Shown: positions 1 through 64,000 of the stretch, in pieces | Layout: each line of letters starts with the position of its first letter | Numbering within the stretch: the first letter of the stretch is position 1 | From: Actinoplanes nipponensis | GTDB lineage: Bacteria; Actinomycetota; Actinomycetes; Mycobacteriales; Micromonosporaceae | DNA: 64,000 nucleotides | Assembly (NCBI RefSeq): GCF_016862275.1 | Contig: NZ_BOMQ01000097.1 | Location: 1 to 64,000, forward strand | Direction: 5' to 3' | Position numbers and translations under genes: made by a program | Notes under the pieces: generated by a model | What the model was told of the DNA's origin: nothing | Database searches by the model: none | Seen by the model: the letters and a program-made list of their open reading frames with translations, nothing else

Positions 1-1
1 G

Positions 2-109
2 GCCGACAAGCGCGTGGCGACCCTGAACCGGATCGAGACGGCCATCGGCCGCAACGCGCCGCGGCCCGAGGGCCTGGAGAAGTTCGCCACCTGCTCGCTG
101 AACGGCTGA
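2..109 (+). CDS. C-terminal fragment of an unidentified protein
   Basis: The last 35 codons of a gene that begins before the window, ending in TGA at 107-109. The visible tail is polar and ends in a short stretch with one cysteine (KFATCSLNG). It is too short to assign to a family. An inverted repeat at 147-176 follows and could terminate it. The only support is the clean frame and the terminator-like hairpin downstream. Confidence 0.5.
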   Translation, partial: ADKRVATLNRIETAIGRNAPRPEGLEKFATCSLNG

Positions 110-146
110 CCGGCCGACCGGCCGACCGGCACTGAGCACTGTCGTT

Positions 147-176
147 GACGGGGTCACCGCTCGCGGTGGCCCCGTC
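147..176. terminator. Hairpin shared by convergent genes
   Basis: Arms GACGGGGTCACCG (147-159) and CGGTGGCCCCGTC (164-176) pair with one wobble around a CTCG loop. It lies after the plus-strand fragment and touches the stop codon of the minus-strand sigma factor, so it may serve both genes. There is no T-run, as is usual for actinomycete terminators. Three 8-bp GACCGGCC-like units sit just upstream at about 107-130. Confidence 0.5.
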
Positions 177-705
177 AGGCTGTCAGCAGCTTGCGCAGTT
201 CCCGCCGGGCCTGGTGGATCCGGGACTTCACGGTGCCCTCCGGCACGTGGTGCAGGACCGCGATCTCGGCGTAGCTCAGGCCGAGCACGTCGCACAGCGC
301 CACCGCCTCGGCCAGCTCCGGGCGCAGCCGGGCCAGGGCGTCGATGAGGTCCAGCCGGGTCGTGGCGACCACGCTGACCCGGCGTGGGTCCGCCACGTCG
401 GCCAGCCCGTCGGCGCCGGCGGTGGGGCCGGCCGGCCCGGACCGGCGGTACGCCGAGCGGGCCCGGTTCATGGCCAGGCGGTACATCCACGTGCGGAACG
501 CGCTGCGGCCCTCGAAGCGGGGCAGGCCACGGGCGACCGCCAACAGCGTGTCCTGGCACGCCTCCTCGGCGTCCTCGCGGTTGGGCAGCAGCCGCGCGCA
601 CACCCGCAGCACCTCGGGGCGGACCGTCACGAGCAGCACGTTGAGGGCGCCGATGTCGCCGGCGGCGGCGATGGTGGCCAGGTGGTCGAGGTCCGGTTTC
701 GGCAT
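175..705 (-). CDS. ECF-type RNA polymerase sigma factor
   Basis: A 176-residue sigma-70 family protein that would direct RNA polymerase to a special promoter set. Region 2 spans about residues 24-90 (NREDAEEACQDTLLAVARGL and the FRTWMYRLAMN core). Region 4 spans about 120-176, with the helix-turn-helix LSYAEIAVLHHVPEGTVKSR. The frame stays open far upstream, but ATG at 705 is chosen because GAGGA sits about ten bases before it and the protein then begins where the family normally does. No anti-sigma gene is adjacent. A secreted protein is transcribed divergently at 878 and may be a target, which is inference. Confidence 0.88.
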   Translation of the reverse strand: MPKPDLDHLATIAAAGDIGALNVLLVTVRPEVLRVCARLLPNREDAEEACQDTLLAVARGLPRFEGRSAFRTWMYRLAMNRARSAYRRSGPAGPTAGADGLADVADPRRVSVVATTRLDLIDALARLRPELAEAVALCDVLGLSYAEIAVLHHVPEGTVKSRIHQARRELRKLLTA

Positions 706-877
706 GGCGTGATGCCGTCCTCTCGGTGCTCGGTATGCATCCGCACGGGGTGGCTCAGAGTGAACGACCCATGCCACTTCCGTGAAAACGGACAAGTCGC
801 GTGACCGACAGCCGTGAACCAGCGCGCCCGGCCGGTGGACGAACCAAGCATCAGTCCACCGAGAAACGGAGCTCGTC

Positions 878-1567
878 ATGCCTGCAGTCACCACACCGTC
901 CCGTCGCCGCACCGCCCTCCGGCTGGCCGTCGCCGCGGCGCTCTCCGGGGCGCTCGTCGCCACGGGCGCGCCGTCCGCCGGGGCGGCCCCGGTCGCGTCC
1001 GACGCCTCCCGGCCCGCGGCGCTCAGCCCGGTCGCGCACCACCGGGCGGCCCCGCGCACCGTTCCCGCTTCGGCGCTGCTCCAGCCGGCCGACCTGGGTG
1101 GGGCCGGGACCACGGCGGTCACCGACGACTACTGGGCGGCGCTGCAGCCGCCGCAGCCCTGCGGTCCGTACCCGTCCGCCCGGCTGCGGCGCGCGGACCG
1201 GGCGGTTCAGGCGATGATCGGCGTGGACGACCGCCCGACGGTCGTCGTCAACGACGTCGCGATCTACGCCGCCGACGGGGCCCACCGGTACCTGCGCCAG
1301 CTGCGCCGGGCCGTGGCCGGCTGCGGACCCGGCTGGGCGGTGCTGGCCACCGGAGTGGCCGGCGACGAGTCCGTGCTGCTGCGCCACCGGGAGCACATCG
1401 ACTACGCCGACACCGACAAGGACACCTACGTGGTGGTGGCCCGCACCGGGCGCGCGCTGGTGGTCGTGGCCGACACCGGCTGGGAGACCGCGGACGGGCA
1501 CGAGGCCGTGGTGCGCGACCTGGCACCGGTGGCCGTCGGGCGGGCCGCCGTGGTCTCCGGAGGCTAG
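878..1567 (+). CDS. Secreted protein, PknH-like sensor-domain type
   Basis: A 229-residue exported protein. An arginine-rich start followed by a hydrophobic stretch (residues about 9-36, ending GAPSAGAA) is a clear signal peptide. The mature part has two cysteines (near QPCGPY and VAGCGPG) that could form a disulphide, and its pattern recalls the extracellular sensor domain found in mycobacterial PknH and lipoproteins. That assignment is tentative. GGAGCT stands before the ATG. It is divergent from the ECF sigma gene across about 170 bases, so both promoters lie in 706-877. Confidence 0.75.
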   Translation: MPAVTTPSRRRTALRLAVAAALSGALVATGAPSAGAAPVASDASRPAALSPVAHHRAAPRTVPASALLQPADLGGAGTTAVTDDYWAALQPPQPCGPYPSARLRRADRAVQAMIGVDDRPTVVVNDVAIYAADGAHRYLRQLRRAVAGCGPGWAVLATGVAGDESVLLRHREHIDYADTDKDTYVVVARTGRALVVVADTGWETADGHEAVVRDLAPVAVGRAAVVSGG

Positions 1568-1570
1568 CCC

Positions 1571-1981
1571 TCAGGACGCCGCGGCCTGGAGCGCCCAGGC
1601 GACCGCGAGCGGATTCTGGTACTCGCGCCACCGCGCGATCCGTCCCTCCCGGACGGTGAGCACGCCGATGAACGGGGCCGCGGCGGACACCCCCGTCGCG
1701 GTCATCGTCGCGGCCAGCTCGTACTCCACGACGATGGTCGCCGGGTCGGCGGTGTCGTGCACGGCCCGGGTCCGGCAGTCGTCGAAGCGGAACGGCAGGT
1801 CCGCGTGGCCGGCCCGGACGAAGGCCAGGACCGCGTCGCGGCCGGCGATCCGGGCCGGCCGCCCGGGCGCCGCGAACGGCATCTCCAGCACCACGTCGGC
1901 GGTGAGCGAGTCCTCGTCGAACGTGGTCTCGTTGGCGATCCAGTGCGCCCGCATGCGCGCGAAGACCTCACGGGGATCCAT
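1571..1981 (-). CDS. SnoaL-like / NTF2-fold protein
   Basis: A 136-residue protein of the nuclear transport factor 2 fold. It opens with a helix (FARMRAHWIANE), has the strand pattern DVVLEMPFAAPGRPARIAGRDAVLAFV, and ends with VREGRIARWREYQNPLAVA, all typical of SnoaL-like polyketide-cyclase relatives. The substrate is unknown; many such proteins are small isomerases, hydrolases or binding proteins. GGGAGG lies five bases before the ATG. It is divergent from a TetR regulator, and the 60-base gap holds two operator-like palindromes, so repression by that TetR is likely. Confidence 0.8.
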   Translation of the reverse strand: MDPREVFARMRAHWIANETTFDEDSLTADVVLEMPFAAPGRPARIAGRDAVLAFVRAGHADLPFRFDDCRTRAVHDTADPATIVVEYELAATMTATGVSAAAPFIGVLTVREGRIARWREYQNPLAVAWALQAAAS

Positions 1982-2000
1982 GGCTGCCTCCCGGATAAGC

Positions 2001-2039
2001 TGAGTACCGACTCGACTTAATATAGTGAGTCTGGACTCA
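2001..2039. promoter_or_regulatory. Twin palindromes, probable TetR operator
   Basis: TGAGTACCGACTCG at 2001-2014 and TGAGTCTGGACTCA at 2026-2039 share the pattern TGAGTN3GACTC and start 25 bp apart. The second is a perfect inverted repeat of six-base arms around TG. They lie between the divergent SnoaL-like and TetR genes. The stretch CTTAATATAGTG between them is unusually AT-rich and probably holds promoter elements. Autorepression and repression of the SnoaL-like gene is the natural reading (inference). Confidence 0.65.
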
Positions 2040-2056
2040 TTTTGCTAGGAGGCCGC

Positions 2057-2569
2057 GTGCGGGCGGACGCGCAGCGCAACCGGGAACGCATCCTCGACGC
2101 CGCCGAGGAGGTCTTCGCCCGGCACGGCGCGGCGGCGTCCACCGAGGAGGTGGCCCGCCGGGCCGGGGTCGCCATCGGCACGGTCTTCCGGCACTTCCCG
2201 GCCAAGGACGACCTGCTGACGGCGATCCTCAAGCGCCTGCTGGCCCGGCTGGCCGAGGACGCGGCGGCGCTCGGCGGGGCGGACGGCCTGCACACGTTCT
2301 TCACCCGGCTGGTCGCCCGGGCGGCGGCCCGGCGCACGGTGGTCGGCCTGGCCGGCGTCGACGTCCCGGAGGCGGTCGGCCGGCTCGGCGACGCCGTGGG
2401 CGAGCTGCTGCGCCAGGCCCAGGCCGCGGGAACCGTACGCCGTGACGTGCAGCGGCCCGAGGTGATGGCGCTGCTGGTGAGCGTCTGCCAGGGCGCCCTG
2501 CACGGCGGCTGGGACGAGGACCTGCAGGCCCGGACCCTGGCCGTGGTCTTCGCCGGCCTGGCCGCCTGA
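2057..2569 (+). CDS. TetR-family transcriptional regulator
   Basis: A 170-residue repressor-type protein. The N-terminal helix-turn-helix runs over residues about 8-52 (RERILDAAEEVFARHG, then STEEVARRAGVAIGTVFRHFPAKDDL), the hallmark of TetR proteins. The remaining helices form the ligand pocket, which gives no clue to the ligand. GTG at 2057 is preferred over the upstream TTG at 2042 because AGGAGG occupies 2047-2052. It is divergent from the SnoaL-like gene, with two matching palindromes between, so it probably controls itself and that neighbour. Confidence 0.88.
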   Translation: MRADAQRNRERILDAAEEVFARHGAAASTEEVARRAGVAIGTVFRHFPAKDDLLTAILKRLLARLAEDAAALGGADGLHTFFTRLVARAAARRTVVGLAGVDVPEAVGRLGDAVGELLRQAQAAGTVRRDVQRPEVMALLVSVCQGALHGGWDEDLQARTLAVVFAGLAA

Positions 2570-2634
2570 CGGTGCCGGCGGCGACCGGCGGTCCCGCGGA
2601 TGCGCCCGGCGGGCCGCACCCGGGGACCGGCCGG

Positions 2635-4341
2635 TCAGCGCACCCGCAGCGGCACCACGTCCGGCGCGCCCAGCCGGGCCGCGTCCGCCGTCTCGTCGTC
2701 CGGCTGCTCCTGCGAGGCGCGTTCGGCCGCCACCCGCAGCCGGTAGTGCTCGATCTCCCGGTCGCGCTGTTCGTCCGTCCAGCCCAGCACCGCGCCCATC
2801 AGCTCCGCGGCCACCGGCGCCGCCGCGATCCCGCGGTCGAACGTCTCGATCGAGATCCGGGTACGCCGGGTGAGCGCGTCCTCCAGGTGCCGGGCGCCCT
2901 CGTGGCTGGCCGCGTACGCGAACTCCGCCCGCAGGTAGTCCTCCGCGCCCTCGACCGGGCCGGCCAGGTCCTTGTCGGCGGCGATCAGGTCCAGCACCTC
3001 GTGCGCCAGGGCGCCGTAGCGACCCAGCAGGTGCTCGATCCGGGCGACGTGCAGGCCGGACTCCTCGGCCAGCAGCCGGCGCCGGTTCCACAGGGCCGGG
3101 TAGCCGTCCGCGCCCAGCAGCGGCACCCGCTCCGTGCAGGAGCGGGGCACCGAACGGCCCAGCCCGTGCACCGCGGCGTCCACCGCGTCCTTGGCCATCA
3201 CCCGGTACGTCGTGTACTTGCCGCCCGCCACCACGACCAACCCCGCCTGCGGGCTGGCCACGGTGTGCTCGCGGGACAGCTTGGAGGTCGACTCCGACTC
3301 CCCGGACAGCAGCGGGCGCAGCCCGGCGTACACGCCCTGCACGTCCGTCCTGGTCAGCGGGGTGGCCAGCACCTTGTTGACCAGGTCGAGCAGGTAGTCG
3401 ATGTCGGTGCTGGACGCGGCCGGGTGCGCCTTGTCCAGCGCCCAGTCGGTGTCCGTGGTGCCGATGATCCAGTGCCGGCCCCACGGGATGATGAACAGCA
3501 CGCTGGTCGGGGTGCGGCTGATCAGCCCGGTCGAGGACTGGATCCGGTCGCGGGGCACCACCAGGTGGATGCCCTTGGAGGCGCGCACGTGGAACTGCCC
3601 GCGCTCGCCGACCAGCGCCTGGGTGTCGTCGGTCCACACCCCGGTGGCGTTGATGACCTGCTGGGCGCGTACCTCGAAGGTGCGGTCGTGTTCCAGGTCG
3701 TGCACCCGGACGCCGGTGACCCGCTCGCCCTCGCGCAGGAAGCCGACCACCTTGGCCCGCGAGGCGACGTGCGCGCCGTACGCGGCGGCCGTGCGGGCCA
3801 GGAACATGGTGTGCCGGGCGTCGTCGAGCTGCGCGTCGTAGTACTGCAACGCGCCGACCAGCGCGTCGCGGCGCAACGCCGGGCCGGCCCGCAGCGCGCC
3901 CCGGCGCGACAGGTGCCGGTGCCGGGGCAGGCCGGGGGCGGCCGCGGCCATCGTGTCGTAGAGCAGCACCCCGGCGCCGGCGTACAGGCGCTCCCAGCCG
4001 CGGTGCTGCAGCGGGTAGAGGAACGGCACCGGCCGGGCCAGGTGCGGCGCCAGCCGGGTCAGGATGAGGCCGCGCTCCCGCAGGGCCTCGCGGACCAGGC
4101 CGAAGTCCAGCATCTCCAGGTAGCGCAGGCCGCCGTGGATGAGCTTGCTGGACCGGCTGGACGTGCCCGAGGCGAAGTCGCGCGCCTCCAGCAGGCCGAC
4201 GGACAGGCCGCGGGTGGCGGCGTCGAGGGCGCAACCGGCGCCCACGACCCCGCCACCGACGACGAGCACGTCGACCTCGTCGCCGGCCAGGGCGGTCAGG
4301 GCCGCCTCCCGGCCGTGCGGGGAGAGCGTCGTGTCAGTCAA
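2635..4341 (-). CDS. glpD: Glycerol-3-phosphate dehydrogenase
   Basis: A 568-residue FAD enzyme that oxidises sn-glycerol 3-phosphate to dihydroxyacetone phosphate at the membrane, passing electrons to quinone. The dinucleotide-binding motif [12 protein letters not shown] is at residues about 25-36. The family signature [20 protein letters not shown] follows, and the length is normal. It is the last gene of glpF-glpK-glpD. Its start is a TTG at 4339-4341 lying inside the end of glpK, an 8-base overlap with no obvious ribosome-binding site of its own, so translation probably depends on coupling to glpK. Glycerol induction through the nearby IclR protein is likely. Confidence 0.95.
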
Positions 4342-5843
4342 CGTCGACCCAATCGAGAGTGCGCTGGACGGCCTTCTTCCACTGGCCGTACCCCTTCTCG
4401 CGCTGGTCGTCCGTCCAGGACGGCTGCCAGCGCTGCGATTCGTTCCAGTTCTCCCGCAGCTCGTCGGTGTTCTTCCAGAAACCGACCGCGAGCCCGGCGG
4501 CGTACGCGGCGCCCAGCGCGGTCGTCTCGGCCACCACCGGCCGGCTCACCGGCACGCCCAGCACGTCCGCCTGGATCTGCATGCACAGGTTGTTGATCGT
4601 GATGCCGCCGTCCACCTTGAGCACGTCCAGCCGCACCCCCGAGTCCTGCTCCATCGCCTCGACCACGTCGCGGCTCTGGTAGCAGATCGACTCCAGGGTG
4701 GCCCGGGCCAGGTGGGCGTCGGTGTTGAACCGCGACAGCCCGACGATCGCGCCGCGGGCGTCCGAGCGCCAGTACGGCGCGAACAGCCCGGAGAACGCCG
4801 GCACGAAGTACACCCCGCCGGAGTCCGGCACCGAGCGGGCCAGGGTCTCGCTCTCGTCCGCGGAGTTGATGACGTGCAGCTGGTCGCGCAGCCACTGCAC
4901 GGCCGAGCCGGTCACCGCGATCGAGCCCTCCAGGGCGTACACCGGGGCGGAGTCGCCGAACTTGTAGCACACGGTGGTGAGCAGGCCGTTGTTCGAGCGG
5001 ACCAGCTCCGTGCCGGTGTTGAGCAGCATGAAGTTGCCCGTGCCGTAGGTGTTCTTGGCCTCGCCGGGGGCGAAGCAGACCTGGCCGAACATGGCGGCCT
5101 GCTGGTCGCCCAGGTCGCCGGTGAGCGGGACGTCGCCGCCCAGCGGGCCGGGCGCGTGGGCCATGCCGTAGGTGTTGGGGTCCGACGACGGCCGGATCTC
5201 CGGCAGCATCTGCCGCGGGATACCGAAGAACGACAGCAGCTCGTCGTCCCACTGCAGGCTCTCCAGGTCCATCAGCATGGTGCGGCTGGCGTTGGTCACG
5301 TCGGTGATGTGGTTGCCGCCGTCGACCCCGCCGGTCAGGTTCCAGAGCAGCCAGCTGTCGGTGTTGCCGAAGATGGCGTCGCCGCGCTCGGCCGCCTCCC
5401 GGACGCCGTCGACGTTCTCCAGGATCCACTGGATCTTGCCGCCGGAGAAGTACGTGGCCGGCGGCAGCCCGGCCTTGCGCCGGATCACGTCGCCGCGGCC
5501 GTCGCGGTCCAGCGCCGAGGCGATCCGGTCGGTGCGGGTGTCCTGCCAGACGATCGCGTTGTAGTACGGCCGCCCGGTGCGCCGGTCCCACACCACCGTG
5601 GTCTCCCGCTGGTTCGTGATGCCCAGCGCCGCCAGGTCACTGGCCTGCAGGTTGGCCTTCTGCATGGCGGTCCGGATCACCGAGACCGTGCGGTCCCAGA
5701 TCTCGATCGGGTTGTGCTCGACCCAGCCGGCCTGCGGCAGGATCTGCTCGTGCTCGAGCTGGTGACGGCCGACCTCGTTGCCGCCGTGATCGAAGATCAT
5801 GAAGCGGGTGCTGGTGGTGCCCTGATCGACGGCACCGACGAAG

Positions 5844-5851
<8 letters not shown>
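4334..5851 (-). CDS. glpK: Glycerol kinase (operon copy)
   Basis: A 505-residue FGGY-family kinase that phosphorylates glycerol with ATP to glycerol 3-phosphate. The N-terminal phosphate-binding loop DQGTTSTR begins at residue 9, and the family stretches [22 protein letters not shown] and [10 protein letters not shown] are all present. GTG at 5851 is chosen because GGAGG lies seven bases upstream and the protein then starts where glycerol kinases normally do; the open frame continues about 220 bases further without a better start. The first eight bases overlap the end of glpF. A second kinase gene lies at 7586. Confidence 0.95.
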
Positions 5852-6683
<832 letters not shown>

Positions 6684-6737
6684 GTGCCCTCCAGGGTTCT
6701 GATGTGCTCAGACGCTAGGGACGGCCACCCGGCGCGG

Positions 6738-6764
6738 CAATGAACGCCATTCGGCATTGTCGAA
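6738..6764. promoter_or_regulatory. Candidate IclR/GylR operator
   Basis: The 126-base gap between divergent glpF and the IclR gene contains nested inverted repeats: CAATG (6738-6742) with CATTG (6755-6759), and TTCG (6750-6753) with CGAA (6761-6764). IclR-type glycerol regulators of actinomycetes bind near their own promoter and that of the glycerol operon. The exact site is inferred from position and symmetry only. Confidence 0.4.
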
Positions 6765-6809
6765 CGCTGACCGTGACCATGCCGTTACGGGTGGCCTAGC
6801 ATCCGAACC

Positions 6810-7565
6810 ATGCCCGGGACGGTGCAGTCCATCGAGCGAGCGGCCGCGATCCTGCGGATGCTCGCCGGTGGCACGGGCCGGCTGGGCCTGGGCGAGATCG
6901 CCCGGTCCCTCGATCTCGCCAAGGGCACCACCCACGGCATCCTGCGCACGCTGCAGGGCGTCGGCTTCGTCGAACAGGACCGGGTGTCGGGCCGCTACCA
7001 GCTCGGGGCGGCCCTGCTGCACCTGGGCACCAGCTACCTCGACATCAACGAGCTGCGCTCCCGCTCGATCAACTGGGCCGACCCGCTGGCCGCGCGCAGC
7101 GGCGAGGCCGTCCGGATCGGCACCGTCCTGGAGGGACGCGTGCTGGTCGTGCACCACGTCTTCCGGCCCGACGACACGTTCCAGACGCTCGACATCGGCA
7201 CGCTGCTGCCGCTGCACGCCACCGCCCTGGGCAAGGTGCTGCTCGCGTACCGGTCGGCCGGGCCGGTGGGGGAGCTGGAGCGGTTCACCCGGCGCACGGT
7301 GGTCTCGCCGCGCGAGCTGGCCGCCGCCCTCGACGAGGTGCGCGCGGCCGGCTGGGCGGCCGAGATCGAGGAGCTCACCCCCGGGCAGGCGGCGATCGCC
7401 GCGCCGATCCGGGGGTACGGCGGCCTGGTGGTCGGCGCGATCGGCGTCTCGGGGCTCGTCGAACGGATCTGCGACACCAGGTACCGGCCGCATCCACGGC
7501 TGGTCGGCTACGTCCGCGACGCCGCCCGCGCGGTCTCCCGGGACCTCGGGGCCGCCCGGCATTGA
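6810..7565 (+). CDS. IclR-family regulator of glycerol genes (GylR-like)
   Basis: A 251-residue transcription factor. The winged helix-turn-helix spans residues about 5-60 ([33 protein letters not shown]), and the IclR effector-binding domain fills residues about 78-248 ([44 protein letters not shown]). It sits between the glpFKD operon and a second glycerol kinase, matching GylR of Streptomyces, which responds to glycerol 3-phosphate. No strong ribosome-binding site precedes the ATG, so the message may be leaderless or weakly translated. The downstream kinase starts 20 bases after its stop, implying co-transcription. Confidence 0.9.
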
Positions 7566-7585
7566 ACCCGCAGGGGGAGTCCACC

Positions 7586-9079
7586 ATGACCGAGCGCTAC
7601 GTCATCGCGATCGACCAGGGCACCACGTCGACCCGGTGCATCGTGTTCGACCGGCGCGGCCAGCTCGTCTCCCTGGCCCAGCAGGAGCACAAGCAGTACT
7701 TCCCCCGGCCCGGCTGGGTCGAGCACGACGCGGCGGAGATCTGGCGCAACGTGGAACGGCTCGCCCCGCAGGCGCTGAGCCGGGCCGGGATCACCACCGA
7801 CCAGGTCGCCGCCGTCGGCATCGCCAACCAGCGGGAGACCACCGTGCTCTGGGACCGGCGCACCGGGGCGCCGGTCGGCCGGGCCGTGGTGTGGCAGGAC
7901 ACCCGGACCGACACGCTGGTCAGCACATTGCTGGCGGCGCCCGGCGCGGAGCAGGTGCAGCACCGCAGCGGGCTGCCGCTGGCCACGTACTTCTCCGGGC
8001 CGCGGCTGACCTGGATCCTGGACCACACCCCGGGGCTGCGCGAGCGCGCCGAACGCGGCGAGGTGCTGTTCGGCACGATGGAGACCTGGCTGATCTGGAA
8101 CCTGACCGGCGGGCTGCACGTGACCGACGTGACCAACGCCAGCCGGACCATGCTGCTGGACGTGCGCACCCTGCGCTGGTCGGCCGAGGCGTGCGACTTC
8201 TTCGGGGTGCCGATGGCCATGCTGCCCGAGGTGCGCCCGTCGGTCGGGGTGTTCGGCACGGCCACCGCGGCGTTCCCCGGGGTGCGGATCGGCGCGGCGC
8301 TGGGCGACCAGCAGGCCGCCCTGTTCGGGCAGACCTGCTTCACCCCGGGCGAGGCGAAATGCACGTACGGCACCGGCAGCTTCCTGCTGCTCAACACGGG
8401 CACGGAGCTGGTCCGCTCGACGCACGGGCTGCTCAGCACGGTGGCGTACCAGATCGCCGGAGAACCGGCCCAGTACGCCCTGGAGGGCTCGATCGCGATC
8501 ACCGGCTCGCTGGTGCAGTGGTTCCGGGACCAGTTGGAGCTGATCACCAGCGCGCCCGAGATCGAGACGCTGGCCCGGACGGTCAGCGACAACGGCGGCT
8601 GTTACATCGTCCCGGCCTTCTCCGGGCTGTACGCCCCGCACTGGCGCAGCGAGGCGCGCGGGGTGATCGTGGGGCTGACCTCGTACATCACCAAGGGGCA
8701 CCTGGCCCGGGCGGTGCTGGAGGCGACGGCCTGGCAGACCCGCGAGGTGGTCGACGCGATGAACGCCGACTCGGGCCTGGCCCTGACCACCCTCAAGGTG
8801 GACGGCGGGATGACCGCCGACAACCTGCTGATGCAGTTCATCGCCGACGTGCTGGACGTGCCCGTGGTGCGCCCGCTGGCCAGCGAGACGGTGTCGCTGG
8901 GCGCGGCCTACGCGGCCGGGCTGGCCGTCGGGCACTGGCCGGGCCTCGGCGACCTGCGGCGCAACTGGCACCGGGCGGCGCAGTGGATGCCGGCGATGGA
9001 CCCGGGCGGGCGCGACCGCGAGTACGACAACTGGCGGCGCGCGGTGGAGCGCACCTTCGACTGGATCAAGCCGGCCTGA
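7586..9079 (+). CDS. glpK: Second glycerol kinase
   Basis: A 497-residue FGGY kinase, clearly paralogous to the operon copy, with the same reaction (ATP-dependent glycerol phosphorylation). DQGTTSTR is at residues 10-17, and [22 protein letters not shown] and [10 protein letters not shown] follow. ATG at 7586 is supported by GGGGGAG six bases upstream; an in-frame ATG at 7562 overlaps the regulator gene and has no such site. It is co-directional with the IclR gene and probably in the same transcript. All visible family motifs are intact, so it is not decaying. Whether it prefers glycerol or a related polyol cannot be told. Confidence 0.93.
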
Positions 9080-9154
9080 CCGGTAACACTTTTGACACAT
9101 CGATGAAATCCCCGGTCTTGCCCCCGCGGGCCGGGGCGGCCGACACTGTGTCGC

Positions 9155-11383
9155 ATGGTAATTGCACCAATAGTGCAAGAAGCCTTCCGCTACGGCCGGG
9201 CCGCCGGGCGGGACGACGCGCCGCTGCGCACCGAGCTGGCCCGCCTGGTCCCGGGCCTGCCGGCGGAGATCGCCGCGGCCGTGCTCGGCCTGGCCGGGGG
9301 AGACGCGGGCGTCCTGCGCGAGGTGGCCGGCGCGCTGACCGCCGAGCAGATCCGCGGCGCCCAGCCGCCGCCCTGCACCCTGCCCGACGGCCCGCTCGGG
9401 CGCCGCTGCCGGGCCGCCCTGGCCGTGCTGCCCGCGCGCACCCGCTGCGCGCTGCTGCTCGCCGCCACCGACCCCGACCTGGCCCCCGGCGAGTTGCTGG
9501 CCGCCGGCGCCGCCGAGGACCTGGCGCCGGCCGAGCGGGCCGGGCTGGTCGCGGTCACCGCCGGCGCGGTGCAGTTCACGCCCTCGGTACTGCGCGCGAT
9601 CGTCTACTACGACGCTCCGCTGGCCGGCCGGCGCTCGGCGCACGAGCTGCTCGCCCGGGTGCTGGACCGGCGCGGGGAGCGGCTGCGCGCCCTCGTGCAC
9701 CGCGCCGCCGCGGCCGGGGGAGCCGACGAGACGCTCTCCCGCGAGCTGCGCGCCGCGGCGGCTGAGGGACCGCCCCGGACGGCCGCGGCCGCCTACCGCC
9801 AGGCCGCCGAGCTGACCACCGACCCGGCCGCCGCGGCGGGCTCGCTGGTCGCCGCGGCCCGGCAGGCCTGGCTGGCCGGCGAGCGCCAGCAGGCCGGGCT
9901 GCTGCTGCGCCGGGTCAGCCGGCGTCCGGAGGTCCGGGCCCGGGCCCGGGGGCTGGCCGGGGAGATGGAGCTGCGTGAGGGCGACCCGGTCGCCGCCCGG
10001 GACATCCTGCTCGACGCCGCCGCGCACCTGGTCCCGCACGACGTGCCCGCCGCGCTCGAGGCCCTGCTGCTGGCCGGCGAGGCGGTGCACCTGGCCGGCG
10101 AGCACGGCCGCTACGGCGAGGTCGCCCGGCGCGCCCTGGCGCTGCGCCGCGGCGACGAGGCGCCCCCCGTCGCGCTCGCCTTCCAGCAGGTCGCCGGCCT
10201 GGCCGGCATGTACGCGGGCGACCACGCGACCGCCTTCGCCCGCCTGCGCGACGTCCTGCGGCTCGCCGCCCGCGTCGACGAGCCCGCCGCCCTGATCCGG
10301 GCGGCCGGGGCCGCCGTGCTGGTCGGCGACGATCCCCGGGCCCGCGCGCTGGCCGGGCGGGCGGTCGCCCTGGCCCGTGACCGCGGCGAGGTCACGCTGG
10401 TGCCGCAGGGGCTGGAGATGGCCGCGTTCGCCGGGCTCGCCGCCGGGCACCACGAGGCCGCCACCGCCGCCGCTACCGAGGGCGCGGCGCTGGCCCGGGC
10501 CACCGGCCAGCCGGCCCTGGCCCAGAGCCACCTCGGCGTCCTCGCGGTGCTCGCCGCGCTGGTGGGTGACCGGGAGAGCTGCGTGTTGCGGATCCGCGAG
10601 GCCGGCGCCCACGACACCGCCCAGGGCCCCGGCGAGGCCCGGGCGCTGTGCCAGTGGGCGCTGGCGTTGCTGGACCTGGTCGAGGACCGGCCGCGGGCGA
10701 CCGTGGCCCGGCTCGGCGCCCTGGTGGTGGCCGCGTCCGGCCGCGGCAACCTGATCGTGCAGGTGGCGGCCACCCCGCACCTGGTCGAGGCGGTCTGGCG
10801 CTGTGACCCGCCGACCCCCGCGGCCGGGCGCGACCCGCACGCGGCGGCGCTGGACCGGGCGTTCGAGCCGTTCGACCGGTGGACCGCCGGGACCGGGCAG
10901 CCGGCCTGGCTGGCCCTGCGCGCGCGGTGCCGGGCGCTGCGCGCGGCCGAGCCGCAGACCGCCGAGGAGCACTTCCGGGAGGCGCTGCGCCAGCACGGCC
11001 GCGGCGACGCCGACTTCGCCCGGGCCCACACCGAGCTGCTGTTCGGGCGGGACCTGCGGCGCCGCCGACGGCCCGGTGCGGCCCGGGAGCATCTGCGCAG
11101 CGCGGTGGAGACGTTCCGGCTGCTGCGGGCCGAGCCGTGGGCGGCGCAGGCCGATGTGGAGCTGCGGGCGGCCGGGGCGCCCGTACCGCCGGACCCGGCC
11201 GGGGCCCGCGAGCTGACCGCCCAGCAGGAGCGGATCGCCCGGCTGGTGGCCGACGGGGCCACCAACCGGGAGATCGCCCAGCAGCTGTTCCTCAGCCCCC
11301 GCACGATCGACCATCATCTGCGCAACGTCTTCGCCCGGCTCGGCGTGCGCTCGCGCACCGAGCTGGCCCGCCGGCTGTCCTAG
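9155..11383 (+). CDS. LuxR-type regulator of the LAL class lacking the ATPase domain
   Basis: A 742-residue protein ending in a LuxR helix-turn-helix (residues about 685-740: ELTAQQERIARLVADGATNREIAQQLFLSPRTIDHHLRNVFARLG). The middle is alanine- and leucine-rich helical repeats, TPR-like. Large ATP-binding LuxR (LAL) regulators normally start with about 250 residues holding Walker A and B motifs. Here the chain begins with the segment that usually follows that module (LVPGLPAEIAAAVLGLAGGDAG), and no GxxGxGKT is present. ATG at 9155 has a weak ribosome-binding site. Target genes are unknown; the glycerol kinase just upstream is one candidate. Confidence 0.8.
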   Translation: MVIAPIVQEAFRYGRAAGRDDAPLRTELARLVPGLPAEIAAAVLGLAGGDAGVLREVAGALTAEQIRGAQPPPCTLPDGPLGRRCRAALAVLPARTRCALLLAATDPDLAPGELLAAGAAEDLAPAERAGLVAVTAGAVQFTPSVLRAIVYYDAPLAGRRSAHELLARVLDRRGERLRALVHRAAAAGGADETLSRELRAAAAEGPPRTAAAAYRQAAELTTDPAAAAGSLVAAARQAWLAGERQQAGLLLRRVSRRPEVRARARGLAGEMELREGDPVAARDILLDAAAHLVPHDVPAALEALLLAGEAVHLAGEHGRYGEVARRALALRRGDEAPPVALAFQQVAGLAGMYAGDHATAFARLRDVLRLAARVDEPAALIRAAGAAVLVGDDPRARALAGRAVALARDRGEVTLVPQGLEMAAFAGLAAGHHEAATAAATEGAALARATGQPALAQSHLGVLAVLAALVGDRESCVLRIREAGAHDTAQGPGEARALCQWALALLDLVEDRPRATVARLGALVVAASGRGNLIVQVAATPHLVEAVWRCDPPTPAAGRDPHAAALDRAFEPFDRWTAGTGQPAWLALRARCRALRAAEPQTAEEHFREALRQHGRGDADFARAHTELLFGRDLRRRRRPGAAREHLRSAVETFRLLRAEPWAAQADVELRAAGAPVPPDPAGARELTAQQERIARLVADGATNREIAQQLFLSPRTIDHHLRNVFARLGVRSRTELARRLS

Positions 11384-12502
11384 TCAGACCCGCGCGCGGG
11401 CCGCCTCGCGGGCGAGCACGCCGATGTCCGGCTGGTCGGTGAACAACCCGTCCAGCCCGGTCCGCAGGAAGGTGACCTGCTCGTCGATCGCCCGGCCGTA
11501 GGCCGCCGGGTCGGCGCCGGTCCGGTAGTCCGCCGGCAGGAACTGGTTCTCCGCCCGGAAGGTGTACGGGATGACCTTGAGACCGGCCGCGTGCGCGTCG
11601 GCGACCAGGCTCGTCGGCGTGCCCAGGGTGTCGTCGGCCCGGCGCGGGATCACCTGCGCCTTGTCCGGGCCGATGCCGTCGGCGTAGCGGGACAGCTCCC
11701 GCAGGCCGGCGGGCGTCAGGTAGTCGGCGTAGCTCCTGGTGTCGCCGAACGGCCCGCCGGTGGCACTGCTCAGGAACACCAGCGGGGCCCGCAGCCGGTA
11801 GTCGGCGCGCAGCGCGATCAGGTTTTTGGCCTCGAAGGACTGCACGAAGACCTTGGCGTCGGCCCGGTCCAGGCCGTTGCGCCGCAGCGCGCGCACCAGC
11901 GGCGCCTCCAGCTCCAGCCCCAGCCCGCGGAAGAACGTGGGGTGCTTGGTCTCCGGGAACACGCCGATCTCGCGGCCCAGCTCCCGGCTCAGCCGCCGGC
12001 GCAGGTCCAGCACCTCCTGGAAGGTCGGCACCTCGAACAGCCCGTTGTAGAGGGTGTTGTGCTGGCGCAGCTGCGGGATGCGCTCGACGGCCCGCAGCGT
12101 CTTGAGCTCGGCCAGGGTGAAGTCGTGGGTGAACCAGCCGGTCACCGGCACCCCGTCGACCGGCACCGTGCGGCGGCGGCCGGCGAACTCCGGCCGCGAC
12201 GCGACGTCGGTGGTGCCGCCGATCTCCGGCTCGTGCCGGGCGACCAGCACCCCGTCCCTGGTGATGACCAGGTCGGGCTCGATGTAGTCGGCGCCCATCC
12301 GGGCGGCCAGTTCGTACGAGGCCAGGGTGTGCTCCGGCCGGTAGCCGGACGCGCCCCGGTGCCCGACGACCAGCGGGCGCCGGCGGCCGCCGGACCCGCC
12401 GTGCTCGACGGTCGCGAGGGCCGGGGTCGCGGCCGGCCCCAGCACGGTCGGGACGGCGGCGGTCAGCACGCCCAGGCGCAGCACCTGACGGCGATCTGCC
12501 AC
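11384..12502 (-). CDS. Secreted glycerophosphodiester phosphodiesterase
   Basis: A 372-residue GDPD-family enzyme that hydrolyses glycerophosphodiesters to glycerol 3-phosphate and an alcohol, feeding the nearby glp genes. Catalytic signatures are visible: HRG at 48-50, EHT at 57-59, the metal ligands in IEPDLV (Glu75, Asp77), and His90 in VARHEPEI. The N-terminus DRRQVLRLG plus a hydrophobic stretch to about residue 30 looks like a Tat signal. GTG at 12502 is chosen because GGAGG lies six bases upstream; the ATG 12 bases earlier has none. Its stop codon abuts the stop of the convergent LuxR gene with no spacer. Confidence 0.92.
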   Translation of the reverse strand: MADRRQVLRLGVLTAAVPTVLGPAATPALATVEHGGSGGRRRPLVVGHRGASGYRPEHTLASYELAARMGADYIEPDLVITRDGVLVARHEPEIGGTTDVASRPEFAGRRRTVPVDGVPVTGWFTHDFTLAELKTLRAVERIPQLRQHNTLYNGLFEVPTFQEVLDLRRRLSRELGREIGVFPETKHPTFFRGLGLELEAPLVRALRRNGLDRADAKVFVQSFEAKNLIALRADYRLRAPLVFLSSATGGPFGDTRSYADYLTPAGLRELSRYADGIGPDKAQVIPRRADDTLGTPTSLVADAHAAGLKVIPYTFRAENQFLPADYRTGADPAAYGRAIDEQVTFLRTGLDGLFTDQPDIGVLAREAARARV

Positions 12503-12652
12503 GGTTTCCTCCATCGGATCGGCCGGCGACCGTCGCCGGGCCTCCCGCCGCCGAGTCCAGGCGATCAGTCCGTCCGGCAGGCGAAGTGACGGTGGCGGCC
12601 GGGCCAACGCCGCGGTAAGGCTCACCGGCGGGGCGTGGCACACTCCCCGATC

Positions 12653-13798
<1,146 letters not shown>

Positions 13799-13983
13799 TC
13801 ACCCGATCCGGCACGTGTATCCGGGGCGGTCGGGGGAACGTCTTGTCCAGCAAAGCCGGATGTCTGCCGTGGTCGTCCGGAAGGTCCGGTCCACCGCCTC
13901 TTCGTCCCCTTGAGCGGGGTCGAAGATCGGCTTACGGTGGTGGTCCGAACGCTCACAGTGAAAAGCCTTCGTGGAGTGTCACC

Positions 13984-14721
13984 ATGGGATTTCCGGAGCG
14001 TCACTCTGATCAGCACCGGCCCGCCGGCGCGGGCGCGACCCGCCCGGCCCGGCCCGAGGACCGGTACGGCACCAAGCCCGGCCCGCGCCCCGGCGGCTCC
14101 CACGAGCCGCTGTTCGAACCCGCACCGGTCCGCCGGTCCAACCTCGACCCGGTCGGCCTGCCCACCTCGCCCCTGGCCCCGCCGGCCCCCGCACCCGCGC
14201 CGCCGGCCGCCGCACCCGTCGACGCGCCGGCCGCCGCTCCCGCGGTCCGGCCCGCCGCGCGCAGCGACCTCACCACGCTGCTCGGCCGCACCGTCCTGGA
14301 GGCGCGGGTCCAGCAGATCTGCCGCGAGTACGGCCTCATCCCGCGCTCCGGCGAGGCGGTCGGCTCCGGGCTGTCCCGGTCGTACCTGTCCCGCGACGCC
14401 GGGGTGGAGCTGGCCGCCGACGCCCACGGCATGGTCACCACCGTGTTCCTGCACTTCCACGGCGACGACGGCTTCGCCCCGTTCCAGGGGGAGATCCCGG
14501 GCGGGGCGGGCAGCGACCCGCGCCGCAGCAGCCTGTGGGCGACGCTGGGCCGGCCCGGCGAGCAGGGTGACCCGTACCGCGACCGCTACCTGGGCGACTA
14601 CGGCCCGTGGGACCGGTGGGTGCTCGCCGGTTTCGCGCTGCACGCCCAGTACGGCGTGGACGGTGAACGGCTGGAGCGGATCACCCTCACCCGGCCCGAC
14701 CGGCGGCCCCGGGCCGCCTGA
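13984..14721 (+). CDS. Hypothetical protein with Pro/Ala-rich N-terminus
   Basis: A 245-residue protein of unknown function. Residues about 1-90 are disordered, rich in Pro, Ala and Arg. Residues about 95-240 form a folded-looking domain with the strand GMVTTVFLHFHGDDGFAPFQGEIPGG and the polar loop DPYRDRYLGDYGPWDRW. There is no signal peptide or membrane segment. GTGGAG precedes the ATG at 13984. The frame is open to 13843, but upstream starts lack ribosome-binding sites. It runs convergently into glyS with an 11-base gap. Confidence 0.7.
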   Translation: MGFPERHSDQHRPAGAGATRPARPEDRYGTKPGPRPGGSHEPLFEPAPVRRSNLDPVGLPTSPLAPPAPAPAPPAAAPVDAPAAAPAVRPAARSDLTTLLGRTVLEARVQQICREYGLIPRSGEAVGSGLSRSYLSRDAGVELAADAHGMVTTVFLHFHGDDGFAPFQGEIPGGAGSDPRRSSLWATLGRPGEQGDPYRDRYLGDYGPWDRWVLAGFALHAQYGVDGERLERITLTRPDRRPRAA

Positions 14722-14732
14722 CCCGGGCGTGG

Positions 14733-17669
<2,937 letters not shown>

Positions 17670-17713
17670 GGCGTCACAGTCTAGTGAGGCCGTCACCTGG
17701 GTATACCCGGGCA

Positions 17714-18865
17714 ATGTCGGAGCTGCTGGTAGGAGATCTGTACCGTTTCCAGGACCTGCTGGACGCCGAGGAGGCCGCCGTCGCCGAACGGGTCCGCGCC
17801 TTCCTGGCCGCCGAGGTCGTCCCGATCGCGAACGACCACTGGGCCCGCGCCGAGTTCCCGTTCGCCCTGATCAAGGGCTTCGCCGACCTGGGCCTGGCCG
17901 GGCGCAAGCGCTCGAACCTGCTCTCCGGCTGGCTGGCGATGGAGATGGCGCACGCGGACGCCTCGATGGCCACCTTCTTCGGTGTGCACGCCGGGCTGGC
18001 GATGGGCAGCATCGAGACCTGCGGCTCGCCCGAGCAGCGGGAGCGCTGGCTGCCCGCGATGGCCGGCTTCGAGCAGATCGGCGCCTTCGCGCTGACCGAG
18101 CCGACCGGTGGCTCGGACGTGGCCGCGGGCCTGCGCACCACGGCCCGCCGCGACGGCGACCACTGGGTGCTCAACGGCCAGAAGCGGTGGATCGGCAACG
18201 CCACCTTCGCCGACCTGACCGTGGTGTGGGCCCGCGACCTCGCCGACAACCAGGTGAAGGGCTTCGTGGTCGGCAAGGACACGCCCGGCTTCACCGCCAC
18301 CAAGATCGAGAACAAGATCGCCCTGCGGATCGTGCAGAACGCCGACATCACGCTCACCGACTGCGTGGTCCCGGAGGCCGACCGGCTGCAGGAGGCGCAC
18401 ACCTTCAAGGACACCGCCAAGATCCTGCGGCAGACCCGCAGCGGGGTGGCCTGGCAGGCGGTCGGGGTCATGCTGGCGGCGTACGAGATCGCTCTGGCCT
18501 ACGCCAAGGAGCGCGAGCAGTTCGGCCGCCCGATCGGCTCGTTCCAGCTGGTCCAGGACCTGCTGGTGCGCATGCTGGGCAACGTGACCTCGTCGCTGGG
18601 CCTGGTGGTGCGGCTGACCCAGCTGCAGGACGCGGGCGAGTTCCGCGACGAGCACTCGGCGCTGGCCAAGGCGTACACCACGACCCGGATGCGCGAGGTG
18701 GTCGGCTGGGCCCGGGAGATCCTGGCCGGCAACGGCATCGTGCTGGACTACGACATCGGCCGGTTCGTGGCCGACGCCGAGGCGCTGTACTCGTACGAGG
18801 GCACCCGCGAGATCAACACGATGATCGTGGGGCGGGCGGTGACCGGGCTCAGCGCGTTCGTCTAG
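17714..18865 (+). CDS. Acyl-CoA dehydrogenase, glutaryl-CoA dehydrogenase-like
   Basis: A 383-residue FAD enzyme introducing a double bond into an acyl-CoA. The family signatures ALTEPTGGSDVAAGLRTTA (residues about 130-148), WVLNGQKRWIGNA, and the C-terminal block YEGTREINTMIVGRAVTG are present; the glutamate of YEGT is the usual catalytic base in the glutaryl-CoA branch. It lies 45 bases from the divergent glyS start and 10 bases before a NodS-like methyltransferase, so the pair is probably one transcript. The acyl substrate cannot be read from sequence. Confidence 0.92.
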   Translation: MSELLVGDLYRFQDLLDAEEAAVAERVRAFLAAEVVPIANDHWARAEFPFALIKGFADLGLAGRKRSNLLSGWLAMEMAHADASMATFFGVHAGLAMGSIETCGSPEQRERWLPAMAGFEQIGAFALTEPTGGSDVAAGLRTTARRDGDHWVLNGQKRWIGNATFADLTVVWARDLADNQVKGFVVGKDTPGFTATKIENKIALRIVQNADITLTDCVVPEADRLQEAHTFKDTAKILRQTRSGVAWQAVGVMLAAYEIALAYAKEREQFGRPIGSFQLVQDLLVRMLGNVTSSLGLVVRLTQLQDAGEFRDEHSALAKAYTTTRMREVVGWAREILAGNGIVLDYDIGRFVADAEALYSYEGTREINTMIVGRAVTGLSAFV

Positions 18866-18875
18866 GGTCCTCGGC

Positions 18876-19481
18876 GTGACGGACGCAGCGGCCGGGCCCC
18901 CGCGGGCCACGGCTTCCCAGGAGCACTTCATCGGCCTCTACCTGGCCAAGACCGACCCCTGGGACAACGCCACGAGCTGGCACAACCGGCGCAAGTACGC
19001 GGTCACCCTGGCCAGCCTGCCGCGCGAGCGGTACCGCAGCGCGTACGAGCCGGGCTGCTCGATCGGCATGCTGACCCGTGGGCTCGCCGCGCGGTGCGAC
19101 GAGGTCCTGGCCGTCGACTGCGTGGCCGAGGCCGTCGGCACGGCCCGGGCGGAGCTCCGGGACCTCTCCCACGTACGGGTGGAAACCGCGATGCTGCCCG
19201 CGGACCTGCCGGCGGCCACCTTCGACCTGATCGTGATCGGTGACCTGCTCTACTACCTGTCCGCCGCCGACCTGGAGGAGCTGCTGGACGGGCTGGTCCA
19301 GCGGCTGGAGCCGGGCGGCGACCTCGTGGCGGTGCACTTCCGCGACCGGCTGACCGGCGGCACCTACGACGGGGCGGCGGTGCACGAGGCGCTCGCCGGC
19401 CGGCCCGGGCTGGCGCGGGTGATCCAGCACGAGGACGAGTGGTTCCGGCTGGACGTCCTGCGCCGGGACGCCGGCGAGTAG
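18876..19481 (+). CDS. SAM-dependent methyltransferase, NodS-like
   Basis: A 201-residue class I methyltransferase. The N-terminal motif DPWDNATSWHNRRKYAVTLASLP and the SAM site YEPGCSIGMLTRGLA resemble the nodulation protein S family, which methylates amino-sugar or lipid-like substrates. DLIVIGDLLYYLSAADLEELLDGL is the usual motif II/post-II region. GTG at 18876 follows the acyl-CoA dehydrogenase stop by ten bases. In actinomycetes such genes often sit with acyl-CoA dehydrogenases and glycosyltransferases in surface-lipid or sugar loci; here only the dehydrogenase is present. Confidence 0.85.
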   Translation: MTDAAAGPPRATASQEHFIGLYLAKTDPWDNATSWHNRRKYAVTLASLPRERYRSAYEPGCSIGMLTRGLAARCDEVLAVDCVAEAVGTARAELRDLSHVRVETAMLPADLPAATFDLIVIGDLLYYLSAADLEELLDGLVQRLEPGGDLVAVHFRDRLTGGTYDGAAVHEALAGRPGLARVIQHEDEWFRLDVLRRDAGE

Positions 19482-19509
19482 GGCACGCCGCGGGCCGGCC
19501 GGTGGCCGA

Positions 19510-19962
19510 CTATCGGCGGCTCGGCGTGAGGACCCGGTCGGCGCCGGGGGTACGGGCCGGGTCCCGGCGGCGGGCCAGCAGCGCGTCGAGCGACCACCGG
19601 CCGGCGCCGAACACCGCGATCGTGACGAAGGCCCAGGCGTAGAGCGCCGGGGTGACCCCGCCGTTCTGGATGGGCAGCACGCCCTCCGGCTGGTGGACGA
19701 CGAAGTAGGCGTAGGCCATCGAGCCGGACGCCAGCAGCGCCGCGGGCCGGGTGACCAGGCCGACCATGACCAGGGCGCCGCAGACCAGCTGGATCACGCC
19801 GGCGTACCAGCCGGGCCAGGTGCCCGCCTCGATGGCGTGGCCCGATCCGCGGTTGCCGCCGAGGACGCCGAAGACGGAGGCCAGCCCGTGGCAGAGGAAC
19901 AGCAGGCCCACCACGATGCGGAACAGCGCCCACACCGGGGCCTCGAAGCGTTGCAGGGACAT
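19510..19962 (-). CDS. DoxX-family membrane protein
   Basis: A 150-residue protein with four hydrophobic helices and the DoxX pattern (LFRIVVGLLFLCHGLASVFG at residues about 10-29, then GVIQLVCGALVMVGLVTRPAALLASGSMAYAYF). DoxX proteins are linked to membrane redox and thiosulphate or thiol stress, but this one's role is unknown. ATG at 19962 has AAGGAG five bases before it; the frame is open to 20025. A perfect CebR-type box lies at 20043-20056, about 80 bases upstream, so sugar control is possible. Confidence 0.85.
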   Translation of the reverse strand: MSLQRFEAPVWALFRIVVGLLFLCHGLASVFGVLGGNRGSGHAIEAGTWPGWYAGVIQLVCGALVMVGLVTRPAALLASGSMAYAYFVVHQPEGVLPIQNGGVTPALYAWAFVTIAVFGAGRWSLDALLARRRDPARTPGADRVLTPSRR

Positions 19963-20042
19963 GGGGTCTCCTTCGCGGGAGAGGGGAGGTGCTTGCAGAC
20001 TAGGGAGCCCCGGGTCGGAAGGCAATGAAGCCCGTCAATATC

Positions 20043-20056
20043 TGGGAGCGCTCCCA
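20043..20056. promoter_or_regulatory. CebR-type operator box
   Basis: TGGGAGCGCTCCCA, a perfect 14-bp palindrome, identical to the box recognised by the cellobiose repressor CebR in Streptomyces. It lies in the gap between the DoxX gene (start 19962, minus strand) and the end of map. The only gene it can serve by position is doxX. An identical box precedes the cellulase gene at 38158. Confidence 0.7.
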
Positions 20057-20119
20057 TCCTGCGGGACGCGGCCGGCCCGGGCCGCGCCCCCGCGGCAGCG
20101 CGGGCGACGGCGGCTCACC

Positions 20120-20902
20120 TCACGGGCGGGTCCGGCTGGGCCGGGTGAGGATCTCGGCGCCGTCGCCGGTGATGGCGATCGTGTGCTCGCTGTGCGCCGT
20201 CCGGCAGCCGGTCGCGCTGCGCAGGGTCCAGCCGTCGGCATCGGTCACGAGCCGGTCGGTGTCGGCCATGACCCAGGGTTCCAGGGCCAGCAGCAGCCCG
20301 GGGCGCAGCCGGTAGCCCCGGCCGGGACGGCCCGTGTTGGAGATGTGGGGGTCCTGATGCATGGTCGATCCGACGCCGTGGCCGCCGAACTCCGTGTTGA
20401 TCGAGTAGCCGGCCGCGCTGAGGACCGCGCCGATGGCATGCGAGAGGTCGCCGATGCGGGCGCCCGGCCCGGCCGCGGCGATCCCGGCGCTCAGGGCGCG
20501 CTCGGTCGCGTCGATCAGGGCCAGGCTCTCCGGGGGCCGGGCGTCGCCCACCACGAAGCTGATGGCCGAGTCCGCGACGATCCCGCCGAGGGAGACGGCC
20601 AGGTCGAGGGAGAGCAGGTCGCCGTCGGCGAGCGCGTAGTCGTGCGGCAGCCCGTGCAGCACGGCGTCGTTCACCGAGGTGCAGATGTAGTGGCCGAACG
20701 GGCCGCGGCCGAAGGACGGCTCGTAGTCGACGTAGCAGGACAGCGCGCCGGCCTCGACGATCATGGTGGCGGCCCACCGGTCGATGTCCAGCAGGTTCGT
20801 ACCCACCGCGCAGCGGCTCCTGAGCGCCTGCAGGATGTCGGCGACCAGGACGCCCGTCTCCTTGGCCCGGGGCAGGTCGGTGAGCTCCAAGATCTCGATC
20901 AT
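20120..20902 (-). CDS. map: Type I methionine aminopeptidase
   Basis: A 260-residue metalloenzyme removing N-terminal methionine. Metal ligands sit in the expected order: Asp in LLSLDLAVSLGGIVADSA (two aspartates), His in GGHGVGSTMHQDP, Glu in LALEPWV, and Glu in SEHTIAI. GGAAAGG precedes the ATG at 20902. Actinomycetes usually carry several map genes; this one lies outside the ribosomal cluster and is divergent from a small Xre regulator, an accessory arrangement. Half-sites of an inverted repeat in the 64-base gap suggest regulation by that neighbour. Confidence 0.93.
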   Translation of the reverse strand: MIEILELTDLPRAKETGVLVADILQALRSRCAVGTNLLDIDRWAATMIVEAGALSCYVDYEPSFGRGPFGHYICTSVNDAVLHGLPHDYALADGDLLSLDLAVSLGGIVADSAISFVVGDARPPESLALIDATERALSAGIAAAGPGARIGDLSHAIGAVLSAAGYSINTEFGGHGVGSTMHQDPHISNTGRPGRGYRLRPGLLLALEPWVMADTDRLVTDADGWTLRSATGCRTAHSEHTIAITGDGAEILTRPSRTRP

Positions 20903-20928
20903 GCGGCGCCTTTCCAGCGTCCAATAAC

Positions 20929-20965
20929 TATCCCGGCCATATTATCCCGGTACTAGAATCGGGAT
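20929..20965. promoter_or_regulatory. Probable Xre operator between map and regulator
   Basis: TATCCCGG occurs twice, at 20929-20936 and 20943-20950, spaced 14 bp, and is followed by the inverted half-site CGGGAT at 20960-20965. ATCCCG (20944-20949) and CGGGAT form a perfect inverted repeat. The last half-site ends just before the ATG of the Xre gene, which fits autoregulation and control of map. Binding by the Xre protein is inferred. Confidence 0.55.
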
Positions 20966-20966
20966 C

Positions 20967-21269
20967 ATGGTCAGGTTGCCGCTCAGTCCCGCCGAGGTCG
21001 AACGCGGGCAGCGCCTCGGCGCCCTCCTGCGGCTGGCCCGGGGAGAGCGCTCGATGCTGGAGACCGCGCTGCACGCCGGCGTCTCCCCGGAGACCCTCCG
21101 CAAGATCGAGACGGGCCGCGTGGCCACCCCGGCCTTCCCCACCATCGCGGCGATCGCCCAGGTCCTCGGCCTCTCCCTGGACGCGGTGTGGTCGGAGATC
21201 AACCGGCCGGAGGGCGGGACCGCCCTGGCCGGACCGGGTCCCCGCGCGGGCGAGCGGCTGGCCTCGTGA
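20967..21269 (+). CDS. Small Xre-family DNA-binding protein
   Basis: A 100-residue protein that is mostly one helix-turn-helix domain (residues about 14-75: RLGALLRLARGERSMLETALHAGVSPETLRKIETGRVATPAFPTIAAIAQVLGLSLDAVW). The remaining tail is disordered. The ATG lies two bases after an inverted repeat, with no ribosome-binding site, so the message may be leaderless. It is divergent from map, and pairing of the two suggests local control of methionine aminopeptidase, an inference from arrangement. Confidence 0.85.
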   Translation: MVRLPLSPAEVERGQRLGALLRLARGERSMLETALHAGVSPETLRKIETGRVATPAFPTIAAIAQVLGLSLDAVWSEINRPEGGTALAGPGPRAGERLAS

Positions 21270-21276
21270 GGCGCCG

Positions 21277-22134
21277 CTAGTCGACGACGGTGACCACCGT
21301 GCCGTGCGGGATGTGCTTCAGCAGCATCCGTTGCGCGGCCCGGGGCAGGCGTACGCACCCGTTGGAGGCGCTGCGACCGAAGGCGTCGGAGCGGTACCAG
21401 GCGTGGATCCCGGTGTGGGCGGTCCGCAGGCCGGCCGGCAGCGACTGCCGGTCGTCGGGCACCGTGCTCAGCGCCAGGGCGTCCAGCCCGCCGTAGATCG
21501 CGCCGCTGGTGGGCGTGCGGCCGAGCACGAAGCCGCGGCCCAGCGGGGTGGGTGTCGCGGCCGTACCGGTGCTGACCGACCAGACCGCCCGCCGTACGCC
21601 GTCGCGGCGCCAGGTCAGCCGGTGGGCCCGGCGCTGCACGATGAGATGGTCCCGCAGCGGGCGGGACGACCAGCCCTTCGGCGGCAGCCAGCCGATCCGC
21701 CGGTTGGCCGTGGGCAGCAGCACCGCCACCCAGCCGGCGCGGCGGGCGGCGATCGGCAGCACCAGCGGCATGCCGCTGATCTCGGGCGTGAGCCGGGCGC
21801 GCGGGCGGCCGCCGGGCGCGTCGTAGACCGGGATCGAGCGGGCCGGGTGCAGGCCCTCGGTCAGCGCCGTGCGGGACGACGCCTGCGGGTCGGCCGGGAA
21901 CCCGCGGGGCGCCGTCCAGTAGTCGATCACCGGCAGGCCGGGCGGGGCGGGCGCCGCGGACAGGGTCGGGGCCGGGACGCGCGGGGCGGCGGCGCTGGGC
22001 GGCGGCGCCGGGGCCGCCCGCGGCGCGGGCCGCTGACCGCCGGCGCCGCTCAGGAATCCGGCGCCGGCGGCGACGCAGGCGGCCAGGCCGATCAACCCCG
22101 CCCGGGTACGGGTGACGCGCAGGGCTCGGACCAC
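21277..22134 (-). CDS. L,D-transpeptidase (YkuD fold), secreted
   Basis: A 285-residue peptidoglycan cross-linking enzyme type. A signal or anchor helix occupies residues about 10-32, then a Pro/Ala linker to about 70, an SH3-like stretch, and the catalytic YkuD domain at about 160-285. The catalytic block reads HTGIHAWYRSDAFGRSASNGCVRLP, where His, Ser-Asn-Gly and Cys match the HX14-17(S/T)(H/N)GChR signature. GTG at 22134 is the start. It would form 3-3 cross-links between stem peptides outside the membrane. Confidence 0.9.
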   Translation of the reverse strand: MVRALRVTRTRAGLIGLAACVAAGAGFLSGAGGQRPAPRAAPAPPPSAAAPRVPAPTLSAAPAPPGLPVIDYWTAPRGFPADPQASSRTALTEGLHPARSIPVYDAPGGRPRARLTPEISGMPLVLPIAARRAGWVAVLLPTANRRIGWLPPKGWSSRPLRDHLIVQRRAHRLTWRRDGVRRAVWSVSTGTAATPTPLGRGFVLGRTPTSGAIYGGLDALALSTVPDDRQSLPAGLRTAHTGIHAWYRSDAFGRSASNGCVRLPRAAQRMLLKHIPHGTVVTVVD

Positions 22135-22287
22135 CCGCCCACCGTATGCGGGCCGGCCGCCCGGCCACCGGCACCACGCGCCCGTCCACCGGAACGGAGG
22201 AATCTCGGCCGAACCGCCCCGCGCCCCGTAACCCGGGCACGGTAAACGGATCGCCCACCGCGCCGGAGCCGCCTAGCATCGGCCACC

Positions 22288-23211
22288 ATGAACCTGAGCC
22301 GGGAGCCCGGCGCCTCGCGGGCGGTGGTCCCGGCCGGCGCCGCCCCTTCGATCGACGCCGCGACGCCGGGCCGGCACCGGCCCGGCGTCGCGGCGTCCGC
22401 CTGGCCCTGGCCGGGGGATGACGCGGAGGTCCGCGCGCCGTTCCGGGCGACCGGTGCCGGCCGGGGCGATTGGCGGGCTGGCATCGGCCCGGGTAGCTGG
22501 CGGGCTGGCATCGGCCCGGGTGGCTGGCGGGCCGATATCGGCCCGGGTGGCTGGCGGGCTGGCATCGGCCCGGGTGGCTGGCGGGCCGGTCTCGGAACGG
22601 GCGATTGGCGGGCTGGTTCCGGCCTGGGCGATTGGCGGGCTGGTTCCGGCCCGGGAGGCCGGCGGGTCGGGCCGGACGGTGGGCCTTGGGCGCCGGGCAC
22701 GCGGGAGCGCGGCGAAACGCGCCGGCCGGCCGGCTCCCGCGCCCGCCGGGCGGCGCACCGTGCCCTCTGCAGCGGCTGCGGGCAGCGCTTCCCCGGCCGG
22801 CGGATCCTGGACCGGGTGGCCGCCGGGGAGGCGGACCCCCGGTGCCCGGCCTGCGGCGGGATCCTCAAGCTGGCGGTGGTGCTGTTCGGCGGGCGCCCGG
22901 ACCCGGGTACGGCCGGACTGGCCGGGCGTCTCGCGGCGCACGACGGCGTGTTGCTGGTGGCCGGCAGCTCGCTGCTCGTCGAGCCGGTGGCCTCGCGCCG
23001 CGGCCGCGGGCCCGCAGGGCCGGGTGAGACCGACCATCGCACGGGACCCCGCGCCGTCCGGCGGTCCCGGGGCCGCGGCGATCCGCGGGCCGAGGGGGGT
23101 CGCGGTGGTCCGCGGGCCGATCGCGGCCGGGGCGGTGGGCACCTGCGGGCCGCCGGGCGCCGCCTGATCCCGTGCGACCGGCGCGCTTTCCGGCGTCGCG
23201 GGGCTCGCTGA
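22288..23211 (+). pseudogene. Sir2 (sirtuin) remnant behind a tandem-repeat N-terminus
   Basis: The 307-codon frame carries only the zinc module and adjacent strand of a sirtuin at residues about 160-230 (CSGCGQRF, then CPACGGILKLAVVLFGG, then GVLLVAGSSLLVEPVA). The NAD-binding half with GAGIS and the catalytic His are absent. In their place lie about 70 residues of a WRAGIGPG-type nine-residue repeat encoded by 27-bp units. After residue 232 the frame turns to Arg/Gly-rich low complexity. I read it as a broken sirtuin gene rebuilt by repeat expansion. Whether it is translated is unknown; no clear ribosome-binding site precedes the ATG. Confidence 0.55.
22468..22656 (+). repeat. 27-bp tandem repeat, seven units
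   Basis: Seven successive 27-bp units start at 22468, 22495, 22522, 22549, 22576, 22603 and 22630, each beginning (GAT/AGC/GGC)TGGCGGGC; a partial eighth begins at 22657. Units 1-4 are nearly identical, while 5-7 have drifted toward GGTTCCGGC. Because 27 is a multiple of three, the block stays open in several frames on both strands. Confidence 0.9.
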
Positions 23212-23281
23212 TGTCGTGCGGCCGGCCGTAAGGCCCGCCGTGCGGCCGGCGCGTCTTCCGGCGTCGCGGGGCTCGCTGATG
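23172..23281. repeat. Pair of 42-bp direct repeats
   Basis: Copies at 23172-23213 and 23240-23281 differ at about three positions; both end CGTCGCGGGGCTCGCTGATG. The first copy covers the stop of the Sir2-remnant frame; the second ends about 60 bases before the next methyltransferase gene. Together with the 27-bp array they suggest local duplication in this gap. Confidence 0.75.
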
Positions 23282-23339
23282 CCGGCTGGCAGCCGATGAG
23301 CACGCCACGGGCCCGGCGTGCGCCGACGGACGCGGGACG

Positions 23340-23990
23340 ATGGCGGCCATGAGACTGCGGGACACCTACGACACGGTCGCGCGCGCCTACGACGCCCAGC
23401 TCGCCGGCGAACTCGACCACAAACCCCTCGACCGGGCCCTGCTGACGGCGTTCCTGGAGCTCGCCGGGCCCGGCCCGGTCGCCGACGTCGGCTGCGGCCC
23501 CGGGCACGTCACCCGCTTCCTGGCCGCACGGCACCCGGACGTGGTGGGCGTGGACCTCTCCCCGGAGATGATCGCCATCGCCCGGGAACGCGCCCCCGGC
23601 CTGTCGTTCACCGTCGCGTCGATGCTGGAGCTGCCGGTCGCGGACGGCGCCTGGGCCGGTGCGGTCGCCCTCTACTCGATCATTCACCTGAGCCCGCCGG
23701 AGCGCGCCGCCGCCTTCGCGGAGCTGGCCCGGGTGCTGCGCGACGGCGGGCGGCTGCTGGTGTCGTTCCACGTCGACGGTCCCGACGCCGCGGCCGGTGA
23801 CACCACCCACCTGGGCACCTGGTTCGGCGCGGAGGTCGACGTCGACGTGCACTTCCTCGACCCGGCCGCGGTCGGCGCCGACCTGCGGGCGGCCGGCTTC
23901 CGGATCGAGTCCACGCTGGTGCGCGACCCGCTGGACCCGGCGGAGTTCCCCAGCCACCGGGCGTATCTGCTGGCCCGCCGCGGCGGTTGA
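23340..23990 (+). CDS. Class I SAM-dependent methyltransferase
   Basis: A 216-residue methyltransferase with motif [17 protein letters not shown] (residues about 46-61), the acidic end of strand 2 [10 protein letters not shown], motif [16 protein letters not shown], and the post-motif [13 protein letters not shown]. The N-terminal [17 protein letters not shown] helix is typical of small UbiE-like enzymes. The substrate is unknown. Two in-frame ATGs (23340 and 23349) are possible; neither has a strong ribosome-binding site. Confidence 0.88.
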
Positions 23991-24219
23991 CCGGTGCCCG
24001 CCGACGCCGGTGATTCACCCGTGGACCGCGGTCCCTAGCACCACTCGATCCGGCCTGGGGCGACCATTCCTGAATTCCGGCCGAACGGCCGATGTCGGAT
24101 AACGGCAGCCCTTTGTTGAGACGTTCATCGGTCGCGCAATGACGTGGAATGTAACGTCGGGAAAAGCAAGGTACCACAATTCCTCTGCTTTTTCCGTCAA
24201 CGTTTCATCAGGAGTGGTC

Positions 24220-24861
24220 ATGCTGCGCACCAGTACCGTCGCGACCGCCATGCTGGCGGTTCTCGCCCTGCCCGGGACGGCCCTCGCCGGGCCGTCGCAC
24301 CCGGTCTCGCCACCCGACCAGATGATGATCATCGACGTGGTCAACGCCAACGGCTCCGGCTGTCCGGCCGGCACCGCCGCCATCACGGTGTCGCCGGACA
24401 ACACGGCTTTCACTGTCACCTACAGCGAATACACGGCCCAGGTGGGCCCCGAGGCCGCGGTGCTGGACTTCCGCAAGAACTGCCAGCTCGCGCTCGACAT
24501 CAAGGTGCCGTCGGGCTTCACCTTCGCGATCGCCAGCGCCAACTACCGCGGATACGCCCGGCTGGCGTCCGGCGCCCGGGGACTCGAGGCGGCCAACTAC
24601 TACTTCCAGGGCCATTCCCAGACGACCCGGCTGCGGCACGACTTCTGGGGACCGATGGACAGCGACTGGCAGACCACCGACACCGTGGGAATTGCGTCAC
24701 TGAGCTTCCTGCCCTGCGGTGAGCGGCGCTATCTCAACATCAACACGGAATTGCGGGTCAACGGCGGATCGTCGCGCCCCAGGAACACGAGCATCATGTC
24801 GATGGATTCCACCGACGCCGCCATCAACACCGTCTACCGGGTCGCCTGGCGGCATTGTTGA
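24220..24861 (+). CDS. Secreted DUF4360 protein
   Basis: A 213-residue exported protein of the DUF4360 family, common in actinomycetes and fungi, function unknown. A signal peptide covers residues about 1-24 (TVATAMLAVLALPGTALA). The mature protein shows the family pattern: GSGCPAGTAAITVSPDNTAFTVTYSEYTAQVG, RKNCQLALDIKVPSGFTFAI and a C-terminal cysteine. AGGAG lies five bases before the ATG at 24220, deciding this start over 24139. The 230 bases upstream are less GC-rich than the rest and hold GGAAAAGC (24160-24167) facing GCTTTTTCC (24186-24194). Confidence 0.88.
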   Translation: MLRTSTVATAMLAVLALPGTALAGPSHPVSPPDQMMIIDVVNANGSGCPAGTAAITVSPDNTAFTVTYSEYTAQVGPEAAVLDFRKNCQLALDIKVPSGFTFAIASANYRGYARLASGARGLEAANYYFQGHSQTTRLRHDFWGPMDSDWQTTDTVGIASLSFLPCGERRYLNINTELRVNGGSSRPRNTSIMSMDSTDAAINTVYRVAWRHC

Positions 24862-24895
24862 GCACCGGGGGACCCCGGTCCCCGTGGCCGCATGG

Positions 24896-25948
24896 TCACG
24901 TCGAGCTGAGCGCCGTGCGCACGTCCGTCCAGTTCCGCAGCGCGGCCCGGACATCCGCCCGGGTCTCGTCGCGGACGGCCCGCTCGTGCGCCCGCGCCAG
25001 CACGTCGTCGATCGGCACCGGGCGGCCCCGCGCGGCCGAGTCCACCGCGGCCTCCACCATGGCCAGGCTCAGCACGTTGCCGTGCACCTCGCCCATCGGC
25101 GTCACCCCGCTCTCCAGCGCCTCCGCGAACGCCCGCAGCGCCGCCCCGATGCCGGAGCGTTGCCCGTCCGGCGGGTCGACGGCCGGGCCGGTGGGCTCGT
25201 GGTCGCCGTCCCACCGGGCCGTGCCGTGTTGCGCGCTGACCCGCCACTCGCCGTTCCATGACGTCTCCGCGCCGGGGCTGCACCAGCTGCCGTGGTAGAC
25301 GTAGCGGGCGCCGCCGGTCATCTCGAACACCGCGGCGGCGCAGGCGTCGCCGGCGTACCAGCTCCAGGGCGGGTTCCAGGTCTGGCAGGAGACCGTCACC
25401 GGGTCGGCGTCCAGCAGGTACCGGGCGGCGTCGAACGCGTGGATCGCCATGTCCACCAGCAGCGGCTGCGCCATCTCCTCCCGGAAGCCGCCGAAGCGCG
25501 GCGCCCGGTGGAAGTCGGTGCCGACCGCGCCGACCGGGCCCAGCGCCGCCGCCATCGCCCGCAGCGTGGCCAGCTGCGGATTCCACCGCCGGGACTGGCT
25601 CACCATGAACAGCCGGCCGCTCACCTCGGCCGCCGCCACCAGCGACAGCGCCCGGGCCAGGGTGTCGGCGACCGGCTTCTCGCCCAGCACCGACATCCCG
25701 GCGAACAGGGCGGTGGTGGTGACGGCGTGGTGGGCCACCGGCACGGTCACGTCGATCACGGCGTCCGCCGCCGTCTCGGCCCCCAGGACGGCGACGTCGG
25801 CGCCGGCCGGCAGCCCCGCCGCCGCCCGCCGGGCCGCGGCCGGGTCCAGGTCCACCACCCCGGCCAGCTCGACGCCGGGGTCGGCGTGGATCGCGGCGAG
25901 CCAGGCCCGGCCCATCGCGCCGGCGCCGGCCAGCAGCACGCGGATCAT
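24896..25948 (-). CDS. Gfo/Idh/MocA-family oxidoreductase
   Basis: A 350-residue NAD(P)-dependent dehydrogenase of sugars or related polyols. The Rossmann motif [17 protein letters not shown] starts at residue 4, and the family signature [13 protein letters not shown] is at about 94-106, its lysine serving in catalysis. The C-terminal half is the usual open sheet that binds substrate. Its ATG overlaps the stop of the ThuA gene (ATGA, 25945-25948), so the two are translated together. This pairing is common in sugar-catabolic loci of actinomycetes. Confidence 0.92.
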
Positions 25949-26709
25949 GCGGTCGGCCCCTGGTACGAGCGGCCGGTGAAGAACTCCCCGGTGTCGTAGC
26001 GCAGCAGCTCGGGCAGCACCCGCTCGGGCCGGTCGCTGCGCGCCCAGCGCACCCCGTTGGCGATCACCCGGCGGATGTCGCGGTGGTGGTAGACCGGGTA
26101 GTCCTGGTCGCCGGGCTTGAAGTAGAAGATCCGGCCGTGCCCGCGGCGCCACGTGCAGCCGCTGCGGAACACCTCGCCGCCGCTGAACGAGCTGATGAAG
26201 ACCAGCTCGTCCGGGGGTGGCACGTCGAAGTGCTCGCCGTACATCTCGTCCTCGGCGACGACGATGGGGTGCGGCACGCCCTGGGCGATGGGGTGGGTCG
26301 GGTCGACCGTCCAGATCAGCTCCCGGTCGTGCTCGTTGCGCCAGCGCAGCGTGCAGGTCGTACCCATCAGCCGGGTGAAGATCTTGGACCAGTGCCCGGA
26401 GTGCAGCACCACCAGGCCCATGCCGGAGAGCACGTGCCGGTGCACCCGGTCGACCACCTCGTCGGCCACCTCGCCGTGCGCGGCGTGTCCCCACCAGGTC
26501 AGCACGTCGGTCGCGGCCAGCACCGGCTCGCTCAGCCCGTGCCCGGGCTCGTCCAGGGTGGCGGTGCGGACCACGGCGGCGTCCCCGAGGTGTTCGCGGA
26601 TGCCGGCCGCGATGGTCTCGTGCATGCCCTCGGGGTAGAGCCCGGCGACGTGTTCCTCGGTCTGCTCGTGGCGGTTCTCGCCCCATACGGTCACGCGGAT
26701 CGGGTCCAT
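25945..26709 (-). CDS. ThuA-domain protein
   Basis: A 254-residue protein of the trehalose-utilisation ThuA family, with a class I glutamine-amidotransferase-like fold. Recognisable stretches are [12 protein letters not shown] at the start, [30 protein letters not shown], and [18 protein letters not shown] near the end. In rhizobia ThuA takes part in oxidation of trehalose-type disaccharides to 3-keto sugars with a Gfo/Idh partner, and the partner gene here overlaps by four bases. Upstream lies a wrecked LacI regulator, so its control may have been lost. Confidence 0.92.
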
Positions 26710-26780
26710 GCGGCGTCCTCCTCCTTCGGGGCCGACCCGGGTCGGCCGTCGGGCGCTGGTCCGCGGGTGCGGGGAGCGCG

Positions 26781-27197
26781 TCAGCCGGACCGGGTGGTCC
26801 GCGCGGGGTGCGGCGTGGGGCGATCAGCGCGACGGGCGCCGGGGCCGGCCCGTCGCGGTCGAGCAGCCGGAACAGCGCGCGCATGGTCCGTCGGGACACC
26901 CCCCGCGGCTCCGGCGAGACGTTGGTGACCGGCGGGTTCGTGGTCCACGGCCGGCCGTCCGGCCCGGGCGGAGTCGAGATCGACGCGGGGCGGGCCGTGC
27001 GGGTCGGCCGGCACGCCGATCGGGATCACCGGTACGGCCGGCCCGGCCGCCACCGGGATCCGGGCGTCGTGCGTCTCGATGTCCGTCAGCACGATCGCGT
27101 CGCACCGCGAACGCGCGGGGCGGCGGCCGCTCAGCACGTACGAGGCCGGGCTCTGCGGGACGTCCGCGAGCCGGGCCACGTCCCGGCGCGTGACCAC
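26781..27197 (-). pseudogene. Broken LacI-family regulator
   Basis: A GTG at 27197 opens VTRRDVARLADVPQSPASYVLSG, a LacI helix-turn-helix. The frame then jumps to mid-protein sequence (CDAIVLTDIETHDARIPVAA, VPVIPIGVPADPHGPPRVDLDSARAGRPAVDH), skipping perhaps 80-100 residues. After that the frame is lost. In another minus-strand frame near 26900-26790 a typical LacI C-terminus reappears ([22 protein letters not shown]). About 400 bases remain of an expected 1 kb. Several deletions and at least one frameshift are implied. It lies directly upstream of ThuA-Gfo/Idh and was probably their repressor. Confidence 0.75.
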
Positions 27198-27225
27198 CTG
27201 CCCGTGACCACGCCGGCCTCCCGTC

Positions 27226-27241
27226 GTCGATACGTATCGAC
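27226..27241. promoter_or_regulatory. Perfect 16-bp palindrome, LacI-type operator
   Basis: GTCGATACGTATCGAC is a perfect inverted repeat with the central CG step that LacI-family operators share. It lies 29 bases upstream of the degenerate LacI start, where an autoregulatory site would be. The palindrome is intact although the regulator is not. Confidence 0.6.
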
Positions 27242-27286
27242 TGGCGGGCCGAGCCTAACCGGGCCCGGGCGGGTGGTTCAAGGCGG

Positions 27287-28813
27287 TCAGCCGCCGGACC
27301 GCACGCCGCCGCCCGCCCGCTTGGCCTCGTACATCGCCGCGTCCGCGGCCCGCATCAGGGTCGGCAGGTCGCCGCCGTGCTCGCCGAGCAGGGCGACGCC
27401 GATGCTGGCGCCCACCCGGACCTCGCGCTGGTCGATGTCGTAGGGCTCGGCCAGCCGCGCGTGCAGCCGCCCGGCCGCGGCCAGCGCCGAGTCCCGGTCC
27501 GGATCGCCGGTCAGCAGCACGGCGAACTCGTCCCCGCCCAGCCGGGCGACCAGGTCCCGCCCGCGCAGCCCGGCTTCCAGGCGCAGCCCGACCGCCTGCA
27601 GCAGGGCGTCGCCGGCGTGGTGCCCGACGGTGTCGTTGACCCGCTTGAAGCCGTCCAGGTCGAGCAGCAGCAGGGCCAGCCGGCCGCCGGTGGTGCGGGC
27701 GTTCCGGACCTCCTGCTCGGCCCGGTCCCGCAGGTGGGTGCGGTTCGGCAGCCCGGTCAGCGGGTCGTGGTAGGCCTGCCGGGTCAGCTGCGCCACGTGT
27801 TGCTGCTCGGCCTGGCGCAGCCGGGCGCTGTCGACGATCAGCGCGCCCTCCATCGCGACCTGCCGGGCCAGCGCGTGGTCGCGCCCGGTCCAGCGGCGCG
27901 GGCCGCCGGCGTCGCCGCACATGACCATGCCGACCGGCCCGGCCGCCGACATCAGCGGCATCGCCACGAACGAGCGCAGCCGCATCGTCTGCACGAAGCC
28001 GCCGGGGCGCACGTCGGCCCGCGCGACGTCGTCGACGAGCATCGGCGCGCCGTCGCCGCGCTCGGCGACGGCCCGCCAGATCGGTGATTCCGCGGCCAGC
28101 CGCCCGGTGAGGTTGCGGACCAGGTCGTCGGTGATCCGCTCGGTGAGGCCGACGCCGGCGGCGTAGCAGATCCGCCCGTCCGGGCCGATCAGGTGCACGG
28201 CGGCGCGCTCGGTGCGGAACGCCTCGCCGGTGGCCCGGGCCAGCAGCCGGCCGGCCTCCTCGACGGTGGCGGCGGCGGTGCCCTGCTCGAACAGCGCGCG
28301 GATGGTGGCGTTGGTGTGCGCGACGTGCTGGTGGTCCTGCTCGGCGGCGAGCGCCTGGAGCGTGGCGGCCAGGTGCAGCCCGATCGTGGCCGCCACCTCG
28401 GGACGCAACGCGGCGATGGTGTCGCCGGTGAGGACCAGCACGCCCAGGGTCCGCCCGCCGATGCGCAGGCGCAGCGCCGTACGGTCGCCGTCGCGCACCG
28501 GGGGCGCGCCCGCCGCGACCCGGAAGACCTGCCCGGCCAGCTCGATGTCGCGGGGGCCGGGGTCGCCGCGGGTGGCCTCCGGGGCCAGGCTGCCGTCGTC
28601 CGGGTCGAGCGTGAAGACCGAGGCGGCGCGCATGCCGCAGGGCCCGCCGAGCCGCCCGGCGATGATGTCGAGCACGTGCGCCACCGAGGGGATGTCGCGG
28701 GTCATCACGGCGGTCAGATCGTTGTGCACCAGGGCCTGGTCGTCGCCGGGCAACGGGTGCCCGACCGGTGGCGCCCCAGCACCCACGGTACGCACAGCGT
28801 TGCTCAAAGTCAC
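27287..28813 (-). CDS. GAF-GGDEF diguanylate cyclase
   Basis: A 508-residue protein making cyclic di-GMP. Two GAF-like sensor regions fill residues about 30-340 (DIPSVAHVLDIIAGRLGGP and ATVEEAGRLLARATGEAFRTERAAVHLIG). The cyclase domain at about 345-500 has DPLTGLPNRTHL, LLLDLDGFKRVNDTVGH and the active-site GGDEF at 426-430. An RxxD inhibitory site (RGRD) stands five residues before it, so product inhibition is expected. No membrane helix or EAL domain is present. The start is uncertain: GTG at 28813 is taken, but an open frame reaches 28942, which would overlap the ugd promoter. Confidence 0.88.
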   Translation of the reverse strand: MTLSNAVRTVGAGAPPVGHPLPGDDQALVHNDLTAVMTRDIPSVAHVLDIIAGRLGGPCGMRAASVFTLDPDDGSLAPEATRGDPGPRDIELAGQVFRVAAGAPPVRDGDRTALRLRIGGRTLGVLVLTGDTIAALRPEVAATIGLHLAATLQALAAEQDHQHVAHTNATIRALFEQGTAAATVEEAGRLLARATGEAFRTERAAVHLIGPDGRICYAAGVGLTERITDDLVRNLTGRLAAESPIWRAVAERGDGAPMLVDDVARADVRPGGFVQTMRLRSFVAMPLMSAAGPVGMVMCGDAGGPRRWTGRDHALARQVAMEGALIVDSARLRQAEQQHVAQLTRQAYHDPLTGLPNRTHLRDRAEQEVRNARTTGGRLALLLLDLDGFKRVNDTVGHHAGDALLQAVGLRLEAGLRGRDLVARLGGDEFAVLLTGDPDRDSALAAAGRLHARLAEPYDIDQREVRVGASIGVALLGEHGGDLPTLMRAADAAMYEAKRAGGGVRSGG

Positions 28814-28940
28814 AGCTGACTGGATCGGCAGTGATCCGGCCCGCTTGAGGATCCGGCGATGTCCGCCGACGGGACAGCACGGATTACCGTGCAGCCAGCG
28901 GGGTGTGCCGGGGACCGGAACGATCGAAGGGAAGTGCGGC

Positions 28941-30308
28941 ATGAGGGTGTGCGTCGTCGGAACCGGCTACGTGGGTCTCACCACCGGTGTCAGCCTGGCC
29001 TTTCTCGGTCACGACGTCACCTGCGTGGACCTCGACCAGGCCAAGGTCGACCTGCTCAGCGGGGGCCGCTCGCCGATCTACGAGCCGCACATGGACGCGC
29101 TGCTGGCCGACTCGGCCGACCGGATCTCCTTCACCACCGACTACCGGGCGGCGGTGCCCGGGGCGGACGTGGTGTTCATCGCCGTGCAGACCCCCTCGCT
29201 GCCCGACGGCAACCCGGACCTGCAGTACCTGCGGTCGGCCGCGGAGAGCGTCGGGCGGCACATCGACGGCGAGTTCACCGTCGTGATCAACAAGTCGACC
29301 GTGCCGATCGGCAGCAGCAACTGGGTCGACTCGATCCTGCGCGAGTCCTTCGAGCGCACCCACGAGCGGCGCAGCGACGGCGAGTTCTCGGTCGCCTCGA
29401 ACCCGGAGTTCCTGCGCCAGGGCGCGGCGATCCAGGACACGCTCTACCCGGACCGGATCGTGGTGGGCTCGGACAACCCGCGCAGCCTGGACGTGCTCAA
29501 CCGGCTGTACCGGGTGATCCTCAACCAGACGTTCACGCCGCCGACGTACCTGCCGCGCCCGGCGGAGCTCGGCGCGGTGCCGATGGTCTCCACCGACCTG
29601 GCCTCCGCCGAGCTGATCAAGTACGCCGCCAACGCCTTCCTGGCCCTCAAGATCAGCTTCGCCAACGAGATCGGCCAGCTCGCCGGCCGGGTCGGCGCGG
29701 ACATCTCCCAGGTCACCCGGGGGATCGGCCTGGACACCCGGATCGGGCCGCGGTTCCTGCAGCCGGGCATCGGCTGGGGCGGCTCCTGCTTCGGCAAGGA
29801 CACCGCCGCGCTGATCGCCACCGGCGCCGAGTACCACCACGAGATGCCGATCGTCACCGCCGCGCGCGAGGTCAACCAGTTGCAGCGCCGGCTGGTCGTG
29901 GACCGGCTGCTGGGCGAGCTGCGCATCCTCAAGGGCCGCAAGATCGGGCTGCTCGGGCTGGCGTTCAAGCCGAACACCGACGACATGCGCGACGCCCCGG
30001 CCCTGGACATCGCGCGGATGCTGCTCGACCGGGGCGCCCGGATCCGGGTGCACGACCCGGTCGCGGCCGAGCGGTTCCGCCTCGAGCAGCCCGACCTGGC
30101 GCCGTACCTGGCCGGCGAGGTCGAGGAGGTCTTCGACGACAGCGACGCGGTGGTGCTGGTCACCGAGTGGTCGGCGTACCTGGACCTGGACTGGGCCAAG
30201 CTCGCCGCGCTGATGCGCACCCCGGTGGTGCTGGACGGCCGGCACTGCCTGGACCCGGAGCGCCTGGCCAAGCTGGGCTACCGCTACCTGTCGGTCACCG
30301 GCGGCTGA
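28941..30308 (+). CDS. ugd: UDP-glucose 6-dehydrogenase
   Basis: A 455-residue NAD enzyme that oxidises UDP-glucose twice to UDP-glucuronate, a precursor of surface polysaccharides. The N-terminal Rossmann motif VVGTGYVGL is at residues 5-13, the substrate region LIKYAANAFLALKISFANEIG at about 225-245, and the catalytic cysteine in GWGGSCFGKD is Cys283. The length is normal. GAAGGGAAG lies before the ATG at 28941. It is divergent from the GGDEF gene; the 127-base gap carries both promoters. No other nucleotide-sugar gene adjoins it. Confidence 0.95.
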   Translation: MRVCVVGTGYVGLTTGVSLAFLGHDVTCVDLDQAKVDLLSGGRSPIYEPHMDALLADSADRISFTTDYRAAVPGADVVFIAVQTPSLPDGNPDLQYLRSAAESVGRHIDGEFTVVINKSTVPIGSSNWVDSILRESFERTHERRSDGEFSVASNPEFLRQGAAIQDTLYPDRIVVGSDNPRSLDVLNRLYRVILNQTFTPPTYLPRPAELGAVPMVSTDLASAELIKYAANAFLALKISFANEIGQLAGRVGADISQVTRGIGLDTRIGPRFLQPGIGWGGSCFGKDTAALIATGAEYHHEMPIVTAAREVNQLQRRLVVDRLLGELRILKGRKIGLLGLAFKPNTDDMRDAPALDIARMLLDRGARIRVHDPVAAERFRLEQPDLAPYLAGEVEEVFDDSDAVVLVTEWSAYLDLDWAKLAALMRTPVVLDGRHCLDPERLAKLGYRYLSVTGG

Positions 30309-30311
30309 CGG

Positions 30312-30998
30312 TCAGGGCAGCGCGGCCCGCCAGGCCTCGACCAGCGCCGGGTCCACCGGGGCGTCCCAGCGGCCGTCCGGGCGCACCGCGCTGCCGGTGT
30401 GGAACGCGTCCACCCCGGCGGCCGCCAGCGCCGGCACGTGCCGGCGCCGCAGCCCGCCGCCGGCCAGCACCCGTGGCCCCGACCCGGCCTCGGCCGCGAG
30501 CGTGGCCAGGCCCTCCTGCACGGTGGCCGGTCCGCCGGCGGTGAGCACGCAGTCCAGCCCGGGCAGCCCGGCCAGGGTCCGGCGGGCGGCGGCGCGGTCC
30601 GCGGCGTGATCGAGCGCGCGGTGGAACGTCCACGGGCAGCCCTCGATCGCCGGGAGCACCGCCTCGACGGCGGCCACGTCGACCGCGGCCCGCGCGTCGA
30701 GAAAACCCAGGACGAACTCGTCGGCGCCGGCCGCGCGCAGGCCGGCCGCCGCCTCGGCCAGGGCGCCGGGGTCGCTCAGCGCGTACCCGTCGGCGGCGCG
30801 CAGCATGACCCGGACCGGGATGCCGACCGCCTCCCTCACCGCCGAGAAGGTCGCGACCGACGGGGTGAGGCCCTGGCGCCGCATGTCGGCGACCAGTTCG
30901 ACCCGGTCGGCGCCGCCGTCGCGCGCCGCCCGCGCGTCCGCCGCGTCCAGGGCGATCACTTCCAAGATCGATCGGGGCACCGCGGCATCGTCGCACAT
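30312..30998 (-). CDS. cutC: CutC-family protein
   Basis: A 228-residue TIM-barrel protein of the CutC family, named for copper tolerance in E. coli though its biochemical role remains debated. Family stretches include LEVIALDAADARAARDGGADRVELVADMRRQGLTPS at the N-terminus, TFHRALDHAADRAAARRTL in the middle, and VLTAGGPATVQEGL then VLAGGGLRRRHVPAL at the C-terminus. It is convergent with ugd, three bases from its stop. ATG at 30998 is taken; GTG at 30980 is also possible. Confidence 0.88.
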   Translation of the reverse strand: MCDDAAVPRSILEVIALDAADARAARDGGADRVELVADMRRQGLTPSVATFSAVREAVGIPVRVMLRAADGYALSDPGALAEAAAGLRAAGADEFVLGFLDARAAVDVAAVEAVLPAIEGCPWTFHRALDHAADRAAARRTLAGLPGLDCVLTAGGPATVQEGLATLAAEAGSGPRVLAGGGLRRRHVPALAAAGVDAFHTGSAVRPDGRWDAPVDPALVEAWRAALP

Positions 30999-31192
30999 TA
31001 GTCCCCGGCGCCGGTGCGAGCGGGCCGAACCATCGAGGTTCTTCCATCGAGACCTTGACGGGATCTGAGCAGTCTTGTTCAACTGTGTTTGCACCTGGTG
31101 GACCGTTGAGCGCTCTCCGTGTCGTCCGAACGTCGCGGCCGAGTGCGGACCGGTGCTGCCCGCGTTCTTTCCCACCGAGAGGACCCCAGCGC

Positions 31193-33697
31193 ATGACCAC
31201 ACCCCGGACAGCCCGGCGGGCCGTCACCGCCGTCGCGGTCGCCCTGCTCGCCATCGGCACGGCCGGCGCCGCCGGCGTCGCGCCCGCCGCGGCGGCCGAA
31301 CCGCAGTGGCACAAGGGCATCCCGCCGCTCGCCACCCCCTGGACCGCCCAGGTCGGCCCGCGGAACGCCCTGCCCGAATACCCCCGCCCGCAGCTGGTCC
31401 GTGGCCGGTGGCAGAACCTCAACGGCGTCTGGGAGTTCGGCCGGGCCGCGGTGGATCAGGCCCCGCCGGTCGGGCAGCCGCTGGGCGAGCGGGTGCTGGT
31501 GCCGTACCCGATCGAGTCCGCCCTGTCCGGCATCCAGCGCCACGAGGACCGGATGTTCTACCGCCGCGCCTTCACCGTGCCGGCCGGCTGGCGGGTCGGG
31601 TCGGGGCAGCGGCTGATGCTGCACTTCGGCGCGGTCGACTACGACGCCAAGGTGTGGGTGAACGGCACCCGGGTGGCGACCCACCGGGGCGGTTACGACG
31701 GCTTTGACATCGATGTCACCGACGCGCTGCGGGGCACCGGGCCGCAGGAGCTGATCGTCTGGGCCGAGGACCTCACCGACGCCACCGGCCAGCCCATCGG
31801 CAAGCAGCGCCGGGTCTCCGACCGGGGGATCTTCTACCAGGGCAGCTCCGGCATCTGGCGCACGGTGTGGATGGAGCCGGTCGCCGACTCCAGCATCACC
31901 GGGCTGGTCACGACCCCGGACCTGGCCGCCTCGGCGCTGCGGCTCACCGCCGAGACCGTACGGGGCGACGGGCTGACCGTGCGCGCCGTGGCCAAGGCGG
32001 GCGGCCGGGTGGTCGGCACGGTCACCGGCGCCGCGGGTACGGAGCTCGTCGTGCCCGTGCCCCGGGCCGAGCTGTGGTCCCCGGACCACCCCTACCTGTA
32101 CGACCTCGAGGTCACCCTGCTGCGCGGGCGCACCGCCGTGGACACCGTCACCTCGTACTTCGGCATGCGGGAGATCGGGAAGAAGCCGGGCGCGGACGGC
32201 AAGCTGCGGATCGCCCTCAACGGCAAGATCCTGTTCAACCTGGCCACCCTGGACCAGGGTTTCTGGCCCGACGGCCTGAACACCGCGCCCACCGACGCCG
32301 GGCTGAAGTTCGACCTCCAGCAGCACAAGGACATGGGCTTCAACGCGGTCCGCAAGCACATCAAGGTCGAGCCCGACCGCTGGTACTACTGGGCCGACAA
32401 GCTCGGCCTGCTGGTCTGGCAGGACATGCCGGCCGCCAACACCGGGCCGATCCCCGAGGCGTGGCGCGCCCAGTTCGAGGCCGAGCTGCACGAGCTGGTC
32501 CGTGAGCACCGCAGCTGGACCTCGATCGTCGCCTGGGTGCCGTTCAACGAGGGCTGGGGCGAGTGGGACCGGGAGGCCACCGGCCGCATCGCCGACGACG
32601 TCCGGAAGCAGGACCCGAGCCGGCTGGTCAACGCGCACAGCGGGGTCAACTGCTGCAACTCCCACGGTGACTCCGGCCGGGGCGACGTCATCGACCACCA
32701 CCAGTACCTCGGCCCGGCCTCGCCCGCGCCGGACGCGACCCGGGTGTCGATCGACGGCGAGCACGGCGGCTTCGGGCTCCGGACGTCCAACCACATGTGG
32801 TTCGGCGACGGCCAGGCGTACGAGATGGAGCCGGACTCCGCCACGCTGACCCGCAAGTACGTGGAGAACCAGCGGGCGGTCATCACCTCGGCGCGGTCCT
32901 GCGGCATCAGCGCGGCGATCTACACCCAGATCACCGACGTCGAGGGGGAGCTCAACGGCTTCTGGACGTACGACCGGCAGGTGGCCAAGATGGACCTGCG
33001 GCAGGTGCGGGCGGTCAACCGGGAGATCATCGCCCGGGCCGACGGCAGCGCGGGCAACGTACCGCAGCCGGGCCCGGGCACGCCGGGGCTGACCGGCGTC
33101 GCGTTCTACCCGCTGGACGGCACGGCCGAGGACGCCGCCGGCGACCACGACGCCACCCTGGTCGGCGGCCCCGGCTACGTCGACGCGCACCGCGGGCAGG
33201 GTGTGGCGCTGAACGGATCCGGCCAGTTCATCGACACCGGGGCGCCGGTGCTGAACACCGCGTCGGACTACACCGCCTCGGCCTGGGTCCGGCTCGACAA
33301 GGCCGATGGCGCGTTCCAGACGATCGTCAGCCAGGACGGCGCGAGCGTCAGCGACTTCTTCCTGCAGTACTCCGGGGCCGACCAGCGCTTCGCGATGAGC
33401 TTCGCGGGCGTGCGGGCGCTGGGCCCGGCCAAGCCCGAGACCGGCCGCTGGTACCACCTGACCGGCGTGCGCGACAGCGTGCGTGGTGAGCTGCGGCTCT
33501 ACGTCGACGGAGAGCTCGCCGGCCGAACCGGCGCGTGCCTGCCGCAGGCGGCGCCGACCGGCAACACCGTGATCGGCCGCGGCCGGTACGGCGGCAACCC
33601 GGTCGACTACCTGGACGGCGCCGTCGACCAGGTCCACCTCTACGACCGGGCGCTGTCCGCCACGGAAATCAAGGACCTGTACGCCTCGGGCCAGTGA
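31193..33697 (+). CDS. Secreted glycoside hydrolase family 2 enzyme with LamG-like domain
   Basis: An 834-residue exported glycosidase of the beta-galactosidase/glucuronidase/mannosidase superfamily. A signal peptide covers residues about 1-37. The sugar-binding jelly roll follows (YPIESALSGIQRHEDRMFYRRAFTVP), then the immunoglobulin-like domain and the barrel, where WVPFNEGWGEWD supplies the acid/base Glu. Residues about 635-834 form a concanavalin-type LamG domain (YPLDGTAEDAAGDHDATLVGGPGY, ASAWVRLDKADG, LYVDGELAGRTG) likely binding polysaccharide. GAGAGG precedes ATG 31193. Substrate specificity cannot be fixed from sequence. Confidence 0.92.
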   Translation: MTTPRTARRAVTAVAVALLAIGTAGAAGVAPAAAAEPQWHKGIPPLATPWTAQVGPRNALPEYPRPQLVRGRWQNLNGVWEFGRAAVDQAPPVGQPLGERVLVPYPIESALSGIQRHEDRMFYRRAFTVPAGWRVGSGQRLMLHFGAVDYDAKVWVNGTRVATHRGGYDGFDIDVTDALRGTGPQELIVWAEDLTDATGQPIGKQRRVSDRGIFYQGSSGIWRTVWMEPVADSSITGLVTTPDLAASALRLTAETVRGDGLTVRAVAKAGGRVVGTVTGAAGTELVVPVPRAELWSPDHPYLYDLEVTLLRGRTAVDTVTSYFGMREIGKKPGADGKLRIALNGKILFNLATLDQGFWPDGLNTAPTDAGLKFDLQQHKDMGFNAVRKHIKVEPDRWYYWADKLGLLVWQDMPAANTGPIPEAWRAQFEAELHELVREHRSWTSIVAWVPFNEGWGEWDREATGRIADDVRKQDPSRLVNAHSGVNCCNSHGDSGRGDVIDHHQYLGPASPAPDATRVSIDGEHGGFGLRTSNHMWFGDGQAYEMEPDSATLTRKYVENQRAVITSARSCGISAAIYTQITDVEGELNGFWTYDRQVAKMDLRQVRAVNREIIARADGSAGNVPQPGPGTPGLTGVAFYPLDGTAEDAAGDHDATLVGGPGYVDAHRGQGVALNGSGQFIDTGAPVLNTASDYTASAWVRLDKADGAFQTIVSQDGASVSDFFLQYSGADQRFAMSFAGVRALGPAKPETGRWYHLTGVRDSVRGELRLYVDGELAGRTGACLPQAAPTGNTVIGRGRYGGNPVDYLDGAVDQVHLYDRALSATEIKDLYASGQ

Positions 33698-33704
33698 CGG
33701 GGGA

Positions 33705-33732
33705 GCGGCGGGCCCGCGCCGGGGCCCGCCGC
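33705..33732. terminator. GC-rich hairpin between convergent genes
   Basis: Perfect 11-bp arms GCGGCGGGCCC (33705-33715) and GGGCCCGCCGC (33722-33732) around a six-base loop. It lies between the GH2 gene (ends 33697) and the anti-sigma-like gene (ends 33737), and would work in both directions. Confidence 0.6.
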
Positions 33733-33736
33733 GCCC

Positions 33737-34567
33737 TCACCGGTTCCAGGGATCGGCGGGCCGGCAGTCCGGGCCGGGATCGCCGTAGATGACCGTGCCG
33801 GCCGGGTCGGTGTAGCAGTGCGGGAACTGCTCCCCGTACGCGAAGAGCCGCCGCCGGTCGATCTCCCGGCCCGCGGCGTCGTAGCTGACCAGCTCGGCGT
33901 CCTCGCCCACGTCGTCGGTGCGCGAGATCAGCCCGAACGCGCCGTCGCGCAGCCGGGCCGTCGTGGTCCGCCCGTTGCCGTGCTCCAGCACCAGGCGGGC
34001 CACCCGGGCGCTCACCCGCCCCAGCACCGACACCGAGCCGCCGTCGGCCTCCGTCGACGACAGGCTCAGGCGCTGGACCGGCCCCGGCAGCCACCCGCGG
34101 TGCGGCCAGGCCTCGCCGCCGACGCCGCCCGACGACAGCCGGCCGTGGTCCAGGGACGCCTCGCAGCCCAGGTACCCGGCGCGGTTGAGGAACAGCACCT
34201 GGATCCAGCGTCCCCGCCGGGCCGCGATGGCGACGTCGGCGAGCGAGACCGGGACGAACTGCGGGTCCGGCGCGCCGCCCGGGCCGTTGGGGCGCGCCCA
34301 TTCCAGGCAGCGCTGCGCGGCCCCGCGCAGCGACCCGTCCAGCTCGCCGGGACCCATCGCCAGGATCTGGGTGCTGTCCTCGCGGCGTACCTCGACGCTC
34401 ACGGCGACCGCCGCGAGCAGCGTGAGCACCGCCGCGGCGGCGACCAGCAGCCGCCGCGGCACCCGCGGGCGCGACCCGCGCGCCGCCGCCAGCACCTCCG
34501 CGCGCATGCGGGCCGCCCGTCCCGGCGGCAGGTCCCGCTCGGCGGGCGGCATCGTCAGGGGGTTCAT
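33737..34567 (-). CDS. Single-pass membrane protein partnered with an ECF sigma (anti-sigma-like)
   Basis: A 276-residue protein. Residues about 1-38 are cytosolic and Arg-rich, one transmembrane helix follows at about 40-58 (RRLLVAAAAVLTLLAAVAVSVEV), and the rest is an outside domain with three cysteines in the visible stretches (RCLEWARPNG, GYLGCEASL, HCYTDP). Its ATG overlaps the sigma stop (ATGA). A sigma gene followed by a membrane protein of this layout usually encodes an anti-sigma factor, but I see no zinc-binding HxxxCxxC motif, so the assignment rests on arrangement. Confidence 0.75.
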   Translation of the reverse strand: MNPLTMPPAERDLPPGRAARMRAEVLAAARGSRPRVPRRLLVAAAAVLTLLAAVAVSVEVRREDSTQILAMGPGELDGSLRGAAQRCLEWARPNGPGGAPDPQFVPVSLADVAIAARRGRWIQVLFLNRAGYLGCEASLDHGRLSSGGVGGEAWPHRGWLPGPVQRLSLSSTEADGGSVSVLGRVSARVARLVLEHGNGRTTTARLRDGAFGLISRTDDVGEDAELVSYDAAGREIDRRRLFAYGEQFPHCYTDPAGTVIYGDPGPDCRPADPWNR

Positions 34568-35136
34568 CGGTCCTCCTCCTCCGCGTCGGGGCCGAGCAGC
34601 GCGGCGAGCCGGGCGCGGGCCCGGCTCACCCGGGACCGGACCGCCACCTCGGTGACGCCCAGCGCCGCGGCGGCCTCGGCGTAGCCGACGCCGGACCACA
34701 GGCACAGCGCGACGGCCTCGCGTTCGGCCCGCGGCAGCCGCCGCACGGCGGCGAGGATCCGGCCCATCGCGCGTTCGTCGTCGAGCCGCCCGGCGACGTC
34801 GTCGGCCGGGTCGGGGCCGCGCTCGGCGGGCAGCCGGCCGAGCAGGGCCCGGCGCCGGCGGGCGGAGCGCCATTCGGTACGCGCGTGGTTGCCGGCCACC
34901 ACCAGCAGCCACGGCAACGCGGTCCCGTGCGCCAGCCGGGCCGTGCCGCGCCGGCGCCAGGCCACCAGGAACGTCGCCTGGGTGATGTCCTCGGCCACGC
35001 TCCACGAGCCGCAGAGCCGGAAGGCGTGGTTGTAGACGGCCCGGGAGTGCCGGTCGAAGAGCGTGCCGAAGGCGGCCTCGTCGCCGGCGGCGACCGCGGC
35101 CCAGAGCTCCTGGTCGGTCGGCTCGGTCTGCGTCAT
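34564..35136 (-). CDS. ECF-type RNA polymerase sigma factor
   Basis: A 190-residue SigE/sigma-70 family protein. Region 2 at residues about 20-85 reads FGTLFDRHSRAVYNHAFRLCGSWSVAEDITQATFLVAWRR. Region 4 at about 125-180 reads RILAAVRRLPRAEREAVALCLWSGVGYAEAAAALGVTEVAVRSRVSRARARL. ATG at 35136 with GGGGTG just upstream is preferred over the longer open frame to 35178. It is coupled by ATGA to the membrane protein downstream and is divergent from an OFA-family transporter 100 bases away. Confidence 0.9.
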   Translation of the reverse strand: MTQTEPTDQELWAAVAAGDEAAFGTLFDRHSRAVYNHAFRLCGSWSVAEDITQATFLVAWRRRGTARLAHGTALPWLLVVAGNHARTEWRSARRRRALLGRLPAERGPDPADDVAGRLDDERAMGRILAAVRRLPRAEREAVALCLWSGVGYAEAAAALGVTEVAVRSRVSRARARLAALLGPDAEEEDR

Positions 35137-35237
35137 CACACCCCGCTGTGTCCGCCGCAGCGCTATTTGTTGCAGCAATTTTCCCGCGGGTCGATGATGA
35201 GCCTCGATGGATCATCCCCGGGTCAGGAGGCGCCCCC

Positions 35238-36629
35238 ATGCTGTCCGCGCTCGACCGTCATCATTCCGTGGCGCCGCCCGGCTTCAGCCGCTGGCTGATT
35301 CCCCCGGCCGCGCTCTCCGTGCACCTGTGCATCGGCCAGGTGTACGCCACCAGCGTCTACAAGAACTCCTTCGTCGCCCACTTCGACACCGGCGCGACGT
35401 CCGTGGGCGTGATCTTCAGCATCGCCATCGTCATGCTGGGGCTGTCCGCGGCCGTCGGCGGCACCTGGGTCGAGGCGAACGGCCCGCGTAAGGCGATGTT
35501 CGTGTCGGCGTGCTTCTGGGCCGCCGGCTTCCTGGTCGGCGCGCTGGGCATCTTCACCGAGCAGCTGTGGCTGGTCTACCTCGGGTACGGCGTCCTCGGC
35601 GGCATCGGCCTCGGCATCGGCTACATCTCGCCGGTCTCCACGCTGATCAAGTGGTTCCCGGACCGGCCCGGCCTGGCCACCGGCCTGGCCATCATGGGCT
35701 TCGGCGGCGGCGCGCTCATCGCCAGCCCGCTGTCGCGGCAGCTGCTGTCGTTCTACGACGCCGGCTACGACCCGAACGTGTCGGCCTCGGTGGCCGGCGG
35801 CGGCGCGCTCGTGGCGCTGTTCCTGACCCTGGGCATCGGCTACTTCGTGGTGATGATGTTCGGCGTCGCCAACATCCGGGTGCCCGCCGAGGGCTGGGCG
35901 CCCGAGGGCTGGGACCCCGCCTCGGTCAAGAAGAAGCCGCTGGTCACCACCGCGAGCGTGTCGGCGGCCAACGCCATCCGGACCCGGTCCTTCTGGCTGC
36001 TGTGGATCGTGCTGTTCTGCAACGTCACCGCCGGCATCGGGATCCTGGAGCAGGCCAGCCCGATGATCCAGGACTTCTTCCGGGACGGCGGCGGCAGGTC
36101 CGCGGTCGCGGTGGCCGCGGCGGCCGGGTTCGTCGGGGTGCTGTCGCTGTTCAACATGGCCGGCCGGTTCGTCTGGTCGTCCGCCTCGGACCTGATCGGG
36201 CGCAAGCGCATCTACCTGGTCTACCTGGGCGTCGGCATGGTCCTGTACGCGCTGCTGGCCTCGGTGGGCCACCTCGCCGTGGGCCTGTTCGTGCTGCTGG
36301 CCGGCGTGATCCTGTCGTTCTACGGCGGCGGGTTCGCCACCGTGCCGGCGTACCTGCGGGACCTGTTCGGCACGTACCAGGTGGGCGCGATCCACGGCCG
36401 GCTGCTGACCGCCTGGTCGGCCGCGGGCGTGGCCGGTCCGCTGATCGTCAACGGCTTCCTGGACGCGCAGGGCAAGCCGGGCACGCTCACCGCGTCGGCG
36501 TACCAGCCGGCGCTGTTCACCATGGTCGGGGTGCTGGCGGTCGGCTTCGTCGCCAACCTGCTGGTGCGGCCGGTCCCCGAGCGGTTCCACGAGCCGCGCA
36601 CCCAGCCGGAGAAGGAGGCGGTGGCATGA
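35238..36629 (+). CDS. OFA-family MFS transporter (oxalate/formate antiporter type)
   Basis: A 463-residue carrier of the major facilitator superfamily with about twelve hydrophobic helices. The OFA signatures are FSRWLIPPAALSVHLCIGQVYATSVYKNSF at the N-terminus, YGVLGGIGLGIGYISPVSTLIKWFPDRPGLATGLAIMGFGGGA, and the C-terminal GGGFATVPAYLRDLFGTYQVGAIHGRLLTAWS. The family moves oxalate, formate and other small carboxylates; the true substrate is not fixed by sequence. AGGAGG lies seven bases before the ATG. The stop overlaps the start of a 35-residue partner ORF. Confidence 0.92.
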   Translation: MLSALDRHHSVAPPGFSRWLIPPAALSVHLCIGQVYATSVYKNSFVAHFDTGATSVGVIFSIAIVMLGLSAAVGGTWVEANGPRKAMFVSACFWAAGFLVGALGIFTEQLWLVYLGYGVLGGIGLGIGYISPVSTLIKWFPDRPGLATGLAIMGFGGGALIASPLSRQLLSFYDAGYDPNVSASVAGGGALVALFLTLGIGYFVVMMFGVANIRVPAEGWAPEGWDPASVKKKPLVTTASVSAANAIRTRSFWLLWIVLFCNVTAGIGILEQASPMIQDFFRDGGGRSAVAVAAAAGFVGVLSLFNMAGRFVWSSASDLIGRKRIYLVYLGVGMVLYALLASVGHLAVGLFVLLAGVILSFYGGGFATVPAYLRDLFGTYQVGAIHGRLLTAWSAAGVAGPLIVNGFLDAQGKPGTLTASAYQPALFTMVGVLAVGFVANLLVRPVPERFHEPRTQPEKEAVA

Positions 36630-36733
36630 AGACGTCCTCGGTACGGCTGATCCTGTCCTGGGCGCTCGTCGTGGTGTTCCTCGGCTACGGCGTGATCCAG
36701 ACGGCCATCACCGCCGCGAAGCTGTTCCAGTAG
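36626..36733 (+). CDS. Single-helix small subunit of the MFS transporter
   Basis: A 35-codon gene whose ATG overlaps the transporter stop (ATGA, 36626-36629) with GAAGGAGG about eight bases upstream. The peptide is one membrane helix (SVRLILSWALVVVFLGYGVIQTAI) with a short tail. Small proteins of this kind follow OFA-family carriers in other actinomycetes and are called MFS transporter small subunits; I recall this from memory. Coupled translation suggests a stable partner. Its last 26 bases overlap the end of the convergent membrane-protein gene. Confidence 0.8.
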   Translation: MKTSSVRLILSWALVVVFLGYGVIQTAITAAKLFQ

Positions 36734-37265
36734 GCCGGTCGGGTGGCCGCCGCCGCGCGGTGGCCACCCACCACCTGTCCAGGACGGGCTCCACCGCGCA
36801 GGCCGCGGCCACCGACGCCGCGGCGGCCAGGGTGACCAGCAGGTCCCCGCCGGCCCGGGCGGCGAGGACGACGCCGGCCGCCGCGACGTACGGCCGGGCG
36901 AAGGTGCACGGGCCCAGGATCAGCGCGGTGGCCAGGAACCGCCGCCGCCAGCCGAGCACGGCGTAGCCGGCCAGCGCGGCCAGCACGACCGCCCCGAACG
37001 GCAGGTAGAGCAGCAGCATGACGCGGCCGGCGGCCAGGTAGCGGTCCCAGCGCTCGGGCCGGGCGAGCACGTCGGCCAGCACCAGCCCGGCCACCGGGCC
37101 GAGCAGCGCGGCCGCCGTGGCCAGCCCGCGCAGGTGCGCCCGGATGTCCTCGCGGCGGCGCCGGATCAGCCCGGTCCGACCGCACGAGGACCGGAAGCCG
37201 GCGAACGCCCCGTCCAGCGCGGCCAGCACCACCAGGCCGGCCGGCACCCACCCGGCGGCGGTCAC
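36708..37265 (-). CDS. Multi-pass membrane protein of unknown function
   Basis: A 185-residue protein with four or five hydrophobic helices (WVPAGLVVLAALDGAFAGF, then AALLGPVAGLVLADVLA, VMLLLYLPFGAVVLAALAGYAVLG and so on). One loop, GFRSSCGRTGLIRRRREDIRAHLRGL, is strongly basic. Its GTG overlaps the stop of the upstream methyltransferase (GTGA, 37262-37265), so the two form an operon. I recognise no family; an accessory for lipid modification is conceivable from the partner. The 3' end overlaps the MFS small-subunit gene by 26 bases. Confidence 0.75.
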   Translation of the reverse strand: MTAAGWVPAGLVVLAALDGAFAGFRSSCGRTGLIRRRREDIRAHLRGLATAAALLGPVAGLVLADVLARPERWDRYLAAGRVMLLLYLPFGAVVLAALAGYAVLGWRRRFLATALILGPCTFARPYVAAAGVVLAARAGGDLLVTLAAAASVAAACAVEPVLDRWWVATARRRPPDRPTGTASRR

Positions 37266-38101
37266 GGCGCGATCCCGGTGACCGGGCGCAGCACATCGGA
37301 CAGCCGCGGCCACCAGCGCGGCCCGTCGGCGCAGGCGGGCCGGTAGTCCGGGGCGCCGGCCCGCGCGGCGGCCAGCAGCACGCCCGCCGGATGGGCGCGG
37401 CGGGCCGACAGCACCCCGTCGTGCCGGGACACCGGCTCGCGCATCCGGGCCCGGTGGAAGACCCGGGCGCCGAGCGTCGTCCACGGGCCCGGGTCGATGT
37501 CCCAGTGCGCGAATGCCGCAACGCCGAGGGCGCGCTGGGCGGCGAAGAAGGCCGGCAGCTCGGCCGTGCTCAGGTGGTGCAGCAGGCCCGAGGAGATGAC
37601 CACCGTGGACACGCCGTCGTTCCCGGCGACTCCGGGGGCGAGCGCGTCGCCGGCGATGAACCGGCAGCGCAGCCGCTCGGCGGCGGCCAGCTCGGCGGCC
37701 CGGGTGACCAGCGCCCGGTTCAGGTCGACGCCGACCAGCTCGACGCCGGGGCCGAGCATCTCGTACGCGGCCAGCCAGCGCACCACGTAGCCGAGCCCGC
37801 AGCCCACGTCGACGACCCGCAGTGGCGTGGCGGGGCGCCCGGCGCGGAACCGGACGATCCACTCGGCGACGCGGCGGGGCAGCTGCAGCTCCTCGCCCAG
37901 CCGCTGGAGTTCACAGTGCACCCGGATCAGCAACGCGTCGATCTCGGCGCCCACCAGGACGCCGCCGCGGACCGGCAGGCGGGCCGCGATCCGGGCCGCG
38001 CGACGCTGGCCACCCGCCCTGAGCTGGGCGACCAGCGCGTCGCGGGACACCGGCTCGCCGGTGGACAGCAGATCCGTCAGCTCGTACACAGAGATCATCA
38101 T
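37262..38101 (-). CDS. SAM-dependent methyltransferase-like protein
   Basis: A 279-residue protein. About 90 N-terminal helical residues (YELTDLLSTGEPVSRDALVAQL to LQLPRRVAEWIVRF) precede a Rossmann methyltransferase core with motif I RVVDVGCGLGYVVRWLA, VELVGVDLNRALVTRA and the motif VVISSGLLHHLSTAELPAFF. The substrate is unknown. Two adjacent ATGs (38101, 38098) are possible starts with weak ribosome-binding sites. A CebR-type box 57 bases upstream lies between this gene and the divergent cellulase, so sugar control could reach it as well. Confidence 0.85.
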   Translation of the reverse strand: MMISVYELTDLLSTGEPVSRDALVAQLRAGGQRRAARIAARLPVRGGVLVGAEIDALLIRVHCELQRLGEELQLPRRVAEWIVRFRAGRPATPLRVVDVGCGLGYVVRWLAAYEMLGPGVELVGVDLNRALVTRAAELAAAERLRCRFIAGDALAPGVAGNDGVSTVVISSGLLHHLSTAELPAFFAAQRALGVAAFAHWDIDPGPWTTLGARVFHRARMREPVSRHDGVLSARRAHPAGVLLAAARAGAPDYRPACADGPRWWPRLSDVLRPVTGIAP

Positions 38102-38156
38102 CGGCCGTCGCCCGGGGAATACCCGAAAAGTTTCGCTGCCATTACGTATTGATGTC

Positions 38157-38172
38157 ATGGGAGCGCTCCCAT
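38157..38172. promoter_or_regulatory. CebR-type operator upstream of cellulase
   Basis: ATGGGAGCGCTCCCAT, a perfect 16-bp palindrome containing TGGGAGCGCTCCCA (38158-38171), the known CebR box of Streptomyces. It is 113 bases before the cellulase ATG. CebR releases this site when cellobiose or cellotriose is present, so the cellulase should be induced by cellulose breakdown products. No cebR gene is in the window. Confidence 0.8.
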
Positions 38173-38284
38173 AGTCTGATGCTCACGCGGTGGTCAGCGA
38201 CAGCGATCGATCCCCGCGCCGGAAGTTCGTTCCCCTCGGCACGCCTGCCCCGGGCGTCGCCATGTCTTCCAGGAGCGCTTGCGC

Positions 38285-40054
38285 ATGAGTCCACGTCCCC
38301 ACACGTTGGTGCGAGGCCTGACGGCCGCCACCGCGATCACCCTCCTCACGGGCGCCGGCATCGCCGTCGCGGCGCAGCAGGCCAGCGCCGCCGCGGGCTG
38401 CCGGGTCACCTACTCGGCCAATTCGTGGAGCACCGGCTTCACCGGCAACGTGTCGGTGACCAACCTCGGCGACCCGCTCTCCAGCTGGAACGTGACCTGG
38501 GCCTTCCCCGGCAACCAGCGCATCACCCAGGGCTGGAGCGCCAATATCACCCAGAGCGGCCAGCAGGTCACCGCGGCCAACCCGTCCTGGGGCGGCAGCC
38601 TGGGCACGAACGCGTCGACGACCTTCGGCTTCAACGCCGAGTACTCCGGGACGAACACGAACCCCACCTCGTTCTCGCTGAACGGCACGGCCTGCACGGG
38701 CACCGTCCCGACGAGCCCGCCCACGAGCCCGCCGACCAGCCCGCCGACCAGCCCGCCCACGAGCCCGCCGACCAGCCCGCCGACGAGCCCGCCGACGAGC
38801 CCGCCGCCGGCCGGCACCAAGGTGGACAACCCGTACGCCGGGGTCAAGGGCTACGTGAACCCGGAGTGGAAGGCCAAGGCCGACGCCGAGCCCGGCGGCA
38901 GCCGGGTCTCCAACAACCCGACCGCCGTGTGGCTGGACCGCATCGCGGCCATCGCCGGCACCTCGGGCAGCAGCTCGAACGGCAGCATGGGCCTGCGCGA
39001 CCACCTGGACGCGGCTCTCGCCCAGGGCGCCGGCTACATCCAGCTGGTCATCTACAACCTGCCCGGCCGCGACTGCTCGGCGCTGGCCTCCAACGGTGAG
39101 CTCGGCGTCAACGACCTGCCGCGCTACAAGGCCGAGTACATCGACCCGATCGCCGCGATCGAGGGCGACGCCAAGTACCGCAACCTGCGCATCATCAACG
39201 TGATCGAGATCGACTCGCTGCCGAACCTGGTCACCAACACCAACGTCGCCACCTGCGCCACCATGAAGTCCAACGGCGGCTACGTGCAGGGTGTCGGCTA
39301 CGCCCTGAACAAGCTGGGCGCGCTCAGCAACGGGTACAACTACGTGGACGCCGCGCACCACGGCTGGATCGGCTGGGACTCCAACTCGGGCCCGACCGCG
39401 CAGATCCTGCTCGAGGCCGCCCGCGCCTCCGGCAGCGTCAACAACGTCACCGGCTTCATCGTCAACACCGCGAACTACTCGGCCCTGCACGAGCCGTTCT
39501 TCCAGGCCAACTCGACGGTCGGCGGCCAGTCCGTGCGCCAGTCGAAGTGGGTCGACTGGAACATGTACGTCGACGAGCTGTCCTTCGCGACGGCGTACCG
39601 CCAGCAGCTGGTCGCGGCCGGCTTCAACTCCAACATCGGCATGCTGATCGACACCTCCCGCAACGGCTGGGGCGGCGCCAACCGGCCCGCCGCGGCGAGC
39701 ACCTCCACCGATGTGAACACCTTCGTCAACCAGTCCCGCATCGACCGCCGGATCCACGCCGGCAACTGGTGCAACCAGTCCGGCGCCGGCCTGGGCGAGC
39801 GGCCCCGGGCGAACCCGGAGCCGGGCATCGACGCCTACGTCTGGGTCAAGCCCCCGGGCGAGTCGGACGGCTCGAGCTCGCTGATCCCGAACAACGAGGG
39901 CAAGGGCTTCGACCGGATGTGCGACCCGACCTACACCGGCAACGAGCGCAACGGCAACAGCATGACGGGCGCGCTGCCCAACGCGCCGATCTCGGGCGCC
40001 TGGTTCTCCGCTCAGTTCCGTGAGCTGATGGCCAACGCGTACCCCGCTCTCTGA
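38285..40054 (+). CDS. Secreted CBM2-GH6 cellulase
   Basis: A 589-residue exported cellulase. A signal peptide spans residues about 1-37 (ending QQASAAA). A family 2 cellulose-binding module follows at about 38-140 (CRVTYSANSWSTGFTGNVSVTN, SWNVTWAFPGNQ, two outer cysteines). Then comes an eight-unit TSPP linker and the GH6 catalytic domain at about 178-589, with VIYNLPGRDCSALASNGEL holding a conserved catalytic Asp, and the GH6 stretches WIGWDSN and WVKPPGESDGSS near the end. It cleaves cellulose beta-1,4 bonds with inversion. AGGAGC precedes ATG 38285. A CebR-type box lies upstream and a strong hairpin downstream. Confidence 0.95.
   Translation: MSPRPHTLVRGLTAATAITLLTGAGIAVAAQQASAAAGCRVTYSANSWSTGFTGNVSVTNLGDPLSSWNVTWAFPGNQRITQGWSANITQSGQQVTAANPSWGGSLGTNASTTFGFNAEYSGTNTNPTSFSLNGTACTGTVPTSPPTSPPTSPPTSPPTSPPTSPPTSPPTSPPPAGTKVDNPYAGVKGYVNPEWKAKADAEPGGSRVSNNPTAVWLDRIAAIAGTSGSSSNGSMGLRDHLDAALAQGAGYIQLVIYNLPGRDCSALASNGELGVNDLPRYKAEYIDPIAAIEGDAKYRNLRIINVIEIDSLPNLVTNTNVATCATMKSNGGYVQGVGYALNKLGALSNGYNYVDAAHHGWIGWDSNSGPTAQILLEAARASGSVNNVTGFIVNTANYSALHEPFFQANSTVGGQSVRQSKWVDWNMYVDELSFATAYRQQLVAAGFNSNIGMLIDTSRNGWGGANRPAAASTSTDVNTFVNQSRIDRRIHAGNWCNQSGAGLGERPRANPEPGIDAYVWVKPPGESDGSSSLIPNNEGKGFDRMCDPTYTGNERNGNSMTGALPNAPISGAWFSAQFRELMANAYPAL
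38711..38806 (+). repeat. 12-bp tandem repeat encoding TSPP linker
   Basis: Eight 12-bp units of the form ACSAGCCCGCCS encode (Thr-Ser-Pro-Pro)8 between the binding module and the catalytic domain of the cellulase. Pro/Thr linkers of this kind are normal in secreted cellulases and are often glycosylated. The unit number probably varies between strains. Confidence 0.9.
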
Positions 40055-40067
40055 TCCGCTCCCACAA

Positions 40068-40100
40068 CGGACGGCCCGGTTGTCACAACCGGGCCGTCCG
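40068..40100 (+). terminator. Strong rho-independent-like hairpin after cellulase
   Basis: Perfect 16-bp arms (40068-40083 and 40085-40100, beginning CGGACGGCCCGGTTGT) around a single-base centre, so the top pair must open into a small loop. It lies 14 bases after the cellulase stop and just before the next gene, and is the strongest hairpin in the window. Confidence 0.8.
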
Positions 40101-40115
40101 GCTCGTCTGGGGTGC

Positions 40116-40544
40116 ATGACCGCGACACTGCGCCGCACCCTGCTGCTCCTCCAGGCCGCCACCGCCCTGTACGTCGGGGTGTGGGCGGCCGCCGCGCCGG
40201 ACTCCTGGTGGCGTTCCTTCCCCGGCGCCGGCCACCACTGGCTGCCCGCGCTCGGCGCCTACAACGAACACCTGGCGCGCGACGTGGGCGCGCTCTACCT
40301 GGCCCTGGCGCTGGTCACCCTGGGCGCGGCCGCCCGGCCGGCCGACGACTTCCTGGTCCGGCTGACCGCCGCGGCCTGGCTGGTCTTCTCCGTCCCACAC
40401 CTGGCCTACCACCTCGGCCACCTCGGCCACTACCCGCTCGCCGACCGCTGGGGCAACGTGCTGTCCCTGGGCCTGGTGACCCTCGTGCCGGCCGTGCTGC
40501 TGGCTCCCCGCCGGGCCGGGCGCGGCGCTAGCGTGTCCGGGTGA
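40116..40544 (+). CDS. Four-helix membrane protein, function unknown
   Basis: A 142-residue protein with four hydrophobic segments (LLLLQAATALYVGVWAAAAP, DVGALYLALALVTLGAAA, AAWLVFSVPHLAYHLGHLGHYP, VLSLGLVTLVPAVLLA). A histidine cluster HLAYHLGHLGHY sits at the end of the third helix and could bind metal or haem, which is a guess. The ATG at 40116 follows directly after the cellulase terminator. Its stop overlaps the GTG of the next methyltransferase, so the two are co-translated. Confidence 0.75.
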   Translation: MTATLRRTLLLLQAATALYVGVWAAAAPDSWWRSFPGAGHHWLPALGAYNEHLARDVGALYLALALVTLGAAARPADDFLVRLTAAAWLVFSVPHLAYHLGHLGHYPLADRWGNVLSLGLVTLVPAVLLAPRRAGRGASVSG

Positions 40545-41401
40545 CGACGGACAAGTGGGCGAGCTGGCTGCTGCGGCGCCGCGACGGCGGCTCGGCCGGC
40601 CTGCGCTCGCAGTTCGCCCCCCAGCTGACCCGTTACCGCGACGGCGTCCTCGACCGGGCGGCGATCGCCCCCGGCGACACGGTCCTGGACGTCGGCGCCG
40701 GCACCGGACTGATCGGCCTGGCCGCGCTCGACCGGGTCGGCCCGGCCGGCCGGGTGATCTTCAGCGACGTCTCCGCCGCCCTGCTCGAGGAGTGCCGCCG
40801 GCAGGCCGACCCGGCCCGCTGCCGCTTCGTGCGGGCGCCGGCCGACGACCTGGGCCCGGTCCCGGACGCCTCGGTCGACGTGGTGACGACCCGGTCGGTG
40901 CTGATCTACGTGGCCGACCGCCCGGCGGCGTTCGCGGAGATGCACCGGGTGCTGCGCCCCGGCGGCCGGCTGTCCGTCTTCGAGCCGATCAACAGCTATC
41001 CGGCGACCGTCGGCCGCGACCCGCTGCTCGGCGTCGACCCCGGCCCGATCGCCGAGCTGATCACCAAGGTGCGGGCGGCCTACGCGGCGGTGGCGCCCGA
41101 GGCCGCGACGATGCACGACTTCGACGAGCGGGACCTGGTGCGCTGGGCGGTGGCGGCGGGCTTCACCGGGGTACGCCTGGACTACCACGCGGAGCTCGAC
41201 GTGCCGGGGCCGCCGCTGGGCGACTGGGCGGCGGTGCGCCGTACCGCCCCGAACCCGCTGGTGCCGACGTACGGCGAGATGATCGACGAGGCGTTGACGC
41301 CGGGGGAGCGGGAGCGGTTCGACGCGTACCTGGGGTCGCTGGGGGACGGGCCGACCCGGCACACGGCGGCGACGGCCTACCTGAGCGCGGTCCGTCCCTG
41401 A
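40541..41401 (+). CDS. Class I SAM-dependent methyltransferase
   Basis: A 286-residue methyltransferase with motif I TVLDVGAGTGLIGLAAL (residues about 47-63), acidic loop VIFSDVSAALLEE, motif II VDVVTTRSVLIYVADRPAAFAEM and motif III VLRPGGRLSVFEPIN. The C-terminal 110 residues (MHDFDERDLVRWAVAAGFTGVRLDYHAEL) form a cap typical of small-molecule enzymes. The substrate is unknown. GTG at 40541 overlaps the preceding stop (GTGA), coupling it to the membrane protein. Confidence 0.87.
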   Translation: MTTDKWASWLLRRRDGGSAGLRSQFAPQLTRYRDGVLDRAAIAPGDTVLDVGAGTGLIGLAALDRVGPAGRVIFSDVSAALLEECRRQADPARCRFVRAPADDLGPVPDASVDVVTTRSVLIYVADRPAAFAEMHRVLRPGGRLSVFEPINSYPATVGRDPLLGVDPGPIAELITKVRAAYAAVAPEAATMHDFDERDLVRWAVAAGFTGVRLDYHAELDVPGPPLGDWAAVRRTAPNPLVPTYGEMIDEALTPGERERFDAYLGSLGDGPTRHTAATAYLSAVRP

Positions 41402-41506
41402 GGGCTGCCCGCACCTGATCGCCCGCACCGCGGTCGGTTTCGTCCTCGCCGGCGGAATCGCCCTTTCCGGCTCTTTGCCGCCATCCGGTGTGATTCGCTG
41501 GCCGAC

Positions 41507-43192
41507 ATGTGGATCTTCGTCCGGCGGGTCGCCGCTGCGCTCGCGGCGGCTGCCCTCGTACCGGTGTGGCCCGCCGCCGGGGCGGGCGCCGACCCCGGCC
41601 CGGACGCCGTCCGCGCCGTCCAGGCCGGACTGCTGCGCGCGACCGGCCTCGCGCCCGGGCTGTCCGCCGCGGCGGCCGGGCCCGGCTCCGGGCTCACCGC
41701 CGTCGGCGGCGGCCACGCCTGCGCCGTCGTGCAGTACTCCGACCTGTGGTGCTGGGGCCGCAACCACCACGGTCAGCTCGGCGACGGCGGCACCCGCGAC
41801 TCCGCCCGGCCGGTGCGGGTCACCGCGAGCGGCCGGCTGGCCGGGGCCGCCGGGCTGCTGGCCGTGCACGCCGGGCGGGTGCACACGTGCGCGCTCGCGC
41901 TGGAGTACGCCGCCATGGGCCTGGTCGTCTACTGCTGGGGCGGCAACGACGAGGGGCAGCTCGGCGACGGCAGCTTCGCCGACCGGTCCCGTCCGGCCCA
42001 GGTCACCGCCGACGCCGCGCAGGTCGTCACCGGCGCCGAACACACCTGCGTGCTCTCCATCGAGCTGACCGTGTCCTGCTGGGGCCGCAACGACGCCGGT
42101 CAGCTGGGCATCGGCACGCTCGGCACCAGCGAGTCCAACCCGCAGCCGGTGCCGGGCCTCACCGACGTCGTCGACCTGGCCGCCGGCGACGACCACACCT
42201 GCGCGCTCCGGCAGAACGGCGACCTCTGGTGCTGGGGTTCCGACGCCGATGGCCGGCTCGGCGACGGCGGGGGCGCCGGCGCTCCCGCACCGAGCCCGGT
42301 CCGGGTGCGCGGTGGGCCGTACACCGAGGTCAGCGCCGGTGGCCGGCACACCTGCGCCCTGGATCGCCGGGCCGCCGCATCCTGCTGGGGCGCGGGCGAC
42401 CGGGGCCAGCTGGGCCGGGCCGGCGACCCGTCGGCGCCGGGGCGCGTCGGCCACCGGGCCTATGCCGGCCTGCGCGCCGGCGGGGACTCCACGTGCGGGA
42501 TCACCGGCGGCGGGGCGGCGTACTGCTGGGGCGCCAACGACGACGGCCAGCTCGCGGTCGGCGACCATGCCGACCGGGCCCGGCCGGCGCCGGTCGACCG
42601 GACCGGGATCCGTACGTCGACGCTGGTCCGGCTGGTCCTCGGCCGGGCGGCCCCGGTTCTCGCCGACCTCTCGGTCGGCGCCGGCCGCACCTGCGCGGCG
42701 GACGCCTCGCTGGTCGTCTACTGCACCCGCGACGGTGTGCTGCGGACCGTGCCGCTGGCCCCGGGCGCCGCCACCGCCGTCCGGGCCGCACCCCGGCCAC
42801 GGGCCCTGCGGATCGCCTGGGCCGCGCCGGCGCGCTCGGGCGCGGACCGGATCGGCGCCTACGTCGCCGTGGCCTTCACCGGCCGCACGCTGGAGGGCAG
42901 CCGGTCCTGCACCACCACTGCCCGGGCCTGCACGGTCACCGGGCTGACCGGTGGCCGGCGCTACACCGTGCTGGTCGCCGCGGTCAGCCACGGCGGCGTC
43001 TCCTACAGCGCGCTCGGGCACGGCACGGCGCTGGCCGCCGGGACGGGCGCGGGCCTGCCGATCACCGGGCCGGGTCCGTTCGGCGCGGCGGGTGTCGCTC
43101 TGGTCGCGGCCGGCTGGTTGCTGGTGACGGCCTGCCGCCCTCGCGGCCCGGGCCGACTCCGCCGGCCGGTGGCGCGGGGCCGCCCGGCGTGA
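41507..43192 (+). CDS. RCC1-repeat surface protein with LPITG sortase signal
   Basis: A 561-residue secreted protein. A signal peptide covers residues about 1-28. About six RCC1-type blades follow, each with a CWG motif (LWCWGRNHHGQLGDG, VYCWGGNDEGQLGDG, VSCWGRNDAGQLGIG, LWCWGSDADGRLGDG, ASCWGAGDRGQLG, AYCWGANDDGQLAVG), together predicting a propeller rich in cysteines. A fibronectin-III-like domain spans about 430-510. The C-terminus is LPITG (517-521), a hydrophobic helix and an Arg-rich tail, a complete sortase sorting signal. It should be fixed to the cell wall, with ligand unknown. Confidence 0.88.
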   Translation: MWIFVRRVAAALAAAALVPVWPAAGAGADPGPDAVRAVQAGLLRATGLAPGLSAAAAGPGSGLTAVGGGHACAVVQYSDLWCWGRNHHGQLGDGGTRDSARPVRVTASGRLAGAAGLLAVHAGRVHTCALALEYAAMGLVVYCWGGNDEGQLGDGSFADRSRPAQVTADAAQVVTGAEHTCVLSIELTVSCWGRNDAGQLGIGTLGTSESNPQPVPGLTDVVDLAAGDDHTCALRQNGDLWCWGSDADGRLGDGGGAGAPAPSPVRVRGGPYTEVSAGGRHTCALDRRAAASCWGAGDRGQLGRAGDPSAPGRVGHRAYAGLRAGGDSTCGITGGGAAYCWGANDDGQLAVGDHADRARPAPVDRTGIRTSTLVRLVLGRAAPVLADLSVGAGRTCAADASLVVYCTRDGVLRTVPLAPGAATAVRAAPRPRALRIAWAAPARSGADRIGAYVAVAFTGRTLEGSRSCTTTARACTVTGLTGGRRYTVLVAAVSHGGVSYSALGHGTALAAGTGAGLPITGPGPFGAAGVALVAAGWLLVTACRPRGPGRLRRPVARGRPA

Positions 43193-43435
43193 GTCCGCCG
43201 CGGGCGTTCCGTCCGCTTCGCGATCGGCGGTGCCTTCGCGGGCCCGCGGTTCGGTAGGCTGCCGCCACGGGATCCGAGGTGCGGGTCCCCGCCGGCCGGC
43301 AGCGGCGCGATGCCCGGCGACCAGGGCGGTTCCCGGTGGGGACGGCGACGCGCCGGCGGCCGGGTCCGCGGGTCCGCCCGGCCGGGGTGGGCGGCGGCGA
43401 CGGCACGGCGATGCGCGCCGGGACGGGAGCGACGG

Positions 43436-43915
43436 ATGGCTCAGATCGGCCTGCGCGCGGTTCGGGACGACGACCTGGACGAGATCTTCGACCAGCGGCG
43501 GGATCCCGTCTCGGTGTGGATGGCGGCGTTCACCGCCGAGGATCCCGACGACCGGGCCGCCTTCGACGCGCACATCGCCCGGTTGCGCAACGACCCGGAG
43601 ATCCTGCTGCTGGCGGTCACCGTGGACGGTGCGCTCGCCGGCACCGTGGGCAGCTTCCCGGTCGGCGCCGACACCGAGATCACGTACTGGCTGGCCCGGG
43701 CCTTCTGGGGCGCCGGCGTCGCCACCCGCGCCGTCGAGCTGCTGCTCGACCTGGTGCCGGTACGCCCGATCACGGCCCGCGCGGCCAGCGACAACGCCGG
43801 CTCGCTGGGGGTGCTGCGCAAGGCGGGCTTCCGGCCGGTGGGCAAGGAGGTCGCCTACGCGACCGCCCGCCGCCGGGAGATCGAGGAGACGGTGCTGCGC
43901 CTGGACGGGCTGTGA
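43436..43915 (+). CDS. GNAT-family N-acetyltransferase
   Basis: A 159-residue acetyltransferase of the RimJ/RimL-like branch. The acetyl-CoA binding turn is ARAFWGAGVATRAVELLLDL (residues about 90-109), followed by the conserved DNAGSLGVLRKAGFRPVGKE. GGGAGC lies before ATG 43436; the frame is open upstream to 43310 but without a better start. The substrate is unknown. The 240 bases before it hold no recognisable gene or repeat. Confidence 0.87.
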   Translation: MAQIGLRAVRDDDLDEIFDQRRDPVSVWMAAFTAEDPDDRAAFDAHIARLRNDPEILLLAVTVDGALAGTVGSFPVGADTEITYWLARAFWGAGVATRAVELLLDLVPVRPITARAASDNAGSLGVLRKAGFRPVGKEVAYATARRREIEETVLRLDGL

Positions 43916-44040
43916 TCGCGTACGCTGCCCGGTAATCCAACCGGCTCCCCGGAGATGCGCCGCAGTGTGGGAGCACAGCCACCATGAGTGCGCCCGGAGG
44001 GAGCGGCAGCAATGCCGCACACCCTCAAGGGAGAGTTCTC

Positions 44041-44880
44041 ATGACCATCGGTATCGGACTGCCCGTCGCCGACATCCCCGCCCTGCTCGACTGGGCCCGG
44101 CGCGCGGACGCCGGCCCGTTCCGCACCCTGGGCCTGCTGGACCGCCTCGTCTACGACAACCCGGAACCCCTCGTCGCGCTGGCCGCCGTGGCCGGCGCCA
44201 CCCGCCGGATCCGGGTGCAGACCGAGGTGCTGCTCGCGCCGCTGCGCGACACGGTGCTGCTCGCCAAGCAGGCCGCCACCCTGGACCGCGTCTCCGGCGG
44301 CCGGTTCACCCTCGGGCTGGGCGTCGGCGGCCGCCCGGACGACTACCGGGCCGCCGGTCAGGACGTGCGCCGCCGGGGCCACCGCCTCGACGAGCAGATG
44401 GCCGAGCTGGGCCGGCTCTGGTCCGGGGAGCCCCACTGCGCGCACGCCGGCCCCGTCGTGCCCGGCCCGGGCCGCCCGGAGATCCTGTTCGGCGCGTTCC
44501 GGCCGCCCGCGCTGCGCCGCGTGGCCCGCTTCGGTGACGGCTTCCTCGGCGCCACCCCGCCGCGCTACCTCGGCCGGCTCTTCCGGACCGTCGAACAGAT
44601 GTGGGCCGACGCCGGGCGCGCCGGCCGGCCCCGGCTGGTGGCCCAGGGCAACGTCGCCCTCGGCCCGGCCGCCGTCGTCGAACAGGCCCGCGCGGAGATC
44701 CTCCGCTACTACGGGCCCGGGGAGTACGCGGCGCAGGCCGCGGCCGGGCTGTTGGGCACGCCCGCGGCGATCGGGGGTTTCGTGGCCGAGTGCCGGGATC
44801 TCGGCGCCGACGAGGTGATGCTGTACTGCTGGGCCACCGATCCCGAGCAGGTCGACCGGCTGGCCGACCTCCCGGTCTGA
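44041..44880 (+). CDS. LLM-class flavin-dependent oxidoreductase
   Basis: A 279-residue luciferase-like monooxygenase-fold protein, likely using FMN or coenzyme F420. Family features are GIGLPVADIPALLDWARRAD at the start, IRVQTEVLLAPLRDTVLLAKQAATLDRVSGGRFTLGLGVGGRPDDYRAAG (residues about 60-105), and the C-terminal GADEVMLYCWATDPEQ. Actinomycetes encode many such enzymes with F420. GGGAG precedes ATG 44041. The substrate is unknown. A long hairpin follows. Confidence 0.88.
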   Translation: MTIGIGLPVADIPALLDWARRADAGPFRTLGLLDRLVYDNPEPLVALAAVAGATRRIRVQTEVLLAPLRDTVLLAKQAATLDRVSGGRFTLGLGVGGRPDDYRAAGQDVRRRGHRLDEQMAELGRLWSGEPHCAHAGPVVPGPGRPEILFGAFRPPALRRVARFGDGFLGATPPRYLGRLFRTVEQMWADAGRAGRPRLVAQGNVALGPAAVVEQARAEILRYYGPGEYAAQAAAGLLGTPAAIGGFVAECRDLGADEVMLYCWATDPEQVDRLADLPV

Positions 44881-44886
44881 ACGGGA

Positions 44887-44925
44887 GATGCCGGTGCTCC
44901 GCCGGGTCGGCGGGGCACCGGCATC
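44887..44925. terminator. Long hairpin between convergent genes
   Basis: GATGCCGGTGC (44887-44897) pairs with GCACCGGCATC (44915-44925), and inner CCGCCG with CGGCGG, giving an 18-bp stem with one wobble and a three-base loop. It stands between the LLM oxidoreductase gene and the convergent DUF3455 gene and is probably a bidirectional terminator. Confidence 0.75.
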
Positions 44926-44986
44926 CGGCCCCTCGGGAATGTCTTCATGTGCCGGGCCGGGCGGGAGCCCGCCCTCGCGCCGGGGG

Positions 44987-45574
44987 TCAGCTCTTCTTGA
45001 AGAAGCGGTACACCGCCTGGTACGGCACGGCGGTCGTGGCGCCCGCGGCGCAGGCGGTGGCCGGGGCCACGCCGCCGACCGTGGACAGGCGCTGGATGTA
45101 GGTGACGCCGCCGAAGACACCCGCCCCCCGGGTCGTCTTCGCCGTGACCAGCAGCTGCGGGATGCTGTTGGGCGTGGCCGACGGGGCCGGCACCGGGGCG
45201 GTGCCCTCGACGAGCGAGCCGTCGTCCGGCGACTCCCAGCTCGGCCCGCGGAAGTGTAGCGCGGAGGCCACCCGGACCGGGTTCAGCGTGATGCCGGCGA
45301 GCGACGCGGCCGGCTCGATCAGCGTCCACTTGGCGTCGGCGCAGCCGTAGATCTGGACCCCCTTGGCCTTGAAGACGGAGGTCAGCGTGTTGCCGGCCGG
45401 GGGGACCAGCTCGGGCGGCACCGTGGTCGCGCCGCCCAGGAACCGGTCCGCCGCGCTCGCCGCGGTGGCCGGGGCGGGCTTGTCGTCGGCGAAGGAGACC
45501 CCGGCGGAGACCCCGACGAGGGCCAGCGTGACCGCGCCGAACCCGGCCGCGATACGGACATTCTTGGTGTTCAA
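44987..45574 (-). CDS. Secreted DUF3455 protein
   Basis: A 195-residue exported protein of the DUF3455 family (function unknown). A signal peptide spans residues about 1-30 (VTLALVGVSAGVSFA). The mature chain shows the family blocks VFKAKGVQIYGCADAKWTLIEPAASL, LHFRGPSWESPDDGSLVEG and YIQRLSTVGGVAPATACAAGATTAVPYQAVYRFF. The start is a TTG at 45572-45574 with GGAGG four bases upstream, a clear non-ATG start. No partner gene is in the same transcript. Confidence 0.88.
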   Translation of the reverse strand: MNTKNVRIAAGFGAVTLALVGVSAGVSFADDKPAPATAASAADRFLGGATTVPPELVPPAGNTLTSVFKAKGVQIYGCADAKWTLIEPAASLAGITLNPVRVASALHFRGPSWESPDDGSLVEGTAPVPAPSATPNSIPQLLVTAKTTRGAGVFGGVTYIQRLSTVGGVAPATACAAGATTAVPYQAVYRFFKKS

Positions 45575-45696
45575 AGATCCTCCACAGTAGGGCGTCGCGC
45601 CCGACCCACCCTAGGGCTACGGTGCGCGACGGTCCCTTAACTGTGGCCTAAGTTTTCCGCAGGTTTACCCCAGCGGGTTGTGAAGGAAGATCGCGC

Positions 45697-46500
45697 TCAG
45701 TTGGTGGGGTAGAAGCCGGTGGGGAGCTGGCCGCCCGGTTCCGTCCGCCGGGCGCGCAGCCGCAGCCGCAGCAGCAGTCCCACCCCGAGGAAGACCAGGA
45801 TCCCGCCGACGATCAGGCCGGCGCCGAGCAGGCTGGGCGTGCCGCTGTCGCGGCCGGAGGCCGGCACCGCGGCGATGTCGGCGTCGGTGCTCGTGGGCTC
45901 CGGGGTGGCCCCCTGCTCCGCGGTCTCCTCCGGCTCGGCGGTGGATTCGGTCGGCGACGGGCTGGCCTCGGGGCTGGGCGAGCGGGTCTCGTCCCGGTCC
46001 TCCTGCTCGCCCTTGACCTCGCTGCGCGAGCTGGCCTCCTGCAGCAGGGTCCGGCCGGCGTTGAAGGCCTGCACCCGGAACGTGACGCTGCCCGGGTCGG
46101 CGTCGTCGTCGAAGCCGATCCGGTACCGGGCGGTGACCGTACGGCCCCGGCAGAGCTGGCCGGGGTCGAGCTGCACGTCGGTGATCCGCGCGGCGCCGGC
46201 CCCGGCGTTGCGGACCTGCACCGGGAAGTCGCCGTCCTCGTCCCGGGCGACCTCGACGTCGTCCAGGTCGGGGCCGTCCACCGAGAGCAGCAGCGACCAG
46301 CGCACCTTCAGACAGCGGTTCCGTTCGCTCGTGGCGACCACGGTGACCGTTCGCGCGCCGGCCCCCGCGGTGAAGGTCGCGGGCAGTTCGGTGATCTCCA
46401 CCCGGAAGCCGGGTTCCACGGCGGCTGCCCGGCCCGGCAGGGCCAGGGTCGCGGCGGCCAGGGCCAGAACCGCGGACAGCAGAGCAGCGCGATGCCGCAC
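45697..46500 (-). CDS. Exported, membrane-anchored protein of unknown function
   Basis: A 267-residue protein: a signal peptide (VRHRAALLSAVLALAAATLALPGRAAA), then a beta-rich domain to about residue 160 (FRVEITELPATFTAGAGARTVTVVATSERNRCLKVRW) with paired cysteines in RNRCLKVRW and GQLCRG. An acidic Ser/Thr/Pro/Glu stalk follows, then one transmembrane helix (LLGAGLIVGGILVFLGVGLLL) and a short basic tail. The ectodomain is anchored facing outward. GTG at 46500 has GAGGAG about nine bases before it. I recognise no named family. Confidence 0.8.
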   Translation of the reverse strand: MRHRAALLSAVLALAAATLALPGRAAAVEPGFRVEITELPATFTAGAGARTVTVVATSERNRCLKVRWSLLLSVDGPDLDDVEVARDEDGDFPVQVRNAGAGAARITDVQLDPGQLCRGRTVTARYRIGFDDDADPGSVTFRVQAFNAGRTLLQEASSRSEVKGEQEDRDETRSPSPEASPSPTESTAEPEETAEQGATPEPTSTDADIAAVPASGRDSGTPSLLGAGLIVGGILVFLGVGLLLRLRLRARRTEPGGQLPTGFYPTN

Positions 46501-46905
46501 AGCAATCAACTCCTCACTCAATGGCGTCAACGAGCACGCACGTGAGGTAGTTCGGCGCAGCCGGGCGAAAGGTTCACCGGGTGCCGGGGATTCCGCCGTC
46601 GATAACACTTTATTTTTGCCTCAGCCTGGCGTTTCCGCACGGTGTCCCGCCTGGTCAGTGCCCTTTCGGCGGAGATCGGTAGCATGCTCGCGCAAACTCG
46701 GCCGCAAAGAACTTCCCGAACGTTCATCCGAACCTCGGCCGTACACGTAGATGGGGGAGGGCAGGAGACCGGCTTTCACACACAGTGAGGAAGGGCAGCC
46801 CGCCGGTACACGGCCCGACAGTAACGAGCGCGGGGCATCCCCCACGGATGCCGGCGTCCCGACCGCCCAGGACGGACGCCACACCGCTGCGGAGAACGAG
46901 GAGTT

Positions 46906-48816
46906 ATGGCCCGGACGAAGATGAACCAGCGATCCGCCAGTCGTGTGGACGTCCCGATGAGCGCTACCGGCGGCCGAACACCGCCGTCGATGATCACCTT
47001 CGCGGTGCTCGGCGTCTCCATCCTCGCCGCCATCTGGGCCGCCGCGATGCTGACCCCGGCCGGTCAGATGGCCTACGTGTACGTGTTCGCGTACACCGAG
47101 TTCTACGTGGGCGTGCTGTCCCTCGTGTCGCTCTCGATCACGATCATGGTGGGACTGGTCGCCACCGACCGGCTGGTCCTGTCGATCCGCCAGCGGGTGC
47201 TGCTGCAGTCCGCGCACCGCACCACCGGGGTCATCGCGGTCGTCGCGCTCTTCTTCCACGTGTGGACGAAGGTGGCCGTGAGCAAGGTCGGCGTGATCGC
47301 CGTGTTCCTGCCCTTCACGGCGCCGTACAAGACGATGCTCATCGGCTTCGGCACGATCTCCGGCTACATCATGGTCATGGTCATGTGGACCGGCATCGCC
47401 CGCTCGCGGTTCATCGGCAAGGGCAAGCCGTGGATGTGGCGCGGCGTGCACGCCATCTCGTACCTGATGTGGCCGATCGCCCTGCTGCACGGCCTGGGCG
47501 CCGGCCGCGCGGCCAAGCCGTGGGTCATCGTGTCGTACATCGTCTGCATCCTGCTGGTGCTGGTCGGCCTAGCCGTGCGGCTGTCCGTGCGGCTGAACCG
47601 CCGCAAGGACTTCGCGTCGCAGGCCGGCACCGGCACCGGCAAGATCCAGCCGGTGGGCAAGCTGGTGCCGACCACCGCCCCCAGCGTCACCGGCCGCGGC
47701 CGGAGCCGCCGCGACGAGCCGGCCGCCGTCCCCGCCGCCCCCCAGCCCTGGGCGCCGGCGTCCCCGGTCACGGGCGCGCTGCCGGTCGTGGAGACCCCGG
47801 CCCGGCCGGTCAGCGCCAAGCCGGCCGCCGCGCCGATCAGCGCCCCGCCGGAGCCGCAGCGCCGGCCGCGCCGCGGCGTCGACGAGGAGGAGCGGGTGCG
47901 CCGCCGCCGCGACTTCGACGACGCGCCCACCCAGCGCTGGGAGTTCGAGGACGACGACCTGCCCGCGCCGCGGGCGCGCCGCTACGCCGACGAGGACGCC
48001 CCGGCGCCCCGCCAGCGCCGCGCCGCCGCCGGTGAGCGTTTCGACGAGCCGACCCGCGCGATGTCCCGCCGCGCCCTCGACGAGGGCCCGGCCGGCTACG
48101 CCGACGAGGACGAGCTGCCCGCGCCGCGCGCCCGCCGGCGTGCCGAGGACCCGTACGCGGCGGAGGCGCCGGCCCGCTCGCGCCGCTACGCCGGCACCGA
48201 GTTCGAGGAGGACGAGCCGCCCGTCGCCCCCGCCCGCTCGCGCCGCTACGCCGGCACCGAGTTCGAGGAGCCGGTGAGCCGCGGCCGCCGCTACGCCGAC
48301 GAGGACGACATGCCGGCCCCGCGCGGCCGGCGCGGCGTCGAGGACGAAGCGCCGCGCTCCCGGCGTTACGCCGACGACGAGGCGCCCGCGCCGCGCCAGC
48401 GCCGCTACGCCGAGGACGACGCCTACGAAGAGGTCGCCCCCCGGCGCCGGGCCGCCCGCTATCCGGACGACGAGCCGCCCCGCCCGACGCGCTCGTCCCG
48501 CTACGCCGACGAGACCGACACTGCGCCCCGGGCCCGGCGCGACCGGGGCGCCGACGTCGACAGCGCCGACTCGGGACGGCACAGCCGCAGTGAGTTCGTG
48601 GACCTGGCCGGCGACCCCCGGCTCGCGGTCGGGGAGGACCTGGAGCCCGACGAGACGCCGACGCTGGTCGACATGGCGTCGCGCCGCGCCCGCCGGGCCG
48701 GCATGCCGGAACCCGCCCGGGCGGCGAGCCGGGGGGCTCGCCGCGGCAGCAAGGGCAGAACGGACGAATCGGCTGACGACGTGTACTGGCGTCAGCTGCG
48801 AGGGGAAGCACAGTGA
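46906..48816 (+). CDS. Six-helix b-type cytochrome (ferric-reductase-like) with disordered RRYADE tail
   Basis: A 636-residue membrane protein. Residues about 28-230 form six helices. Histidine pairs His104/His118 in the third helix and His182/His195 in the fifth have the spacing of two-haem transmembrane electron carriers of the ferric reductase/NOX type. From about 236 to 636 the chain is disordered, rich in Arg, Asp, Glu and Pro, with roughly ten copies of an RRYADE-like motif separated by PAPR spacers. No flavin or NAD domain is present; the next genes could supply it. GAGGAG lies just before ATG 46906. It opens the redox-kinase operon. Confidence 0.85.
   Translation: MARTKMNQRSASRVDVPMSATGGRTPPSMITFAVLGVSILAAIWAAAMLTPAGQMAYVYVFAYTEFYVGVLSLVSLSITIMVGLVATDRLVLSIRQRVLLQSAHRTTGVIAVVALFFHVWTKVAVSKVGVIAVFLPFTAPYKTMLIGFGTISGYIMVMVMWTGIARSRFIGKGKPWMWRGVHAISYLMWPIALLHGLGAGRAAKPWVIVSYIVCILLVLVGLAVRLSVRLNRRKDFASQAGTGTGKIQPVGKLVPTTAPSVTGRGRSRRDEPAAVPAAPQPWAPASPVTGALPVVETPARPVSAKPAAAPISAPPEPQRRPRRGVDEEERVRRRRDFDDAPTQRWEFEDDDLPAPRARRYADEDAPAPRQRRAAAGERFDEPTRAMSRRALDEGPAGYADEDELPAPRARRRAEDPYAAEAPARSRRYAGTEFEEDEPPVAPARSRRYAGTEFEEPVSRGRRYADEDDMPAPRGRRGVEDEAPRSRRYADDEAPAPRQRRYAEDDAYEEVAPRRRAARYPDDEPPRPTRSSRYADETDTAPRARRDRGADVDSADSGRHSRSEFVDLAGDPRLAVGEDLEPDETPTLVDMASRRARRAGMPEPARAASRGARRGSKGRTDESADDVYWRQLRGEAQ
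48172..48270 (+). repeat. Direct repeat within the cytochrome tail
   Basis: A stretch of about 39 bases encoding ARSRRYAGTEFEE occurs at 48172-48210 and again at 48232-48270, offset by exactly 60 bases. It is the clearest sign that the tail grew by in-frame duplication. Confidence 0.85.
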
Positions 48817-48881
48817 CCGAGCGCTCCACCGATGACACCGCCGCGCGCGGCGCTGCCCCGCCGAGCGGGGTGACGCGGTGA
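48813..48881 (+). CDS. 22-residue ORF coupled on both sides
   Basis: GTG at 48813 overlaps the cytochrome stop (GTGA), with GAGGGGAAG five bases upstream, and its TGA at 48879-48881 overlaps the GTG of the NuoF-like gene. The encoded peptide (start MTERSTDDTAARG) is hydrophilic, without a helix or signal. It may be a real small protein, or a coupling device that carries ribosomes across the 62-base gap. No family is known to me. Confidence 0.5.
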   Translation: MTERSTDDTAARGAAPPSGVTR

Positions 48882-50350
48882 GCGCCGACCTGGTGCCCCC
48901 GGTCACCAGCATCGGGACGCCGCGCATCACCGCCGGTTTCGACGAGTACGGCCGGCTCGACCTGATCGCGCACCAGGAGGTCCACGGCGGCTTCGCGGCC
49001 CTGTCCAGCGGTGAGCTGATCGGTCTGGCCGACCGCATCGAGCTGCGCGGCCGGGGCGGCGCCGGGTTCCCGTTCGCCCGCAAGGTGCGCGCGGTGCTCG
49101 ACTCGTGCCAGCGCCAGGACCTGCCCCCGGTGATCGTGGTCAACGCCACCGAGGGCGAACCACCGTCCTGGAAGGACAAGGCGGTGCTGACCCGGGGTCC
49201 GCACCTGATCCTGGACGGCGCGGCGCTGGCGGCGGCCGCGCTCGACGCCGAGGAGATCGTGATCGGCATCGCCGACGACGGCATCGGCCAGCAGTCGCTG
49301 GCCGCGGCCCTGGCCGAGCGCCGGATGCCGGTGCCGACCCGGATCGTCACGGTCCCGCACCGCTTCATCTCCGGCGAGGGCGGCGCGCTGGTCCGCGGCA
49401 TCAATGGCGAGGCGCACATCCCGCCCGGCCGCAAGGTCCGCTCGAGCGACAACGGGGTCGGCGGGCTGCCCACGCTGCTCTCCAACGCCGAGACGTACTC
49501 GCAGCTGGCCATCGCCGCCCGGCTGGGCCCGTGGGAGTACAACGCGGTCGGCATCCCGGAGGAGCCGGGCACGGTCATGCTGACCGTCGGCGGCTCGGCC
49601 ACCGCGCCCGCCGTGGTCGAGGCGCCGACCGGCACCCCGCTGATGGACGTGCTGACCATGTGCGGCGCCGACATCGGCCCCGGCCTGCTGGTCGGCGGCT
49701 ACCACGGCAAGTGGATCACCGCCGAGGCGGCGAAGACGGTGACCATCTCCCGCAAGGGCTTCGCCAAGGTCGGCGGCACGCTGGGCGCGGGCATGCTCAT
49801 CCCGATCGGCTCGTCCACCTGCCCGCTGGGCGAGGTCGCCCAGGTCACCCAGTACCTCGCCGGGGAGTCGGCCGGCCAGTGCGGCCCGTGCCGGCTGGGC
49901 CTGCCCGACCTGGCCCGCGCGGTCACCCTGGTGGCGCTCGGCGGCAGCGCGCTGGAGAACGTGCGCCAGGCGGCCGGCGTGGTCAAGGGCCGCGGCGCGT
50001 GCAGCCACCCCGACGGCACGGCCCGCTTCGCCCTCTCCGCGCTCGAGGTCTTCGCCCGCGACGTCGAACTGCACGCCAACGGGGAGGGCTGCGGCAAGCA
50101 GGTGCGCGGCATCCTGCCCCTGCCGTACCACACCGATCAGGGCGCGCGGAAGCTCGCGGTGGACTGGTCGCGCTGCGACGGCCACGGCCTCTGCTCGGCG
50201 GTCGCCCCGGAGATCATCCGGCTGGACGCGAACGGCTTCCCGGCGTTCCCCCAGACGCCGCTGCCGCCGTGGCTGGAGAACGGCGCCCGCAAGGCGGTCA
50301 ACGTCTGCCCGGCGCTGGCCCTGCGCCTGACCGAAGCGGTCAAGAAGTGA
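48878..50350 (+). CDS. NuoF-like flavoprotein fused to a C-terminal ferredoxin
   Basis: A 490-residue cytosolic electron-transfer protein. The FMN/NADH domain shows RGRGGAGFP (57-65) and NATEGEPPSWKD, followed by an SLBB-like part. In the NuoF iron-sulphur block, ESAGQCGPC (330-338) has Ala332 where complex I has the first cysteine; Cys335, Cys338 and Cys375 remain. The last 65 residues form a ferredoxin with CDGHGLC (Cys433, Cys439) and Cys477 in VCP, a 3Fe-4S pattern. It likely accepts electrons from NAD(P)H or passes them to the cytochrome encoded upstream. GTG at 48878 overlaps the small ORF's stop. Confidence 0.85.
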   Translation: MSADLVPPVTSIGTPRITAGFDEYGRLDLIAHQEVHGGFAALSSGELIGLADRIELRGRGGAGFPFARKVRAVLDSCQRQDLPPVIVVNATEGEPPSWKDKAVLTRGPHLILDGAALAAAALDAEEIVIGIADDGIGQQSLAAALAERRMPVPTRIVTVPHRFISGEGGALVRGINGEAHIPPGRKVRSSDNGVGGLPTLLSNAETYSQLAIAARLGPWEYNAVGIPEEPGTVMLTVGGSATAPAVVEAPTGTPLMDVLTMCGADIGPGLLVGGYHGKWITAEAAKTVTISRKGFAKVGGTLGAGMLIPIGSSTCPLGEVAQVTQYLAGESAGQCGPCRLGLPDLARAVTLVALGGSALENVRQAAGVVKGRGACSHPDGTARFALSALEVFARDVELHANGEGCGKQVRGILPLPYHTDQGARKLAVDWSRCDGHGLCSAVAPEIIRLDANGFPAFPQTPLPPWLENGARKAVNVCPALALRLTEAVKK

Positions 50351-50907
50351 CCTCCGGACGCGGACTCGCCGGACGCGCCGCGGCCGGGCTGCTCACCGCT
50401 CTGCTCGCGGGCTGCGGGTCGTCGGCCGCGGTGTCGCCGGCCCCCGGCCCGGCTGCCGTCCCGGCCCCGGGCCCGTCCGCGGCGGCCGCGCCGGCTGTCG
50501 CGGTGCCGGCGTCGCTGGCGTTCACGGGCACGACCCTGGACGGCAAGACCTTCGACGCCGCCACCCTGGCCGGCAAGCCGACCATCCTGTGGTTCTGGGC
50601 GCCCTGGTGCGCGACCTGCGCGAGCGAGGCGATGTCGATCGCCGACCTGCAGGAGCAGTACGCCGGCCGGCTCAACATCCTCGGGATCGCGGGCCTGGGC
50701 ACCACCAGGGACATGCACGAGTTCGTCGCCGACCTGGAGGTCGGCACGGTGCCGCACCTGGACGACGCGCCGGGCCGGCTGTGGAAGAAGTTCGGCATCA
50801 CCCAGCAGAGCACGTACGTCATCCTCGACCCGGCCGGGCGCATCGTGACCACCGGCTACCTGGACGACCTGCAGCTGACCACCGAGGTCAAGTCGCTGGT
50901 GGCGTGA
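50347..50907 (+). CDS. TlpA-like thioredoxin-fold lipoprotein
   Basis: A 186-residue exported thiol-redox protein. The N-terminal LLTALLAGC is a lipobox, with Cys23 as the lipid attachment site. A Pro/Ala linker follows to about residue 55. The thioredoxin fold carries WAPWCATC with Cys88 and Cys91 as the active dithiol, then FGITQQSTYVILDPAGRI containing the usual beta-strand near the cis-turn. It would reduce or oxidise thiols on the outer face of the membrane. Its GTG overlaps the previous stop (GTGA). The CcdA gene next door is its probable electron source. Confidence 0.9.
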   Translation: MTSGRGLAGRAAAGLLTALLAGCGSSAAVSPAPGPAAVPAPGPSAAAAPAVAVPASLAFTGTTLDGKTFDAATLAGKPTILWFWAPWCATCASEAMSIADLQEQYAGRLNILGIAGLGTTRDMHEFVADLEVGTVPHLDDAPGRLWKKFGITQQSTYVILDPAGRIVTTGYLDDLQLTTEVKSLVA

Positions 50908-50910
50908 GCC

Positions 50911-51768
50911 GTGCCGGCCGCGTTGGTGCTCGCCCTGACCGCGGGGATGCTCGGGGCGGTCAATCCCTGCGGGTTCGCGCTCCTGCCCGCCTATCTGTCG
51001 GTGCTGGTCGCCGGGGATGAGTCCGCGTCCCCGGGGCCGCGCCGGGCCGTCGGCCGGGCGTTGCGGTGCACCGTCGCGCTGACCACGGGCTACGTCGTGG
51101 TGTTCGGCCTGTTCGGGCTGGTGCTGGCTCCGCTCACCGGGGTGCTGATGCCGCGGCTGCCGTGGCTCACGGTCGTGTTCGGGCTCGGCCTGGCCGGGCT
51201 GGGCGGCTGGCTGCTCGCCGGCCGGTCGGTGCCGACGCCGGGCCGGGGGCTGCGCGCGCCCCGGTTGACCGGCACGGCCGCGTCGATGGTGCTGTTCGGC
51301 ATGGCGTACGCGGTCGCGTCGCTCGGCTGCGCGATCGGGCCGTTCCTGGCGATCGTGGTCTCCAGCCTGCGCGCCGGCTCGATCATCGAGGGCGTGGCCC
51401 TGTTCGTCAGCTTCGCGGCCGGGATGGGGCTGGTGGTCGGCGTGACCGCCGTGGCCGTCGCGCTGCTGCGGGTGTCCGCGGTGGCGCGGCTGCGCCGGGC
51501 GGCCGCCTTCGTGCCCCGGATCGGCGGGGCGGTGCTGATCGTCGCCGGCGCGTACGTGGCCTACTACGGGTGGTACGAGCTGCGTCTGGTGCAGGACCGG
51601 CGGACCTCCGGGCAGGATCCGGTGGTCGAGCTGGCCGCGGCGGTCCAGCGCGGGTTGAGTGGTCTGGTCGGCCGGCTCGGGGCCGGCTGGTTCGGGCTGG
51701 TCCTGGCCGGGCTCGTCCTGACGGCGCTGCTGCTGTCCCGTCGTCGCCGTGCCTCAGTGGGGAGCTGA
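50911..51768 (+). CDS. CcdA/DsbD-type thiol electron transporter
   Basis: A 285-residue membrane protein carrying reducing equivalents from cytosolic thioredoxin to the outside. Its two active cysteines lie in the usual places: Cys20 in AVNPCGFALLPAY and Cys140 in ASLGCAIGPF. Six core helices plus one or two C-terminal helices are visible, making it somewhat longer than typical CcdA. GTG at 50911 follows the TlpA stop by three bases. With TlpA it forms a standard reducing pair, here joined to a cytochrome b and kinases instead of cytochrome c maturation genes. Confidence 0.9.
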   Translation: MPAALVLALTAGMLGAVNPCGFALLPAYLSVLVAGDESASPGPRRAVGRALRCTVALTTGYVVVFGLFGLVLAPLTGVLMPRLPWLTVVFGLGLAGLGGWLLAGRSVPTPGRGLRAPRLTGTAASMVLFGMAYAVASLGCAIGPFLAIVVSSLRAGSIIEGVALFVSFAAGMGLVVGVTAVAVALLRVSAVARLRRAAAFVPRIGGAVLIVAGAYVAYYGWYELRLVQDRRTSGQDPVVELAAAVQRGLSGLVGRLGAGWFGLVLAGLVLTALLLSRRRRASVGS

Positions 51769-51770
51769 CC

Positions 51771-53585
51771 GTGGACACCGCGTACCGCGTGACCCCGCTG
51801 CGCCGGGGCGATCCCGAGCAGCTGGGGGAGTACTGGCTCACCGGCCGGCTCGGCTCCGGCGGCATGGGCGTCGTCTACCTGGCCACCGACCGCGACGACA
51901 ACTACGTCGCCATCAAGCTGGTGCACGCGACGCTGGTCCACGATCCGGAGTTCCGCGGCCGCTTCCGCAGCGAGGTGGAACGGGCCCGCCAGGTGCCGTC
52001 CTTCTGCACCGCCGAGGTGCTGGACGCGGACCTGGACCACAACCCGCCGTACCTGGTGGTGGAGTACGTCGACGGGCCGAGCCTGGCCGAGGTGGTGGAG
52101 GAGCGCGGCCCGCTGCGGGCGGCGGCCCTGCACTCCCTGGCGGTCGGCGTGGCGACCGCGCTGACCGGCATCCACGGCGCGGGGGTGATCCACCGCGACC
52201 TGAAACCGGACAACGTGCTGCTGGCGCCGGGCAGCCCCAAGGTCATCGACTTCGGCATCGCGCGCGCCTTCGAGGCGACGAGCCAGCACACCCGCACCGA
52301 CCAGATGGTCGGCACGGTCGCCTACATGGCGCCCGAGCGCTTCTCCTCGGAACCGGGCACGCCGCTGACGGCGGCCGCGGACATCTTCGCCTGGGGCTGC
52401 GTGGTCGCCTACGCCGGCACCGGCCGGACCCCGTTCCACGGCGACTCGCCCCCGGCGACCGCGGCCCGGATCCTCACCCAGCCGCCGCACCTGGCCGGGC
52501 TGCCGGAGCCGTTGCGGGAGCTCGTCGCCCTCTCGCTGTCGAAGGACCCCGAGGAGCGGCCGTCCGCCCGCGAGCTGCTGGACATGCTGCTGGACGGCGA
52601 CCGTCCGGCGGCGCGGCAGCGCGCCACGGTGGTCAGCCGCGCGCCGGCCGCGGACCCCGACGAGTCCTACGACTCCCACCCGTTCGAGTCCGCCGATGCG
52701 TACGGCCCGCGCACCTACGGCGGCCACCCCGTCCCGTACGGTGCGCGCGGACGGCCCCGGGGTCACCGGCTGCTCGCTGTGCTGGCCGTGCTGCTGGTGC
52801 TGGCCGGCGTGGCGACGGTGGCGCTCGTGCTGAACGCGCACAGCCGTGCCGGCGACCCGCTGAGCACCAACGGAACCCAGCGCGGCGGCGCGGCGGCCGG
52901 CGTGGAGCAGTCCACGGCGCGGCCGGACGACGGGGCGCCCGCCCCGGACGACCCCCCTGCGACGACACCGACCGACTACGAGGACGACGAGCCCGGCGAC
53001 GACAGCGGCCGGTCGCCGGTGGAACCCACCGGTGGTGAGCCGATCATCCAGGACCCGCTGACCCGGCCCGGCCAGTGGCGGGACAGCGAGATCCGCGAGC
53101 AGGACGCGACCTGCTCCACCCTCGGCGTGATGCGGGTGGTCCGGGTCGATCGCGGCACCTACCAGTGTGTCGGCCCCGAGGAGCCGATCGCGGACGACTT
53201 CGGCGTGGCGGTGACCGTCGCGCTGCAGTCGGCGGGCAGCTGCGCCGCGATCTGGTTCCACTGGGACGCGCGGCGCGGCGGGCAGGTGCTCCGGGTCTGC
53301 CCGGGCGAGATGTCGGTGGCCGCCGACCGGCCGGACGACCGGCGGGTGTACGGGCGGATCCCCCTGCGGGAACGGATCGCTCCGCGCGGGTCGACCCGCA
53401 TCCACCTGGTCGTCCGGGAGGGCGAGGCGCAGGTGTTCCGGGGCGGCGACTTCGCGGGGTCGGTGCGGCTGCCCAGGGACGGGCCGGAGGAGGGCGCGGT
53501 GCTGCTGGGCCTCAGCGCCGAGGCCGTCGACGCCCGGCCGCCGTACGCGGTCACCTTCGCCAATGTGGACATTCGCTCCCTGTAG
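51771..53585 (+). CDS. Transmembrane Ser/Thr protein kinase with four-cysteine ectodomain
   Basis: A 604-residue Hanks-type kinase. The catalytic domain at residues about 18-275 has the glycine loop GRLGSGGMGVVY, Lys49, HRDLKPDN (Asp143) and DFG (Asp160). A linker, one transmembrane helix (about 333-354) and an acidic stalk lead to an outside beta-rich domain (about 425-604) of concanavalin-like pattern with cysteines at 448, 466, 491 and 510. GTG at 51771 comes two bases after ccdA, with GGGGAG six bases upstream, so it belongs to the redox operon. Target proteins are unknown. Confidence 0.92.
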   Translation: MDTAYRVTPLRRGDPEQLGEYWLTGRLGSGGMGVVYLATDRDDNYVAIKLVHATLVHDPEFRGRFRSEVERARQVPSFCTAEVLDADLDHNPPYLVVEYVDGPSLAEVVEERGPLRAAALHSLAVGVATALTGIHGAGVIHRDLKPDNVLLAPGSPKVIDFGIARAFEATSQHTRTDQMVGTVAYMAPERFSSEPGTPLTAAADIFAWGCVVAYAGTGRTPFHGDSPPATAARILTQPPHLAGLPEPLRELVALSLSKDPEERPSARELLDMLLDGDRPAARQRATVVSRAPAADPDESYDSHPFESADAYGPRTYGGHPVPYGARGRPRGHRLLAVLAVLLVLAGVATVALVLNAHSRAGDPLSTNGTQRGGAAAGVEQSTARPDDGAPAPDDPPATTPTDYEDDEPGDDSGRSPVEPTGGEPIIQDPLTRPGQWRDSEIREQDATCSTLGVMRVVRVDRGTYQCVGPEEPIADDFGVAVTVALQSAGSCAAIWFHWDARRGGQVLRVCPGEMSVAADRPDDRRVYGRIPLRERIAPRGSTRIHLVVREGEAQVFRGGDFAGSVRLPRDGPEEGAVLLGLSAEAVDARPPYAVTFANVDIRSL

Positions 53586-53798
53586 GGCGACGGATCACCC
53601 GCGGCTCCTGCGCGATGACGCAGCGCGTTCCGCCGCCGCGGGATGTCGGGTTTCGGCCGGGCCGGTCGGCCGCCGTCTGTGTCGGTTGAGCGGCAACCGC
53701 CGGACGGGTGTTCGCAGGCGGCGACCTGTCCCGATAGGGTGACCTTTCCTGTCGGGGGTGGGGCGGCGTCATGCTGCCGGGGCGTAGGAGTAAACGGC

Positions 53799-55562
53799 AT
53801 GTCGGACCAGCGGACCAGCCCGCTGCGCCCGCGTGACCCTCGCCGGCTCGGGCCGTACGAGCTGGTCGGCCGGCTCGGTGAGGGCGGCATGGGCACGGTC
53901 TACCTGGCCCGCAGCGCCGCCGGGGTGCTCGTGGCGGTCAAGATGGTCCGCGCCGACCTGGCGCCCGACGACGAGTTCCGGCGCCGGTTCCGCAGCGAGG
54001 TCAACCGGGTCCGCCAGGTGCCGCCCTTCTGCACCGCCGAGGTGCTCGACGCCGACCCCGACCACGAGCAGCCCTACCTGGTGGTCGAGTACGTCGACGG
54101 GCCCAGCCTGGCCGAGGTCGTCGAGGAACGCGGCCCGCTCACCGCGTCCAATCTGCACAGTGTGGCGATCGGCGTCGCCACCGCCCTGACCGCCATCCAC
54201 GGCGCCGGCGTCATCCACCGCGACCTCAAGCCGCGCAACGTCCTGCTCGCCCCGGGCAGCCCCAAGGTCATCGACTTCGGCATCGCCCGGGCGCTGGAGG
54301 CGACGAGCGCGCACACCCGCACCGACCAGATGCTCGGCACGGTGGCCTATATGGCGCCCGAGCGGTTCGGGCCCGACACCGACCTGCCGCTCACCCCGGC
54401 GGCCGACGTGTTCGCCTGGGGCGGCGTCGTCGCGTACGCGGGCACCGGCCGTACCCCGTTCAGCGCCGACTCGCCCCCCGCGACCGCCGCGCGGATCCTG
54501 ACCCAGGCCCCGGACCTGAGCGGGCTGAGCGGACCGCTGCGCGACCTCATCGGCCACGCCCTGGAGAAGGACCCGGCCAATCGGCCCAGCGCCCGCGAGC
54601 TGCTGGACCTGCTGGTCGACGGGCCGCAGCGGCCGGCCGCGTCCGGCGCCGCCCTCGACCACCAGCCCGGCCTGCGCTTCGCCGCTCAGGAGGCGCAGGC
54701 GGTCACCGGGGTCCAGCCCGTGGAGCAGTTCGCCGCGGCGGCCGCCGAACCGACCCTGGTCGGTTACTCGGAGAACGCGATCGTCACCCAGCCGGTGCCG
54801 ACCTCTGCGGCCGGGCCGGACACGCCGTTCACGCACGATCCCACGCCGCGCCGGCCGTGGGTGCTGCCCGCCGCGGTGAGCCTGCTGCTCATCGCGATGC
54901 TCGCGGTGGGCGGCGTGGTGGCGGCGCTGTGGCCGCGCGGCGGGGCGGACCCCGGCGCCACGACCGGCCCGGACGATCCGGGTGACAGCGGATCCGACGC
55001 CACCGTGCTGCTCGCCGACCCCCTGGGCCGGCAACGGCTCTGGATCGCCTCGTCGGACGACAAGGAGCGGGCCGGCTGCTCGTTCGACGGCGGCCTGGTG
55101 GTGCGGCGCGAGACCCGCGGCGTGTTCCGCTGCAAGGGCCCGGTGGACTACGAACCCCCGGACGTGCAGGCCGAGGTCAAGGTGCGGCTGCTGACCCCGA
55201 ACAGCTGCGCCTCGATCTGGATGCGCTTCGCGCAGTTCCGCGGCTATCAGGTGCGCGTCTGCGAGCGCAACGTCTACGTCGGCACGCACAAGTCGGACGT
55301 GACGGAGGTCTACAAGACCTTCCCGCTCGACGACCGCCCGATCGAGGTGGGCGCGCCCGCCACGCTCATCACCGTGAGCATCGTGGGCGAGACCCTCGAG
55401 GTGCTGCGCGACAGCGAGCTGCTGGGGTCCGTGCCGGTGCAGGACAAGGACATCAGCGGGGGCCGGGTGGTGCTCGGCATCTACACCGAGCGCAGCGCGC
55501 CGGTGAAGGGGCCCTACGCGGTCGCCTTCAACGACATCAAGCTCTGGCCGATCGAGCGCTGA
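53799..55562 (+). CDS. Second transmembrane Ser/Thr kinase, paralogue of its neighbour
   Basis: A 587-residue kinase with the same layout as the previous gene: catalytic domain about 20-272 (GRLGEGGMGTVY, Lys48, HRDLKPRN with Asp142, DFG at 159), linker, transmembrane helix about 354-377, and a homologous outside domain with cysteines at 427, 445, 470 and 488. The stretch RFRSEVNRVRQVPPFCTAEVLDAD is nearly the same in both, so they arose by tandem duplication. AGGAG precedes ATG 53799. The 213-base gap before it probably holds its own promoter, so it may be controlled separately. Confidence 0.92.
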   Translation: MSDQRTSPLRPRDPRRLGPYELVGRLGEGGMGTVYLARSAAGVLVAVKMVRADLAPDDEFRRRFRSEVNRVRQVPPFCTAEVLDADPDHEQPYLVVEYVDGPSLAEVVEERGPLTASNLHSVAIGVATALTAIHGAGVIHRDLKPRNVLLAPGSPKVIDFGIARALEATSAHTRTDQMLGTVAYMAPERFGPDTDLPLTPAADVFAWGGVVAYAGTGRTPFSADSPPATAARILTQAPDLSGLSGPLRDLIGHALEKDPANRPSARELLDLLVDGPQRPAASGAALDHQPGLRFAAQEAQAVTGVQPVEQFAAAAAEPTLVGYSENAIVTQPVPTSAAGPDTPFTHDPTPRRPWVLPAAVSLLLIAMLAVGGVVAALWPRGGADPGATTGPDDPGDSGSDATVLLADPLGRQRLWIASSDDKERAGCSFDGGLVVRRETRGVFRCKGPVDYEPPDVQAEVKVRLLTPNSCASIWMRFAQFRGYQVRVCERNVYVGTHKSDVTEVYKTFPLDDRPIEVGAPATLITVSIVGETLEVLRDSELLGSVPVQDKDISGGRVVLGIYTERSAPVKGPYAVAFNDIKLWPIER

Positions 55563-55580
55563 CCGGGCGCGGTCGGGCCG

Positions 55581-55607
55581 GGCCGGGCCCGAGAGCCGGG
55601 CCCGGCC
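55581..55607. terminator. Hairpin between convergent kinase and tex genes
   Basis: Perfect 11-bp arms GGCCGGGCCCG (55581-55591) and CGGGCCCGGCC (55597-55607) around AGAGC, placed between the second kinase (ends 55562) and tex (ends 55615). It probably stops both transcripts. Confidence 0.65.
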
Positions 55608-55614
55608 GCCACCT

Positions 55615-58083
<2,469 letters not shown>

Positions 58084-58180
58084 GCCGACGATTGTGACCG
58101 AGGGGCCCGGTGCTTGTCGCGCCGCCCCGCGAATACCGGGCGGACGATCACCCGGCGCGGGCGCGGGTAAGGTCGGCGGC

Positions 58181-59230
58181 ATGCACGCCGCGATGTGGTA
58201 CGCGCCCCGCGACATCCGCTGGGAAGAGCGTCCGGACCCCACGATCCAGCTGCCCACGGACGCGGTCGTGCGGGTGGTCGCCGCCTGCGTCTGCGGCTCC
58301 GACCTGTGGACGTACCGGGGCGCCCGGCCGCCGGCCGACCCGCACCCGATCGGCCACGAGTTCGTCGGCGTGGTCGAGCAGGCCGGCGCGGACGTGACCA
58401 CGCTGCGCGCCGGCGACTTCGTCATCTCGCCGTTCTCCATCAGCGACGGCAGCTGCCGGCCGTGCCGGCAGGGCGTCACCACCTCGTGCGAGCAGGTCCA
58501 GTGGTACGGCGGCACCGACCCCGCCGGCCGCACCCTCGACGGCGGTCAGGGCCGGTACGTGCGCGTGCCGCTGGCCGACGGCACCCTGGTCGCCACGCCC
58601 GCGCCGCCCGACACGGCGCAGATCCCGGCGCTGCTGGCCCTGTCCGACGTGCTCGGCACCGGCCACCACGCCGCCGTCTCCGCGGGCGTGGGCCCCGGCA
58701 GCACGGTCGCGGTGGTCGGCGACGGCGCGGTCGGCCTGTGCGCGGTGCTCGCCGCCGTCCGGCTCGGCGCGGAACGGGTCGTCGCGTTCTCCTCGCACGC
58801 CGACCGGCAGCGGGTGGCGACCGCCTTCGGCGCGGCCGACATCATCGCCGAGCGCGGCGACGACGGCGCCGCGGTGCTGCGCGACCGGCTCGGCGGCCGG
58901 GGCGCGGACGCCGTGCTCGAATGCGTCGGCAACCAGGAGTCGATGGCGCAGGCGCTGGCCTCGGTGCGGCCCGGCGGCCGGGTCGGCTACGTCGGCGTGC
59001 CCCTCGGCGGGGCGGAGCTGCCGATCAGGAAGATGTTCGCCGACAACATCGCGGTGGCCGGCGGCGTCGCCCCGGTCCGGCCGTACCTGCCCGAGCTGCT
59101 GACCGACGTGCTGGCCGGGAACCTCGACGCGAGCGCGGTCTTCGACCTGCAGCTGCCGATGGAGCAGGTCGCCGAGGCGTACGCCGCGATGGACGAGCGC
59201 CGCTCGATCAAGACGCTGCTGTGGCCCTGA
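58181..59230 (+). CDS. Zinc-dependent alcohol dehydrogenase (MDR family)
   Basis: A 349-residue medium-chain dehydrogenase. The catalytic zinc site is seen in CVCGSDLW and GHEFVGVVEQAG, and structural cysteines in SCRPCRQGVTTSCE. The NAD(P) motif VAVVGDGAVGLCAV is at residues about 180-193, with a conventional C-terminal part. It resembles glutathione-independent formaldehyde or threonine-type dehydrogenases, but the substrate is open. It is divergent from tex across 97 bases. Its last 23 bases overlap the end of the convergent LuxR gene. Confidence 0.92.
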   Translation: MHAAMWYAPRDIRWEERPDPTIQLPTDAVVRVVAACVCGSDLWTYRGARPPADPHPIGHEFVGVVEQAGADVTTLRAGDFVISPFSISDGSCRPCRQGVTTSCEQVQWYGGTDPAGRTLDGGQGRYVRVPLADGTLVATPAPPDTAQIPALLALSDVLGTGHHAAVSAGVGPGSTVAVVGDGAVGLCAVLAAVRLGAERVVAFSSHADRQRVATAFGAADIIAERGDDGAAVLRDRLGGRGADAVLECVGNQESMAQALASVRPGGRVGYVGVPLGGAELPIRKMFADNIAVAGGVAPVRPYLPELLTDVLAGNLDASAVFDLQLPMEQVAEAYAAMDERRSIKTLLWP

Positions 59231-60188
59231 GATCACGCTGCACCGCCCAGAGCGCGGCCTCCGTCCGGGAGGCCGCACCCGTCTTGCGCAGCAGGTTCGA
59301 CACGTGCACGGTGACCGTGCGCACCGAGATGCCCAGCGCCTGGGCGATCTGCTTGTTCGACATGCCCTCGGCCAGGCAGCCGATCACCTCCCGCTCCCGG
59401 GCGGTCAGCTCCGGCTGCTCCCGCAGATAGGACGGCAGCGGGGCGTCGGCCAGCGCCTCCGGCCCGCCGGCCGTGGCCAGCAGCTCGGTCAGCCGGTACG
59501 GGTTGCCGCCGGTGCGGCGCCACACCGCGTCCGCCACCTGCGGGGGCGGGCTGCTGGCGCCGTACACGTGATCGAGGATGCGGCCCACCTGCCCGGCGGT
59601 CAGCGCACCCAGGTGCTGGCGCACGGCGCCCGGGGCGCCCGACAGCCGGGCCAGGACGCGGGCGGTGAGCAGCTGCGAGACCGCCTCGTCGGGCGGCCGG
59701 CTGGTCACCAGCAGCAGCGCCGGCAGCTCCGCGCCGGCGAGCTCGCCGATCAGGTTCAGGCTGGCCGGGTCCAGCGCGTGCAGATCCTCGACCACGAGGA
59801 CGGCGGGACGGCCCCCCACCAACGTCCGCACGGTCGTGACGGCCAGCCGCAGCAGCGCGTCCGGCGTGTACCGCTCCCGGGGGACATCGGGGTCCTGGGC
59901 CAGCCAGGCCAGCGCGTCGGGCGGCACGGGCAGGGCCGGCCGGGAACCCCACCCGGCCAGCACCGCGGCGAGCCAGTCGTAGGGCGCCGGGGAATGCAGC
60001 CGCGCGGAGCCGGAGAGCACCACCTGTGGCGTCGTGAGCTGCAGCGCCGCGGCGGCGAGCGTGGTCTTGCCGGTGCCGGGCGGCCCGGTGATCACGGCGG
60101 GCACGCACCGTCCGCCGGCGCCCACGCGCTCCCAGGCGCGCCGGAGCTCGTCCAACGCGTCCGTTCGTCCCACCATCGGTACCGGCAT
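59208..60188 (-). CDS. Compact AAA-LuxR transcriptional regulator
   Basis: A regulator of about 326 residues. An AAA-type domain at the N-terminus has Walker A GPPGTGKTTLA (residues about 36-46) and Walker B-like AVLVVEDLHALDP. A LuxR helix-turn-helix ends it (ELTAREREVIGCLAEGMSNKQIAQALGISVRTVTVHVSNLLRKTGAASR). The large helical middle region of LAL proteins is missing, making it much shorter than the usual 900 residues. Several starts are possible (GTGs at 60194 and 60191, ATGs at 60188 and 60176); 60188 is used. ACTACGT repeats stand just upstream. Confidence 0.87.
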   Translation of the reverse strand: MPVPMVGRTDALDELRRAWERVGAGGRCVPAVITGPPGTGKTTLAAAALQLTTPQVVLSGSARLHSPAPYDWLAAVLAGWGSRPALPVPPDALAWLAQDPDVPRERYTPDALLRLAVTTVRTLVGGRPAVLVVEDLHALDPASLNLIGELAGAELPALLLVTSRPPDEAVSQLLTARVLARLSGAPGAVRQHLGALTAGQVGRILDHVYGASSPPPQVADAVWRRTGGNPYRLTELLATAGGPEALADAPLPSYLREQPELTAREREVIGCLAEGMSNKQIAQALGISVRTVTVHVSNLLRKTGAASRTEAALWAVQRDLRATAAS

Positions 60189-60199
60189 CACCACCCAAC

Positions 60200-60220
60200 A
60201 CTACGTACTACGTACTACAG
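60200..60220. promoter_or_regulatory. Three 7-bp direct repeats in a divergent promoter gap
   Basis: ACTACGT (60200-60206), ACTACGT (60207-60213) and ACTACAG (60214-60220) lie head to tail between the AAA-LuxR gene and the PP2C gene. The stretch is AT-richer than its surroundings and contains overlapping TACGTA palindromes. It could be a binding array for the LuxR protein, by position only. Confidence 0.4.
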
Positions 60221-60252
60221 ACACCGCCGCAGCCCTTTGGCAGTCTTGTGGC

Positions 60253-60969
60253 ATGAGTGTCGTGCTGCGTGCGGTCGCCGCCTCCGATCAGGGCCTGGTC
60301 CGGTCGAACAACGAGGACGCGGTCTTCGTCGGCGAGCGGTTGCTGGTCGTGGCGGACGGCATGGGCGGCCTGCCCGCCGGGGAACTGGCCAGCGACATCC
60401 TGGTCCGCGCGCTCGCCGACGTGGACGCCAAGCCGGACACCGGCGAGCCGCTGCAGGACCTCATCGCGGCGCTGGAGACGGCGAACGAGCGCATCGAGGC
60501 GGCGGTGGCGGACGACGACGCCCGCGACGGCATGGGCACGACGGTGACGACGCTCATGCTCTCGGGCGACCGGGTGGCCGCCCTGAACGTGGGCGACTCC
60601 CGCTGCTACCTGATCCGCGACGGCGCGCTGACCCAGATCACCCGCGACGACACGTACGTGCAGGCGCTGGTGGACCAGGGGGTGCTGACCCCGGACGACG
60701 CGCGCCGGCACCCGCAGCGGGCGCTGGTGACCCAGGCGGTGCAGGGCGGGCCGTTCCGGCCGGCGGGGCGGATGGTGCCGGTCCGGCCGGGGGACAGGTT
60801 CCTGCTGTGCAGCGACGGGCTGAGCGACTACGTCGAGGACGAGGTGATCGCGACGACGCTGCGGTCGTACCCGGACCGGCAGGTGTGCGCGGCGGAGCTG
60901 ATCGCGCGGACGCTGGAGGCGGGCGCGCCGGACAACGTCACGGTGATCGTCGCGGACGTGGAGGAGTAG
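60253..60969 (+). CDS. PP2C-family Ser/Thr phosphatase
   Basis: A 238-residue PPM phosphatase that removes phosphate from Ser/Thr, counterpart to Hanks kinases. Metal-binding motifs in order are SDQGLVRSNNEDAVF (Asp12, Glu21), LLVVADGMGGLPAGE, GMGTTVTTLML, ALNVGDSRCYLI, FLLCSDGLSDYV, and APDNVTVIVADVEE at the end. It is soluble, with no membrane helix. It is the only phosphatase in the window and lies 4.7 kb after the kinase pair, so it could oppose them. Its last 32 bases overlap the convergent S26-like gene. Confidence 0.93.
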   Translation: MSVVLRAVAASDQGLVRSNNEDAVFVGERLLVVADGMGGLPAGELASDILVRALADVDAKPDTGEPLQDLIAALETANERIEAAVADDDARDGMGTTVTTLMLSGDRVAALNVGDSRCYLIRDGALTQITRDDTYVQALVDQGVLTPDDARRHPQRALVTQAVQGGPFRPAGRMVPVRPGDRFLLCSDGLSDYVEDEVIATTLRSYPDRQVCAAELIARTLEAGAPDNVTVIVADVEE

Positions 60970-61312
60970 GGCTGGACCGGCTCGATCCCACGGCCGGTCG
61001 GTCGTGGCCGTCGATGCGCGTGCATATGCCATAAATGCGGGCATAATTGGTCCAGCCGTTGATGCGGCCCCGGTTGTTGCTGATCTGCACGCGACCCTTC
61101 GCGGGGTCGACCGCGGAGACCAGGTGCAGGTAGACCGAGCCGGCGACGCGGGCCAGCACGATGTCACCGACCACGACCCTCGCCGGATCGACAGGCGCGA
61201 CGGTGACCAGCTGGCGGCTGCGGATCAGCGGGGCCATCGAGGAGCCGGTGGGGCGGAAGGCGACGGTCGCGCCCGCGGCCACCCGAGTGGCGACTGACGT
61301 CAGATTGCTCAT
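60938..61312 (-). CDS. S26/S24-like peptidase-fold protein
   Basis: A 124-residue protein. The catalytic serine region reads RPTGSSMAPLI (about 21-31), then VVVGDIVLARVAGSVYLHLVSAVD and RVQISNNRG. In bacterial signal peptidases and LexA a lysine assists the serine. Here no lysine lies at that place, but a histidine does (YLHLV), as in archaeal and ER-type signal peptidases. No membrane helix is present. The ATG overlaps the TGA of a short basic ORF upstream (ATGA). The 3' end overlaps the PP2C gene by 32 bases, and the last 25 residues are low complexity. Confidence 0.65.
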   Translation of the reverse strand: MSNLTSVATRVAAGATVAFRPTGSSMAPLIRSRQLVTVAPVDPARVVVGDIVLARVAGSVYLHLVSAVDPAKGRVQISNNRGRINGWTNYARIYGICTRIDGHDRPAVGSSRSSPTPPRPRRSP

Positions 61313-61566
61313 GTTTCGTCATCATCGGGCGGGCGGGGCGGGACGGCCAGCGCTTTTCGGCGGCGCTTGCGTCGCCGTCTCGCCCCCGCCGCGCCTTTGC
61401 CCACGTGGCGCTCGCGCCTTCGCCCTGCCCCCTGCGTCCGCGCCTTCACCGCTCGCGCCTTCACCGCTCGCGCCTTCACCGCTCGCGCCTTCACCGCTCG
61501 GCCTTCGCCGCCGCGCTCCCGCGCCCTCGCCCGCACGCCTCTGCCCCCGGACCGCCGGACGAGCAC
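61309..61566 (-). CDS. Short Arg/Lys/Ala-rich basic protein with AVKAR repeats
   Basis: An 85-codon frame whose stop overlaps the start of the S26-like gene. The middle holds AVKAR repeated four times, encoded by the 15-bp array at 61441-61500, followed by RRRKRRRKALA and an acidic end (DDDET). The composition resembles the DNA-binding tails of actinomycete histone-like proteins, but no folded domain is present. The start (GTG at 61566) is uncertain. Low complexity keeps other frames open too, so this is a tentative gene supported mainly by the ATGA overlap. Confidence 0.35.
   Translation of the reverse strand: MLVRRSGGRGVRARARERGGEGRAVKARAVKARAVKARAVKARTQGAGRRRERHVGKGAAGARRRRKRRRKALAVPPRPPDDDET
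61441..61500. repeat. 15-bp tandem repeat, four exact copies
   Basis: CGCCTTCACCGCTCG repeated four times without a mismatch, 60 bases in all. On the minus strand it encodes AVKAR units. The exact identity of the copies suggests recent expansion. Confidence 0.95.
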
Positions 61567-61621
61567 GCCGAGTCAGCCTCCGGCGTGCGCCGACCGCCGC
61601 ACCGCTGCGTAGGCTCGAACC

Positions 61622-62170
61622 GTGCTCCTGATGACCGAACGCCTGGTGCTGCGCCGGTTCCGCACCACCGACGTCGAGACCCTCGCCGCCTACCGGACGG
61701 ATCCGCGGGTCGCGCGCTACCAGTCCTGGGAGTCGCCGTATCCGCTGCGCAAGGCCCGTTACGCCGTCGAGTCGATGGCCGCCGCGGACCCCGGCCAGCC
61801 CGGCTGGTTCCAGTACGCCGTCGAGCTCGCCGCCGAGGAGGCGCACATCGGCGACGTCGGGGTGAACCTGCACGACAACCTCCGGCAGGCCGAGATCGGC
61901 TACACGCTGGCGCCCGAGCGGCAGGGTCACGGGTACGCGACCGAGGCCGTGCGGGCCGTCCTGGACCACCTCTTCCGGGTGAAGGGTCTGCACCGGGTGT
62001 CGGCCGAGTGCGACGCCCGCAATGTCGCGTCGTACCGGCTGCTGGAGCGGGCCGGTTTCCGCCGCGAGGGCCATCTGCGCCAGGCCAGCTGGGTCAAGGG
62101 CGAGTGGACGGACGACCTGCTCTACGGGCTCCTGGAGACCGACTTCTTCGACGGGGCGACGACGTCATAG
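61622..62170 (+). CDS. GNAT-family N-acetyltransferase (RimJ/RimL-like)
   Basis: A 182-residue acetyltransferase. TERLVLRRFRTTDVETLAAYRTDPRVARYQSWE is the typical N-terminus, IGYTLAPERQGHGYATEAVRAVLDHLF (residues about 92-118) binds acetyl-CoA, and ECDARNVASYRLLERAGFRREGHLRQ completes the fold. Some relatives acetylate ribosomal protein termini or antibiotics; the substrate is not predictable. GTG at 61622 and ATG at 61631 are both possible starts. Its last 49 bases overlap the end of the convergent MmcQ/YjbR gene. Confidence 0.9.
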   Translation: MLLMTERLVLRRFRTTDVETLAAYRTDPRVARYQSWESPYPLRKARYAVESMAAADPGQPGWFQYAVELAAEEAHIGDVGVNLHDNLRQAEIGYTLAPERQGHGYATEAVRAVLDHLFRVKGLHRVSAECDARNVASYRLLERAGFRREGHLRQASWVKGEWTDDLLYGLLETDFFDGATTS

Positions 62171-62874
62171 GCGTCCCGGCACAGCTCGTCGATCTCCGTC
62201 CAGTCGACGGCGCCGTCCAGCCGCACGCCGAGCCAGCCGCGGTGCCCCACGTAGGGCGGGCGGAAGAACAGCTCCGGCTGCGCGGCGATGAGCTCCTGCT
62301 GGGTGCCGGGCGGGGCCGCGCACCACAGGTGCGGGAACCGGTTGTCGTGGTGACCGTGCTCCCACAGTGTCACGAAGCTCCGGCGGTCGCGCACGAACCA
62401 GGTGGGGGCGCCGTGGCTGGGCCGCTCGGTGACGTCCGGCAGGGCCCCGCAGATCCGCCGCAGCGCGGCGAGCGGCCCGGCCCCGGCAGCGGAATCCGCC
62501 CGCTCGGCGGGATCAGACCGGGCAGCGGGATCAGACCGGGCAGCGGGTTCGGCCCGGTCAGCGGAATGGGCCCGGTCGGCGGGATCAGACCGGGCTGAGG
62601 GATGTGTCCGGGCCGGAGGGTCGGCCCGGTCAGCGGAATGGGCCCCCTCGGCGGGATCAGACCGGGCTGAGGGATGTGTCCGGGCCGGAGGATCAGCCCG
62701 CTCGGCGGGATCAGCCCGGTCAGCGGAACCGGCCCGCTCAGCCGGCTCAACCCGGCCAAGGGGATCGGCCCGGGCGGCGGGCTCGGATCCCACGGCGGTG
62801 CCGGGCGCGGTGCCGGGCGCGGGGCCGGGCGCGGTGCCGGGAGCGGGATCGCCCCCGGGAGACGGACGCCCCAT
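62122..62874 (-). CDS. MmcQ/YjbR-fold protein with repeat-expanded N-terminus
   Basis: A 250-residue protein. The C-terminal 115 residues form a complete MmcQ/YjbR (CyaY-like) domain (LAALRRICGALPDVTERPSHGAPTWFVRDRRSFVTLW, then ELFFRPPYVGHRGWLGVRLDG). About 130 residues before it are low complexity: Pro/Ala/Gly, then six-residue units such as SARSDP, AERADP and PARTHP. Normal family members lack this. ATG at 62874 shares one base with the VOC gene's stop (TGATG), so translation is probably coupled and the long form is real. The 3' end overlaps the GNAT gene by 49 bases. Confidence 0.78.
   Translation of the reverse strand: MGRPSPGGDPAPGTAPGPAPGTAPGTAVGSEPAARADPLGRVEPAERAGSADRADPAERADPPARTHPSARSDPAEGAHSADRADPPARTHPSARSDPADRAHSADRAEPAARSDPAARSDPAERADSAAGAGPLAALRRICGALPDVTERPSHGAPTWFVRDRRSFVTLWEHGHHDNRFPHLWCAAPPGTQQELIAAQPELFFRPPYVGHRGWLGVRLDGAVDWTEIDELCRDAYDVVAPSKKSVSRSP
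62490..62770. repeat. 18-bp-period minisatellite with a 72-bp duplication
   Basis: Degenerate 18-bp units such as CGGCGGGATCAGACCGGG run through the N-terminal part of the MmcQ/YjbR gene. Superimposed is a 72-bp (4 x 18) duplication: GGGATCAGACCGGGCTGAGG at 62581 recurs at 62653, and CAGCGGAATG at 62559 recurs at 62631. All are multiples of three, so the frame is kept. Confidence 0.85.
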
Positions 62875-63290
62875 CAGGACCGCGGCGCGCCGATGTTGAC
62901 CATCCACTGCACGCCGAACCGGTCCGTGCAGGTGCCGAACTCGTCGCCCCACATCTGCTTCTCCAACGGCATGCCGATCGTGCCGCCCTCGGCCAGCCGC
63001 TCGAACCATCCGCGCAGCGTCTCGGCCTCGTCGCCGCTGAGGCTGATCGCGATGTCGGTGCCGTGCACGTGCTCCATGCCGGGCGCGGTGTCGGAGGCCA
63101 TCAGCGCCAGGCCGCCGTCGGTCACCAGCATCGCGTGCATGACCTTGTCGGCCAGCGCGGGGTCGGGGGCGCCGAAGTCGCCGAACGTGCTGACGTCGAG
63201 CTGGCCGCCGAGGACGGAGTGGTAGAACTCCATCGCGGCGCGCGCCTGGCCGTCACCGAACGTGAGGTACGGGTTGAGGAGGACTGTCAT
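62874..63290 (-). CDS. VOC-superfamily protein, PhnB-like
   Basis: A 138-residue glyoxalase-fold protein of the PhnB/3-demethylubiquinone-like branch. The pattern NPYLTFGDGQARAAMEFYHSVLGGQLDVSTFGDFG at the start, MHAMLVTDGGLALMASDTAPGME in the middle and MWGDEFGTCTDRFGVQWMVNI at the end is typical. Such proteins include resistance proteins and isomerases, but most are uncharacterised. AGGAG precedes ATG 63290. It is the first gene of a two-gene unit with the MmcQ/YjbR protein. Confidence 0.9.
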   Translation of the reverse strand: MTVLLNPYLTFGDGQARAAMEFYHSVLGGQLDVSTFGDFGAPDPALADKVMHAMLVTDGGLALMASDTAPGMEHVHGTDIAISLSGDEAETLRGWFERLAEGGTIGMPLEKQMWGDEFGTCTDRFGVQWMVNIGAPRS

Positions 63291-63427
63291 GACCGGCTCC
63301 TTTGCCGAGACGACGGGTGAACCACGTCTCGCACCCTAGACCCGGCCCCCGACACTTTCCGCCGTCCGGACCAACGCGCCGGGCGCATCCCCCGGCCAGG
63401 GGAACGCGCCCGGCGGTCGACCGGTGA

Positions 63428-64000
63428 TCAGCCCTCGTGCCGCAGCCAGACCGCGCCCAGCGGCGGCACCCGCAGCGAGGCCGACGCGTCCAGGCCGTGC
63501 CACGGCAGCTCCTCGGCGTGCACCTCGCCCAGGTTGCCCACGCCGGAGCCGCCGTACAGGGTGCTGTCGGTGTTCACGACCTCGCGCCAGACGCCCGCGC
63601 GGGGCAGGCCGATGCGGTAGTCGTCCTGCGGGACCGCCGCGAAGTTCACGACGCAGGCCAGCGTGTCGCCGCCCGGGGCGAACCGCAGGAACGAGAACGT
63701 GTTGTGCTGCGAGTCCTCGCTGGTGATCCAGCGGAAGCCGCTCGCCGTGGTGTCCTGCGTCCACAGCGCCGGCGTCTCCTTGTACGCCCGGTTGAGGTCC
63801 GTGACCAGCTTGTGGATGCCGCCGCCGCCGGACTCGTCGGTCAGCAGGTCCCAGTCGAGGCCGCGTTCCTCGCTCCACTCCCGGTCGTCGCCCATCTCGG
63901 CGCCCATGAACAGCAGCTGCTTGCCGGTGAAGGCCCACATGAAGCCCAGCAGCGCCCGGGTGTTGGCCAGCTTCTGCCACCGGTCGCCGGGCATCTTGCC
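63428..64000 (-). CDS. glgB: 1,4-alpha-glucan branching enzyme, C-terminal part
   Basis: The last 190 residues of a GH13 branching enzyme; the gene continues past the window's right edge. Family stretches are WQKLANTRALLGFMWAFTGKQLLFMGAEMGDDREWSEERGLDW and the C-terminal beta-domain FRFAPGGDTLACVVNFAAVPQDDYRIGLPRAGVWREVVNTDSTLYGGSGVGN. The enzyme makes alpha-1,6 branches in glycogen. The 137 bases between it and the VOC gene show nothing notable. Confidence 0.93.
   Translation of the reverse strand, partial: GKMPGDRWQKLANTRALLGFMWAFTGKQLLFMGAEMGDDREWSEERGLDWDLLTDESGGGGIHKLVTDLNRAYKETPALWTQDTTASGFRWITSEDSQHNTFSFLRFAPGGDTLACVVNFAAVPQDDYRIGLPRAGVWREVVNTDSTLYGGSGVGNLGEVHAEELPWHGLDASASLRVPPLGAVWLRHEG

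Follow-up and report, generated by a model that had tools for sequence, protein, structure and literature searches.

A conserved gene pair for a predicted dihaem cytochrome b and a NuoF-like protein in Actinoplanes nipponensis, with a thiol lipoprotein and patchy kinases as neighbours

The window analyzed here, 64,000 nt of Actinoplanes nipponensis contig NZ_BOMQ01000097.1, contains a run of closely spaced forward-strand genes that opens with a cytochrome b (46906..48816), by prediction a dihaem protein of the ferric-reductase/NOX type. A 22-codon open reading frame (ORF; 48813..48881, same strand) has its GTG on the cytochrome stop codon and its own stop on the start of the gene (48878..50350) for a NuoF-like FMN/Fe-S protein with a fused C-terminal single-cluster ferredoxin (PF01512, PF10589, PF13459). 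The next gene, overlapping by 4 nt, encodes a TlpA-fold, DsbF/MPT53-like lipoprotein (50347..50907; LLAGC lipobox, active site WAPWCATC) and is followed after 3 nt by a CcdA-like membrane protein (50911..51768) with Cys20 in NPCGF and Cys140 in GCAIGPF, contexts that we take to be typical of the CcdA thiol-relay cysteines, and, 2 nt further, by a transmembrane Ser/Thr kinase, K1 (51771..53585; VAIK, HRDLKPDN and DFG motifs; outer domain 53040-53585). K2 (53799..55562, also forward), the sister kinase of K1 with an outer domain of the same family (55002-55562), lies next to a Tex-type RNA-binding protein (55615..58533, reverse strand) and, in the same block, a PP2C-type phosphatase (60034..60969, forward strand, PF13672). 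On the other side, the divergent reverse-strand gene 45697..46608 encodes a predicted secreted protein with a C-terminal hydrophobic helix; it is found in 35 of the 36 genus genomes, the remaining one being cut by a contig end, and two cysteines of the protein are invariant in all 16 aligned sequences.

These coordinates bear out the gene set and order given in the first-pass annotation, as well as the phosphatase that it had placed near position 60253; the ORF that it described as bridging a 62-base gap between the cytochrome and NuoF-like genes does so, with the gap corrected to 61 nt. K2 follows K1 as described, but the likeliest K2 start is the ATG at 53799 rather than 53643, which leaves a 213-nt gap, so that K2 need not share the transcript. 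Consensus scans of the run yielded no sigma-70-like promoter; a single terminator-like match was found, within the cytochrome gene (shuffle mean, 1.2). Comparison with relatives divides the run into three layers: the cytochrome-NuoF pair, the lipoprotein with or without CcdA, and the patchy kinases.

The window cytochrome has no Pfam or NCBIfam match of its own, PF01794 included, although 11 of the 21 aligned homologues match PF01794 (best E-value 2.8e-8), and its identity accordingly follows from its relatives, histidine pattern and fold. His104 and His118 in the third helix and His182 and His195 in the fifth are invariant in two alignments (21/21 and 28/28). The structural model (pLDDT 85) contains six helices (29-48, 51-86, 94-124, 143-164, 175-198 and 205-241) that probably span the membrane. 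The three best Foldseek matches are NADPH oxidases, with weak scores (E-values 0.04-0.06, TM-scores 0.32-0.44 by query length); in a second comparison, the first 27 rows all carry titles of b-type haem proteins or of complexes containing one, led by SpNOX (Z 13.2, 3.3 Å, 148 residues), with the tool's own caution that a Z below about 13 may reflect a common arrangement in helical bundles. The model thus shows the six predicted transmembrane helices and the two bis-histidine pairs on helices 3 and 5 that define the FRD/NOX fold; the C-terminal FAD/NADPH dehydrogenase domain of a true NADPH oxidase is missing, and the helices are followed by some 400 residues of charged, low-complexity tail that has no Pfam match and carries a conserved PTLVD-type motif. 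Taken together, these features point to a ferric-reductase/NOX-type cytochrome with two predicted b-type haem sites.

The NuoF-like protein retains the FMN-binding GRGG motif and a weak SLBB match, and scores 145 against the NCBIfam NuoF model (cut-off 559). Its candidate cluster positions are 315/335/338/375/405: the first cluster cysteine of NuoF is replaced by Ala or Ser in all 80 sequences, so that the canonical CxxCxxC...C pattern is broken, and Cys405, new compared with NuoF, is present in all 80. Among the positions considered part of the NADH site in complex I, the aromatic residue at Phe78 is missing in 80/80 and Glu185 is kept in 10/80; with these positions altered, NADH may not be the electron donor.

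A cytochrome match lies upstream of the NuoF-like gene, on the same strand and within 3 kb, in 75 of the 80 loci, more than expected by chance, and the cytochrome is upstream in 77 of the 80 named loci, the other three being cut by contig ends. The loci were collected by NuoF, so that loss of the entire module is invisible in this set, and a tree of the "quick" type was used for NuoF. Across the genus, the NuoF-like protein is 90-100% identical versus 64-93% for the membrane part of the cytochrome. The two genes overlap by exactly 4 nt in 67 of 86 rows, nine rows have a bridging ORF, and five are unscored; the exceptions are L226 (gap of 51 nt, no bridge), L195 (gap 6), L164 (gap 0), and L202 and L219, with odd overlaps. 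In the nine bridged rows, several of which are close kin, the gaps measure 61, 61, 61, 61, 73, 28, 28, 49 and 52 nt (range 28-73), and the ORF overlaps both neighbours by 4 nt; the differences between these lengths, all multiples of 3, are a consequence of the two overlaps and add no independent evidence. The peptide is not conserved, and we reject the 22-residue ORF as a genuine gene; in the window, it restores the stop/start coupling of the cytochrome and NuoF-like genes. The two proteins form a conserved pair that probably passes electrons through the membrane by haem; the sequence supports the transmembrane relay proposed in the first-pass annotation, with an FMN/Fe-S input protein and two predicted b-type haem sites.

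The lipoprotein consists of a single thioredoxin domain with a CxxC motif, and its nearest solved relatives are DsbF and MPT53/DsbE (E-value 1.9e-29 against DsbF structure 3IOS and 5e-19 against 1LU4), which places it by sequence with DsbE/DsbF, with a putative oxidase activity. The CcdA-like protein has both membrane cysteines expected of the family; it has no Pfam or NCBIfam match, and a homologue from Micromonosporaceae, L071, reaches 23.9 bits with PF02683, below the cut-off of 27.1. TlpA was found downstream of NuoF in 17 of 22 Micromonosporaceae loci versus 0 of 58 others. In the larger set of 81 Micromonosporaceae rows, it is intact directly behind NuoF in 67, also where CcdA is missing, is absent in 13, and is present as one broken copy (L179, set by hand to unknown); it is absent in 5 of the 36 genus genomes, so that the cytochrome-NuoF module can do without it. 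By hand, CcdA was also set to absent in L158 (a 111-residue remnant), and TlpA and CcdA in L198 (a chimeric remnant). CcdA was lost on the tree in six clades that retain the lipoprotein; the active site WAPWCATC persists in all 19 rows with TlpA and no CcdA, and the median TlpA pN/pS is 0.48 with CcdA versus 0.57 without (maxima 0.99 and 0.91), values too saturated to carry much weight. Eight of the 12 TlpA-only genus genomes lack a CcdA of the same subfamily anywhere (E-value 1e-10), and four have one elsewhere. A thiol lipoprotein, with or without CcdA, thus seems to have joined the cytochrome-NuoF pair in Micromonosporaceae.

It is possible, on balance doubtful, that TlpA and CcdA form an unrelated disulfide-handling unit, which would act on exported proteins as an oxidase or isomerase and have no more than the promoter in common with the pair. 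The same genome encodes a second DsbF-like TlpA-CcdA pair (CcdA 53% identical) with no cytochrome or NuoF match within the 8 kb read, so that such a pair can work alone; TlpA-CcdA pairs occur in 7 of the 10 genomes of family f8, read 1.5 kb to each side; and repeated losses of TlpA left the cytochrome-NuoF pair in place. DsbF and DsbE are, moreover, described as oxidants in vitro in the accessible text of PMC3853704, which also bears on the "thiol export" of the first-pass annotation: the thiol arm does belong to the same gene run, and its direction is uncertain. Against an unrelated unit stands the position of intact TlpA directly behind NuoF in those 67 rows, including rows that lack CcdA. 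The clients suggested for it are the divergent cysteine-bearing protein or the kinase outer domains. A role in cytochrome c maturation was also considered for the TlpA-CcdA pair and judged unlikely, given another ResA-like protein and CcdA on contig C63 that, from their motifs, would serve cytochrome c.

The pair might instead constitute a quinone- or oxygen-linked enzyme, a NOX-like superoxide maker or quinol oxidase with no dedicated protein acceptor. This is unlikely: the closest solved folds are NADPH oxidases, but exported lineage-specific proteins adjoin the pair in many loci, as putative partners by gene neighbourhood. These neighbours include the DsbF-like lipoprotein, Lipoprotein_15 and DUF1996/DUF4142 proteins, and in 12 of the 20 distant loci an ApbE-like gene lies upstream (one representative tested, PF02424, E-value 6e-40), which implies a flavinylated partner.

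K1 occupies the locus in 10 of the 36 genus genomes and 12 of the 81 rows, two overlapping sets (by hand, L157, cut by a contig end, was scored as having K1, and L187, where the kinase is really K2, as lacking it). A gene order unique to this genome, which the first-pass annotation named as a refutation, does not apply to cytochrome-NuoF-TlpA-CcdA, an order that recurs elsewhere, but K1 is restricted. K2 mostly shares synteny with the Tex-PP2C block, not with the redox genes, even where that block lies further off and reversed. The modelled outer domain of K1 (pLDDT 95) has the jelly-roll fold and superimposes on the CBM66 structure 4azz (Z 20.0, rmsd 2.1 Å, 153 residues aligned); in this genome, the domain family comprises K1 and K2 only (E-value 0.01). 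By fold, the kinases resemble putative sensors of sugars more closely than sensors of redox state. That they read an outer redox state established through the haem and CcdA-TlpA arms, as the first-pass annotation proposed, is highly improbable: K1 starts 2 nt past CcdA in 8 of the 12 K1 rows, the outer domains have four invariant cysteines (45/45), and, among ten independent row pairs that differ in CcdA, K1 changes in the same sense in one to three and never in the opposite one (too few for a test, and counted before the hand changes to L157, L187, L158 and L179), but only K1 is tightly linked, it persists behind NuoF without TlpA/CcdA in two genus genomes (L056; L057, same genome as L165) and beside decayed copies in L053 (same genome as L158), TlpA and CcdA are kept in loci without K1, the four cysteines are invariant whether or not TlpA or CcdA is present, on which ground redox sensing by them is rejected, and the fold is lectin-like. 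The kinases are patchy neighbours, loosely attached to the redox genes; a tempting, unsupported redox-sensing role is thereby removed and glycan sensing is indicated instead.

We therefore favor, with a probability of about 60%, a two-gene transmembrane electron-transfer core with a lineage-specific exported partner and separate kinases. Electrons from a cytosolic donor would enter the NuoF-like protein at FMN, move via its Fe-S cluster and built-in ferredoxin domain to the membrane cytochrome, and reach the outer face over the two bis-histidine haems of the latter, direction and topology being predicted as are the bound cofactors; the gene order, conservation, haem-ligand pattern, cysteine motifs, folds and tree losses are observed in sequences and models. 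The overlapping stop/start codons would keep production of the two proteins coupled. The outer acceptor would be the exported partner: in a set of distant relatives, probably an ApbE-flavinylated protein, and in Micromonosporaceae, the DsbF-like lipoprotein, which CcdA could also serve and which would exchange electrons with the cytochrome. A more specific reading, a direct haem-to-dithiol route across the membrane with no need for CcdA, is allowed by the six CcdA losses with an intact CxxC and by the eight genomes lacking a same-subfamily CcdA, and we consider it improbable; a cytochrome-c-type CcdA is an alternative partner for TlpA. K1 and K2, with their glycan-binding-like outer domain, would have come beside, and partly into, the operon in the Actinoplanes group. 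If so, one haem/flavin pair for electron export seemingly serves actinomycetes again and again, its exported partners being exchangeable, and in Actinoplanes-type soil bacteria this pair gained a thiol-handling protein as its neighbour. The genomes with and without TlpA, and with and without CcdA, form a natural series for asking if disulfide chemistry on the far side of the membrane can draw on haem.

Several known systems share parts of this arrangement. The K1 and K2 kinases resemble AfsK/PknB-type receptor kinases in having a kinase domain, one predicted transmembrane helix and an outer domain, but the latter is CBM66-like, and the AfsK and PknB models match the window kinases far below their cut-offs. 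Mycobacterial DsbE/DsbF likewise combine a thioredoxin-fold protein with a CcdA relative (Rv2877c or Rv2874, the partners predicted in the accessible part of PMC3853704), whereas here the protein has a lipobox and is embedded in a haem/flavin gene run. NADPH oxidases and ferric reductases of the FRD superfamily have the same six helices and bis-histidine sites on helices 3 and 5; in place of their fused FAD/NAD(P)H domain, the present system has a charged, low-complexity tail and a NuoF-like protein encoded by its own gene. With complex I NuoF/RnfC, that protein shares the GRGG motif, the FMN and 4Fe-4S domains and the weak SLBB match, and differs in its cluster cysteines (first one 0/80, Cys405 80/80), its altered NADH-site residues and the single-cluster ferredoxin, fused or adjoining. 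The closest parallel is with the MsrQ-like clusters, mostly found in Actinobacteria and defined by ApbE/FMN-binding neighbours, for which the available text of PMC8238504 describes 31 clusters in which a NuoF-like protein, the proposed electron input from the cytosol, accompanies a PF01794-type cytochrome; the word "kinase" is absent from the available main text. The window operon has no ApbE or FMN-binding gene and falls outside these clusters as so described, and the genome's own ApbE and FMN_bind matches are confined to contigs C17 and C88 (E-value 0.001; the stretch around the C17 ApbE genes was compared solely by tblastn with the operon proteins). Our literature search returned nothing on the present operon, only the cytochrome-NuoF pairing, in the available text of PMC8238504. 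Judged against that text, the pairing is common to both systems and already published, and what is new here is a thiol lipoprotein, DsbF-like and accompanied by CcdA, in place of the flavinylated partner.

The cytochrome (46906–48816) and the NuoF-like protein (48878–50350), both encoded on the plus strand, form a genuine electron-export pair that is conserved; pairs of this kind are known, but the exported neighbor is new. In a sample of 80 loci with the NuoF-like protein, drawn from 79 genomes, a cytochrome match lies upstream of this gene on the same strand in 75, namely 20/20 loci in the genus, 2/2 in the sister genus, 15/16 in family f31, 21/22 in family f33, and 17/20 in the others; no upstream same-strand cytochrome was found at L078, L091, L110, L122, and L129. 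Searches for the NuoF-like protein, which rest on different cut-offs, produced matches in 59 of 60 near relatives (1e-20; true NuoF is included in this count), 141 of 394 genomes of the class (1e-45), and 16 of 296 genomes of the phylum (1e-60). Within the genus, the NuoF-like protein is 90–100% identical, whereas the membrane part of the cytochrome shows 64–93% identity. The window is located on contig 97 of a genome of 8.95 Mb; judged by the NuoF gene, its closest relative with a name is Amorphoplanes auranticolor, a member of the Actinoplanes group of Micromonosporaceae.

The first-pass annotation described five plus-strand genes with overlaps and a bridging 22-codon ORF; this layout stands, apart from the start of the second kinase, K2, which is better placed at 53799, with 213 nt between K1 and K2. 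The cytochrome stop and the NuoF start overlap by exactly 4 nt in 67 of 86 rows. Nine further rows (the window, with the ORF at 48813–48881, and L155, L156, L051, L158, L160, L161, L185, and L197) show a gap of 28–73 nt, a GTGA stop, and a bridging ORF of 11–26 codons with 4-nt overlaps at both ends; the encoded peptide is not conserved among these nine rows. Five rows are otherwise arranged, among them L226, where no ORF bridges the gap, and five were unscored. We read the overlaps and bridges as apparent selection for translational coupling, the chance of such a bridge being roughly 1 in 8 per independent case, with several of the nine bridged rows being close kin.

The cytochrome of the window itself produced no Pfam match, and 11 of 21 aligned homologs matched Ferric_reduct (PF01794). 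Four His (His104, His118, His182, and His195) are invariant in 28 of 28 cytochromes, and the structural model comprises six helices, the third and fifth of which carry these residues. Among solved structures, SpNOX and NOX5 match the fold best, and, judging from the titles, rows 1–27 of a second fold search hold b-type haem proteins or complexes containing one. Foldseek gives weak scores (E from 0.04 upwards, TM <0.45), and the Z of 13 is at a level that the tool itself calls common for helical bundles, so that the assignment is carried by the His pattern and PF01794. The NuoF-like protein retains the FMN motif and three Fe-S Cys; the first cluster Cys is replaced by Ala or Ser in all 80 loci (canonical Cys, 0/80), and an extra Cys405 is present in 80/80, which together suggest a moved Fe-S ligand. 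The protein also deviates from complex I at positions that line the NADH site there. The C-terminal ferredoxin (PF13459), fused to the NuoF-like protein in the window, is a separate downstream match in 17 of 20 distant loci.

In Micromonosporaceae, the neighbor of the pair is a thioredoxin-fold lipoprotein (TlpA, 50347–50907), with DsbF and MPT53/DsbE as the best solved relatives, often followed by CcdA (50911–51768). By tblastn, TlpA is found downstream in 17 of 22 Micromonosporaceae loci, and neither TlpA nor CcdA in the 58 loci outside this family. Among 36 genomes of the genus, 31 have TlpA, 19 CcdA, and 12 TlpA without CcdA; across 81 rows (the window and 80 named loci, among which 23 of the 35 other loci of the genus set recur), 48 carry the two genes together, 19 carry TlpA alone, 13 lack both, and in one TlpA is broken. 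Six clades of the NuoF tree lost CcdA and retained TlpA, and the active site WAPWCATC is present in 19/19 TlpA-only rows. Decay intermediates were observed as well: a chimeric TlpA/CcdA remnant (L198), a 111-residue CcdA remnant (L158), and a TlpA cut before CxxC (L179). At 1e-10, this CcdA subfamily has no member in eight of the 12 TlpA-only genus genomes and one elsewhere in the genome in the other four; all 12 may use a cytochrome-c-type CcdA instead, a type too distant for reliable counting at this threshold. Haem may supply this thiol arm. The window's genome encodes a second DsbF-like TlpA-CcdA pair (L247, contig C11; identities of about 49% and 54% where aligned), with no cytochrome or NuoF match within the 8 kb read, which counts against a tight link of TlpA-CcdA to the electron-export pair.

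The proposal that the kinases K1 (51771–53585, plus strand) and K2 (53799–55562, plus strand) read an outer redox state set by the haem and CcdA-TlpA arms is not supported. K1 follows NuoF at L056 and L057 (L057 shares its genome with the named TFC3 locus L165), where TlpA and CcdA are absent, and the four outer-domain Cys are invariant regardless (45/45 domains, genomes without TlpA or CcdA included), and would therefore most simply be structural disulfides. The outer domain is confined to K1 and K2 within the window's genome; its model (pLDDT 95) matches CBM66 (Z 20.0, rmsd 2.1 Å, 153 residues), followed by other lectin-like folds. Ten of the 36 genus genomes have K1, as do 12 of the 81 rows, and no match to either kinase was found in Micromonospora loci within the stretches examined. 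K2 mostly accompanies Tex (55615–58533, minus strand) and PP2C (60034–60969, plus strand), also where this block is reversed and farther off (L059, L133, L141, L144, and others); L185 has Tex and PP2C without K2. K1 and K2 form a loosely attached pair of kinases that probably sense glycans. At L197, from Spirilliplanes, three members of this kinase family lie in tandem behind CcdA.

A cytosolic connection between kinases and cytochrome is possible through the cytochrome tail, where a PT[LMV][VMI][DE] motif (PTLVD-type) is kept in 67 of 77 rows and follows acidic residues in most of the rows shown, a pattern that suits actinobacterial kinases. Micromonospora, in which neither K1 nor K2 was seen near the locus, has the motif too, so that the motif does not single out these two kinases. 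The tail (about 47610–48816) is long and Arg/Asp/Glu/Pro-rich, with RRYADE-type repeats, and has a YWxxLRGEA-type end in 60 of 77 rows.

Other neighbors of the pair vary. The product of the divergent gene at 45697–46608 (minus strand), without a Pfam match, is predicted to be secreted and membrane-anchored, with two Cys invariant in 16/16 aligned sequences, and could be the cytochrome's partner on the outer side. Directly behind NuoF, five f33 loci (L087, L093, L094, L105, and L106) encode a Cys-containing Lipoprotein_15 (PF03640) protein, possibly another exported partner, and in f31 (L072–L085), DUF4142 (9 loci) and DUF1996 (8 loci) proteins occur near the pair on either side, each of these three labels coming from one tested representative. 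The ApbE and FMN_bind matches of the window's genome lie elsewhere, on C88 and C17; by eye, the C88 site adjoins an apparent ferric reductase fused to an oxidoreductase region. In 12 of 20 distant loci, one protein cluster is found upstream of the cytochrome-NuoF pair, and its single tested representative is ApbE. PMC8238504 describes MsrQ-like clusters with NuoF-like proteins (31 clusters), and the ApbE-upstream arrangement of the distant loci agrees with these known systems.
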